From a virus, in IMG/VR virus record IMGVR_UViG_3300009527_000009, positions 1 through 40,754 of that record: a DNA stretch of 40,754 nucleotides; one strand, 5' to 3'. Made by a program: the position numbers and the translations under genes. Below the pieces are notes generated by a model. That model ran no database searches and had not been told where the DNA came from. It was given only the letters and a program-made list of their open reading frames with translations. Of this stretch, positions 1 through 40,754 are shown piece after piece (position 1 is the stretch's first letter; each line of letters begins with the position of its first letter).

Positions 1-126
1 ATTTACCCCCCCCCCGTTCCGTTCCCGCCGTTCCCGATCCGTAGCGCCCGGCGCCAAAGACCCTACCAGCCGAAGGGTCTTAGGTTAGCACCTACCAACC
101 GGGCCGGTCGGCAAGTTAGTAAGCAC
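1..126. repeat. Left copy of near-identical terminal direct repeat
   Basis: Bases 1-126 recur almost exactly at 40628-40754. Both copies begin ATTTAC followed by a C run, then GTTCCCGCCGTTCCCGATCC, and share the AAGACCCT/AGGGTCTT hairpin and the GGTTAGCACCTACCAACC stretch. I count about eleven substitutions and one C-run length change; most substitutions replace a G of this copy by C or T in the right copy. That bias looks like poor base quality at a contig end rather than natural divergence. The simplest reading is an unclosed circular assembly; a true terminal repeat remains possible. Confidence 0.85.
57..81. other. Hairpin in terminal region
   Basis: AAGACCCT (57-64) and AGGGTCTT (74-81) form a perfect 8-bp stem around a 9-base loop. 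The right terminal copy (40685-40709) keeps both arms although its loop differs. A smaller hairpin, TAGGT/ACCTA (81-94), follows directly. There is no T-run, so this may be a structural element of the divergence or packaging hub rather than a terminator. Confidence 0.5.
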
Positions 127-146
127 TTACCAACCACCGGCCTTTT
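102..146 (+). terminator. Possible intrinsic terminator upstream of the late module
   Basis: GGCCGGT (102-108) pairs with ACCGGCC (136-142), and four T residues follow at 143-146. The 27-base loop contains a nested GTAA/TTAC hairpin. The shape fits a weak plus-strand terminator that would stop read-through across the circularised genome before the late promoter. The long loop and short T-run keep confidence low. Confidence 0.35.
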
Positions 147-227
147 CGTACCGTCTAGCTCGCCCTCGCCCTTCCGTGGCCTAGCGCGAAGCGCGTGACT
201 CTCGCTTTTCTCGTACCGTCTAGCTCG
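146..227. repeat. 17-bp direct repeat pair in the non-coding hub
   Basis: TCGTACCGTCTAGCTCG occurs at 146-162 and again at 211-227, 65 bases apart, each preceded by a TTTTC-type tract. No ORF spans them convincingly. The repeat lies in the gene-free 1-494 interval between the divergent modules, where packaging, replication-origin or regulatory sites are expected. Function unknown. Confidence 0.6.
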
Positions 228-303
228 GTGGGGGGGTCGAGGCGGCGGGGTGGGGTGGGGAGGGGTATGTACTACTGGCCCGCCGCCTAATATTTCACCG
301 AAT

Positions 304-401
304 CGATCCCTCAGCTTAAGGTAGGCAGCGGAACGATCCCTCAGCTAAATTAGAAGCAGCTAAGTACCTCAGCAGCTAAGTACCCCAGCAGCTAAATATC
401 C
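304..401. repeat. Iterated short motifs upstream of the late promoter
   Basis: CGATCCCTCAGCT occurs at 304-316 and 334-346, exactly 30 bases apart. AGCAGCTAAGTACC occurs at 355-368 and 371-384, with a degenerate third copy (AGCAGCTAAATATCC) at 387-401, giving a 16-base period. Evenly spaced iterons just upstream of the first late promoter could bind a phage protein such as the small terminase or a transcription or replication factor. The rest of 1-494 holds no supportable gene. Confidence 0.6.
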
Positions 402-439
402 AGCATTCTAACGACCCATCAACTACCAACCGAAATCCC

Positions 440-468
440 TTTACTTTCTCTCTGATCTATAGTACTAT
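440..468 (+). promoter_or_regulatory. Candidate sigma70-type promoter of the late module
   Basis: TTTACT (440-445) and TACTAT (463-468) are separated by exactly 17 bases. The expected start site lies near 475, just upstream of the GAGGAGCG ribosome site (483-490) and the ATG at 495. The layout matches the minus-strand promoter at 37592-37620 (TTTACT, 17, TATACT). Confidence 0.55.
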
Positions 469-494
469 CCCCTAATTGAACAGAGGAGCGTAGA

Positions 495-629
495 ATGGCC
501 ACTACCAAACCAGCCCCCAAGCCCGAAGAGCAGCCCGAGACCGAAGTGCCGATCAATGTGCCCCCGCCCGAGCCAGCCAAGCCCTTCTACCCATTGGGCG
601 AGGGCAGCGAGCCAATCTGCCCGGAGTAA
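495..629 (+). CDS. Small proline-rich protein, first gene of the late strand
   Basis: This 44-residue ORF starts at an ATG preceded by GAGGAGCG at 7-base scale spacing and ends TAA at 627-629. The product is rich in proline, glutamate and lysine (MATTKPAPKPEE at the start) with no hydrophobic segment, so it is probably disordered and soluble. It sits between the late promoter and the terminase region. I do not recognise a family. Coding status rests on the good ribosome site, the promoter upstream and tight packing with the next ORF (3-base gap). Confidence 0.55.
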   Translation: MATTKPAPKPEEQPETEVPINVPPPEPAKPFYPLGEGSEPICPE

Positions 630-632
630 GAC

Positions 633-857
633 GTGAGCGTCCAAGAGGACAGCCGTAGAGCAGCGCTCTGGGCCCAAGCACAGGCCCAGAGCGCCGCCTA
701 CTCTGCCCGTACGACGCAGGTCTACGCCCAGCTAGTCCTCACCCGCCCCGGCAATATTTGGTCCCCCAACAGTCCCGGCTCAGCTGACAGCGGTTCCCCC
801 ATCTACGGAGGCAGTTTTGGTCCCGGCACCTTCACAACCAATGGACAGCCAGTCTAA
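633..857 (+). CDS. Hypothetical 74-residue protein
   Basis: A GTG start at 633 follows GGAG (623-626), which lies inside the last codons of the upstream gene, implying translational coupling. The N-terminal half is alanine/glutamine-rich and probably helical; the C-terminal half is Gly/Ser/Pro-rich. The end overlaps the next gene by 17 bases. I recognise no family. It is accepted as a gene because of its position, ribosome site and lack of any competing frame in the interval. Confidence 0.5.
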   Translation: MSVQEDSRRAALWAQAQAQSAAYSARTTQVYAQLVLTRPGNIWSPNSPGSADSGSPIYGGSFGPGTFTTNGQPV

Positions 858-1218
858 GCAACTCACGGCCTCGGCCACAGAGCAGATGGAGAACGAAGGC
901 CCCATCACGCCCAGCCTCAACGAGGTTGAGGAGAACCTCAACGCTCTTGCTACCGCGCCCAAGCTGCCCGACTACACCAGGACGAAGAACGTCAGGCTCC
1001 AGTTCCAGCACGCCTTTGAGCTCATCGGAGGCATTCCCCGCCTTGCCCATTGGGCCCATACCCACCCGACGCAATTCTTTGCCCTCTACAGTAAATTGAT
1101 CCCCGCGCAGGTTACTGGAGCAGACGGTGGGGCGATCAAAGTCGAGCTCAGCTGGCTAAACGCCCGAGACACGTCAGGTCGTTCTCCCCCACAGATCATC
1201 GACGTTGCCCCCACATGA
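841..1218 (+). CDS. Probable terminase small subunit-like protein
   Basis: The product from ATG 841 is 125 residues. Its centre (FELIGGIPRLAHWAHTHP, then QFFALYSKLIP) resembles the helical segment found in many podophage small-terminase-like proteins encoded just before the packaging genes. Such proteins recognise phage DNA and hand it to the large subunit. A TTG at 817 has a better-spaced GGAGG (807-811) and would add eight residues at the cost of a longer overlap, so the true start is uncertain. It overlaps the next gene by ATGA. Assignment rests on sequence flavour and position; no helix-turn-helix is clear-cut. Confidence 0.6.
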   Translation: MDSQSKQLTASATEQMENEGPITPSLNEVEENLNALATAPKLPDYTRTKNVRLQFQHAFELIGGIPRLAHWAHTHPTQFFALYSKLIPAQVTGADGGAIKVELSWLNARDTSGRSPPQIIDVAPT

Positions 1219-3092
1219 GCCCCGAGGAGCAACCGACCAGCGGGGAGTACGAGCCAGGCCTCATAGCCCGTAAATTACGGCAATACACGTCTCTGGATCC
1301 TCAGGAGAGCAGCATCCCCGATATGCTCGTCGAGGGCGTAGCAGGATTCATCCCCGGTATCGGTCAGGCTATGGCCGCCAGAGATATTGAGCGGGGACGC
1401 CGCGCCAATGACCCCGTAGAGATGGGCCTAGGCGCAGCCGGCCTCATGCCGTGGGGCAAACTGGGGTCAGTGGTCAAGAAGGTAATTGGCGGGCGACTGG
1501 CTAAGAATGCTCCCCATAAGCAGATGGACGAGGTGGAGCAGGCCTTCCACTCCAAGAAACGGACTCCAGCTGAGGAGAAGGAGTTCACCAAGGAGAATTG
1601 GCGGACGAAGGGCGTTGAGATGGGCAAAGAGAATCACGCCCCTCCGAAGTTTGAGATAAGCGACAAGGGTTATAAGCTCACGGAGAAGGCGCTCAGAATG
1701 GGCGACATCGACGGCAGGCTTTCTGACTACGTCGACCATCCTGAGCTGTTCAAGAATTACCCCCATCTGAGAGACGTTCGTATCTCAGGCGGCTTCGGCG
1801 ACAAGTGGAACTATGGGGGTGAGTACCGCCATCAGAAGCAGGGCGCTACCTATCTGGACATCCCCGGCGGTATCCCCACATTTCCTGAGATAGACGCGAG
1901 TGCCCGTAACGCGGAAACGCTCAGGGGCGTCATACTACACGAGATTCAGCACGCCATTCAGGCCACCGAGGGCTTTGACGCAGGAGCCAATTCCGGTCAC
2001 ATTGCCGACGCCTTACGCAAACTAGACAAGAAGGGTAAGCTCAGCGACATAAAGATTGACGATGTAGCTCTTGAGCGCTACTTCAAGAATCTGGGCGAGC
2101 AAGAGGCTCGCATGGTGGACCAGTGGAAGGATCGCGCTGAGGTCGTCAAGAAGCAGATTCCTCCCTCATTCCGTCACGAGACTCCCGACGACTTCATTCT
2201 CGCGGAGAATCTGCCAGGCGGGACGAACTACAAGGGCGGTAAGCAGGCCATACGTAAGGGTGGAGACCATAATCTGGAAGCGACGCACGCCACCGGCGGA
2301 GCTTACAATCTAATTGATATCCACGGTAAGCCGCACAAAGAGCTATCCAGCCCCAGTTTCGCCATCTGGAATAGTAAGCACGCTGACGGGGTTCCCTTCG
2401 CTGGTAAAGATAGCCCCTTGATCGTACCCCGTCCAGGAGCTTTGGACCCTCTTAACCATCCCGGTGAGCTTTACAATCGGGACGCCTACACTCTACGTGG
2501 TCGGGACTACGACACTCTGAAGGGTATGCACTACCCGAAGAAGCGTCTGGAGCAGCGATTCGGTGAGTATCCCGTCCGATTGAAGGAGTTTGAGGGTACA
2601 ACCGGTGACGTAGGCCACGATTTGGCCATCGAATCCTCCCCCAAATTTGGCTCCTTCAAGCAATTTGAGCGGGATCCAAGAGGTGCGAACCTCTTGAAGA
2701 CAGATGCGGATACTATCAGGGGTGCGCAGGACGATCAGAATGCGTTGATCGGTAAACTTCTGAGGGATCACAGTCGTCCCATGCCCGGCTATCTTACTGT
2801 AGGGGAGAACAAGGACTTCGTACGTCAAGCGGCTAAGGCTGGCGATCCGGACGCACAAGAATTTCTGAGAAGTGCGGCCTATATGCCCTCAGAATACGCC
2901 GAATTGAAGACCAAGGGGCCGCTAGCATTTACTCCTGAGAAGATAGCTGGTGTAGCTCTACCAACCGACCCTGCAAGCATAGACGTGGCTAAAGCTCTGC
3001 GTAACCGCGGCATTCGTACGGAACATTTTGGTCCCTATGACCCCAGTCAAATGGCGGACGTAGTCAAGTATCTCAGCAGCACGAGCGACTAA
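1215..3092 (+). CDS. Large polyvalent phage protein with an HExxH metallopeptidase motif
   Basis: This 625-residue protein starts in an ATGA overlap. After a hydrophobic Gly/Ala-rich stretch (about residues 40-60 and 75-95), a domain around residues 170-280 contains HEIQH at 242-246, the zinc-metallopeptidase signature, preceded by an ARNAETLRG-type segment. A C-terminal region (about 370-480) has the SFAIWNSK, LIVPRP and YNRDAYTLRGR pattern familiar from large polyvalent proteins of phages. Such proteins are often virion-borne and ejected. The position between small and large terminase is unusual. It might be an ejected protease or contribute to wall digestion, since no standard endolysin was found; that is inference. 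Confidence 0.65.
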   Translation: MSPEEQPTSGEYEPGLIARKLRQYTSLDPQESSIPDMLVEGVAGFIPGIGQAMAARDIERGRRANDPVEMGLGAAGLMPWGKLGSVVKKVIGGRLAKNAPHKQMDEVEQAFHSKKRTPAEEKEFTKENWRTKGVEMGKENHAPPKFEISDKGYKLTEKALRMGDIDGRLSDYVDHPELFKNYPHLRDVRISGGFGDKWNYGGEYRHQKQGATYLDIPGGIPTFPEIDASARNAETLRGVILHEIQHAIQATEGFDAGANSGHIADALRKLDKKGKLSDIKIDDVALERYFKNLGEQEARMVDQWKDRAEVVKKQIPPSFRHETPDDFILAENLPGGTNYKGGKQAIRKGGDHNLEATHATGGAYNLIDIHGKPHKELSSPSFAIWNSKHADGVPFAGKDSPLIVPRPGALDPLNHPGELYNRDAYTLRGRDYDTLKGMHYPKKRLEQRFGEYPVRLKEFEGTTGDVGHDLAIESSPKFGSFKQFERDPRGANLLKTDADTIRGAQDDQNALIGKLLRDHSRPMPGYLTVGENKDFVRQAAKAGDPDAQEFLRSAAYMPSEYAELKTKGPLAFTPEKIAGVALPTDPASIDVAKALRNRGIRTEHFGPYDPSQMADVVKYLSSTSD

Positions 3093-4417
3093 TGCCCAAG
3101 ATTCACCTCGATTACACGCCGCGGCCGCAATTCCTCCCCTTCCACAACAGGAAGGCCCGATTTGCTGACCTCGTCTGCCATCGACGCAGCGGTAAGACCG
3201 TCGCAGCCGTCAACGACCTCCTGATCGGCGCCTTGGAGTGTCCCCATAAGCGCCCGCAATTGGCGTATATCGCCCCCACGTACCAGATGGCCAAGCGTAT
3301 CGCATGGGAATACGTCAAGCAATACAGCGCCCCGCTGATTGAAGAGAAGCACGAGTCAGAATTGAGGGTTACCCTCAAGAACGAGGCCAAAATCTACCTG
3401 TTAGGGTCGGAGAACATCGACGCCCTGCGCGGTATCTACCTGGATGGAGCCGTCCTGGACGAATTCCCCATGATGAGACCCAGTTTGGTCTCTCAGATCA
3501 TTCTTCCCTGCCTATCCGACCGCCAAGGCTGGCTCGTCAAGATGGGTACTCCCAAGGGTAAGAACCACGCCTACGACTCATATCGTCAATCTGAGGGCGA
3601 TCCGGCACGATTCGCAATGATGCTGAAGGCGTCTGAGTCGGGGATTATCCCCCCAGACGAGCTTGCGATGTTGAAGAGTCAGATGGACGACTCTGACTAC
3701 CTTCAGGAGATGGAGTGCTCATTCGACGCCGCCCTCAAAGGTGCGATTTATGGCGCCGAAATGGAGCAGGCGGAGGCTGAGGGCCGTATCAAAGAGTACG
3801 CCCTGGACCCGAATCTGCCCCTCGACGTCATCACCGACCTGGGCTACACCGACGATACTGTCCTGATTTTCTTCCAGAAGGGGCCCAGTGGAATACTCGT
3901 CCACGAGGTCTATTCAAACAACGAGCAAGAGTGGGATCACTACCTCGATGAGATGGAATCACACGATGTTCGCGACATCTACCTCCCACACGACGCCCGC
4001 GCCAAGAATCTCCAGACCGGACGCTCAATTGTTGAGCAAACCATCCGTCGAGGGTTCCGACCCAGGCTCGTCCCCGATCACAAGCTCCGTGACGGAATCA
4101 GTTCCGCCAGGAAACTACTCCCATTTACCTACTGGAACAAATCCCTTACTTCAGGGGCCATCGAGGCAATGAAGTCGTACCGTCGAGACTGGGACGAGAA
4201 GCTCGGTTGTTACCGTGATCGCCCCGTCCACGACTGGTCCTCCCATATTGCCGATGCATTCCGCTATCTGGGCGTGATCTTCACCAATCTTCAGCCCGCG
4301 AAGTCGAAATTGATTCTCCCCGAACGTATGGCCCAAGGCGCTCACTACGAGTTCAGCCTTGAGGACTTGTTTTCACACCGCCACACCAATCCCGCGCTAC
4401 GGGCTGGAGAATTCTGA
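3092..4417 (+). CDS. terL: Terminase large subunit (packaging ATPase and nuclease)
   Basis: At 441 residues this is normal size for a podophage large terminase, the motor that translocates DNA into the procapsid and cuts it. The Walker A motif is CHRRSGKT (29-36), followed by Walker B with VLDE (121-124). The C-terminal RNase H-like nuclease domain begins near DLGYTDD (first Asp at about 249), with further acidic positions around LPHDARAK and near the end at HDWSSHIADAFRY. Start and stop overlap both neighbours (TAATG, TGATG), consistent with one translationally coupled packaging operon leading into the portal gene. Confidence 0.95.
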   Translation: MPKIHLDYTPRPQFLPFHNRKARFADLVCHRRSGKTVAAVNDLLIGALECPHKRPQLAYIAPTYQMAKRIAWEYVKQYSAPLIEEKHESELRVTLKNEAKIYLLGSENIDALRGIYLDGAVLDEFPMMRPSLVSQIILPCLSDRQGWLVKMGTPKGKNHAYDSYRQSEGDPARFAMMLKASESGIIPPDELAMLKSQMDDSDYLQEMECSFDAALKGAIYGAEMEQAEAEGRIKEYALDPNLPLDVITDLGYTDDTVLIFFQKGPSGILVHEVYSNNEQEWDHYLDEMESHDVRDIYLPHDARAKNLQTGRSIVEQTIRRGFRPRLVPDHKLRDGISSARKLLPFTYWNKSLTSGAIEAMKSYRRDWDEKLGCYRDRPVHDWSSHIADAFRYLGVIFTNLQPAKSKLILPERMAQGAHYEFSLEDLFSHRHTNPALRAGEF

Positions 4418-6573
4418 TGGCCGCCGCTGAGAGCTATACCAAGATCGGATCGCTTGAGGAGGCGGAAGCCCCTGAAGGCGGTACATACCAACGTTGGGTT
4501 GGCGAACTCGTCGCTGCGGACAAAGAGATGGAGAAATTCCGTCGCCGTGGTCGCAAAATCGTCAAGGAATTCCGCTCAGAAGCCGCCGAGGTGAGTGGGG
4601 TCGACGTCAGTATGGAGCGTCGATACAACCTATTCGCTGCAAACGTCAATATTCTGGCTACGGCACTGATGAATCAGTCGCCCCAACCCAGCGTCGAGCG
4701 TGAATTCAAGGACCCATCCGACGATGTGGCTCGCGTAGCCTGCGAAATCCTGGAACGGGCCATTTCGGCTCACAATAACCGCAATTTCTGCACCGCCAAC
4801 CTTATGAGGCAGGTCGTACAGGACATGCTGGTCCCCGGAGCTGGCGTCTCGTGGCATACGTACCACGCCGACATCGAGCACCGTACCATGGAGGCGCCAA
4901 AGAATGTCGAACCCACGCAAGAAACCATTACCGGTGGCCCAGATCCCCTTGGACCTGTCGACACCCACGCCGAGCCGCTGGAGTATGATGAAGTCGTGGG
5001 TGAGCAAATTCTGGATGAGTACGTTTACTGGGAGGATCTCATCTGGAGTCCCGCCCGCTGCTTCGAAGAAGTCCGCTGGATCGCGCGGAAAACGTACCTG
5101 ACGCGCGATCAGCTCGTCAAGCGATTCGGCGCCAAGAAGGGTAAGGCTGTATCCCTGGACTACTCGCCCAAGCGTACCGACAACAGCGTCGAGACCAAGA
5201 ATATGGTCTTCCAGCAGGCCGTTGTCTACGAAATCTGGGACAAGCCCTCTGAGAAGGTCTACTGGCTCTGCAAGAGCTACGAGGGTCTGCTGGATGAGAA
5301 GGATGACTTCCTGGAGTTGGATGACTTCTTCCCCTGCCCGCCGATCCTCATGGCGACTTGCAGCAACGGGCAATATCTCCCCATCCCGGATTACCAGTAC
5401 GCTAAGGATCAGTACCGAGAGCTGAACGAGATCAATACTCGGATCAGCTTGCTCGTACGGGCTTGCCGGGTCGCGGGCGTGTACGACAAGTCGGCCTCTC
5501 AATTGGTCGCTCTCGTCAACAACGCTGCCGAGAATACCATGGTTCCCGTCGACCAGTGGGCGGCCTTCGCTGAGAAGGGCGGAATCAAGGGCGTCGTGGA
5601 TTGGCTCCCGCTCGACCAGATCATCGCGACCATCGAGCAGTTGACTCGTAACCGTGAGGACGTGAAGAACCAGATTTACGAGATCACGGGCATGTCGGAC
5701 ATCATCCGCGGTCAGTCGAAGGCGTCTGAGACGCTCGGGGCGCAGAAGATCAAGACTCAGTACGCTTCCATGCGGGTCCAGGAGCGCCAGAAGAACGTGG
5801 TCCAGTACTGCTCGACGGTATTCAACATTCAAGTCCAGCTGATGCGTAAGCATATGGACATCCAGGAGATCGTGAAGCTATCCCAGGCCATGTTCATGGG
5901 TGAAGACCAGGAGTTGATTCAGCAAGCGCTCCAGCTCATCAAGGAACCGGACTTCATATTGCGCGCCCGCGTAGAGAGCGACACCCTCAGCGACATCGAC
6001 TTCCAGGCCGAGAAGCAAGATCGGATGGAATACATGATGACAATCACGAACTACCTGAAGGAGGTTCTCCCCACGATGCAGGGCGATCCTCTGATGGGCC
6101 CGTTCCTCATGCAACTGCTGCAATTCTCTCTGGCCGGCTTCAAGGTTGGTAAGAAATTCGAGGGTGAACTTGATCGCACATTCCGTGCTCTGGAACAGAA
6201 GCTCGCCAATCCCGAGCCGCCGCAACCGACGCCTGAAGAGCAGAAGGTACAGGCCGAGATCCAGCTCATGGAGAAGCAGGGAGAGCAAGATGCGAAGCTC
6301 GCCCAGCAAGACTTGCAATTCCGTCAGGCTGAGGGTCAGCAGAAGCTCCGCCAATCTGCCCAAGAAGGGCAGCAGAAGATGGCTCTCGTGACCCAGCAGA
6401 ACCAGATGAAGCTGATGGAGGGACGTCAGGCTAACCAGATGAAGATGGAAACTGCCGGTATCCAAGACCAGATTGAACGGCAGAAGATGTGGCGTCAGCA
6501 ACAGCAGAGCGCCATTGACTTTGAGGAGAATGCTCGCGGCGCAGTAATGGAGCGTGGGAGGTCCAAGAAGTGA
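4417..6573 (+). CDS. Portal protein (P22-like podophage type)
   Basis: The 718-residue product has the length and signatures of P22-type portal proteins: a segment IPDYQYAKDQYRELNEINTR followed by a VAGVYDKSA element, and later YEITGMSDIIRGQSKASET, the highly conserved clip/stem region. The last roughly 120 residues are very rich in Gln, Lys, Glu and Met and should form a long coiled coil or barrel helix. Portal dodecamers form the DNA channel at the capsid vertex and dock the terminase and the head-tail adaptor. It starts in a TGATG overlap with terL and ends in an ATGA-type overlap with the next ORF. Confidence 0.93.
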   Translation: MAAAESYTKIGSLEEAEAPEGGTYQRWVGELVAADKEMEKFRRRGRKIVKEFRSEAAEVSGVDVSMERRYNLFAANVNILATALMNQSPQPSVEREFKDPSDDVARVACEILERAISAHNNRNFCTANLMRQVVQDMLVPGAGVSWHTYHADIEHRTMEAPKNVEPTQETITGGPDPLGPVDTHAEPLEYDEVVGEQILDEYVYWEDLIWSPARCFEEVRWIARKTYLTRDQLVKRFGAKKGKAVSLDYSPKRTDNSVETKNMVFQQAVVYEIWDKPSEKVYWLCKSYEGLLDEKDDFLELDDFFPCPPILMATCSNGQYLPIPDYQYAKDQYRELNEINTRISLLVRACRVAGVYDKSASQLVALVNNAAENTMVPVDQWAAFAEKGGIKGVVDWLPLDQIIATIEQLTRNREDVKNQIYEITGMSDIIRGQSKASETLGAQKIKTQYASMRVQERQKNVVQYCSTVFNIQVQLMRKHMDIQEIVKLSQAMFMGEDQELIQQALQLIKEPDFILRARVESDTLSDIDFQAEKQDRMEYMMTITNYLKEVLPTMQGDPLMGPFLMQLLQFSLAGFKVGKKFEGELDRTFRALEQKLANPEPPQPTPEEQKVQAEIQLMEKQGEQDAKLAQQDLQFRQAEGQQKLRQSAQEGQQKMALVTQQNQMKLMEGRQANQMKMETAGIQDQIERQKMWRQQQQSAIDFEENARGAVMERGRSKK

Positions 6574-6902
6574 AACGTCGATTTGTCTGGAGCTCTGCGG
6601 ACGACTGCCTGGTCGAGGTGGGGCTGGACTACGAGCAGCCCACTCGCGATTCTGACTCCGCGTTGTGGAACGACCGCAGTTATGAGGGGCTCAAGGCCAC
6701 CGACGGTACTGATATATCCTCCCGCGCCAAGCATCGGGAGTATATGCGGCGTAATAACCTCACGACCGCCGACGACTTCACGCAGACGTGGGCGAAGGCC
6801 GCAAAGGAGCGTGCTGACTACTATACCGGCAAGAAGGGCACCGTAACCCGCGACGACATCGGACGAGCGATCCATCAGCTCGAGTCCAAGCGAAATAGAT
6901 AG
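6570..6902 (+). CDS. Conserved hypothetical protein following the portal gene
   Basis: This 110-residue soluble protein carries a segment (LWNDRSYEGLKATDGTDISS, then KHREYMRRNNLTTADDF) I recognise as a conserved hypothetical encoded between portal and scaffold in many podophages. Function is unknown; position suggests a head-assembly role. It starts with GTG in an overlap with the portal stop. Its TAG stop at 6900-6902 doubles as the first bases of a candidate -35 box for the scaffold gene. Confidence 0.8.
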   Translation: MKRRFVWSSADDCLVEVGLDYEQPTRDSDSALWNDRSYEGLKATDGTDISSRAKHREYMRRNNLTTADDFTQTWAKAAKERADYYTGKKGTVTRDDIGRAIHQLESKRNR

Positions 6903-6928
6903 ACTTTTTCCCAAAAATAGGATAAACT
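6900..6928 (+). promoter_or_regulatory. Candidate promoter directly in front of the scaffold gene
   Basis: TAGACT (6900-6905) and TAAACT (6923-6928) are 17 bases apart, matching the promoter family on the minus strand. The predicted start site would be about 6935, the A of the scaffold ATG, so a transcript from here would be almost leaderless. The only Shine-Dalgarno-like tract (AGGA at 6919-6922) lies inside the promoter. Read-through from upstream would still carry it. Confidence 0.5.
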
Positions 6929-6934
6929 CACGCC

Positions 6935-7981
6935 ATGAGCCTCGATACCCCTGACGAAGTTGTAGAACCACTGGAAGTCGAGGAACTCAGCCTCCGAGAG
7001 ATCATCGAGGACGCTGTCGAAGAGCACGACCCCGATCACGAGTTGGTTCCTGCGTCGGCTGGTACGGAAGAGCCGCAACCGAGCCCTGTCCCGGTTGCCG
7101 CTGAGTCCGACACCGCTCCGCTCCCGGCGGTCTCACAGCCGCCGTCTGCAACTCCGGCGCAGGAACCTCCTGCCGCGCCCTCTACCGAGCTGAAAGCTCC
7201 GGCGCAATGGAAGCCCGCCGTGCGGGAGAAGTGGAATTCTCTCCCCCGCGAGGTCCAGGAAGAGGTTCTCAGGCGCGAGAGCGATGGAATGCGCCTCATC
7301 GGTTCCGTGGGCCCGAAAATCCGTCTTGCGGATGAGGTAGCTGCTCATCTGGCCCCTTTTCAAGAGCAACTGGCTTCGGCGGGCGTTGCCCCCGAAGCTC
7401 TACTCAACGATATGTTCACGTCCGTCAAGATGCTGTCCTCGGGCTCTCCCCAGGAACGAGCTGAAGTCGTCGCGAACATAGTACAGTCTTACGGCGTGGA
7501 CTTGCGTACGTTGGACGCAATCCTGACTCGCCGGATTCAGATGCCTCCTGAAGTATTTGAGGCCCAACAACTTGCTGCTCGGGCGAATGCCGTCCTGCAG
7601 CAACAATCCTCGCAGCAGAACCACGAATCAGCCTTGGCCGCAGAACGGGCCTTGGCAGCGTTTGCAGCAGACCCGAAGCATGAGTTCATCGCGGATGTCC
7701 GTGACCTGATGGCTGACCTGATAGAGTCTGGGAGGGCCAAAACCCTTGAAGACGCCTACTCGGCAGCCGTATGGGCCAACCAAGATACCCGCAAGATCCT
7801 CCTACAAAGGGAAGCCCAATCACGCGCGGCAACAAAGACCAATCGTGCAATTGCGGCCCGTAAGGCATCGTCCTCGGTCAGTGGAGCCCCCGCAGCAGCA
7901 GGCGCGGCTCAAGCTGCCCCCGGCAATATGTCCTTGCGCGAGTCCATCGAAGCAGCTTTCGAAGAACACTCATCCCTATAG
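6935..7981 (+). CDS. Scaffolding protein
   Basis: The 348-residue protein sits immediately before the major capsid gene and has the scaffold profile: an acidic N-terminus, a Pro/Ala-rich linker (about residues 45-90), then a charged, Gln/Glu/Ala-rich helical body with coiled-coil character and an acidic C-terminus. A region around residues 88-120 (WKPAVREKWNSLP) is typical of podophage scaffolds. Scaffolds template procapsid assembly and then leave. The ATG at 6935 lacks a well-spaced ribosome site and lies about 7 bases past a candidate -10 box. Confidence 0.85.
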   Translation: MSLDTPDEVVEPLEVEELSLREIIEDAVEEHDPDHELVPASAGTEEPQPSPVPVAAESDTAPLPAVSQPPSATPAQEPPAAPSTELKAPAQWKPAVREKWNSLPREVQEEVLRRESDGMRLIGSVGPKIRLADEVAAHLAPFQEQLASAGVAPEALLNDMFTSVKMLSSGSPQERAEVVANIVQSYGVDLRTLDAILTRRIQMPPEVFEAQQLAARANAVLQQQSSQQNHESALAAERALAAFAADPKHEFIADVRDLMADLIESGRAKTLEDAYSAAVWANQDTRKILLQREAQSRAATKTNRAIAARKASSSVSGAPAAAGAAQAAPGNMSLRESIEAAFEEHSSL

Positions 7982-7990
7982 GAGCCTGAC

Positions 7991-8971
7991 ATGGCATTCC
8001 CATCAGTCACTGACATCGTCGCCACGACGATTCAGAATCGTTCGCGAGCAATCGCGGACAACGTCACAAAGAACAACGCGCTGAGCATGAAGCTCAACCA
8101 GCGCGGCAACGTCAAGTCGTTCAGTGGCGGCAATACGATCATGCAAGAGCTGTCCTTTGCCCAGAACGGCAACGGCGGCTGGTACAGCGGCTACGACCTC
8201 CTGCCGGTCGCGGCGCAAGACGTCATCAGCGCAGCCGAGTACGCCATCAAGCAGCTGGCGTGCCCGGTCATCATGTCGGGCCTGGAGCAACTCCAGAATG
8301 CCGGGCGTGAGCAGATGATCGACCTGCTGGAGGGTCGGATCAACGTGGCCGAGGCCACGATGGCCAACCTGATGGCCGGCGGGCTGTACTCCGACGGCAC
8401 CGGCTCGGGCGGCAAGGAACTGACCGGCCTCAACGCCGCCGTTCCGACCAACCCGCTGATCGGCGTCTACGGTGGCATCGACCGCGCTACCTGGGCGTTC
8501 TGGCGCTCGCAGCTGTTCTCGTCGGCGGACCTGTCGGTTCCCGGCGTCATGACGGCGGCGAACATCCAAGAGGCGTGCAACGGCCTCTGGGCTGAGCTCG
8601 TCCGCGGCAGCGACCGTCCCGACCTGATCGTGTTCGACAATCAGTTCTGGATGATGTACCTGGCGTCCCTGCAAGCGCAGCAGCGCTTCACGGGCACGGA
8701 AACCGGCAAGCTCGGCTTCCCGACGCTGAAGTACATGGACGCTGACGTCGTCCTGGACGGCGGTATCGGTGGCTTCTGCCCGCCCAAGACCGGCTTCTTC
8801 CTCAACACCAAGTACATCTTCCTTCGCCCGCACTCGGCGCGTAACATGGTTCCGCTGTCGCCCAACCGGCGCTACGCGATCAACCAGGACGCCGAAGTTC
8901 AGATTCTGGGCTGGGCGGGTAACTTGACGGCATCGGGCAGCCAGTTCCAGGGCCGTCTGGTCTCGACGTAA
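7991..8971 (+). CDS. Major capsid protein
   Basis: A 326-residue protein directly after the scaffold gene, with a strong GGAG (7981-7984) six bases before the ATG. The codon choice is strikingly uniform and C/G-ending compared with neighbours, as expected of the most abundantly made protein. Segments such as MKLNQRGNVKSFSGGNTI and LQNAGREQMIDLLEGRINVAE match a capsid family seen in podophages, whose fold is expected to be HK97-like. An intrinsic terminator-like hairpin follows, which fits a dose step between capsid and downstream genes. Confidence 0.92.
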   Translation: MAFPSVTDIVATTIQNRSRAIADNVTKNNALSMKLNQRGNVKSFSGGNTIMQELSFAQNGNGGWYSGYDLLPVAAQDVISAAEYAIKQLACPVIMSGLEQLQNAGREQMIDLLEGRINVAEATMANLMAGGLYSDGTGSGGKELTGLNAAVPTNPLIGVYGGIDRATWAFWRSQLFSSADLSVPGVMTAANIQEACNGLWAELVRGSDRPDLIVFDNQFWMMYLASLQAQQRFTGTETGKLGFPTLKYMDADVVLDGGIGGFCPPKTGFFLNTKYIFLRPHSARNMVPLSPNRRYAINQDAEVQILGWAGNLTASGSQFQGRLVST

Positions 8972-8981
8972 CCTGTCTGGG

Positions 8982-9008
8982 GCCGGGGGGCAACTCCCGG
9001 CTCTTTTT
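8982..9008 (+). terminator. Intrinsic terminator after the capsid gene
   Basis: An 8-bp G/C-rich stem (8982-8989 with 8994-9001, one G-U pair) closes a GCAA tetraloop of the stable GNRA type and is followed by TCTTTTT. It lies between the capsid stop and the ribosome site of the next gene. No promoter is evident after it, so partial termination that lowers expression of downstream virion genes relative to capsid is likely. Confidence 0.8.
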
Positions 9009-9020
9009 GAGGAGAAGCGC

Positions 9021-9647
9021 ATGGCTGCATCAAACATGGCGGGTACACCAGCCGCCAATCCTACGCTCGGGGCAGCAGTCCTGATGTCCCCGTTCTCTGG
9101 CCCCAAGGGGTCGCCGTTCGACGCGAAGGTGTACCCGTCGAACATCTACCAGCCCAAGTTGTCCGACTTGGTTCCGAATCTGACCGACGTCTCCACGGGC
9201 GCGCTGAGCACCGGCATCGGCTACGGCCTCAATACCAAGGTGCCCGGCATTTCGCCCCCGTTGTTCTCCGCAGCCATCCCGGCGACGGTGGACAACTTCA
9301 CCGACGACTACCAACCCGGCGTATCATTGCCGAGCGTAGTGGCTGCTCCCGACGCCCGGTTGCTCGCTATCGGCGGCGGTCGCAGTACGGCCAATACGCT
9401 GACGGCCCCGACGACGCCCAATCCCTACGCTGTACAGCCGCTGCTTGGCTGGGGTAATGGAGGCAGTCGCGACGGTGGGGCAGGCCCGGCGTTCACTGGC
9501 TTCGGTACCAAGCTCGTTACGGCAGTCGCTCCCGTTGCTAACGGCGCGGCCATCGAAGCGGGTTGGACGAACCGTTCCGGCGTCCAGCTCGAAACGGGCA
9601 ACTCGCAATTCGGCTCATCCACGACGGCTTCCGCCGCCATCACCTAA
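9021..9647 (+). CDS. Probable minor head or decoration protein
   Basis: The product is 208 residues, with an excellent ribosome site (GAGGAG before ATG 9021). It is low-complexity, rich in Gly, Ala, Pro, Thr and Asn, without charge clusters or hydrophobic helices. I do not recognise a domain. Location straight after the capsid gene and composition suggest a virion surface or head-associated protein. Assignment is by position only. Confidence 0.6.
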   Translation: MAASNMAGTPAANPTLGAAVLMSPFSGPKGSPFDAKVYPSNIYQPKLSDLVPNLTDVSTGALSTGIGYGLNTKVPGISPPLFSAAIPATVDNFTDDYQPGVSLPSVVAAPDARLLAIGGGRSTANTLTAPTTPNPYAVQPLLGWGNGGSRDGGAGPAFTGFGTKLVTAVAPVANGAAIEAGWTNRSGVQLETGNSQFGSSTTASAAIT

Positions 9648-9657
9648 GAGGTACTGT

Positions 9658-10224
9658 ATGGAACTCGCCCCGACTGACTGGTCATCCGTTCCCGACGCCG
9701 TTCAAGAGACGGATGCGCGCTTCGCGATGGACAACAAGCTCCACGTCCGTTTCTACACGCGCCCGATGCTCCAAGGAACGCTGTCCAAGGAAGCGGGGCG
9801 ACCCATCTACGCTGACGTCGAGCACGTCAACATCCTGACCCCCGGCGACAAGCTCTCGATCATCGACCGCGTGGCCAGCGAGGACGACAAGCGTCGGTTT
9901 GCTGACCACTACGCCAAGTTCCGCGCCGGCAAGGGTGACGAGATCATCGGTACGCCGCTCCAGGCTGTACCCTGGATGACCCGGTCGAAGGTGGAGGAGT
10001 ACAAGTTCTTCGGTATCCATACCGTCGAGCAGCTGGCCAACGCCAACGACAACGTCGGCCAGAAATTCCCCGGCTTCCACGCCGACCGTACCAAGTCACT
10101 GGCTTTCCTGGAGGCGACATCCGGCACGAACACCCGTATCAAGGAGCTGGAGGAGCAGGTAGCCGCTCTGATGGCGACGAAGCCGAAGTTGGAAGTCGAA
10201 GTCCAGGCCGTCGCCAAGAAGTGA
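9658..10224 (+). CDS. Conserved head-region protein with C-terminal coiled coil
   Basis: A 188-residue protein starting at ATG 9658 after AGAGG. A longer reading to 9445 in the same frame overlaps the upstream gene and is not supported. The N-terminal region (DNKLHVRFYTRP, then GRPIYADVEHVNI and PGDK) matches a conserved hypothetical next to capsid genes in many podophages. The middle (VEEYKFFGIHTVEQLA) resembles a helix-hairpin-helix-like repeat, and the end (ELEEQVAALMATKPK) is a short coiled coil. Function unknown. It overlaps the next ORF at GTGA. Confidence 0.75.
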   Translation: MELAPTDWSSVPDAVQETDARFAMDNKLHVRFYTRPMLQGTLSKEAGRPIYADVEHVNILTPGDKLSIIDRVASEDDKRRFADHYAKFRAGKGDEIIGTPLQAVPWMTRSKVEEYKFFGIHTVEQLANANDNVGQKFPGFHADRTKSLAFLEATSGTNTRIKELEEQVAALMATKPKLEVEVQAVAKK

Positions 10225-10610
10225 ACAACGGAGCCGTTCTGAACGCGGCGGGTCGAGTCCTGATGGACTCGACCAACGCTGCGCCCGCGACTTACAACGC
10301 AGGATTGGCGTATTCCGCCACCGGCGCGATCAAGATAACTGGCTCCAACCCTGACCTGCATAACGCGGGATGGGCCGTTGGCGGCGTACCGCAGGCTTTG
10401 AAGGTCATTACGTCTGAGGTCGCGGTTCCCGTCCAATTCAACGCGGGTAAGGGGATGCAGTTTCAGGGCGCGATGATCGTCAACGAGACTCTCCCCATTG
10501 CCCGGTACGTATCAGGATGGCCGATGGCGGCGAATGGTACGGTCTGCGCGGCTATTACTGCTGCGGCTACCAACGCCTTCAGTAACGGTTTCGACACCGG
10601 ATTCGACTAA
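10221..10610 (+). CDS. Hypothetical structural protein
   Basis: A 129-residue ORF beginning with GTG in a GTGA overlap with the previous stop and ending in a TAATG overlap with the next start. Composition is Ala/Gly/Asn/Val-rich and predicted beta-rich, with no membrane segment. Tight coupling on both sides supports it as a real gene in the head-appendage operon. I recognise no domain; a virion surface protein is likely. Confidence 0.6.
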   Translation: MNNGAVLNAAGRVLMDSTNAAPATYNAGLAYSATGAIKITGSNPDLHNAGWAVGGVPQALKVITSEVAVPVQFNAGKGMQFQGAMIVNETLPIARYVSGWPMAANGTVCAAITAAATNAFSNGFDTGFD

Positions 10611-11155
10611 TGGCCATTAAGACGACAGCGCAACTGATCGCGGAGATAGCGGCGCTGTTTCCGGACAACAATACGGAGCTCATCACTCCCGCAGCCGTTC
10701 GCCTCTCCCTGGGGAATATCGTAGACAGTATGACTCCGTCATTCGGGGCGTTGCGCGGAGTAACTCCTGTAGTAGCGGCGCTAACTACTGTCCCCGTCCA
10801 GCTCAACATATTCGATACGGTTATCGTCAGTACCCCCGGTCAATTGGTCGCGAGCGCTGTTGCGGACAATATTATCACGGTAGTTGGTAACATCGTCCAG
10901 TTCAGCTTTACGATCAGCATGGCGGGGGCCAATAACTCAGACGTACAGGTAGAGTTGCGTCGTAACGGCGTTGCTACGGGATGGTTGGCTCTACAGACTA
11001 CTCTCGGCGCAGCTAATCGAGTTGTTATGACCTTGGCTGGCTATACCGTAGCTGGGTCTGGAGACATTTACACTCTGTGGGGTAGCGTATTGGCTGGGGC
11101 GGATAACGTCACCATGTCGGCCAGCGCTTTTATCATGCAACGCGTTCAGCAGTAG
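10610..11155 (+). CDS. Fibre- or appendage-like protein
   Basis: This 181-residue product begins with a module (TTAQLIAEIAALFPDNN, then ITPAAVRLSLGNIVDS) that is common at the start of phage fibre and appendage proteins. The remainder, about residues 45-181, is a Val/Ala/Thr-rich beta domain ending in a strand that could fold as a C1q/TNF-like jelly roll; that fold assignment is inference. It probably trimerises on the virion surface. It starts in TAATG with the preceding gene. Confidence 0.6.
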   Translation: MAIKTTAQLIAEIAALFPDNNTELITPAAVRLSLGNIVDSMTPSFGALRGVTPVVAALTTVPVQLNIFDTVIVSTPGQLVASAVADNIITVVGNIVQFSFTISMAGANNSDVQVELRRNGVATGWLALQTTLGAANRVVMTLAGYTVAGSGDIYTLWGSVLAGADNVTMSASAFIMQRVQQ

Positions 11156-11163
11156 GAGCAAGT

Positions 11164-11907
11164 ATGCCCGCAGCCCCAGGCGCTACCCTGCTTGAAGTCG
11201 TCAATACCGTAGCCAAATCGGTAGGTCACCCCTCGACTACTTCTGTACCCGGCTCTCAGGACGAGGCTATCCTGCGACTGGGCTTCTACGCCAATCTCGC
11301 GTGCACCGAGCTTCTATACATGTGCAATTGGCAAGAACTCAGTCAATCGGTTGAGTTGCTGATCTCCGGTACTCCGCTGGAGCGGGAGAAGGCATTTAAT
11401 CTGCCCGTAGACTTCGGAGCAATGACGGACGATACACAGTGGAACCGCTCGACCCAGCTCCCCGCTATCGGCCCCATCAACGCTCAGGATTGGCAGTGGC
11501 TTGTCGTACGTGACGCGATGGTCACGACCCGCTTCATGTGGCGTATCCGCGGCAATCTGCTCTGGGTCAAGTCTCCCCCGGTAGACCCTCAGCCCCTGTC
11601 GTTTGAGTACCTATCCAAGTACTGGGCGCGGGATGGGAATACTGACGCTGGTATGGACGCGATGGTGGCCAATAATGACTACCACGTCTACCCGCCTCAG
11701 TTGGTCGTCCTCTATACTCGTGTGAAGTGGTTCGAGAATGAGGGCTACGACGCTTCTGCGGCAATGGTAGACTTCCAGAAAGCGTTTAACTGGTACTCCG
11801 GTATTGATAAAGGCGCCACCGCCTTGTCGCTGGTACCGGGCGTAGGCTACCCGTACATCAACGCGATTCGTAACATCCCTGATACTGGCTATGGCTCTGC
11901 GTACTAG
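11164..11907 (+). CDS. Head-tail adaptor / tail tubular A-like protein
   Basis: The protein has 247 residues with a clear AGGAG before ATG 11164. The N-terminal helices (LLEVVNTVAKSVG) and later LFYANLACTELL-like helical pattern followed by a beta-rich centre fit podophage adaptors such as T7 gp11 or P22 gp4, which ring the portal and connect it to the tail nozzle. The following gene is nozzle-like, giving the usual adaptor-nozzle order. The C-terminus overlaps that gene by 17 bases. Confidence 0.75.
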   Translation: MPAAPGATLLEVVNTVAKSVGHPSTTSVPGSQDEAILRLGFYANLACTELLYMCNWQELSQSVELLISGTPLEREKAFNLPVDFGAMTDDTQWNRSTQLPAIGPINAQDWQWLVVRDAMVTTRFMWRIRGNLLWVKSPPVDPQPLSFEYLSKYWARDGNTDAGMDAMVANNDYHVYPPQLVVLYTRVKWFENEGYDASAAMVDFQKAFNWYSGIDKGATALSLVPGVGYPYINAIRNIPDTGYGSAY

Positions 11908-13546
11908 CGCCGTCCGCAAAGCAGTACAGCAACAGACCCGATTCGCTATGCCTATCGGCGGGCTGAACTACGTCAACGATACCATGTCCTTCCCCGACAC
12001 GGATGCCTACGTGTTGGATAACGCCATTCCTCGCACGTTCGGCCTGGAGATTCGTAAAGGTTGGCGGTATTGGGTTCCTGAGGTCAGCAAGTTCTCCGGG
12101 GCTGTCCGCTCTATCCTCGTCCACAACGACGAGATTGATATCTACTCGGCTCTTTTCGCGTCCCCTGCGAGCGACGGTAACATATACGACATCACGACTC
12201 AGGGCGCGATCCCCGTTCTGGGCCTTACGCCCTCCACTCCCTCGGACGTACCTGGGGAGTGGTATTCGTGCAACTTCACGAATGAGGCCGGAAACGTAAT
12301 GTGCGTAGTCAGCGCTGGCGCGGGCTACTACACGTACAGCGTAGACGATCTGGGGGTGAAGACTTGGTCGGAGAAGGTCATCGGCGCAGGGGCAGGATTC
12401 ATTCAATTTCCCCCCGGCGATACAACGACCACTAAGGACTTCTGCTTCATATGGGTGTGGAAGAACCGCATCTGGTTCCTGAAGAAGAATTCCTCAGTGG
12501 CCTACTACTTGCCCCTTCTCTCCTTGACGGGGCTGGTCACCGCCTTCGACTTTGGTCAGCAGCTTTCTCGCGGTGGAGCGCTGGCGTTCGGCGCTAACTG
12601 GACGTACGATGCTGGCAACGGTATCGACGACAGCTTTGTCGTAGTCTCAGAGCAGGGCGAAGTGCTGATTTACCAGGGTACTGACCCGGATCAGGCTGCG
12701 GAGTTCCAGATCAAGGGTCGGTGGTACATGGGTCGTCCCCCGTATGGTCGCCGGGGCTTCTGTGAGAATGGGGGTGATCTATTCTTCCTGAGTGAATACG
12801 GTCTGGTACGCGCCAGCGACCTCGTATCAGGCCGTTTGAATACCACCGACATGACGGGCGGGCCGGGATTCAAGATTAACCCCATGCTCTCCACTCGGGT
12901 GTCCCAGTTCAATAACAATTTGTACTGGTCCCTGACGCCGTACCCCACTGAGGAGATTATCGTCATGGGTACGCCGATCCTCACCGAAATTGAGGATTTG
13001 CGGATTCATTTGGTTATGAACGTCATCAATAGCGCTTGGTGCACCATAAGTCAATTCCCCATCCTGAGCGCGAAGCTCTGGCGTGGAAAGTTCATTTTTG
13101 GCTCTGAACTCGGGGAAGTGGCTCAGGGCTTTGTCGGAGCGGCTGACGGAGTATCTGCCGACGGTACGCTGGCGGGCGATCCCGTAACCGCTCGCTTCCA
13201 GACTGGCTTCAACGCTTACAACGCTCCCAATTTCAACAAGCGGATGCTGCGTATTAAGCTGTACGGCTTGGCCGCGTCCGACCCCACATACTTCGCCCGA
13301 TTCAGGTCCGAGTACGATCTGAGCTCGTTCATTACCGCCCCCTCCCCGACTGGGGCTGAGACCTCGTTGTGGGATATTGCTATCTGGGATCAGAATCTCT
13401 GGGGCTCAGGCGGCGGATCGTTCCGTCAGTGGTTCGGGGCGTTGGGTTGGGGTAAGAAGCTCTCGTTGCAGATGGCGGTACGCGGATCCAGCCGTACCAC
13501 GCTGACTGACTACGAGTCCCTGTTCGAAACCGGAATTGGGCTATGA
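11891..13546 (+). CDS. Tail nozzle / P22 gp10-like DNA-stabilisation protein
   Basis: A 551-residue beta-rich protein whose N-terminus (FPDTDAYVLDNAIPRTFGLE, then RKGWRYW) is the hallmark of the podophage nozzle family that includes P22 gp10. Repeated strands with aromatic and Asp/Gly-rich turns suggest a beta-propeller. These proteins plug the DNA channel below the adaptor and mount spikes or fibres. The start lies inside the 3' end of the adaptor gene, and the stop overlaps the next start as ATGA. Confidence 0.82.
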   Translation: MALRTSAVRKAVQQQTRFAMPIGGLNYVNDTMSFPDTDAYVLDNAIPRTFGLEIRKGWRYWVPEVSKFSGAVRSILVHNDEIDIYSALFASPASDGNIYDITTQGAIPVLGLTPSTPSDVPGEWYSCNFTNEAGNVMCVVSAGAGYYTYSVDDLGVKTWSEKVIGAGAGFIQFPPGDTTTTKDFCFIWVWKNRIWFLKKNSSVAYYLPLLSLTGLVTAFDFGQQLSRGGALAFGANWTYDAGNGIDDSFVVVSEQGEVLIYQGTDPDQAAEFQIKGRWYMGRPPYGRRGFCENGGDLFFLSEYGLVRASDLVSGRLNTTDMTGGPGFKINPMLSTRVSQFNNNLYWSLTPYPTEEIIVMGTPILTEIEDLRIHLVMNVINSAWCTISQFPILSAKLWRGKFIFGSELGEVAQGFVGAADGVSADGTLAGDPVTARFQTGFNAYNAPNFNKRMLRIKLYGLAASDPTYFARFRSEYDLSSFITAPSPTGAETSLWDIAIWDQNLWGSGGGSFRQWFGALGWGKKLSLQMAVRGSSRTTLTDYESLFETGIGL

Positions 13547-13962
13547 ACGAGCTGATCGCATTCGCCCGTTCTAAAGTGCTCGCTCTGGAAGAGCAGATCA
13601 AGACGCTGCCCCCCATTGAGTTGCCCGTACAGCACTATTTCGGTCATAAGTCGTACGTGCGTCAGTTATTCCTCCCGAAGTACTGCGTATTGACGGGGAA
13701 GATTCACAAGTTCGATCAAGTCAATATTTTGCTCGCGGGCGAGTTGTCCGTCCTGACCGAGCAAGGCGTGATTCGCATCAAAGCTCCGTACGTGTTTGAG
13801 TCCAAGGCTGGGGCCAAGCGTGCCGGGTTTGCTCATGAGGACTCAGTCTGGTTGACCGTTCACGGCACCGATAAGATCAACGTGAATGAGATAGAGGACG
13901 AGGTCATTTCAAAGTCATTTGAGGAATTCGACAAGGAGGCGCTATGTCTTGGGGAGCGGTAG
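13543..13962 (+). CDS. Cupin-like phage protein
   Basis: A 139-residue protein. After a short N-terminal helix, residues about 25-115 form a single cupin-like barrel: HYFGHKSYVRQLFLPK, GKIHKFDQVNILLAGELSV, IKAPYVFESKAGAKR and HEDSVWLTVH follow the usual strand pattern. The family is known in phage tail regions, of unknown function. It is coupled to the nozzle gene by ATGA and overlaps the next start by 19 bases. Confidence 0.7.
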   Translation: MNELIAFARSKVLALEEQIKTLPPIELPVQHYFGHKSYVRQLFLPKYCVLTGKIHKFDQVNILLAGELSVLTEQGVIRIKAPYVFESKAGAKRAGFAHEDSVWLTVHGTDKINVNEIEDEVISKSFEEFDKEALCLGER

Positions 13963-14738
13963 CAGGGGCAGGAGTCAGCCTTATTGGCGGCTTCCTCAAC
14001 AAGCAGTCGGGCGACAAAGCTGCGGATACGTCGCAGAGGATGTCTGAGGAAGATCGCAAGTTCGCCCGCGAGCAGCGGGCGTATTCGCTGCTCGCCAACT
14101 CCGCGAATCAGAACAGCGATTACGGCAGTTCCAGCTGGGAGGTTGATCCCGAAACGGGCAGGCGTACCCAGACGGTGTCGATGAACCCGGCTGAGAAGGC
14201 TCGGCTGGAGGACTTCCGCCAGATCGCCGCGAATCGCATGCGAGCCGCCGGCAACATCCAGTTCGCCCAAGGCCCGATGAATTATCAGAATATGGGCCTG
14301 GGCCATCTCGCTAACGCTGCGGGGATGACCGACGGCACCGGCGACTCGGGTCAGCGTGGGCCGATGCCCACTGGTACGATGGGGCGCTACGCGAAGCAGG
14401 CTGGTTCGGGCGGCGGCATGATGATGCGTCCCCCGATGGGTGGTGGTGGTGGTATGCCCCAAGGCCCGATGGGCCCACCTCAGGGAGGCGGCGGTATGCC
14501 CCCACCCCAGGGCGGAGGTCAGGCTCCGATGACGCCGCGCTACCCGTCGCAGCAGACTCCTGCTCCCGTCACGCCGACGCCTGCTCCGGCTCCTGCTGCC
14601 CCCGCTCCGGCACCTGCGTCAGCTCCGGCTCCCGCGCAAGACCCGGCTCAAGCCTCGCAAATGGCGCAGCTCCTTCGTTGGCAAGCCGAGCAACAGCGGA
14701 TTGCTGACGATCAACAACGCATTCACCAGCAGGCCTAA
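13944..14738 (+). CDS. Internal virion / pilot-like protein with Pro-rich tail
   Basis: The product is 264 residues with AAGGAGG before ATG 13944. Residues 3-19 are a small hydrophobic Gly/Ala segment typical of ejected pilot proteins. Residues 25-115 are helical and charged (MSEEDRKFAREQRAYSLLAN). The C-terminal half is low-complexity: Gly/Met/Pro-rich, then an alternating Pro-Ala tract. In podophages a protein of this type precedes larger ejection proteins. Role in DNA ejection is inferred from order and composition. Confidence 0.65.
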   Translation: MSWGAVAGAGVSLIGGFLNKQSGDKAADTSQRMSEEDRKFAREQRAYSLLANSANQNSDYGSSSWEVDPETGRRTQTVSMNPAEKARLEDFRQIAANRMRAAGNIQFAQGPMNYQNMGLGHLANAAGMTDGTGDSGQRGPMPTGTMGRYAKQAGSGGGMMMRPPMGGGGGMPQGPMGPPQGGGGMPPPQGGGQAPMTPRYPSQQTPAPVTPTPAPAPAAPAPAPASAPAPAQDPAQASQMAQLLRWQAEQQRIADDQQRIHQQA

Positions 14739-14740
14739 CT

Positions 14741-16459
14741 ATGGCACTCGGAATGGCCGGATCAATGGGGGGCGGCGCCCTCGGACAGCGTCAACCGTCC
14801 CGTGTGGGAGTGACGGGCGGGGGCATGCAACCCCAGGCTCAGGGCCAGGCTGGCTCCTTGGGCATGGGGGCAGGTCTCGGCGGGGCGCAGCCCCCTCAAC
14901 AGAGCGGTCAGCAAATGGCTATGGGTTCTGCACAAAGCTCATTCTGGGGTGGGCCCAACGCTGCTACTCGGGGTATGACGAACGATCAGATCAACCAGTA
15001 TGGGCCGGGTGGTACGGATTACGGCCAGAATCTGGACGCCTACAACAAGTTCTCTCAAGAGCGAGTTGCCTTGCGGCCTCAAGGCTGGCATCCCGGCATG
15101 CCTGACCCAGCCCAAGATCGTAACGTCGCGTCGGCCAGCTACAATCCAGCAGCTGAAGCTGGCGGCCCGAGCGGTGAGGATGCGGCCTGGAGGCACGGCG
15201 GTAACCATATGACTCCGCAGCCCCAGATGGAGCAGAATCAAGACATGCAGATTGGTAATAAGATGGCCAGGTACGATCCCAACGAGGTCATGGGTCAGTC
15301 GACCAATCCGCAAGGTATGCAGCAGGCCCAGCAAGGTTGGGGTAACTTTCAGGGCGGAATGGGTCAGCAGGTGGATGGTAATGATATGGGCATGTCCATG
15401 GGCTCCCGTATGGCGCCTCAGGGCCAACAGGGAATGGCTGAAGGTGGGGTGAACCCCAGCCTTCAGGCTTACGGTAGAAACGTGCAGCAACGTGAAGGTA
15501 TGGCGTCTCAGGGCCCCCAAGGTATGGGTCAGGCTGGCGGTATGGGCGGTATGATGGGCTCGCAGCAAGGCCCTGCTGGTCAGCCTCAGTACCAAGGCGG
15601 GCCTAACTTCCAGGGCGGTACGCCCCGTGGGGGTCAAGGCGACCTAGCCCAAGGCGGTATCAACATGGGTCAGGGCGGGGGTATTCAGAGCGGGATGCAA
15701 GGCGGTAACTACTACAACGACCAAGCTCGCCAAGCCTACCACGACCAGGCTACGCGCCAGCTCGACCCGCAGTGGAAGCAGAATGAGTCGAACATGGAGG
15801 CGAAGCTCACAAATATGGGCTTGTCTCGCGGTAGCGCTGCTTGGGACCGCGAAGCTCAGAACATGAGCCGTTCTCGCAACGACGCCTACGACATGGCGGG
15901 TCGTCAAGCCATCCTTACGGGCGGTCAGGAAGGCCAGCGCATGCAAGGTATGGACATCGGCGCGGGCAACTTCAATAACCAAGCCCAGCAGCAGGGATGG
16001 AACCAGCGCTACGGACAGGCCCAGCTCAATCAGGGCCGGTACGGTATGGATCAGCAGAATAATACGCAGCGCTACGGGATGGACCTGAACTACGACAATG
16101 CCCAGACCGGCTATGCGCTTCAGGGTCGGCAAATCGGCAACCAGGAGCAAGCGCAGGATTGGCGTATCGCCCAGGAAATGCAGCGTTTCCCCTATGAGCT
16201 ACAGAACCTGGCCATAGGGGGCTACACTCCCAGTTCTCCGACGTTCAGTAGCTATAGCCCTCAGTCTCAGGGTGGGGCGGGTAGCCAGTCTGACTATGCG
16301 GCTCAGATCAACTCGGGGAATAGCCGAAGTAATGCGGCTATTAACTCCATGGGCGGCGACATTCTGAATCTGGGTCAGCGTTACTTCCAAGGAGGCGGTG
16401 GGGGCTACGGTGGCGGCGGAATCGGCAGCTACGATGCTAACGGAATCTGGCAGGGGTAA
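14741..16459 (+). CDS. Gly/Gln/Met-rich internal virion protein
   Basis: A 572-residue protein of strong compositional bias (Gly, Gln, Met, Asn), with hardly any hydrophobic core in residues 1-320. Residues about 330-480 are a helical module (QLDPQWKQNESNMEAKLTNM, then a LSRGSAAWDREAQNMSR stretch) that I recognise from internal or ejection proteins of many podophages. A Tyr/Gly-rich tail follows. It starts two bases after the preceding stop. It is probably packed in the head or tail and ejected with DNA. Confidence 0.7.
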   Translation: MALGMAGSMGGGALGQRQPSRVGVTGGGMQPQAQGQAGSLGMGAGLGGAQPPQQSGQQMAMGSAQSSFWGGPNAATRGMTNDQINQYGPGGTDYGQNLDAYNKFSQERVALRPQGWHPGMPDPAQDRNVASASYNPAAEAGGPSGEDAAWRHGGNHMTPQPQMEQNQDMQIGNKMARYDPNEVMGQSTNPQGMQQAQQGWGNFQGGMGQQVDGNDMGMSMGSRMAPQGQQGMAEGGVNPSLQAYGRNVQQREGMASQGPQGMGQAGGMGGMMGSQQGPAGQPQYQGGPNFQGGTPRGGQGDLAQGGINMGQGGGIQSGMQGGNYYNDQARQAYHDQATRQLDPQWKQNESNMEAKLTNMGLSRGSAAWDREAQNMSRSRNDAYDMAGRQAILTGGQEGQRMQGMDIGAGNFNNQAQQQGWNQRYGQAQLNQGRYGMDQQNNTQRYGMDLNYDNAQTGYALQGRQIGNQEQAQDWRIAQEMQRFPYELQNLAIGGYTPSSPTFSSYSPQSQGGAGSQSDYAAQINSGNSRSNAAINSMGGDILNLGQRYFQGGGGGYGGGGIGSYDANGIWQG

Positions 16460-16461
16460 CT

Positions 16462-19400
16462 ATGGAACCCGATGACCTGATCCTCGACGAGAATCAAGTT
16501 GAGGAGGACATTCTCCAGAAGAAGCTGCGTCACGCCATGGCGTTGCAGCTTCGTCGGAATACCAATATGGAGGATGCCGTAGGGGCAGGTATGGCTGCAT
16601 TCGACCGTGGACGCGGTATGTTCATGGAACAGGACATCGAGCGGGAGCGCAAGGAGCTGGGTCGTAAGAACAGCGAGGCTCTCGCCAATGCCCTCCGCGA
16701 TCAGCCTGACGAGGTCAAGGCGATGGTCATGTCCCCCGCTACGCGCAAGCAGGGGCTTCTCGTCATGCAAGAGAATCGTAAGCGCAAGATGGACCAGGAT
16801 GAGATGGACAAGTTGCGCGCCGGTGGTGGAGGCGCTCCTGAGTCCGACTATGCGTTGGCTCGAACCATGTCACTGAGCTCCAATCCTACCATCGCCGCCC
16901 GCGGCAAGCAGATGCTGGAGCTGATGAAGGGTCACGACCCCAAGAATTCCGGTCGTATGAATCCCGACGGTACGATGTCGGCTATCCCCGGCGCAATCGA
17001 GCTTTACGACAGAACTCAGAAGATTGACTACGCAGCCAGAAATCCCCAGGGCGTACCTGTCCCCACGGGTCAGGGCGGTACGAGGATGATGCCCGCGGAC
17101 GGCTCGGGACAGCCCCCTACGGGCGGCGCTCTCCCCGGCGCTACCGGACTAGCCCCTCCCCCCGTAGCGCCGCCTACGCAGGCTCCTAGCCCTGCTAGCG
17201 GGCCTTCGGCGCTACCGGGCGCGACCCGCGCCGCGCCCCGTAACCCGGAGGAAGCTGCGTTCCGCGCACAGAATCCCAACGCTGTCGTACCCCCAGAGGT
17301 TCAGATTCAGCGCGACATGCAACGACTCCAAACGCTGGAGGCCGAACTCAATAAGGTGCAACAGCAAGTTGTTGGCGGACGACCCACGCCTGAGCAGGGC
17401 AAGATCATGCAAGCTCTGGGTCGTGAGATGCAAACGACTCACGAACAGATCCAAATGAACCGCGACCGAGCTGGAGGCGGCGCTCTTCCCCAAGCTACGC
17501 AGGCGGCTCAGGGCCCTCAGCCTACGCAGGGGATGCAACGATACAACGCGGGCGAAGGCGCCACCGATCCTATCGCTCAGGACATCTACAAGAAACGCGC
17601 CGAGAATGATGACGCGGTGCGTAGAGAGCAGATGCTCAAGGCTCCCGGCGGTGGGGCCGTCATTCGTCAGTTGAACGAGCTCAGGGCGTTGAATAACGCT
17701 CGTGGGGGTACGTTTGAGGGCGGGTCTGCGGAGATCAAGCTGTTCTTCGATAACTGGCTCGGAGGCTCCAGGAAGGGTAATAATACGATGACTCTGCGGT
17801 CGGCTATTGAGGAGTCAATCGCCCCCATGCTGAAGCAGTACGGTCAGAATCCGTCGAACATAGACTTGACGGCTGCTCGTCGCCGCTTGCCCGAGATCAA
17901 TCAAAGCAAGGAAGCTCGGAATCAGATCATCGACCTCATTGAGAGAGGCGTCGCGGCTGAGATGACGGTACGTCAGCGTACCTCTATGGTGATTCAGCAG
18001 ATTCAGCAGACGGGACAGGGGACTATTGATCCCGAACGCGTGCTGCAGGAGCAGTGGGACATCTATAACGCGGAGCAAGCTCGCAAGGAACAAGCCGCCC
18101 GCCCTCCTTCAGCCGGGGGCGCTAACTCAGCGCTGCCCGGCGCAGTGTCGGCAGCGGGCGGTACTCCCCCATCTTCGGGTCGGCCTTGGGGAGCAGAGAC
18201 GTTGGGGAAAGTGGGGGAATTCGCGGGTGATGTCGTCCGTAATGCCGAGGAGTTCATCCCCTCCCTGATCTCTAAGGGTGGCGTAGACGCTGCCAAGGAC
18301 GCCTATAGCAATATCTGGGAGGGCGCCAAGGGATTGGTGGGTATGTCTGACCGCAGCGGGGTAGCTGCTGAGAAAGAGCGCCAAGCGGCTAAGGCTGCGA
18401 GCGACCCGCAGTACAACCAGGCTTCTATCTTCCACAATATCTTCAACCCCACAGCTGCGGCGGGCGGCTCGGCTGCTACTATCCCCAAGATCATGGCGGC
18501 AGGAGCTGCTCAGGGGCTCTTTACGCCACAAGAATCGTGGTCTGAGCAGGTGATTGAGGGCGGCAAGGGTGCGGCTATTGCCCTCCCGTTCGGCATTGCG
18601 GGTAAAGCCATACCGTCAGCTTCTGTAGCTAAGACTCTGGATGTCGACGATGCTGGGAAGAAACTGCTTGCTAAGTTCCCATCCTTCAAGCCTAACGCAG
18701 CGCAGGCGAATCCTGACACCTACGGCTCGGCTGTAGCTCGCGGTATGGGTACGCCCGAGGCAGCGGCTCTGGCTCAGACTAAGGCTATCACCAAGGACTT
18801 GACGGAGAAGGCTGGTATCAAGGGCGGTCAAGTCAGCAATGACATCATATTCAACCACTTCAAGAGTCTGCGAGGGGAGTATGAGACCCTCTTCGCCAAG
18901 GGTGCGCCAGTACACGTAGATTCTCAGACGTTGAATGGTATCACTCAATTGGTGAAGAACAACCCAGGACTTCAGCAAACGTTGAGCGCATCCCCTCGGC
19001 TAATGCAGCTTATCGAGGTGGCGGCCAAAGGCTCCCCCTCCAAGTTGGACGCCTCGTTCATACACGACGTGTGGAAGGAAATCGGGCGTACCAGGATGAC
19101 CCGAGAAGCAGCTGTACCGTTGCGCGAGATTCTGGAAGGCGTCATTGAGAAGAATATGTCCCCGGCTTCGCTGACCAAGTTCAGAGACCTCAACCAGAAG
19201 TGGGGTATGACGTCCGACATCGAGCGGGTATGGCGCGGCGGTGGGTCAGCGGGCGTGGGCTCGGCCTCAGGTTACCTCAATCCTGCGAAGATTCTCACCG
19301 AAGCTGGTACGGGGCCGTACATAACAGCTATGGACGACGCGGCAGAGTTGATCCAGAAGTTTGGCGTACGGAACCCCACCCAAGAGGCCATTGAACCCAC

Positions 19401-19572
19401 TCTGGAAGGGATCAAGAAGACGGTCCAGCGAGGTGCGGGTAGGTCGATGAACAAGCTAGATTTCACCGATCCACGGTTGGCTAAGTCTACCCAGTGGATT
19501 CTCGACGCGCTGCGCTCGGCTGGTCCGCGCATGCCCGGTATAATGATGGGTGGCCCTGAAGGGGAACAATAA
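16462..19572 (+). CDS. Large internal virion (ejection) protein
   Basis: At 1036 residues this is the biggest product. The N-terminal quarter is charged and helical. Four LPGA/LPQA-type motifs (LPGATGLAP, LPGATRAAP, LPQATQAAQ, LPGAVSAAG) separate Pro/Ala/Gly-rich linkers from helical blocks. Around residues 675-720 is a mildly hydrophobic Ala/Gly stretch (AAAGGSAATIPKIMAAGAAQ, then GAAIALPFGIAG) that could insert in a membrane. The C-terminal 300 residues are helical. Order and size match podophage ejection proteins that form a trans-envelope channel. No lysozyme or transglycosylase motif was seen. It ends in TAATG with the fibre gene. Confidence 0.7.
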   Translation: MEPDDLILDENQVEEDILQKKLRHAMALQLRRNTNMEDAVGAGMAAFDRGRGMFMEQDIERERKELGRKNSEALANALRDQPDEVKAMVMSPATRKQGLLVMQENRKRKMDQDEMDKLRAGGGGAPESDYALARTMSLSSNPTIAARGKQMLELMKGHDPKNSGRMNPDGTMSAIPGAIELYDRTQKIDYAARNPQGVPVPTGQGGTRMMPADGSGQPPTGGALPGATGLAPPPVAPPTQAPSPASGPSALPGATRAAPRNPEEAAFRAQNPNAVVPPEVQIQRDMQRLQTLEAELNKVQQQVVGGRPTPEQGKIMQALGREMQTTHEQIQMNRDRAGGGALPQATQAAQGPQPTQGMQRYNAGEGATDPIAQDIYKKRAENDDAVRREQMLKAPGGGAVIRQLNELRALNNARGGTFEGGSAEIKLFFDNWLGGSRKGNNTMTLRSAIEESIAPMLKQYGQNPSNIDLTAARRRLPEINQSKEARNQIIDLIERGVAAEMTVRQRTSMVIQQIQQTGQGTIDPERVLQEQWDIYNAEQARKEQAARPPSAGGANSALPGAVSAAGGTPPSSGRPWGAETLGKVGEFAGDVVRNAEEFIPSLISKGGVDAAKDAYSNIWEGAKGLVGMSDRSGVAAEKERQAAKAASDPQYNQASIFHNIFNPTAAAGGSAATIPKIMAAGAAQGLFTPQESWSEQVIEGGKGAAIALPFGIAGKAIPSASVAKTLDVDDAGKKLLAKFPSFKPNAAQANPDTYGSAVARGMGTPEAAALAQTKAITKDLTEKAGIKGGQVSNDIIFNHFKSLRGEYETLFAKGAPVHVDSQTLNGITQLVKNNPGLQQTLSASPRLMQLIEVAAKGSPSKLDASFIHDVWKEIGRTRMTREAAVPLREILEGVIEKNMSPASLTKFRDLNQKWGMTSDIERVWRGGGSAGVGSASGYLNPAKILTEAGTGPYITAMDDAAELIQKFGVRNPTQEAIEPTLEGIKKTVQRGAGRSMNKLDFTDPRLAKSTQWILDALRSAGPRMPGIMMGGPEGEQ

Positions 19573-21458
19573 TGCCACGTAATGGATCTGGGGTGTATAC
19601 GCTTCCCCCGTCGAACCCGGTCACTCCGCTGACGGTCATAACGTCGCAGTGGGCGAATACGACCATGGATGACCTCGCCATGGCGTTGACCCAGTCAATC
19701 GCTGCGAACGGCGTCACTCTCCCCACGGCGAACTTGCCTATGGGAGGCTTCAATCATACCGGCGTGGGGCCAGCTACCCTACCCAACCAGTACGCTCGGG
19801 CTGACCAAGTACAGACCGGCTCGCTTCAGTCTGTAAGCGGTGTTGCTACCCTCGACGGGCTGGCCTATACGGGCACACTTGCATTCAACTCAGGCGGAGC
19901 GTTGCCACTAGTAGCTCTACAGCCTATCGTATGGGTGCCGAATATAGCCAATACCGGCCCCGTCACGCTCGCCCTCAACGGGGGAGCTGCCGTTACCGTC
20001 CTCAGCAGTCTGAATACGCCGCTCCAGACGGGGCAGCTGATCGCCAATACCCCATACTACATGGTGTATAACGGTACGTCCTGGATCCTGGCCTCGGGCG
20101 GGGGAGCAAGTCAGGTCAACTCGCTGGCCTCCAGCGACCCGCAAATCCTGGAGTATTCGCAGACCACTCCGGGTAACTACCTGTCGACCATTCACTCCAA
20201 TGTCCCCAACGGTACGGTGAAGCTGTCGGGTAACGGCAAGATACCTATCACCCTACTGAACCTGGATGAGCTGACGTTCGTCGGTCTGTGGGACGCCTTC
20301 CCCGGCATATTGCCCCCTAACGGCACCGTCAGTGGCGCGTTCTACGTCATCACCAAGGCGGGTACGCTCAACCTCTTCGTCACGAACGGCGTAGGCGGAT
20401 GGGTGCAGCAGATGACTCCGGTGTCGGAGGGCGACTACATCCTATGGAACCAGCAGGCACCGGAGCCGACTGGTTACTACTGGGTGCCTCGGAACCTCGT
20501 CGTTGTGGCGTCGAACGTTGCCAACGTACCCACGCCCTCCTTCGTCGCCACCGACCTACAAAGCTGGATCAGCAGCGCGGACGCCCCCAGCGGTTTCCTG
20601 CTTGCTACCGGCGCACGTCGCGCTACGGGCACGCAATTCGGCGGGTCGTGGTATTCAGGCGGCGCGCGGGCTGTGGGACAAGGCATCTGGCTTGATGGGG
20701 CGAATTTCCGCACCATTGACGGGGTGGGAACCTACGGCTGGCTGCGGCTGTCGCTCGGTGCCCCCGGCGGCTACGTTGATTACGTTTCCACCACCGCCCC
20801 GGCCAACCCCAACGACATCGTTTCCATCGCCACGCCGTGGTTCGTGAAGGCCACGCAGGTCTACTCCAGCGCAGCGACGTTGGGGGTATTCGGCGGACCA
20901 GCGCGCCAGAATTTCACGGTTGACATATACCAACCTGCGGCGTCCCGGCTCTGTGTTGCGGATACTTCGGTAGGTATGTCATGCCGTATGACCGCGGCAA
21001 GCTCGGGTGCGTTCTTCTCCGGTACGCGCCAGCAGGGTGATGGTACGCCATGGGTCACCCCCGGCCTGCCGTTGTTCTTCCAGCTCACGGACGACGTGGG
21101 CACGACGATCAATGCCGTGTCGTGCTTCCCGAACCGGCTGGTGCAGATCGGCAACAACGCCAACGCTCTCCCTGGAGCCATCGCCTCAACATACAAGGCG
21201 CTCGGTGCGGTTAATGGCCCCATTGACTTCAACAGCTACCAGACGGCGGGGGTCAATCCGGCCAGCATCATCACGGCCATCACTATGGCCGAAGCGCAAG
21301 TGGGTCGTATTCTCATCAACGGTGCGGGCGCCATAACGCTCCCTGCTTCTGTGAAGCTGCCGAAGGGCGGCGCGGTATATGGGGCAGCTTCCACCGTTAT
21401 CGGGCTGCTCATGGTGGGCGGTATCATCCGCTCCACCTTCATACCGTACGACGTATGA
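19572..21458 (+). CDS. Tail fibre / spike-type protein
   Basis: A 628-residue beta-rich protein. The N-terminus (SNPVTPLTVITSQWANTTMDD, trimmed here, around residues 14-33) is a module that anchors fibre proteins to podophage tails. The next 150 residues are Gly/Asn/Val-rich repeats, and the C-terminal half has alternating strands typical of a trimeric receptor-binding shaft and head. GC content and codon use in the second half (about 20300-21300) are visibly higher than in the flanks, compatible with domain swapping. It overlaps the next gene by ATGA. Confidence 0.78.
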   Translation: MPRNGSGVYTLPPSNPVTPLTVITSQWANTTMDDLAMALTQSIAANGVTLPTANLPMGGFNHTGVGPATLPNQYARADQVQTGSLQSVSGVATLDGLAYTGTLAFNSGGALPLVALQPIVWVPNIANTGPVTLALNGGAAVTVLSSLNTPLQTGQLIANTPYYMVYNGTSWILASGGGASQVNSLASSDPQILEYSQTTPGNYLSTIHSNVPNGTVKLSGNGKIPITLLNLDELTFVGLWDAFPGILPPNGTVSGAFYVITKAGTLNLFVTNGVGGWVQQMTPVSEGDYILWNQQAPEPTGYYWVPRNLVVVASNVANVPTPSFVATDLQSWISSADAPSGFLLATGARRATGTQFGGSWYSGGARAVGQGIWLDGANFRTIDGVGTYGWLRLSLGAPGGYVDYVSTTAPANPNDIVSIATPWFVKATQVYSSAATLGVFGGPARQNFTVDIYQPAASRLCVADTSVGMSCRMTAASSGAFFSGTRQQGDGTPWVTPGLPLFFQLTDDVGTTINAVSCFPNRLVQIGNNANALPGAIASTYKALGAVNGPIDFNSYQTAGVNPASIITAITMAEAQVGRILINGAGAITLPASVKLPKGGAVYGAASTVIGLLMVGGIIRSTFIPYDV

Positions 21459-22372
21459 GTATCACCAACGTAACCGCCATCCCCGCCGCAGGTACGCAGG
21501 CGTCCAGCGCGTATGGGTCGAACCTATGGTCCCCCGGCTCGGGTAACATACAGACAGTACTACCAGTAAGTCAGGGGTCAACCTGGAACATCTGGCAAAT
21601 ACTCGTGCCCCCGGGCACGCTGCCGCCAGCAGAAGCCCTCAATGGCTTGGTCATGGTGGGAACCAACGACTTCACCGTGGGCGGTGGCGGCGGGGGCATC
21701 ATTCGCTTCGTACAGCCATACGCTGACCTTCAAAATACCATCGCCGCCTTCTTGGGTCAACCTGGTCAGACGATGGGTGGCGTCGTAGTTGGTTCGGGCG
21801 TTGGGGTACCAGTTAACGCTACGATCAACAAGCCGGGATTCACGTCCGACAACTTGATGAATGGGACGTTCTTGGTAGGTATCGCCGCGTCTAGCTCCAA
21901 CGGCGACCCCGGCCTTGGTAATGGTAATTTCCGCACCAGCGCACTCAACTGGTCGGTGTATACGGGGGCCGACGTACCCAACCCGCCGCCCGGAACGGCC
22001 ACCGGCAAGCTCACCAATCCTGCTACGAATCAGGACGGGAGCAAGCTGCCCGGAGGACAGTTCTCCGGCATCGAAGTGCAGATGGTGCCGACAAACAATC
22101 TCGACCCGTTTGTTGTGGCGTCGTGGAGTTTGAGTGGTGGCGGCAACCTGACCTTCGCAGCTAATGGATTTACCACGCTCAACCAAAATATCGGTGCGCC
22201 GGAAGTGTGGAAAGTAAACTGCGGACTTATCAATATCAACGCGGCCACGCCACCGGGACTGTACCGCATCAACTGTAGCGTAGGCGTGTTCCCAGGCGCA
22301 CAGACGGTCAACCTCACAACCAATCTTCTGGTCGGTTCGCCCAGTCAGGGCGGCTTCTTCATGGAGTTCTAG
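21455..22372 (+). CDS. Second fibre-associated virion protein
   Basis: A 305-residue Gly/Asn/Pro/Thr-rich protein without helices or membrane segments, coupled to the fibre gene by ATGA. The beta-rich composition (SLSGGGNLTFAANGFTTL near the C-terminus) suggests a jelly-roll or immunoglobulin-like head domain. Tight coupling with the fibre gene suggests a partner in receptor binding or a fibre chaperone. No family recognised. Confidence 0.6.
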   Translation: MSITNVTAIPAAGTQASSAYGSNLWSPGSGNIQTVLPVSQGSTWNIWQILVPPGTLPPAEALNGLVMVGTNDFTVGGGGGGIIRFVQPYADLQNTIAAFLGQPGQTMGGVVVGSGVGVPVNATINKPGFTSDNLMNGTFLVGIAASSSNGDPGLGNGNFRTSALNWSVYTGADVPNPPPGTATGKLTNPATNQDGSKLPGGQFSGIEVQMVPTNNLDPFVVASWSLSGGGNLTFAANGFTTLNQNIGAPEVWKVNCGLININAATPPGLYRINCSVGVFPGAQTVNLTTNLLVGSPSQGGFFMEF

Positions 22373-22380
22373 GAGGCACT

Positions 22381-22671
22381 ATGTTCAGACTCAAATTGCT
22401 AGTCGTCGCTGTTCTCGCCGTGGGGCTGACGACCTTCGCCTTCGCACAGACCAAGCCGGTAGAGCGTCCCGGTGCGGAGATTCTGGCGGAAGGCATCGTC
22501 GCTCTGCTGGTCGGCCCCTTCGCCATCATGTACGCAACGGGAACCGGCGTGTTCCAGGCGAACAAGGCGGCGGGCTACGAGTCCGTCTGCACCGCCATCC
22601 AGGGCAAGTGGATCAACGGGATGTGCGTCGGCGGTAACTGGCTGAACGTCCTCGGCTGGAAGCAAAAATGA
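22381..22671 (+). CDS. Small exported or membrane protein, possible lysis factor
   Basis: The 96-residue product follows AGGAGG. Residues 1-22 form a textbook signal sequence (basic start, hydrophobic core, AFA|Q junction). A second hydrophobic stretch (about 36-53) may span the membrane. Two cysteines lie in the C-terminal third (SVC and GMC), compatible with a periplasmic disulphide. In lytic phages the end of the late operon often holds lysis genes, so holin, antiholin or spanin roles are possible, but no family signature was seen. Confidence 0.7.
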   Translation: MFRLKLLVVAVLAVGLTTFAFAQTKPVERPGAEILAEGIVALLVGPFAIMYATGTGVFQANKAAGYESVCTAIQGKWINGMCVGGNWLNVLGWKQK

Positions 22672-22748
22672 AATGCCCACGCTGCCAGCTGGTAGCGTGG
22701 TGCATCGTCATGTTTTGGGTGATCGTTCTACTGATCGCTTTCAACTAG
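22668..22748 (+). CDS. 26-residue single-span membrane peptide
   Basis: An ATG overlapping the previous stop (ATGA) opens a 26-codon ORF ending TAG at 22746-22748. The product begins MKCPRC (a CxxC pair) and then has a continuous hydrophobic span (about residues 8-25, WCIVMFWVIVLLIAF). Coupling to an exported protein at the end of the late operon suggests a membrane-active role such as lysis. The gene is too short for confident calling; the overlap and the clean membrane profile are the support. Confidence 0.5.
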   Translation: MKCPRCQLVAWCIVMFWVIVLLIAFN

Positions 22749-23261
22749 CTACGTGATCAACTTATTGACTAGCTCGCAGTCGTGAAACTGACGGGGGTCT
22801 TCATCCTCTAACGTGCGGAGTTTTGCGTTACATACTCTGCAGGTGTAGAGAAACCCGTCAGAGTCGGCTCCCTCAAATACGAAGCCTATCCAACCTGTAG
22901 GCTTGACCCTCCCCTTGGGGAAGCTGTACAGCGGGGCATACTCCGGATTGATCGAATTGACCAGCTCTTCGTGACGCCGGATGGCCTCCGCTACTGCGGG
23001 GCCGTGATCGTCCAGTCCCGCCGCTTTGTTGAGCTTCCTCTGATACCGGTCATTTCGCTCCTTGATCTGGGCGATGTACTTCTCCAGGAAGTGGTGGGCC
23101 TTCTCCAAGTCCTCCAGCCCGTTCTTCTTCCAGGCCCGCTCGACGTACTTGGTGATCTGAGCCTGCATGTAGTCGAGTCCTAGGCGCTGTACGCGATCCC
23201 AGTGCTGCTCCCCGCCGTTGTGATAATGCGTACCTGCTACCTGACGATCATTTGGATCCAC
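22749..23261 (-). CDS. DUF3310-domain protein with C-terminal Cys/His cluster
   Basis: A 170-residue protein. Residues about 8-62 match the DUF3310 pattern (GTHYH, HWD, then QITKYVERAWKKNGLEDLEKA), a small domain common in phages and usually linked to nucleotide metabolism or replication, of unknown biochemistry. The C-terminus adds CRVC plus a later HDC, which could bind zinc. It is the last gene of the minus operon; its TAG stop abuts the TAG of the plus operon with no spacer. The start overlaps the HD-domain gene by 14 bases. Confidence 0.75.
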   Translation of the reverse strand: MDPNDRQVAGTHYHNGGEQHWDRVQRLGLDYMQAQITKYVERAWKKNGLEDLEKAHHFLEKYIAQIKERNDRYQRKLNKAAGLDDHGPAVAEAIRRHEELVNSINPEYAPLYSFPKGRVKPTGWIGFVFEGADSDGFLYTCRVCNAKLRTLEDEDPRQFHDCELVNKLIT

Positions 23262-23769
23262 GATTTCCTCCTGTGAAGTAAGCGAACAACTCGATAGCTG
23301 CCTCGTTATCCCTGAGCTCGTTCTCCAGCAACTTGGTACAGTACCGCAGCCCGTTCTCGTAGATGGGGATAAAGCCCTGATTGCCGGACAATACCTCCAT
23401 CTTAGCCTTATACATGAGAGACATCATGTCGGCAAACTTGAGGACGGGGGCCAGCTCAAGGGGCAGATCGAAGTCTGCCCCAGCCGCCTCGGCAATCTCC
23501 GCCTCCGCTGCGTAGAGATTACCTGAGAGCGCCGGGAAGTCCCACTTGGCGGTCGCCGGTATGTCCCCCGTAATGGCCTCAGCGATGTCGTGGTAGAGCG
23601 CCGCACGTACGAGGGCCATTGGGGGCGACTCGTTGTACATCGCGAAAATTATCGCCAGAACCGAGGCTGTATGGTGACCTACTGTCTCCGTAGTAACCAC
23701 CACGGGGACCGTATGGAAGCGCCGTACAGCGAAGCCGGCGTGGGCTAGTTCAAGTAGCTTGTGATTCAT
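23248..23769 (-). CDS. HD-domain 5'-deoxynucleotidase-like phosphohydrolase
   Basis: The 173-residue protein has the YfbR-like layout: R16-R17-F18, H33, the HD pair H60-D61 in ALYHDIAEAITGD, E64, D69 and a distal D114 in KFADMM. YfbR-type enzymes dephosphorylate deoxynucleoside 5'-monophosphates; related phage proteins act on specific dNTPs or dNMPs. Overlap with the thymidylate-synthase-like gene (ATGA type) suggests it removes the nucleotide competing with the phage's modified base, such as dTMP. That substrate is inference. Confidence 0.85.
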   Translation of the reverse strand: MNHKLLELAHAGFAVRRFHTVPVVVTTETVGHHTASVLAIIFAMYNESPPMALVRAALYHDIAEAITGDIPATAKWDFPALSGNLYAAEAEIAEAAGADFDLPLELAPVLKFADMMSLMYKAKMEVLSGNQGFIPIYENGLRYCTKLLENELRDNEAAIELFAYFTGGNRGSK

Positions 23770-24731
23770 TTCACTCTCCGTTCAAGCCAGCGAAGGCAGG
23801 CAGTAGCCCAGTCGTCATCGTGTATATTATGCGCCCAATGTGACGCTAGGGGCAGGTCGCCCTCCTTGTAAGCGTCCCACGCCGCGAGCATGGGGACGGC
23901 GTTGTCGCGAAGAATGCGGCACTGCCAGTTACCGTCTGGATCCATATCCTCCACGAAGTCCAATGCCTCCTCCCAGTAGAGGTTGTTGGGAGAGAAAGGA
24001 TGGCGCCGGTAGGAGGGATTGAGTTGATACCAGTTGTCCGGTGCCTCCTGATACTTGTCCTCCCCTCCCCAGCCCTCGTACACGTGTAGGTTGTTCGTGA
24101 ACTGGTATAGCGACCCCACTCTTGCCTCTACTGCGCGGGCGACGTACTCATGCAGGGCCGACATATGGACGATATTCGCCCCCAGCATACCCCAGACCAT
24201 GTCATTCGACCGATTGAGTACGGTCATATTGAGCGACCCGGACACGATGCGGAAGTACAGCTGGGTATTGCAAGGCAAATCCTTCCCATCCCGCTCCAGG
24301 TCGAGGTGTGGATCCCACATGCTGATTACGGCCCGACGAGTGGTGGGGTCCTTCTTCAGCATATAGATGATCGCGTCGATCTGGTCGATCTCAAAGGCGT
24401 AGCGCCAGCGATACCCGTAGGCACCGTGGAGGGTCACCCCATCGTCGGAGTACTGTCGAATGTTCGCGGCGAAATGGGCGGGGAAATTGACGTTCTCCGA
24501 CCCAGCAAGCATCCAGATCGCCTCCATATAGTGGAAGAACGGATTGGCGTCACGCTTGGCGTCGAACAGTACGCGCCGGTACGGGGCCGCATGGGTAACG
24601 ATCACTGGCTCCTGTATGACTTGAGCCCTACCGTTGCGCGTATCCTCCCACACTGAGCAGGAGTCCTTCATCCTCTGCATGTGGGTATACGCCACGTTGA
24701 CGTCGTCAAACATCAAGTTGATCGGTCTCAC
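23766..24731 (-). CDS. Thymidylate synthase-fold enzyme, probable dUMP hydroxymethylase
   Basis: A 321-residue ThyA-family protein. Catalytic Cys154 lies in LPCNTQLYF, the phosphate Arg/Ser in LNRSND (174-177), general-base E70 in YMEAIWMLAG, and the folate/nucleotide motif YQFTNNLHVY follows. Asn186 (GANIVH) is the position that selects uracil over cytosine; dCMP hydroxymethylases carry Asp there. The segment equivalent to E. coli TS W80-W83 (about residues 88-100) has no Trp, as in enzymes that let water attack the methylene intermediate to make 5-hydroxymethyl-dUMP. With the kinase and transferase-like genes nearby, hydroxymethylase is favoured over simple thymidylate synthase. Confidence 0.8.
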   Translation of the reverse strand: MRPINLMFDDVNVAYTHMQRMKDSCSVWEDTRNGRAQVIQEPVIVTHAAPYRRVLFDAKRDANPFFHYMEAIWMLAGSENVNFPAHFAANIRQYSDDGVTLHGAYGYRWRYAFEIDQIDAIIYMLKKDPTTRRAVISMWDPHLDLERDGKDLPCNTQLYFRIVSGSLNMTVLNRSNDMVWGMLGANIVHMSALHEYVARAVEARVGSLYQFTNNLHVYEGWGGEDKYQEAPDNWYQLNPSYRRHPFSPNNLYWEEALDFVEDMDPDGNWQCRILRDNAVPMLAAWDAYKEGDLPLASHWAHNIHDDDWATACLRWLERRVK

Positions 24732-24982
24732 TTAACCTCCCAGAGTTGCTTGAAGATACGGGGCGTCAGGACCTGTACGGAGTACATCTGCGAAGTACCT
24801 TGGCGCGACGTTACGGCCAAAGTCTGACCACGCTCGCTGTCGTAGATCGTGACAGCCTTGCCCTCTGAAAGACTGAGATCAATTGCCCGGCGTACCGCTG
24901 ACCGCAGCTTCTTGTAACGATAATACTGGCTGACGGGCAGGGCTCCCCCATTGAGGAGGGTGATGCTCTTCTTGCCGCTCAT
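24728..24982 (-). CDS. Hypothetical 84-residue protein
   Basis: ATG 24982 has a good AGGAG eight bases upstream on the minus strand, and the stop overlaps the TS-like gene, so it heads a four-gene nucleotide-metabolism block. The product is basic in the centre (YYRYKKLRSAVRRAID) and beta-rich at the C-terminus (AVTIYDSERGQTLAV). Function unknown. Confidence 0.65.
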   Translation of the reverse strand: MSGKKSITLLNGGALPVSQYYRYKKLRSAVRRAIDLSLSEGKAVTIYDSERGQTLAVTSRQGTSQMYSVQVLTPRIFKQLWEVK

Positions 24983-25014
24983 AAGTGTAACTCCTGATTA
25001 GAATTTAACAACCG

Positions 25015-25086
25015 CTACGGGCGATTTAAAAAGCCCGCCCGGTACTCTACCCTAGGGGCGACCCGTAGAATCGCCCTAGCAGGCTT
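25015..25086. promoter_or_regulatory. Structured intergenic regulatory element with plus-oriented promoter-like motif
   Basis: This interval separates the two halves of the modification block. On the plus strand TACTCT (25043-25048), 17 bases, TAGAAT (25066-25071) is followed by CGCCCTAGCAGGCTTA; nearly the same string lies on the minus strand at 33328-33279. Inverted repeats overlap it: GGGCGA/TCGCCC (25056-25061 with 25071-25076) and CTACGGG/CCCGTAG (25015-25021 with 25062-25068). On the minus strand a GGGCTTTTT tract could end upstream transcripts. Whether it is a promoter, attenuator or both is unresolved. Confidence 0.45.
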
Positions 25087-25096
25087 AAAATCGGGC

Positions 25097-25927
25097 CTAT
25101 TTCTTGTCTCCCGCCCGCCCCGGATAGCTCGACCGGGGCTTACCCTGACCGAGCTTGACTCGCATGTACTTATCAAGCTCGCAGAGGCAATTCTGAACGT
25201 CCTGGAGGCAGAGCTCCAGGTCCAACTCCTTCTTGATTACCCGCATCTCCCTTAGCCCCTGAGCCTGACTTATAGGTGTGCCGATCTTTCTCCCATAGAC
25301 GCGATTGATACCCCGCATAGAGCCTGGGCCTACCGGGGCCCAATCCCACCAGTCGTCGGCGCTCGACAGGTGACGGGTCTGCTTGAGGTCGGCTATGACC
25401 TGACCGGCGATGAATGGTCCCACGCAGGGGTACTTCGCCTCCATGATCGTCTCCCAGCTCTTCTGAAGGCTGGTCGGGTCGAGGATGGGGGGACAAGAGA
25501 AGTAACTGGCTGAGTTACCGATCACCCAACGACTCTTGGGCACGCCGGTCGGTCCTGCGGTGATCATGTACGCCCCCGTCCAGGCCTTCTCCCCACGGTC
25601 TACGATCTGCTGTAGAATCTGCTCCGCATAAGGGGCGTCCCAAGGATCGGGGAAGCCAATAGCCTCCAGGGTCATGGGCCAGTTGATCGTACGCCCGAGT
25701 ATTATGGCAGCGACGAAATTGGGGCTATCCCAATGCTTCTCGTTACGCCAGTTCTCAGCGAACCAGCGGGTGACGAAGTCATCCTCCCGCCTCACGTTAC
25801 AGAACTTGTACTGTTGGAAGATGATATCGTCGGTCCAGGGCTTCTTCCATCCAGACTCCTTCTTGACCCGAATCAAGTCCCGTTCCTTGATCCAGTAGTC
25901 CATAGTGCGGAGAACGTTATCGTCCAT
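25097..25927 (-). CDS. HMUDK_hel / aGPT-pyrophosphorylase-like helical protein (DNA base hypermodification)
   Basis: The 276-residue product matches a family described in phages with hypermodified thymine and named in domain databases as the helical domain of 5-hmdU DNA kinase (formerly alpha-glutamyl/putrescinyl-thymine pyrophosphorylase-like). Diagnostic features are YWIKERDLIRVKKESG, P30-W31-T32-D33, and YKFCNVRRED (40-49), then a VGPFIAGQVIADL helix-hairpin-helix-like element near residue 175, as in DNA-glycosylase folds. It likely acts on 5-phosphomethyl-uracil in DNA or cooperates with the kinase. The start overlaps the Cys-rich gene by 11 bases. Confidence 0.8.
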   Translation of the reverse strand: MDDNVLRTMDYWIKERDLIRVKKESGWKKPWTDDIIFQQYKFCNVRREDDFVTRWFAENWRNEKHWDSPNFVAAIILGRTINWPMTLEAIGFPDPWDAPYAEQILQQIVDRGEKAWTGAYMITAGPTGVPKSRWVIGNSASYFSCPPILDPTSLQKSWETIMEAKYPCVGPFIAGQVIADLKQTRHLSSADDWWDWAPVGPGSMRGINRVYGRKIGTPISQAQGLREMRVIKKELDLELCLQDVQNCLCELDKYMRVKLGQGKPRSSYPGRAGDKK

Positions 25928-26105
25928 CTTTCTTCTCCCACTTGAGTCCTTCGGGGCCGCAGAGGTTCCCAGCTTCTCGAAGCATATAGGCCTGACGTTC
26001 TGGTTGGTCGTCCACCAGACTACGATTTAGCACGTGGTAGCACTGTACCCTACCAGCCCAGTTACGGGCGCTATGCTTGCATTCGGAACAGAGTTTACGG
26101 TCCAT
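25917..26105 (-). CDS. Cys-rich mini-protein (putative zinc-binding) inside the modification block
   Basis: A 62-residue protein with C6-x2-C9, C22 and C49, plus H11 and H24, resembling a minimal zinc-binding fold. It overlaps the kinase stop upstream and the HMUDK_hel-like start downstream by 11 bases each, so it is co-translated with both. A DNA-binding or adaptor role for the modification enzymes is plausible but inferred only from context. Confidence 0.65.
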   Translation of the reverse strand: MDRKLCSECKHSARNWAGRVQCYHVLNRSLVDDQPERQAYMLREAGNLCGPEGLKWEKKDGR

Positions 26106-26649
26106 ATAGCCCCACTACGAAGTTGGTTGCGTTGAGGTGGGGAACCGTCACCGTCTTGCGCTTGAACTCAAAGTCGAGTCGGTGGCGCAGGCGTTCGATC
26201 TTCTTGACGCGATTACGGGTATTGGTCTCATCGAATACCTTGACGTTCCCCGCGTCCAGTCGGCGTTGCTTGATCCGGTCGATACAGATGGATATGGGGG
26301 TATCAAGGAAGGCGAACAGGTGATCGTCGCCATACTTCTCCGATGCCTTACCGAGCCTGCCGTAATACTCTGAGCAAAGCAGCCCTTCGTAGAACACGTG
26401 ACCCGCTCTGGCGTACTCCTCAATCAACCAGATCTGGTCGTCTACGCTGCTGATCGCATCCATGCCCCCACATTGAGTCTTGTAGGGACCGATGATGAAT
26501 AGTGGCTCCATCACGTTGGGGAGATGCGTCTCGTAGGCGACAATCTTCCCCCGTATGCTGCAGGTCGTTACGGGGAGAGCTGTCTTGATGATATCGTGGG
26601 CAACCGTAGATTTGCCCGAACCGCTAGTACCGTGTAGCTTGACGATCAT
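26095..26649 (-). CDS. P-loop kinase, probable 5-hydroxymethyluridine DNA kinase
   Basis: The 184-residue product begins with Walker A GTSGSGKST (residues 7-15). A central stretch (KTQCGGMDAISSVDD, then HVFYEGLLCSEYYGR) is the signature I associate with the 5-hmdU DNA kinases of thymidine-hypermodifying phages such as ViI- and M6-type viruses. A C-terminal Arg-rich LID-like segment (RIKQRRLDAG) follows. These enzymes phosphorylate the hydroxymethyl group of 5-hmU in DNA, making it a leaving group for amination. It overlaps the SNF2 helicase stop as ATGA. Confidence 0.85.
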   Translation of the reverse strand: MIVKLHGTSGSGKSTVAHDIIKTALPVTTCSIRGKIVAYETHLPNVMEPLFIIGPYKTQCGGMDAISSVDDQIWLIEEYARAGHVFYEGLLCSEYYGRLGKASEKYGDDHLFAFLDTPISICIDRIKQRRLDAGNVKVFDETNTRNRVKKIERLRHRLDFEFKRKTVTVPHLNATNFVVGLYGP

Positions 26650-28001
26650 GCTGCCCTCCTAAGTGCGGTGAATAGTCTTTCTTGAGTAGCGTCCTTCTCC
26701 AGTAGTATCTGCGCCACGTCGATGTCTCTGGTCTTAGTGGCGAGGATACGATGGAGAAAGACCCGATTGCTAGGCTGACCCTGTCTCCAAATACGCTTAA
26801 TCAGCTGTTGGTACAACTCTAGGTCCCAGGTGAGCCCGTAGAAGCAGATGTGGTAGCAGGACTCTTGCAGATTGAGCCCGTGTCCGGCTGAGGCGGGGTG
26901 GGCGAGGGCGACGGGGATGATACCCGCGTTGAAGTCGTCCACCAGCTTGTCGAGCTTGGCTCCGGTGACCCCTGTAAAGCTAGGTGCATTCGGGAATACG
27001 CGCCTGATTCGATCCAGGTCATGTTGAAACTCGTAGCCGACAAGTAGGGGTGTTCCTTGAAGTTGATCAACCAGATCGACCAGCGCCTGCGTTTTGATAT
27101 CGTGAATGTGATGCCCGAAATGCTCGGAATCATACAGCCCTCCGTTGGCGATCTGTCTGAGCTTGCCCCCGACTACGGCTGCGTTGGGGGCCATAACTAC
27201 CGCGTCCCCAAGGATAGCGATGAACTCGTCGTCAAGTTGCTTGTACAGAGCCATCGTCTTAGCGTCCAGATCGACGAAGATGTCGTCGGGGATCAGCTCC
27301 GGCATGTCGAGGTGGTCCTCGGCAGACATACGCATCACGGACGGCTTGATCCGCTCGTAGATGCGCTCATCCGCCCCCAGCTGGAGATAGTACCCGTAAT
27401 CATCATACGGCTTCTGGTAGAAGTACATCGCCCGGTAGTGAGTGATATACTTCCCCAAGGATGCGCCGCGGTCCATGACGAAGCACTGACCGAATAGGTC
27501 CATGAGCCCGTTAGGGGCAGGAGAGCCGGTCAGTATGACCCGTCTCTTGAACGCCCCTAAATGCGGCTTGATCAATTTGAACCGGGCTGTTGACGGGTCC
27601 TTGAACTTGGTGGACTCGTCAACGACCAGCATATCCACGCCGGTCTTGCGGATACCGTCGTTCTCCAGGAACCACTTGACCGCTTCCGGGTTCAGGAGAT
27701 AGATGTCGGACGGCTTCTTCATACGATCCAGCTTCTCGTCGCCGTGGAGGATCGTATAAGTCAGGTCCGACGTATGGGTCCACTTCCTGATCTCGTCCGG
27801 CCAGACCTTATACATCGGTCGGATGGGGGCGATAACGAGCACGCGACTCACGGCCTGGCGCTTAATCAGCACTTTGATAGCCGTCAGTGAGACCGATGTC
27901 TTCCCCATCCCTGGGTCGAGGAAGATACCGCAGTTAGCGTGCTCCATTACGAACTTGACGCCCTCCACTTGGTAGGGGTGCGGCTCCCAGACCTTGCTCA
28001 T
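26646..28001 (-). CDS. SNF2-type superfamily 2 helicase/translocase
   Basis: A 451-residue SF2 ATPase. Motif I is DPGMGKT (29-35), motif II is DEST (128-131), motif III is LTGSPAPN, and the second RecA domain carries SAGHGLNLQ and the motif VI region QLIKRIWRQGQ. The length is short for SNF2, without accessory domains. Phage SNF2-like proteins work in replication or recombination. Here it is locked by ATGA overlaps between a transferase-like gene and the DNA kinase, so it may expose or scan DNA for base modification; that link is inference. Confidence 0.9.
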   Translation of the reverse strand: MSKVWEPHPYQVEGVKFVMEHANCGIFLDPGMGKTSVSLTAIKVLIKRQAVSRVLVIAPIRPMYKVWPDEIRKWTHTSDLTYTILHGDEKLDRMKKPSDIYLLNPEAVKWFLENDGIRKTGVDMLVVDESTKFKDPSTARFKLIKPHLGAFKRRVILTGSPAPNGLMDLFGQCFVMDRGASLGKYITHYRAMYFYQKPYDDYGYYLQLGADERIYERIKPSVMRMSAEDHLDMPELIPDDIFVDLDAKTMALYKQLDDEFIAILGDAVVMAPNAAVVGGKLRQIANGGLYDSEHFGHHIHDIKTQALVDLVDQLQGTPLLVGYEFQHDLDRIRRVFPNAPSFTGVTGAKLDKLVDDFNAGIIPVALAHPASAGHGLNLQESCYHICFYGLTWDLELYQQLIKRIWRQGQPSNRVFLHRILATKTRDIDVAQILLEKDATQERLFTALRRAA

Positions 28002-28795
28002 TCCAGCTCCAGGATGAAGAGGTCTTGCGGTACGTTAGGCGGCAACCACTCAGACATAGCCGCTGCCTTGTCCCCGTAGCCCTTCAACGTGTACCTCTTG
28101 GCGATGATGTCGGAACCTAGCCAGTTGGTACCGTACTTGGCCGTCTTCCAATCGCACAAGGCCGTCTCGACCTCAGCGGGGCCAACGGGGCGATCATAAT
28201 ACGGAGGTGCTAGTAGCCCTAGCTGATTGATACGGAAGCACAACGCCTTGAATCCGTAGTCAACGGTATCGGTGGGGTACAGTAGCTTGACCGCCTTAGC
28301 CGGCTGAGTGGGGAGAAACTTGTGTAAATGATGCATACCGACTACAGTATGCCCTAGGCAACGGTCCATGTAGTCGGCTATCTTCAGGACGAACATGTTA
28401 CCGAACCCGTACAAGTCCCGGTTCGCCAGTTTGATCAGATCGGTATACACCGACGGTAGACGCTTGAAGAAGTCCTCAGGACGGGGAGAGAAGTCAATCA
28501 TGGATTGAAGGGTCAGGACGCCGCCGTTGCCTCGGAAGTGACGACGCATGTTCCCGCGAGAGGCCGTGGGGTAGATATGCTTCAAGTGACCCCAGAAGGC
28601 TGAGCCCTCTATGTCCGCAGCTCTAGCTGCTACGCCCATGTCGTAGTAGGCAAGCATACCTACGCAGAACCGAGCGGCCCAGTCGTACCCCCACTCCTTA
28701 CGGGCGCGGGCTACTGCGAAGTAGACGGGGTCATTGTCGCCAATGGCGAAGTCAACGCGGGCGTAGTCCTCAAATGTCCGGACATATCTTGACAA
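27998..28795 (-). CDS. Helical protein resembling aGPT-pyrophosphorylase clade 3, candidate amino acid:DNA transferase
   Basis: From the TTG at 28795 the product is 265 residues. The pattern GDNDPVYFAVARARKEWG, then CVGMLAYYDMGVAARAAD and a Trp-containing FWGHL element resembles the all-helical, glycosylase-like family proposed to install amines or amino acids at phosphorylated 5-hmU. The frame stays open to 28906, and an ATG inside it (28873) has AGGAG upstream, but those starts overlap the nuclease gene by over 100 bases. Start choice and function are both uncertain. It overlaps the helicase start by ATGA. Confidence 0.6.
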   Translation of the reverse strand: MSRYVRTFEDYARVDFAIGDNDPVYFAVARARKEWGYDWAARFCVGMLAYYDMGVAARAADIEGSAFWGHLKHIYPTASRGNMRRHFRGNGGVLTLQSMIDFSPRPEDFFKRLPSVYTDLIKLANRDLYGFGNMFVLKIADYMDRCLGHTVVGMHHLHKFLPTQPAKAVKLLYPTDTVDYGFKALCFRINQLGLLAPPYYDRPVGPAEVETALCDWKTAKYGTNWLGSDIIAKRYTLKGYGDKAAAMSEWLPPNVPQDLFILELE

Positions 28796-29063
28796 GCTCG
28801 TCGATTGCGGCTCGCCCGTCGCGGAAGTTATCAACCACGACAACGGCAAATCCTTGTGATCTGATGAGACCATGTACATGCTCCTGTATAAGTGTGGGCT
28901 CTTCACCCGGTCGTTTTACTTCAATGAATAGAATGCCCCCGTTCTTCAGGAACAGTCTATCCGGCCAACCGCGCCGGTACTTCACGTTCAACTTCAGTAC
29001 GAGCACGCCCTGATCCTTGGCGTACTCCGTGAGATTCTCCTCTATGCTACGTTCTAGTATCAT
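28770..29063 (-). CDS. VRR-NUC domain nuclease
   Basis: A 97-residue stand-alone VRR-NUC domain: N-terminal helix, then R31-G-W-P-D35 and E48-V-K50 forming the PD-(D/E)xK-type active site, and Q60. Phage enzymes of this type cleave branched DNA and are thought to resolve recombination or packaging intermediates. The start overlaps the PD-(D/E)xK exonuclease gene upstream. The stop region overlaps the start of the next gene by up to 26 bases. Confidence 0.88.
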   Translation of the reverse strand: MILERSIEENLTEYAKDQGVLVLKLNVKYRRGWPDRLFLKNGGILFIEVKRPGEEPTLIQEHVHGLIRSQGFAVVVVDNFRDGRAAIDELVKICPDI

Positions 29064-29719
29064 CGTCCTACCTTACACGGTCCACCGTACTTACCGTGGT
29101 AACCGCAGAAGCGACAGGCGTTGGTACTCGGCGTGGCGGGGAATATGGTCTCCTCCTCAGCGTTACCGATACGCCCATCCATCAGCATACGAATAGGCTT
29201 CAGCCGCTCGACGGGGACAGTCTTAGGTGGCGTCACGATACCCTGATCGACGTAGATCAGTCTGGTCGTAATCTCTTTGACCTCGGGGTACTCCGCAGCA
29301 GCGAGGGCCGTGTAGACCTCCATCTGCTTCGGGTGGCTGTCGTAAATCTGCCCCGTCTTGAAGTCCTCGATGTACAGCGTATCCTCGTGGACGTAGTGTA
29401 CGTCTATGATCCCACGGAAGTAGGCGTCAGGAGCCTTGTAGTCGACCGGCTCCCACTTATCGTTGACGGCCATCTTCATTTCCGGGATGGCGCGTCGAGC
29501 CTTCAGACCCATCACGTGGGCCGATACCTTCTGGTAAGACGGAGGGCAGAGGAACGTCTTGTTCAGAAGGTAGTTCTCACCTTCCAGGTGAATCTTTGTC
29601 CCCCGTTCAGCAGCCGGCGACTGCGGCTTGGACTCGGGTAGGTTCTCCACGTACGAGTACCAGTACGACTTGGGACAGTCCTCGTAGCAATTTAATCTTG
29701 AGTACGACCAAGGTCTCAT
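29060..29719 (-). CDS. PD-(D/E)xK exonuclease, RecB/Cas4-like with Cys cluster
   Basis: The 219-residue protein carries a RecB-family nuclease core: H44 (RGTKIH), D106, E118-D119 and K121 in IEDFKTGQ, then Q132-x3-Y136 (QMEVY). Cys11 or Cys15 plus C202, C205 and C215 match the four-cysteine iron-sulphur arrangement of Cas4/AddB-type enzymes. It probably resects DNA ends in phage recombination-replication. There is no CRISPR context. ATGA-type overlaps on both sides. Confidence 0.88.
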   Translation of the reverse strand: MRPWSYSRLNCYEDCPKSYWYSYVENLPESKPQSPAAERGTKIHLEGENYLLNKTFLCPPSYQKVSAHVMGLKARRAIPEMKMAVNDKWEPVDYKAPDAYFRGIIDVHYVHEDTLYIEDFKTGQIYDSHPKQMEVYTALAAAEYPEVKEITTRLIYVDQGIVTPPKTVPVERLKPIRMLMDGRIGNAEEETIFPATPSTNACRFCGYHGKYGGPCKVGR

Positions 29720-29865
29720 GACTTACCCTTCAGGCGTAGCATCAGATTGCGGTAAACAACTGGAGCACTTGCGTAGCAGATCGACGCGATCAAACAAGGT
29801 CGGCAAGTGAAGCGGGTAGTGCACTCGCATTCTGGTACTCGTTTCTTGCCGAATCGTTTACTCAC
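29716..29865 (-). CDS. 49-residue Cys-rich basic protein
   Basis: A GTG start (29865) in a GTGA overlap with the ligase stop, preceded by GGAGG, opens a 49-codon ORF that ends in an overlap with the nuclease start. The N-terminus is basic (SKRFGKKR). C13-x-C15, C21-x2-C24 and C30 could bind a metal ion. It fills exactly the gap between ligase and nuclease genes, which supports it as coding. Function unknown, possibly a small nucleic-acid-binding factor. Confidence 0.6.
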   Translation of the reverse strand: MSKRFGKKRVPECECTTRFTCRPCLIASICYASAPVVYRNLMLRLKGKS

Positions 29866-30728
29866 ATATCCTCCGCTGCTCGCCAGCCTTTGAAGACAGG
29901 ATGGCGTGGTTTCTCCTTGACTCCGATGAGCAAGGATTCGTACGTCAGTACCTTACCTTCATACGCGGGTCGGTTGTCCCAGATCGTCTGGCGTTCTTCC
30001 GCAGTGAAGCCCGTACCCACGTTGAACTGGATCAAGGTATTGACGTCCTTGACGATCAGCGCCCCCAAGGTGCCTAGGGGTACCATGTTCGCCTTATGCG
30101 AGGACCGCTCAGCATAACCGAGGGCGTCAGTCTTGAGCTCGTTGGCGTTGTGGAGCTGCTCCTCAAAGCCGATCACGATGGCCTCGGCGGTATTGTGACG
30201 CTTCAGCTTCAGCAGGGTTCCCTCCCGCGTTGTCGCTCTTCCATGCTTGTAGGGGCCATGAATGTCGCGTAGCATCAGCCCCTCGTAGCCGACTGCGAGA
30301 TAGTCCCTTTCCATCTTCATCAGCTCCTCCATACAGTCGACGGTCGTATGGGGGACAGGAGTGATCCGCTCGTAGTCGCAGAGATCGCAGGCTCTGGTAA
30401 ATCGCTCCTTGAAGGGGCCGATAGTGACCAGATCGAACACCCGGAACGTCAGTCCGTCGATGGGGGCGTCGTGAGACATAACGACCTTCATCGTATCGCG
30501 GAATACCGTGGGGGAGTAGGCGTGACCTACGATCAGCTCCCCGTCCAGAGCGTGCTCCGACCGGAACAGTTCGTTCACTGCTCGGTTCGGGATCGGCTTG
30601 AGGCTACGCGTCAGCAGCGTCCCGTTCTGGAACGTGGCGCGTACGCCGTCCAGCTTAGGGGATGCTATGAGGGGGAATTTCAACGAGTCCAAGTCTGCGT
30701 CGCTCGCCAGCATAGGCTTGAACTTCAT
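29862..30728 (-). CDS. ATP-dependent DNA ligase (adenylation domain)
   Basis: From ATG 30728 (AGGGAGCGGGA upstream) the product is 288 residues; a longer in-frame reading to 30950 runs through the neighbouring gene. The nucleotidyltransferase motif is K25-L-D-G28 (ASPKLDGVR), followed by LDGELIVG, VFDLV, VGYEGLMLRD and LLKLKR, the standard motifs III to V. An OB-like C-terminal region follows. It seals nicks in phage replication. The size fits minimal phage ligases. Confidence 0.92.
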   Translation of the reverse strand: MKFKPMLASDADLDSLKFPLIASPKLDGVRATFQNGTLLTRSLKPIPNRAVNELFRSEHALDGELIVGHAYSPTVFRDTMKVVMSHDAPIDGLTFRVFDLVTIGPFKERFTRACDLCDYERITPVPHTTVDCMEELMKMERDYLAVGYEGLMLRDIHGPYKHGRATTREGTLLKLKRHNTAEAIVIGFEEQLHNANELKTDALGYAERSSHKANMVPLGTLGALIVKDVNTLIQFNVGTGFTAEERQTIWDNRPAYEGKVLTYESLLIGVKEKPRHPVFKGWRAAEDM

Positions 30729-30925
30729 TTCCCGCTCCCTTCTGGCGCTGGCTTGGCATTCGCGCTGCACCACGCTATCCATACGTCGAACGGATCGCGT
30801 CTCTTGAAGCGCGGGTCGTTGGCAATCATGTCCTGGCAAACTTGCCCCCATGCGCCATCGGATAGATCGTCCAGCCCGGACAACAGGCCGTTGAGATATT
30901 GCTTGTCGGCATCGTTGAACTTCAT
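30725..30925 (-). CDS. Hypothetical 66-residue protein
   Basis: A small acidic-start, basic-centre protein (MKFNDADKQYLNGLLSGL, later DPRFKRRDPFDVWIAW) overlapping both neighbours by four bases. It is predicted helical and soluble, with no family recognised. The unbroken ATGA coupling between the 92-residue gene and the ligase supports expression. Confidence 0.65.
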   Translation of the reverse strand: MKFNDADKQYLNGLLSGLDDLSDGAWGQVCQDMIANDPRFKRRDPFDVWIAWCSANAKPAPEGSGK

Positions 30926-31200
30926 TCTTCACCCTTGTCGAAGAGGTCATGGAGAAGCTCCTCCAGCGGTACGCCTGTCTTCTTGGCCGAGTCCGCTGTA
31001 TCCCATATGGAGGGCATGAGAATGGGTAGACGGGCCGTCAACGCGCAAATCTGCCCCCGCTCCTCATCGGTCGCGTCCATACCTGCGTCCAGTATGAGCG
31101 TATGGGCCAAGGAGAGCTTGATGATAGGGGGCATACCCTCCGTCAAGTCCTTCATGACGACCGCGAAGGGCTTGAGTAGGTGCATGGGATTATCCTTCAT
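30922..31200 (-). CDS. Hypothetical 92-residue protein
   Basis: ATG 31200 overlaps the stop of the upstream mini-ORF, so this start is preferred over an in-frame upstream codon at 31260 that would run through that gene. The product is helical (MPPIIKLSLAHTLILDAGMD, then ARLPILMPSIWDTADSAKK) with an acidic C-terminus. No family recognised. Confidence 0.65.
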   Translation of the reverse strand: MKDNPMHLLKPFAVVMKDLTEGMPPIIKLSLAHTLILDAGMDATDEERGQICALTARLPILMPSIWDTADSAKKTGVPLEELLHDLFDKGEE

Positions 31201-31331
31201 ACGACCGCCATGGCGAGTAGCATGACGAAGATCAAGCCGACGAGAATGAATACGACGCACTCTGCGGGGTCGATTCGGTTCATCGGCGGCCCTTGCCGCT
31301 CGTTGGAGAGTCTGGTGGTATCGCTTCTCAT
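31197..31331 (-). CDS. 44-residue single-span membrane protein
   Basis: ATG 31331 overlaps the stop of the 38-residue gene (ATGA), and the TGA overlaps the next start the same way. After a charged head (MRSDTTRLSNERQ) the product has one strong membrane span (about residues 25-44, VVFILVGLIFVMLLAMAVV). An internal ATG (31283) would give a 28-residue form. Position behind the polymerase gene does not reveal a role. Candidate functions include membrane anchoring of replication or inhibition of host envelope processes. Confidence 0.55.
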   Translation of the reverse strand: MRSDTTRLSNERQGPPMNRIDPAECVVFILVGLIFVMLLAMAVV

Positions 31332-31444
31332 GAGAGCCACCTCACAACGTAGCCTACCACGAAGCCAAGGGCGAAGGCGAAAGTGGCCAAACCGACGCCG
31401 ATCTTGGCGAGGTCGTCAGCAAGTGCTTTAGTTGGATCAATCAT
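31328..31444 (-). CDS. 38-residue single-span membrane protein
   Basis: The ATG overlaps the DNA polymerase stop (ATGA). The product has a short polar head (MIDPTKALADDLAKIG) and then a hydrophobic span (about residues 17-34, GLATFAFALGFVVGYVV) before RWLS. It is immediately followed by a second membrane mini-protein, also coupled by ATGA. The pair looks like a two-component membrane unit; function unknown. Confidence 0.55.
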   Translation of the reverse strand: MIDPTKALADDLAKIGVGLATFAFALGFVVGYVVRWLS

Positions 31445-33225
31445 TTGTACTCCTGTAAGTTATGCCAGTCGGGGCCGACTTCTACAGCGGCCTTGAACGG
31501 TACATCCCAGCCTTGCTGCTCTTCCATCGACGCCAGAATCTCCCCCACATTCTCGCGTAGGTGATCCGGGTCGACACTGAAGACGTTCTCATCATGCACC
31601 GTCGCAAGGAATCGACGGGTAGATGTAGCGTAGCCGATAGTGCCGATTGCTTCCTTCGTCTGGTCGGCGGCGCTGCCTTGAATCAGGTAATTCGTCAGCT
31701 TGTAGGAGAAGTCCCACTGTTGCCCCTTGACGATTCTGGGAGGCTCGGCGTGGATGAGACGACCACCCCATGTCCGCACGGGGAGTCCTTGACGTCCCCT
31801 TTTACTGACGTCGTCCATGAGCTCTCTGAATCCGGGCAGTGCTTGAAAATAGGCGGCTCTGATTCGGGTAGCGGTGGCTTTGTCCACGGCCAGTAGGGCA
31901 GCGAGTGAAGGAATGCCTGACCCATACAGGAGACTGAAGCCCGTAATCTTGACCATCTTGTGGGGTATATCAAGGCCTGCTTCCCGCTTGATGAGGGAAG
32001 CAACCACAGCGTGGAAGTTTGCGGTGGGGTCGTCTCTGTAAATCTGAGCAGCTCGTCCTTCTGCGAAATGGCTCGCAATGCGCATTTCCTGTCCGTTGAA
32101 GTCGGCGCTGACCAGCACATGGCCTTCGTCTGGGAGTATATACTGACGCAGGAAAGGCAGTGGGGGCAGCGAGTCCGGGACGTCACCTTTGAGCTCGGTG
32201 GGGACGTTTTGGAAATTGGGGTTGCTTGAGGATAATCTACCAGTTCTAGTTCCATACTCGTCGCCCTTAACTTGGTTCCATTGAGGCCGTAGTCGGCCAT
32301 CGTATGAGGAGAATTCCAACCACGGTCGCATGAACGTAGTCAGGAGAGTCTTTAAGTGACCCCGATAGCCTAGCAGCGCTCTCAGAGTAGGGTCTTTCAC
32401 CGCCTGATCCATCGACGCCTTGGCGGTAGACAGCTTCCCCGTAGGGGTCAGGAGGAAGTCCGACTCATGCGCCATACCCGACTTGAGTAACGCTCGGGCC
32501 AGCTCGACGGACGAGTCAGGATTACAGTCGCCAACCACGGCTAGCAGTCGGGCGTTGACTTGGAGCATTACGCCCTCAAACTGCTCCAGATCACTGGCTA
32601 GGCCGTCGCGGTCAATACGACAACCCTCGGCCTCGGACTGGGAGAGAATGGGGGCGATACGCTGCTCGCGCCGGTAGGCGGCCAGCATACCCTTCTTGTT
32701 GACGAAGTCGTGGAGGTGGTCGAATAGCTTGCGAGTACGGAACGTGTCCCCATTCGCGTATCGCCCCACGAGGTCACCTGGAGCCTTACAGATGTCCGCG
32801 CCGGGCTTGAATCCGTGAGCCTTGAGCCAGGCGTCCAGCTCGTCCTTCTCATCCGGGGGCAACTGGAGGATACGCTCGGCGCTCGGCTTCAGCGATAGGC
32901 TCGGGGCATGAACGTCGTACAGGTAGTTCAGGAAGAGCGTATCATGCACCTCCAGAACGTCCTTGGGGTAGGGGAGACCCATATGTACACGCGCTACCTC
33001 AGTGTCGAAGCGGGCGTGGTGGAAGCAGATCGGCTGACCCCAGATAGCAGCTAGGGCAGCTCGGGCATCCTCGTATGTAGCGTTGTTCCCCGTCGGGTGT
33101 CCCCAAGCCAGATAGAACGGCTGTGAGGCCTCCGCATGCCAGATGGATACGCCGACTGGCTTCGGCGGATACTGCGGCCAAGGCGCAATCGCCTCGGTCT
33201 CAAAGTCTACTATGTGTAAGGTCAT
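31441..33225 (-). CDS. Family A DNA polymerase with 3'-5' exonuclease
   Basis: The 594-residue protein has exonuclease residues D7/E9 (VDFETEA), D74 (HHARFD) and Y156-x3-D160 (YANGD). The polymerase motifs are A with D375 (SADFNGQEMR), B with K423, K426, F430 and YG at 434-435, and C with H544-D545-E546. It lacks the 5' nuclease domain, as usual for phage replicases. F430 at the dNTP-selecting position predicts discrimination against dideoxynucleotides, as in E. coli Pol I. GGAGA precedes the ATG, with a promoter candidate at 33300-33328. Confidence 0.96.
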   Translation of the reverse strand: MTLHIVDFETEAIAPWPQYPPKPVGVSIWHAEASQPFYLAWGHPTGNNATYEDARAALAAIWGQPICFHHARFDTEVARVHMGLPYPKDVLEVHDTLFLNYLYDVHAPSLSLKPSAERILQLPPDEKDELDAWLKAHGFKPGADICKAPGDLVGRYANGDTFRTRKLFDHLHDFVNKKGMLAAYRREQRIAPILSQSEAEGCRIDRDGLASDLEQFEGVMLQVNARLLAVVGDCNPDSSVELARALLKSGMAHESDFLLTPTGKLSTAKASMDQAVKDPTLRALLGYRGHLKTLLTTFMRPWLEFSSYDGRLRPQWNQVKGDEYGTRTGRLSSSNPNFQNVPTELKGDVPDSLPPLPFLRQYILPDEGHVLVSADFNGQEMRIASHFAEGRAAQIYRDDPTANFHAVVASLIKREAGLDIPHKMVKITGFSLLYGSGIPSLAALLAVDKATATRIRAAYFQALPGFRELMDDVSKRGRQGLPVRTWGGRLIHAEPPRIVKGQQWDFSYKLTNYLIQGSAADQTKEAIGTIGYATSTRRFLATVHDENVFSVDPDHLRENVGEILASMEEQQGWDVPFKAAVEVGPDWHNLQEYK

Positions 33226-33269
33226 AATCTCTCCGATTAGGTAACGCCCGGAGGACGCTACCGAATCGG

Positions 33270-33328
33270 CGCTAACAGGCTTATTAGCCTGCTAGCGCGA
33301 TTCTACGCGACGGCTAGGGGTCGGAGTA
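33270..33328 (-). promoter_or_regulatory. Candidate promoter and leader hairpin for DNA polymerase
   Basis: On the minus strand TACTCC (33328-33323), 17 bases, TAGAAT (33305-33300) forms a plausible promoter. The -10 hexamer is flanked on both sides by CGCG. A strong leader hairpin follows: CGCTA/TAGCG and CAGGCT/AGCCTG arms at 33270-33297 with a TATT loop and one mismatch. The string around the -10 is shared, in opposite orientation, with the element at 25041-25086. Confidence 0.5.
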
Positions 33329-33330
33329 CC

Positions 33331-34062
33331 CTAGAATTTCCGCACCCCCTCAGCGACTGACTCGTTCGGCTTGTCGTACGGAGCCGTCAGAGCCGCATTG
33401 CTCTCCCGACGCTTGTTGAGAAGCGTCTGGATCGCCGGCCCGTCAGGGATACGATCCAGGAGGGCGAAGTGGACCTGGAACTGAGTGCGGGCGTCCGGTA
33501 CCACGCTGAGCTCCGTCTTGACGCAGATGGGAGGAATCTTCAGCACGTTCGCGATCTGGCTGGCGTACGCCGACCAGTTCTTGACGGACATCACCGGAAT
33601 CTTGGCGAAGACGACCTCAGCCTTCTCGTTGCCGATGTCGTCGGCGCTGATGAAGGAGATACGCCTGACGTTCTTACAAGCCTTCCCCTTACCACCGCCG
33701 GGATCGCTTCCCCAGGCGTTCTTCGGGCACTGATCGCAGGTCTCCGCTTGAGGGGCGAGCGACTCGGGATGCGGCTTCAAGTCCTCGTCGTTCTCAGCGA
33801 ACGCGAAGCAGTGCGGCGTGGCGGGATTGTTGGGATCGTAACGCTCCTTGTACCACTGGTTCTCGAACAGGGACTGGAGGACGACAACGGGAGCTTTGTT
33901 GTCCTTCATCTTCATCCCGTTGATGTTGAGCTGACCGCCTTGGAAGCTGGCCCAGTTACTCTGGGGCTTCTCGGCGGCTTGCGTCGCGATGGTCATCGCG
34001 TTCAGCTCCTCCATGTACGACATCACTTGCGTTCCTGCGGGTGCTGCTTCGGGTTTAGCCAC
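33331..34062 (-). CDS. Conserved hypothetical, candidate single-stranded DNA-binding protein
   Basis: The product is 243 residues: a linker-like N-terminus, a beta-rich body with PHCFAFAENDEDLKPHP and a C-x2-C...C arrangement (ETCDQCPKNAWGSDPGG, GKACKNVRRISFIS). I recognise it as a protein conserved beside polymerase or recombinase genes in phages. An ssDNA-binding role is inferred from its place between replication genes, its high expression-type codon use and beta-rich body; there is no acidic C-terminal tail typical of SSB, and the C-terminus is basic (EGVRKF). Confidence 0.6.
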   Translation of the reverse strand: MAKPEAAPAGTQVMSYMEELNAMTIATQAAEKPQSNWASFQGGQLNINGMKMKDNKAPVVVLQSLFENQWYKERYDPNNPATPHCFAFAENDEDLKPHPESLAPQAETCDQCPKNAWGSDPGGGKGKACKNVRRISFISADDIGNEKAEVVFAKIPVMSVKNWSAYASQIANVLKIPPICVKTELSVVPDARTQFQVHFALLDRIPDGPAIQTLLNKRRESNAALTAPYDKPNESVAEGVRKF

Positions 34063-34071
34063 TTGAGACTC

Positions 34072-34443
34072 CTATTTGGATACGGACAGCGTGTACTCGG
34101 TACGTGAGGTCACACCAGGTACGACCTCGCCTGCTTCCCAGCGCTCCTTGACGGCAGCGATGGTAATACGCTTGTGGAGAAATTCCCAGGCATCGTTCTC
34201 CTTGATGTAGGCGTATACCTGGGGCCAATCCTCCACGAGAGGCTCGTTGCTCGCCTTCATCTTGACGGTGCCGTTACCGGCCCCCAGCGCCGCGATCTTC
34301 TGATCGCGGAACTGCTCGATGATGACCTTCTTCAGGTCATCCTCGGCCTCCTTGAGCGTCGCGGCGACCTTGTCGGCCTCCAGACGCTGGGCTCGGGCCT
34401 CGATGTAAGCCGAGACCACGTCGGGTAGATGGGAGGAGATCAT
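34072..34443 (-). CDS. Hypothetical coiled-coil protein, possible nuclease/replication accessory
   Basis: The ATG at 34443 overlaps the preceding stop (ATGA) and has GGAG six bases upstream, so it is preferred to an in-frame TTG four codons earlier. The 123-residue protein has a long helix (ARAQRLEADKVAATLKEAED) and a C-terminal domain with ITIAAVKERWEAGEVVPGV. The pattern resembles conserved phage proteins next to SSB-like genes; function unknown. Confidence 0.7.
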   Translation of the reverse strand: MISSHLPDVVSAYIEARAQRLEADKVAATLKEAEDDLKKVIIEQFRDQKIAALGAGNGTVKMKASNEPLVEDWPQVYAYIKENDAWEFLHKRITIAAVKERWEAGEVVPGVTSRTEYTLSVSK

Positions 34444-34610
34444 CCGTCGCTCCAATTATAAGGGGAGTAGATGGAGGTCTTTTCTTGACAACGAACCATC
34501 AAAAGCGCCTCCTCGTCAGTTGTGGGATACTTGGGGAAGTGCTTACGCACTAGCGTCTTAAAGCCATCCGCGAAGGTTTGAACAAACTCGTATTGTTGAT
34601 CGTCGTTCAT
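34440..34610 (-). CDS. Hypothetical 56-residue protein
   Basis: ATG 34610 overlaps the TGA of the upstream gene and has AAGGAG upstream. A longer frame to 34673 would run through that gene. The product (MNDDQQYEFVQTFADGFKTL, then RKHFPKYPTTDEEALLMV) is mixed helical and soluble. No family recognised. The 12-base palindrome CGTTCATGAACG spans this start. Confidence 0.6.
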   Translation of the reverse strand: MNDDQQYEFVQTFADGFKTLVRKHFPKYPTTDEEALLMVRCQEKTSIYSPYNWSDG

Positions 34611-34765
34611 GAACGCTGCTCCTTGCCCGTACGCATGTACCGACGGGCCTTGCGGATAGAAGCGCACTTGCACACGAACTCGTCTCCACGAAGTATCGTG
34701 ACGCCGATACGAGTGAGCTTGGCCCCCTCGCAGTAGTGGGTCGAGCTAGGATGCTTCTTACGCAT
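34607..34765 (-). CDS. 52-residue basic Cys-containing protein
   Basis: ATG 34765 lies inside the last codons of the upstream gene, and the TGA overlaps the next ATG. The product is basic, with H9/H10-type residues and C12, C32 and C34 around a GVTILRGDEFVCKCASIRKA core, reminiscent of a small zinc-binding domain. It occupies exactly the gap between two coupled genes. Function unknown. Confidence 0.55.
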   Translation of the reverse strand: MRKKHPSSTHYCEGAKLTRIGVTILRGDEFVCKCASIRKARRYMRTGKEQRS

Positions 34766-35207
34766 CGATGTCTCCCAGGATGGGGTTGCACACCCACTCC
34801 ACGAGGTCCACTTCCTTCTCGGGCTGGGCGGGTACGGCGGGGATGATCTTCTTCCCCACGACCTTACGCTCGCAGACGGAGCTGCGATAGAACACGGCCT
34901 GCAGCGTGATCCCGCCGAACTGCTTCGTCAGGCGGAACATCGAGTCATCGTAACGCTTGGTGCAGTTGCCGAAGGCGCGCATGGCCGTAGCGGCACCCTC
35001 GCGGGTATCCGGCATGCGGTAGATCGCCATGTGGGGCTCGGGCAGTCCGACGTCAGGATTGTCGGCCAGGAACTGGGCGACCTGACGTAGGCCGTCGATG
35101 TAGTTCTGACGTTCGGACTTCAGGTCGGGGTCTTGATTGACGTACGCGGGAGTGGCGTAGCCCTCGTCTACTGCGGGATCGTCATGATCCGGGTGCTGGT
35201 GGTTCAT
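34758..35207 (-). CDS. Conserved phage hypothetical (149 residues)
   Basis: The first gene after a strong promoter candidate. The leader carries the CTAGTGAAAGG-N6-ATG pattern shared with other early genes. The N-terminus is acidic and His-rich; the centre has MAIYRMPDTREGAATAMRAF; the C-terminus has KVVGKKIIPAVPAQPEKEV followed by EWVCNP. That C-terminal signature recurs in small proteins of unrelated tailed phages. Function unknown; an early replication or host-interaction role is possible. Confidence 0.7.
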   Translation of the reverse strand: MNHQHPDHDDPAVDEGYATPAYVNQDPDLKSERQNYIDGLRQVAQFLADNPDVGLPEPHMAIYRMPDTREGAATAMRAFGNCTKRYDDSMFRLTKQFGGITLQAVFYRSSVCERKVVGKKIIPAVPAQPEKEVDLVEWVCNPILGDIDA

Positions 35208-35254
35208 TTTACACCTTTCACTAGAACGGTCGAGCGAATGCGCGACCTAAGACT

Positions 35255-35283
35255 ATTATACCGGAGAAGAGCTGGAGAGTCTA
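35255..35283 (-). promoter_or_regulatory. Strong sigma70-like promoter, early family
   Basis: TAGACT (35283-35278), 17 bases, TATAAT (35260-35255) on the minus strand. AGACT at 35250-35254 (plus strand) is the inverted partner of AGTCT at 35278-35282, so the -10 region sits between short inverted arms. A leader hairpin GGTCG/CGACC lies at 35228-35247. It drives the 35207 gene and probably the replication genes downstream. Confidence 0.7.
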
Positions 35284-35297
35284 GCCCTTTCGATTGG

Positions 35298-37457
35298 CTA
35301 GAACTTCCTACCAGCTAGTTTAGCGGCCAGATCCAACTGAGCCTTCAATTCTTCAGGAGTGTAGTTACCGGGCTTCCACTTAGAGGGATTACGCAACACT
35401 CGAATGCGTAAACGCTCAGTTCCCACAGATACGGTCTTGCCCCCGTTCAAGTGGATCATTACCTCAGTATTACGTTGGAACTCGCTGTTTCGCTCGCCCT
35501 CGCTCATACTGACGTATGGGGGCATATCTTTGATGCGCTTCACCTCCATTACCTCAATATCCTCGGGCAAATCCTCAATGAACTCCCTCGCCCTCACTAC
35601 GGGGTAATTGGAACTGGCCGATACCTCAGTGGCCGTTGCCGTATCCAAGTGGCCCTTAAGCGCAACGTACTTCTCTTTGACGTCGAGTACGCTCAAGGCT
35701 CGGTGACGTATCGTACCAGCTACAAGCTTGGCGTTAGCCTCAAAGTATTTGCCGAGAGCGGTTGCCGCTACTCTACAAGGATGGGTGGGATTGTTAGCGG
35801 TGTCTCGTGGTATATCGGGACACCAATTACGTCGATTGTCCGCACCGCTAATGCTAGGACCAGGAGGATTCTGACTCACGATCTTAGCTGCTAAATTCAA
35901 ATGGGGGCGATTACCCTGTATGTTCTTACGTTCAAGGGAGATATACTGAGAGCTGACGGCCTTACGCAGATATGAAGTAGTCACCCCTATGTTCCAAGTC
36001 TCGATATTCAACTCGTCCGCGAAGGAGCAGAGAGACTTGATCAGCGACTCCTCAAACCGACCGCCAATTTGATCCCAGAGTCTGGTATTGCGGCCGTTAA
36101 TGCTCAACGACCTCATGATTAGGCTCGGCCAGAGTGACTTGCCTGACCCGCCTGATCCGTATAGGTGCAAGAGAATATCATGAACCTCCCCCGGAAACTG
36201 ATGTACGTGGGCGATCCAGGTCCACCAGTCAGATCGTTGCTGCTCGTCGGGGATGAACAGCTCAAGATGGGCGTCGATGAGGCGATTGGCTTCTGGGTCA
36301 TTAGCCAACTCGGGCGCGTCGTCAACGTAGGTATTGTACCCACCGTTAGGTAGGTCAGGACCCTCCCCAGGATTCCACTCGGCGTATCTGCGAGCGTATC
36401 GGAATGGAGAGGTCATATAGTCAATGTCTAGCCTCACATGCCGCTTGCGCCCCGTAACCATATCGACTACGCCACCTAGAGGCTTGTAAGGCGCGAGTGC
36501 TGCTTCAAAGTCGTGGGCGCTTTGGTAGCCCCCAACTCCATTGATCAGGCTGGGGACATAGAATGCTCCCTCGTCCTCAATGTACGGGCCGCGAGCTATA
36601 CAAGCGGCTTGGAAGGCTGACGCTTCGATTACGTCACGTAAGTCCTTACAGGAGTCGATCAGTTTCTGGTAGTCATGCCCGGCCTTGAGGTAGTCGTCAA
36701 GACCAGTCTTGTAGTCGTCTCTCAGTGAGGGTACGAAGCCATACCTCACGTTCAGCTTCTTGTTGATTGACTTAGCCGCGTTGGCGATCTGTAGCCCTAG
36801 CCGCATCATAGCGCGGAAGGCAGCTTCTTTCTTGGGCTTCTTAGATGTCGAGTTAGGGGCAGCGTCGGAGTCCCAGATGATGGAGACGGTCTCAGTCTCT
36901 GGATGGGTTACGAAGTACTCCAACGTACCTTTCAATTCCCACTTCTTATCGCCGCCGTTCCACCCGCACAAGCCCAACGTGGGAACTCCATATTGAGTCC
37001 CGCAAGCAGCCTTGGCCTCGCCCTCAGTAATGACTAGGGTGGGATGCTTGAGCTTGAGCATCGCTGGGGGTATGAAGACAGGCGTGGGATCATTCTTCCG
37101 GCCCGCATATTTCTTGTGGCTCTCTGCCCAGTCGTCCTCAAACTGCTCTCGGCTCTTGTTCGGGGGATGGACCTCTGGCGGGGCAGGAGGATCGCCTAAC
37201 CAACGAATACGATGGCATACCAACATGCCGAACTCATTGAAGCAGGGGATGAGAATACCATCCCGCGTCTCGTACCACTCTTTGGAGTTGTATCGCCCAA
37301 GTATCTTGAGCGCTTCAGCATTGGATATGGCTATCCAACCTAGGGACTTGATCGTATCGTCTGTAAGTCCCCACGAATCGAACTGAGCTTTAACTTCAGC
37401 TATGCGTCGCGGATAGTCGTCTGTGACTAAGTGAAGGGGAGTGCCCTCAAACGCCAT
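35298..37457 (-). CDS. Primase-helicase (Toprim/DUF3854-like plus SF3/D5-type ATPase)
   Basis: From ATG 37457 (CAAGG upstream) the product is 719 residues; a GTG at 37517 would add 20. The N-terminal half has a Toprim-like catalytic unit: VITEGEAKA (Glu near 145-147), LCGWNGGDKKWEL, then IIWDSDA (about 194-199). The C-terminal half is a D5-like ATPase with GSGGSGKS (434-441) and a Walker B-like SFADELN (478-484), then an Arg-rich sensor region. Such fusions prime and unwind DNA at the phage fork. Confidence 0.9.
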   Translation of the reverse strand: MAFEGTPLHLVTDDYPRRIAEVKAQFDSWGLTDDTIKSLGWIAISNAEALKILGRYNSKEWYETRDGILIPCFNEFGMLVCHRIRWLGDPPAPPEVHPPNKSREQFEDDWAESHKKYAGRKNDPTPVFIPPAMLKLKHPTLVITEGEAKAACGTQYGVPTLGLCGWNGGDKKWELKGTLEYFVTHPETETVSIIWDSDAAPNSTSKKPKKEAAFRAMMRLGLQIANAAKSINKKLNVRYGFVPSLRDDYKTGLDDYLKAGHDYQKLIDSCKDLRDVIEASAFQAACIARGPYIEDEGAFYVPSLINGVGGYQSAHDFEAALAPYKPLGGVVDMVTGRKRHVRLDIDYMTSPFRYARRYAEWNPGEGPDLPNGGYNTYVDDAPELANDPEANRLIDAHLELFIPDEQQRSDWWTWIAHVHQFPGEVHDILLHLYGSGGSGKSLWPSLIMRSLSINGRNTRLWDQIGGRFEESLIKSLCSFADELNIETWNIGVTTSYLRKAVSSQYISLERKNIQGNRPHLNLAAKIVSQNPPGPSISGADNRRNWCPDIPRDTANNPTHPCRVAATALGKYFEANAKLVAGTIRHRALSVLDVKEKYVALKGHLDTATATEVSASSNYPVVRAREFIEDLPEDIEVMEVKRIKDMPPYVSMSEGERNSEFQRNTEVMIHLNGGKTVSVGTERLRIRVLRNPSKWKPGNYTPEELKAQLDLAAKLAGRKF

Positions 37458-37555
37458 GATCGAGCCTTGGTAGTAAGATCGGTCTGGAGTTCGCGGTAAC
37501 CAGTGAGGGCATTGCACCCTAGAGCAACTGTTTACTGCTTATCCCAATGGACCGG

Positions 37556-37575
37556 GCCTAAGTGGCCACCTAGGC
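37556..37575. promoter_or_regulatory. Quasi-palindrome downstream of the primase promoter
   Basis: GCCTA and TAGGC flank a perfect GTGGCCAC core, giving a 20-base near-palindrome. It lies about 17 bases downstream of the -10 box of the minus-strand promoter at 37592-37620, in the 5' leader of the primase-helicase transcript, where a repressor or processing site would act. No binding protein is identified. Confidence 0.45.
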
Positions 37576-37591
37576 TCCGACCGATGCCCCT

Positions 37592-37620
37592 AGTATACTA
37601 CGGGGCGCGGGCGAAGTAAA
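37592..37620 (-). promoter_or_regulatory. Sigma70-like promoter for primase-helicase
   Basis: TTTACT (37620-37615), 17 bases, TATACT (37597-37592) on the minus strand. The -10 is embedded in the palindrome TAGTATACTA, itself flanked by GCCCC and GGGGC. The -35 abuts the hairpin terminator that closes the upstream transcription unit. The predicted leader to ATG 37457 is about 130 bases. Confidence 0.65.
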
Positions 37621-37650
37621 GCCCCGAATCTTGCGATTCGGGGCTTTTTA
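37620..37650. terminator. Intrinsic terminator between early units
   Basis: GCCCCGAATC (37621-37630) and GATTCGGGGC (37635-37644) form a perfect 10-bp stem with a TTGC loop. An A/T pair extends it. On the plus strand TTTTT follows; on the minus strand, the direction of the genes here, the tail is CTTTAC. It lies 22 bases after the stop at 37667 and is probably bidirectional, though stronger on the plus strand. Confidence 0.75.
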
Positions 37651-37666
37651 CTGCGGGGTTACGGTG

Positions 37667-38221
37667 TTACTGCATCGTCGCTTCGGCTGCCGGTTCGGCG
37701 GCAGCAGCTTCGGCCTCGGCTTGCGCCTTCAGCAGCGCCTTCGCCTCCAGCGTGGCCTTGGCGGCCGCGATACGGGCAGCTTCGGCCTCCAACGACTTCG
37801 GGATGCGAGCGGGATTGGCCCGCGCCGCCTTGCCCTCGTGACGCGTGAAGCTCGTGCCGACGAAGTCCATTGCGGGCTTCAGGTAGTCGAGCGTGATGAA
37901 ACCCGACACGTTGTCGCCCGGCAGCGTCAGCCAGATGTACTCGATCACGTTCTCCGGCGGCGTCCAGCCCTTGTTCGACGTCATCTGGAAGGACGCATCG
38001 GTGCCGTCGATCTGGACGTTGCCCACGACCGCTGCCTTACGGGGGAGATTGTTGCGGCGGTCGAAGTGGTACTCGGTACCATCCGCGGCGCGGAGGAAGA
38101 TGCTCGGAGCCTTCGGCTTGATCGGAGCAGCGTCCTCGGTCGTCTGGACTTCGGTCTGAGCGACTTCGACTTGCGGATCGGCTTGCGGCGTTTCGTCTTG
38201 GTACTTGCGGTTCTTGGCCAT
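37667..38221 (-). CDS. Early protein with duplicated domain (long paralog)
   Basis: From ATG 38221 (AAGGAG upstream) the product is 184 residues; an in-frame extension to 38359 crosses the promoter and is rejected. The central domain (about residues 45-150) is clearly related to the 40045-40407 product: LPRK, TSNKGW, IEYIWL, ITLDY, EGKAAR and a C-terminal E-A-x-RIA-x2-K helix align in order. The N-terminus is acidic, the C-terminus Ala/Glu-rich. Strong promoter, leader hairpin and terminator frame it as a monocistronic, highly expressed unit. Function unknown. Confidence 0.75.
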   Translation of the reverse strand: MAKNRKYQDETPQADPQVEVAQTEVQTTEDAAPIKPKAPSIFLRAADGTEYHFDRRNNLPRKAAVVGNVQIDGTDASFQMTSNKGWTPPENVIEYIWLTLPGDNVSGFITLDYLKPAMDFVGTSFTRHEGKAARANPARIPKSLEAEAARIAAAKATLEAKALLKAQAEAEAAAAEPAAEATMQ

Positions 38222-38261
38222 GCTGTACTCCTTGATTAGAGGGTTGACGGTCTGGAAATGT

Positions 38262-38308
38262 CCTAGACCGAACCTAGAGCATAAACGAAAGTCTCTGGTT
38301 CGTCTAGG
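38262..38308 (-). promoter_or_regulatory. Promoter of the early family inside a long inverted repeat
   Basis: On the minus strand TAGACG (38306-38301), 17 bases, TATGCT (38283-38278). The arms CCTAGA-C-CGAACC (38262-38274) and GGTTCG-TCTAGG (38297-38308) are inverted repeats of 12 bp with one bulged base; the second arm covers the -35, and the loop contains the -10. A separate leader hairpin (GGTCTGGA with TCC-T-AGACC) lies at 38249-38269, so the leader and promoter structures are alternatives. Confidence 0.7.
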
Positions 38309-38322
38309 GGTTTTGGTTGCTA

Positions 38323-38481
38323 TTACTTGATACCTACGAAGATGGCGTAAAGCAGCCATACGCCGATGACGGCGTACGTCTTGGGGTTCTCGCAGAACTC
38401 ATCGACGCAGACGGCGAATATGGCGCAGACGCCGAAGATGATGGCGAAGGCGCCTACAATGAGGACGGCAAGCTCTATCAT
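38323..38481 (-). CDS. 52-residue two-span membrane protein (holin-like profile)
   Basis: ATG 38481 overlaps the stop of the upstream gene (ATGA); the frame ends TAA at 38323. Residues 1-25 form one hydrophobic span containing two Cys (MIELAVLIVGAFAIIFGVCA), a short polar loop VDEFCENPKT follows, and residues 36-52 form a second span. Two spans with a short loop match small holin-like proteins, but it lies in the early operon, so membrane remodelling or superinfection exclusion is equally possible. Confidence 0.55.
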   Translation of the reverse strand: MIELAVLIVGAFAIIFGVCAIFAVCVDEFCENPKTYAVIGVWLLYAIFVGIK

Positions 38482-38660
38482 GATGGCTTCTTAGCTTGAT
38501 CTCGTTTGGCGTGCTCCGCCCCATGTTGCTTGGCTTGCTTCAACGCGGAGTCCTCTGCGTAGTATCCCACGCTTCGCCAGTTACACCGACGACACGCAGC
38601 GTGGTAACTACGACGGCCAAGTATGGTCAGCTCTACTACATCTACGCGAACGGTTTTCAC
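38478..38660 (-). CDS. 60-residue zinc-finger-like protein
   Basis: The GTG at 38660 follows AAGGAG immediately after the upstream stop, so it is chosen over a longer frame from 38705. The protein has C23-x2-C26 within AACRRCNW and H46 and H50 in a KQHGAEH segment, a C2H2-like spacing, and a basic C-terminus (KRDQAKKPS). It may bind nucleic acid. It ends in ATGA with the membrane protein gene. Confidence 0.6.
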   Translation of the reverse strand: MKTVRVDVVELTILGRRSYHAACRRCNWRSVGYYAEDSALKQAKQHGAEHAKRDQAKKPS

Positions 38661-38670
38661 TTTGAGCTCC

Positions 38671-39063
38671 TTACAGCCAGTAGCCGTCGATACTGCCGCG
38701 GCCAAAGTAGACTTTCATCACGACGGTCTCGAAGCTGGCCGAGCGCAGGATAACGTTCACCTTGTAGAGGGTAGCTCTACAACCATTCTCGTCCTCAAAC
38801 TCGTCAAGAACGACGGGGACAACGGGTCTACTGCCGATCAGATAGATCGCGAAGGGGATGGTATCCTCTCCCATCTCGGGGTTCCAGTGAATCGTCGGAG
38901 CCGTCAGTCGGTTCCGCGTCAGGAGTAGGATTGTCCCCTTCAGGAACTCCTCACCAAACAGCTCCTCCACGCCGATCTCCTCAATCCCGGCGGGGATAGC
39001 AAGGGAGTTGATGATCCATTTCGGGGTTACCAGATAGGGGTTGGAATCGGGTACAGTTTGCAT
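38671..39063 (-). CDS. Hypothetical 130-residue early protein
   Basis: ATG 39063 has AAGGAAAGAG upstream, preceded by CACTTAAGGA, a leader string shared with the 39906 gene. The product has mixed alpha/beta character (MGEDTIPFAIYLIG, then PVVPVVLDEF and TLYKVNVILR), with no signal or membrane span. First gene of a three-gene unit with the zinc-finger-like and membrane proteins. No family recognised. Confidence 0.65.
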   Translation of the reverse strand: MQTVPDSNPYLVTPKWIINSLAIPAGIEEIGVEELFGEEFLKGTILLLTRNRLTAPTIHWNPEMGEDTIPFAIYLIGSRPVVPVVLDEFEDENGCRATLYKVNVILRSASFETVVMKVYFGRGSIDGYWL

Positions 39064-39102
39064 CTCTTTCCTTAAGTGTTATGGGCAGGAATACCCAGAT
39101 TA

Positions 39103-39133
39103 AGTCCTAGCCCCGAAGTCAGGGGTTAGGACT
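39103..39133. terminator. Terminator-like hairpin between early genes
   Basis: AGTCCTAGCCCC (39103-39114) and GGGGTTAGGACT (39122-39133) form a 12-position stem with one G-T position and a 7-base loop, 13 bases after the stop at 39147 on the minus strand. The minus-strand tail is TTAAT, a poor T-run, so it may be a weak terminator, an RNA-stability hairpin or a leader element of the 39063 gene. Confidence 0.45.
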
Positions 39134-39146
39134 CAATCGGAGGACT

Positions 39147-39584
39147 CTACTCCAGGGGTTCGGCCCGGAACTGGACTACGGGGTACATCGCCCGGGCAGC
39201 GGCCTCGGCTTCAGCTTCCGTAGCGTAGCAGTCGGTCGGGTCAGTATCGTCCGGCCAATTCGTCGGACGGTGGACGGGACGGGGGAGAAACTGGGCCATC
39301 GTGGAGGCCGGATTCGGGTCGTCAGTCGTCGGTCGGGCGTCCAGCTTCCCGTCGGTCAGGTAGTCGAAGGCGGTCACGATTGGAGCCGTCATCGTCCCGC
39401 TCCAAACGAGCCAGTCGGTACTCGCGTTGGCCCAAGCCCAACCCCGGAAGAACTTGTCGTCGACGTAGAAGGTGACGAAGTGGGTCGCCCCGTCGGGGAG
39501 AACGGCTGGAAGTTGGAGCGGCTCCCGGTCGTACAGGGTTACGTTCGTCGCCAAGCGGCAATCTGGAAGCTTCATTTTATTCAC
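39147..39584 (-). CDS. Hypothetical 145-residue early protein
   Basis: The GTG at 39584 lies six bases after AAAGGG, exactly the spacing seen at the 35207 and 40407 genes; an ATG three codons in has no suitable ribosome site. The product is rich in Pro, Asp, Thr and Trp, with THFVTFYVDDKFFRGWAWAN near the centre of the N-terminal half and an Ala/Glu helix near the end. No family recognised. Its own promoter and leader place it among early genes. Confidence 0.6.
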   Translation of the reverse strand: MNKMKLPDCRLATNVTLYDREPLQLPAVLPDGATHFVTFYVDDKFFRGWAWANASTDWLVWSGTMTAPIVTAFDYLTDGKLDARPTTDDPNPASTMAQFLPRPVHRPTNWPDDTDPTDCYATEAEAEAAARAMYPVVQFRAEPLE

Positions 39585-39627
39585 TTTATACCCTTTCCAA
39601 GTTAGTCAGGTTACGGGCGAAATGCCC

Positions 39628-39665
39628 GATCTAGGATTATACCCTAGATCAGGCGTGGTCGTCTC
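39628..39665 (-). promoter_or_regulatory. Promoter with perfect inverted repeat around the -10 box
   Basis: On the minus strand GAGACG (39665-39660), 18 bases, TATAAT (39641-39636). The -10 is the loop of a perfect 8-bp inverted repeat, GATCTAGG (39628-39635) and CCTAGATC (39643-39650), well placed as an operator. A second hairpin, CGGGC/GCCCG at about 39614-39628, lies in the leader. Confidence 0.65.
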
Positions 39666-39681
39666 TGGAACGGGATGGGGC

Positions 39682-39906
39682 TTACTCAGGTACGTCCGCC
39701 ATCGCGACGTACATCGGGTGGACCTCAAGATTCGACGCGGGGCAGTCGCATTCGCGCCCCATCGTCTCGTCGGAGTCAAGGTTGTAGAAGATCGACCGCG
39801 CCCCGATGGGGGAGATATTCTTAGTCGACCAGTTTAGGAGAGGGTGCTTCTTACAGGTCAGCGTGATATGCTGACCGTACGGGGCTTTCTGGGTTATACG
39901 GCTCAT
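39682..39906 (-). CDS. Hypothetical 74-residue early protein
   Basis: ATG 39906 follows AAGGA in the leader string CACTTAAGGA. The protein has C18, C53 and C55 with several His residues, and a strand-like ARSIFYNLDSDETMG segment, compatible with a small metal-binding fold. No family recognised. It lies between two structured intergenic regions; transcription probably continues from the 40491 promoter. Confidence 0.6.
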   Translation of the reverse strand: MSRITQKAPYGQHITLTCKKHPLLNWSTKNISPIGARSIFYNLDSDETMGRECDCPASNLEVHPMYVAMADVPE

Positions 39907-39969
39907 GGGTTCGGTCCTTAAGTGGTTAGAATCGGGGTTCTTGGTTTACCTGGTACGGGCGAATTGTCG

Positions 39970-40012
39970 CGCCCTTTAAGTGCTTTGGTGTTCGGAAAGC
40001 ACTTAAAGGGCG
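39970..40012. other. Perfect 17-bp stem hairpin between early genes
   Basis: CGCCCTTTAAGTGCTTT (39970-39986) and its exact reverse complement (39996-40012) enclose a 9-base loop. A small CCCC/GGGG hairpin follows at 40014-40025. The minus-strand tail lacks a T-run, so it is not a classical terminator. The stem contains CACTTAAAGG, close to the CACTTAAGGA leader string of nearby genes. It may be an RNase processing or transcript-stability site after the 40045 gene. The rest of 39907-40044 shows no ORF. Confidence 0.7.
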
Positions 40013-40044
40013 ACCCCTTTCGGGGCCACCCTTCCTACTCCAGT

Positions 40045-40407
40045 TTAGGCGCGGGCCGCGAAGGTCACCTTAAACTTCGCGATTCGGCCAGCTTCGGTCT
40101 CGGTCTTATTCGTCACCCGCTTCGGATCGGGCCGGGCGGCCTTCCCCTCCACGATCTCGATTTCTTCCCCGGCCAAGGTCGTCGCCGCGACCGCGTAATC
40201 CAGGGTTAGGAAGTAGGCCACGCCGTCGAAGGGGAGCCAAATATATTCCAGGATATAGTCGGGGTCGGTATTCCAACCCTTATTCGACGTAATTACGGCA
40301 ACTTCGGGGTTCCCGTTAATTTGGACCGAGATCTTACCGGATCCACGCTTCGGGAGGTTCGGGCGCTTTACGAGGTTATACTCGACGCCAGCGATTTTAG
40401 CTTTCAT
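40045..40407 (-). CDS. Early protein, short paralog of the 37667-38221 product
   Basis: The 120-residue protein shares an ordered set of motifs with the 184-residue paralog: LPKR, TSNKGW, ILEYIWL, LTLDY, EGKAAR, then E-x-EAGRIA-x2-K. It is the duplicated domain alone, without the acidic and Ala-rich extensions. It is the first gene of the early strand, behind a consensus-like promoter, and the leader has the CTAGTAAAGGG-N6-ATG form. First-expressed phage proteins often redirect host metabolism; the role here is unknown. Confidence 0.75.
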   Translation of the reverse strand: MKAKIAGVEYNLVKRPNLPKRGSGKISVQINGNPEVAVITSNKGWNTDPDYILEYIWLPFDGVAYFLTLDYAVAATTLAGEEIEIVEGKAARPDPKRVTNKTETEAGRIAKFKVTFAARA

Positions 40408-40462
40408 TTTTTACCCTTTACTAGATCGGGGAGACTAGGATAGTCACGCTACCGATAAAGAG

Positions 40463-40491
40463 ATTATACCGGAGGCCAGCGGGGAAGTCTA
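40463..40491 (-). promoter_or_regulatory. First early promoter
   Basis: TAGACT (40491-40486), 17 bases, TATAAT (40468-40463) on the minus strand, with the same hexamers as the 35255-35283 promoter. The leader contains the small hairpin GACTA/TAGTC (40433-40445). It fires away from the hub into the early module. Confidence 0.7.
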
Positions 40492-40517
40492 CTACCGTTC
40501 GTCGGCTAGCAGAAATC

Positions 40518-40668
40518 GGGGAGCGGGGGAACGGGGCCAGGAACGTCGTACGAACGTTCGAGGCCGGGGCGTAGGATCGGGGGGAACGGGGGAACGGAGT
40601 TTAGTCCGTATCGGAGAAGGGCGCTAGATTTACCCCCCCCCCCTTTCCGTTCCCGCCGTTCCCGATCC
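40518..40668. other. G-run cluster and inverted repeat in the divergence hub
   Basis: The plus strand carries six runs of four to six G between 40518 and 40592, able to form G-quadruplexes. GGATC-G6-AAC-G5-AACGG (40574-40597) is a near-perfect inverted partner of CCGTTCCCGCCGTTCCCGATCC (40647-40668), with about 49 bases between. AACGT/ACGTT adds a small hairpin near 40541-40557. No convincing ORF occupies 40492-40754. Origin, packaging site or transcription insulator are possible. Confidence 0.5.
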
Positions 40669-40754
40669 GTACCCCCCGCCCCCAAAGACCCTCCCACCCG
40701 AAGGGTCTTAGGTTAGCACCTACCAACCGGCCCGGCCGGCAAGTTATTAAGAAC
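40628..40754. repeat. Right copy of near-identical terminal direct repeat
   Basis: This is the 127-base right-hand counterpart of bases 1-126, with an extra C in the C-run and about eleven substitutions. Several cluster at 40669-40700, mostly turning G of the left copy into C. Removing it gives a unit length of about 40,627 bases. The AAGACCCT/AGGGTCTT hairpin is preserved at 40685-40709. Confidence 0.85.

Follow-up and report, generated by a model that had tools for sequence, protein, structure and literature searches.

Closest described systems

Several phages are known to carry genes related to those described here. In Delftia phage PhiW-14, about half of the T positions hold alpha-putrescinylthymine (PMC5977210; PMC6449724). 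A kinase (gp37), an HMUDK_hel protein (gp72) and an ADDT (amino acid:DNA transferase, aGPT-PPlase2 family; gp109) are encoded in PhiW-14, and radical SAM, PALP and FAD lyase genes were not found in its whole genome. The 5-NedU cassette of Pseudomonas phage M6 (gp51-gp59) is a single-strand block with ADDT, kinase, HMUDK_hel, TS, HD and DUF3310 genes, accompanied by a PLP enzyme (gp52) and a radical SAM enzyme (gp53), while the 5-NmdU cassette of Pseudomonas phage PaMx11 (gp46-gp52) joins ADDT gp46 (PDB 8z2m, 8z2n), kinase, HMUDK_hel, TS and HD genes to an FAD-dependent enzyme (gp47) and an acetyltransferase (gp48). Enzymes such as gp52, gp53 and gp47, which trim or alter the attached group, are called tailoring enzymes below.

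A hypermodification block in a podovirus-type genome

The window, which is the whole stretch of DNA analysed here, covers all 40,754 nucleotides (40.8 kb) of IMG/VR virus record IMGVR_UViG_3300009527_000009. An imperfect direct repeat of ~126 nt lies at its termini, and the record is therefore probably near complete. Portal, head and DNA-ejection families are present, the terminase is 38% identical to that of the Rhodoferax podophage P26218, and long-tail genes were not found in the record. These genes support, at the sequence level, the podovirus-type genome of the original prediction. No tRNA was found and no Rfam family was matched in the record. A scan of bacterial and archaeal genomes with the close-clade ADDT returned no relative, and so gave no host or prophage clue.

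The hypermodification genes occupy positions 22749-28906 on the minus strand, and adjoining genes are mostly joined by stop/start overlaps. All five proteins that had been proposed for an overlapping, single-strand block (TS-fold, HD, HMUDK_hel, P-loop kinase relative and ADDT) are present, and the block additionally holds four genes that the proposal did not name. A SNF2-type helicase (26646-28001; SNF2-rel_dom 1.2e-17, phrog_62 3.4e-130) comes directly after the ADDT gene; it was set aside as an enzyme of the modification chemistry, being of replication type and likewise adjoining, and preceding, ADDT in P26218 and in podophage ctfPj964. A 62-aa protein with CxxC cysteine pairs (25917-26105) has a single further homologue. 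An 84-aa ORF (24728-24982) is kept in close relatives, with nine such ORFs among the loci compared. A DUF3310 protein (22749-23261; PF11753 1.4e-5) forms the conserved end of the block, its gene following the HD gene in most relatives. The run of genes is interrupted by a 114-nt gap between the HMUDK_hel gene and the 84-aa ORF, in which the terminator signal was no better than in shuffled sequences.

Proposed steps from dUMP to a phosphorylated base

The TS-fold protein (23766-24731; PF00303 6.8e-23, phrog_5131 4e-94) has a CMP 5-hydroxymethylase as its best solved match (3.7e-21, versus 7e-12 for TS). In its alignment the catalytic Cys and the uracil-type Asn are kept and the TS Trp80/83 is not, and it has homologues in M6 and Pam3. 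Fold, Cys, Asn and loss of Trp80/83 together make this protein a candidate dUMP hydroxymethylase. The adjoining YfbR-like HD 5'-deoxynucleotidase (23248-23769; PF12917 1.8e-11), whose gene has the same position in M6, PaMx11, Pam3 and P26218, probably lowers the competing dTMP/dTTP pools. Hydroxymethylation of dUMP combined with lowered dTMP/dTTP would lead to incorporation of 5-hmdU into DNA during replication.

The next step would fall to the P-loop protein at 26095-26649, a candidate 5-hmdU DNA kinase expected to phosphorylate the 5-hydroxymethyl group in DNA. It scores 24.7 bits against HMUDK_HMUD1 (1.9e-5), which is 2.3 below the Pfam cut-off of 27, and matches phrog_800 at 1.2e-15; its Walker A motif, GTSGSGKST, is intact, and it is homologous to M6 gp54, PhiW-14 gp37 and P26218 gp15. 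The HMUDK_hel protein (aGPT-PPlase1 family; 25097-25927; PF18723 1.2e-37) lies far over its curated cut-off (130.2 bits versus 25) and is homologous to M6 gp55 and PhiW-14 gp72. Its AF2 model (pLDDT 95) weakly resembles an HhH 8-oxoG-glycosylase. We propose that HMUDK_hel probably flips the base out or presents it to the kinase.

HMUDK_hel could instead be a second transferase, in which case the phage would make two modified bases. Its relatives occur in Salmonella phages where ADDT was not found, and the HMUDK_hel and ADDT families were both formerly named pyrophosphorylases, reportedly by Iyer et al. in 2013. However, HMUDK_hel comes after the kinase in most loci, and the P26218 lineage has ADDT and kinase with HMUDK_hel absent; on balance we regard a second transferase as very unlikely.

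The ADDT and its substituted residues

The remaining member of the block had been described as a second aGPT-pyrophosphorylase-like protein at 27998-28795. The family assignment holds, while the gene is longer, spanning 27998-28906. Its frame opens with a GTG at 28906 (302 aa); an inner ATG at 28873 (291 aa) has AGGAG upstream and is the likelier start, and alignments with relatives begin at residue 1 or at residues 20-23. The protein scores 28.0 bits against PF18724 (E 2.2e-6; curated cut-off 26.2) and matches PDB 8z2m/25qc by sequence. Its AF2 model (pLDDT 94) fits 8z2n, the solved 5-phosphomethyl-dU (5-PmdU) glycinyltransferase PaMx11 gp46, over the full length (Foldseek E 5e-13, TM 0.74, rmsd 2.3), and it is thus predicted to have the same fold. 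Profile searches place the helical protein and the transferase, and with a Pfam score just under the cut-off also the kinase candidate, in 5-hmdU hypermodification families; a placement outside them, which would have refuted the original prediction, was not seen. In IMG/VR, relatives of the ADDT were recovered with alignment queries; a scan with the window ADDT as a single-sequence query gave no match.

All fully invariant ADDT residues are kept (R117, R121, R122, G169, K175, D178, E245, E247, C251). Two further positions are substituted: Met replaces Glu120, a residue that 92 of the 96 ADDTs have, and stands also at position 171, where every other member of the tree has Tyr or Trp. Because these positions are conserved, activity may be changed or lost. 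If the ADDT were inactive, the final base would be 5-hmdU or 5-phosphomethyl-dU. Loss of Glu120 is seen also in relatives L100, L101-L103 and L106-L107, which carry Ala or Gly, but their genes are intact; the window ADDT likewise retains an intact reading frame together with the invariant residues, and an inactive enzyme seems improbable to us.

Absence of tailoring genes and the ADDT tree

The original prediction had the block without recognisable PLP decarboxylase, radical-SAM or acetyltransferase genes. Across the whole 40.8-kb record, no PLP enzyme or radical SAM enzyme of the M6-type 5-NedU pathway was found, nor any homologue of the FAD-dependent lyase gp47 of the PaMx11-type 5-NmdU pathway, which the prediction had not named. 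No acetyltransferase profile matched among the record proteins scanned.

The tree of 96 ADDTs, for which the call on tailoring genes covered no more than 10 kb of flanking sequence at most loci, puts all 37 tailored loci within a single 42-member glycinyl clade (support 100/99) that includes M6 gp51 and PaMx11 gp46. Outside this clade no locus is tailored (0/54), and the outsiders include both PhiW-14 and the window phage. Tailoring state changes six times on the tree, versus 29.6 by shuffling, and held-out phages agree with the rule in six of six cases. A Lys (PaMx11 K248) is present in 42/42 ADDTs of the glycinyl clade and in 0/54 others. In this sample tailoring genes are never seen outside the glycinyltransferase clade, which gives comparative support to the earlier suggestion of a final base in which the amine or amino acid is attached directly. 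We therefore favor the reading in which the product of the block is a directly substituted 5-aminomethyl-type thymine, with the amine or amino acid adduct as the final base, and put its probability at roughly two in three.

Which group would be attached can be considered from the same tree. One specific form of the direct adduct is alpha-putrescinylthymine, with the ADDT using putrescine or another polyamine. Among phage proteins the ADDT matches PhiW-14 gp109 most closely (2e-28), the other matches listed being at 6e-17 or weaker; the best tree unites the two ADDTs (98/87), and both phages have kinase, HMUDK_hel and ADDT with no tailoring genes. Yet identity to gp109 is 32%, PhiW-14 retains the Glu that is Met in the window, and a topology in which the 20-row group of the window ADDT joins the glycinyl clade is not rejected by the AU test (p 0.578). 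Kinship with PhiW-14 in particular is thus not established, the deep grouping is not robust, and putrescine is a possible but rather doubtful substrate.

The same AU result leaves room for kinship with the glycinyl clade, and the ADDT may attach glycine, giving plain N-alpha-glycinylthymidine as the final base. All solved and functionally named ADDTs (M6, PaMx11) are glycinyltransferases, with core residues shared by the window ADDT. It nevertheless falls outside the 42-row clade and is without that clade's K248, W146, Y47 and W48, and we consider glycine doubtful.

This ADDT, with Met at the two conserved positions and no glycinyl-clade Lys, could also attach a group new to DNA, although we think this less likely than not; the untailored lineages (54 of 96) would then represent a widespread, mostly uncharacterised class in which the specificity of the ADDT by itself decides what is added directly to thymine. 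To our knowledge, PhiW-14 (PMC5977210) is the sole member of these lineages whose base is known.

Proposed pathway and comparison with known systems

For the directly substituted thymine that we favor, the observations comprise family membership, intact main active-site residues, the lineage pattern and the lack of tailoring genes; every catalytic step, the nucleophile, the role of HMUDK_hel and the benefit are inferred. After phosphorylation by the kinase, the ADDT would replace the phosphate by a host amine or amino acid, bonded through its nitrogen. Since searches for PLP, radical-SAM and FAD-lyase genes, and for acetyltransferases among the proteins scanned, gave no match, the adduct would stay untrimmed, as putrescine does in PhiW-14, although tailoring by the host, or by phage proteins that belong to no recognised family, could occur. 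The proposed benefit is protection from restriction.

If this reading is true, five enzymes encoded in about 6 kb would be the shortest way to give phage DNA a bulky, probably charged thymine, and one that even very small phages could carry. The rule drawn from the ADDT tree predicts from sequence whether an attached group is trimmed further, and singles out lineages, one with a cultured podophage (P26218), whose virion DNA would show the group that ADDT attaches.

The machinery is of known families, compact versions are already known, and the product is testable. The rarity of the compact system had been overstated: the same block occurs in many virus contigs, a compact version is present in P26218, and hypermodification genes in HTVC023P-type pelagiphages were reported in 2022, in podoviruses for which the relevant part of that report mentions TS and aG/PT-PPlase1 (the HMUDK_hel family), with ADDT not among the genes mentioned there (PMC9599517). 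Much like the window, P26218 and ctfPj964 are small (36-39 kb) and untailored, with helicase, ADDT, kinase, TS and HD genes in near-identical order; they differ in having no HMUDK_hel and in ADDTs of another lineage, about 26% identical to that of the window. The M6 and PaMx11 cassettes share the window's ADDT, kinase, HMUDK_hel, TS and HD genes, and M6 also its DUF3310 gene and single-strand layout, whereas their tailoring enzymes and the PaMx11 acetyltransferase gp48 are absent from the window. PhiW-14 shares the three families and the untailored state, but it is a 157-kb myovirus with scattered genes, whereas the window holds them in one compact block within about 41 kb.

ADDT lineage and tailoring genes

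Placing the window's amino acid:DNA transferase (ADDT) in a tree of 96 ADDTs, for which the 80 loci nearest the query were kept, allowed us to compare transferase lineage with tailoring, defined as M6-type PLP or radical-SAM genes, or an FAD lyase (apart from the named whole records, absence was judged on at most 10 kb of flanking sequence). All 37 tailored loci, together with M6 gp51 and PaMx11 gp46 from the Pseudomonas phages of those names, fall in one 42-row 'glycinyl clade' (support 100/99), and 0 of the 54 rows elsewhere are tailored. Tailoring changes 6 times on the tree versus 29.6 in shuffles, and its association with the clade has a Fisher p of 1.6e-21, a value that ignores kinship. 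Five rows within the clade are untailored; for three of them the available upstream sequence is shorter than 0.8 kb. Eight phages unused earlier were then placed in the tree as a held-out test. The ADDTs of CN2 and Bhz59 (PLP and radical SAM) and of Lucjan, Epa43 and Simon (FAD lyase) lie within the glycinyl clade, while that of Acinetobacter phage SH-Ab 15599, whose 143-kb genome has no PLP, radical SAM or FAD lyase, lies outside it, adjoining PhiW-14. The rule therefore held in 6/6 phages, with the actinophages Wooper and Kozie left out of the count as a distant outgroup.

The window ADDT is outside the glycinyl clade. In the best tree its 20-row group joins PhiW-14 (98/87); the AU test did not reject its joining the glycinyl clade instead (p 0.578), and we therefore make no claim of a PhiW-14-type putrescine enzyme. 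PaMx11 K248, plausibly a contact for the glycine carboxylate, is present in 42/42 glycinyl-clade rows versus 0/54 elsewhere (Asp252 in the window), and W146 is fixed in the clade, with Tyr in every other row except the window (Met171). Glu120 of the RGxERRH motif is likewise replaced by Met in the window; 92/96 rows have Glu here, and departures occur only in the window's own clade. These changes could mean that activity is lost, which we consider improbable. Each of them requires at least two base changes in a gene that otherwise shows no damage, which makes an altered pocket likelier than sequencing error.

Whole-record searches of the window, PhiW-14, P26218 and ctfPj964 found no radical SAM, PALP-type PLP enzyme or PaMx11 gp47-type FAD lyase, bearing out the original prediction that the window lacks PLP and radical-SAM genes. 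Its claim of no acetyltransferase also agrees with the window proteins scanned, and the window has no acetyltransferase of the PaMx11 gp48 type.

Genome layout and protein families

The window spans the entire 40,754-base IMG/VR virus record, and its two ends form an imperfect direct repeat of about 126 nt (1-126 and 40629-40754; ~90% identical, one indel), in which many mismatches have C in the right copy. This suggests a near-complete genome with low-quality ends. Structural genes occupy the plus strand to ~22.7 kb, and replication genes the minus strand beyond. The minus-strand block runs, 5′ to 3′, from a PD-(D/E)XK nuclease (29060-29719) through a small phrog_93-family nuclease (28770-29063), the ADDT (27998-28906), an SNF2 helicase (26646-28001), a P-loop kinase candidate (26095-26649), a 62-aa protein with Cys pairs and no family (25917-26105), the helical protein HMUDK_hel (25097-25927), an 84-aa ORF, a TS-fold protein (23766-24731) and an HD protein (23248-23769) to a DUF3310 protein (22749-23261). 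Adjacent genes mostly share a few bases; HMUDK_hel and the 84-aa ORF lie 114 nt apart. The stretch that separates these two (24983-25096) contains inverted repeats and may divide the block into two transcription units, although its folding does not exceed that of shuffles.

As predicted, HMUDK_hel matches PF18723 (1.2e-37) and the ADDT matches PF18724 (2.2e-6), both above cut-off. The ADDT gene, first placed at 27998-28795, is longer, with its start probably at 28873 rather than 28795. By sequence, its only convincing solved relatives are 25qc and 8z2m; its AlphaFold2 model (pLDDT 94) matches 8z2n (TM 0.74, rmsd 2.3), titled in the PDB as the 5-phosphomethyl-2′-deoxyuridine glycinyltransferase gp46 of phage PaMx11, the title being the source for that substrate. 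The kinase candidate scores slightly below cut-off against HMUDK_HMUD1 (1.9e-5), retains Walker A and is a homologue of M6 gp54 and PhiW-14 gp37. This 5-hmdU DNA kinase family (also P26218 gp15 and PaMx11 gp49) is labeled terminase small subunit in RefSeq records, and PHROGs (phrog_800) files it under head and packaging; this looks like an error that has been propagated. For HMUDK_hel, the model (pLDDT 95) has no significant match among solved structures; its best matches, helix-hairpin-helix 8-oxoguanine glycosylases (probability 0.95, E 0.2, TM 0.41-0.51), are weakly consistent with a base-flipping protein. The TS-fold protein scores best against CMP 5-hydroxymethylase (3.7e-21; best TS 7e-12), retains the catalytic Cys and uracil-type Asn, and has a hydroxymethylase-like IxxYSxDG where TS has its IWDEW stretch, all of which favors reading it as a dUMP hydroxymethylase.

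Proposed pathway

From protein families, we infer a pathway in which dUMP would be converted to 5-hmdUMP and 5-hmdU would be incorporated into DNA as a replacement for T, with the HD enzyme lowering dTMP/dTTP. Phosphorylation of 5-hmdU in DNA would fall to the kinase, probably partnered by HMUDK_hel, and on the ADDT an amine or amino acid would displace the phosphate, with no further step. Pathway details for M6 and PaMx11 are reportedly given by Lee et al. 2018, Lee et al. 2022 and Wen et al. 2024.

Comparison with known systems

The window-type block is widespread in IMG/VR, and the 11 nearest relatives share its gene order. PhiW-14 likewise has the kinase, HMUDK_hel and ADDT families, but scattered (gp37, gp72, gp109). 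In PhiW-14, alpha-putrescinylthymine takes the place of about half of T; putrescine is added post-replication to phosphorylated (pyrophosphoryl) 5-hmdU in DNA (PMC5977210; PMC6449724). In one ADDT lineage of 15 loci, two tandem P-loop kinase genes precede HMUDK_hel, which might be linked to that pyrophosphoryl intermediate. Like the window, the cultured, short-tailed Rhodoferax phage P26218 (36.3 kb; PMC4657236) and ctfPj964 (38.5 kb) are compact podophage genomes, already public, but both are without HMUDK_hel. P26218 belongs to a lineage of 14 loci with kinase, ADDT, TS and HD in which HMUDK_hel was not found, indicating that some systems can do without it. In two ~40-kb contigs of podophage size an FAD lyase adjoins the ADDT; small genomes can therefore hold tailored systems too. 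Hypermodification genes of podoviruses are on record in pelagiphages (PMC9599517). The gene families and the logic of the pathway, like the compact podophage examples, were already known or public; the comparative ADDT-tailoring rule and the unstudied lineage give the window some interest.
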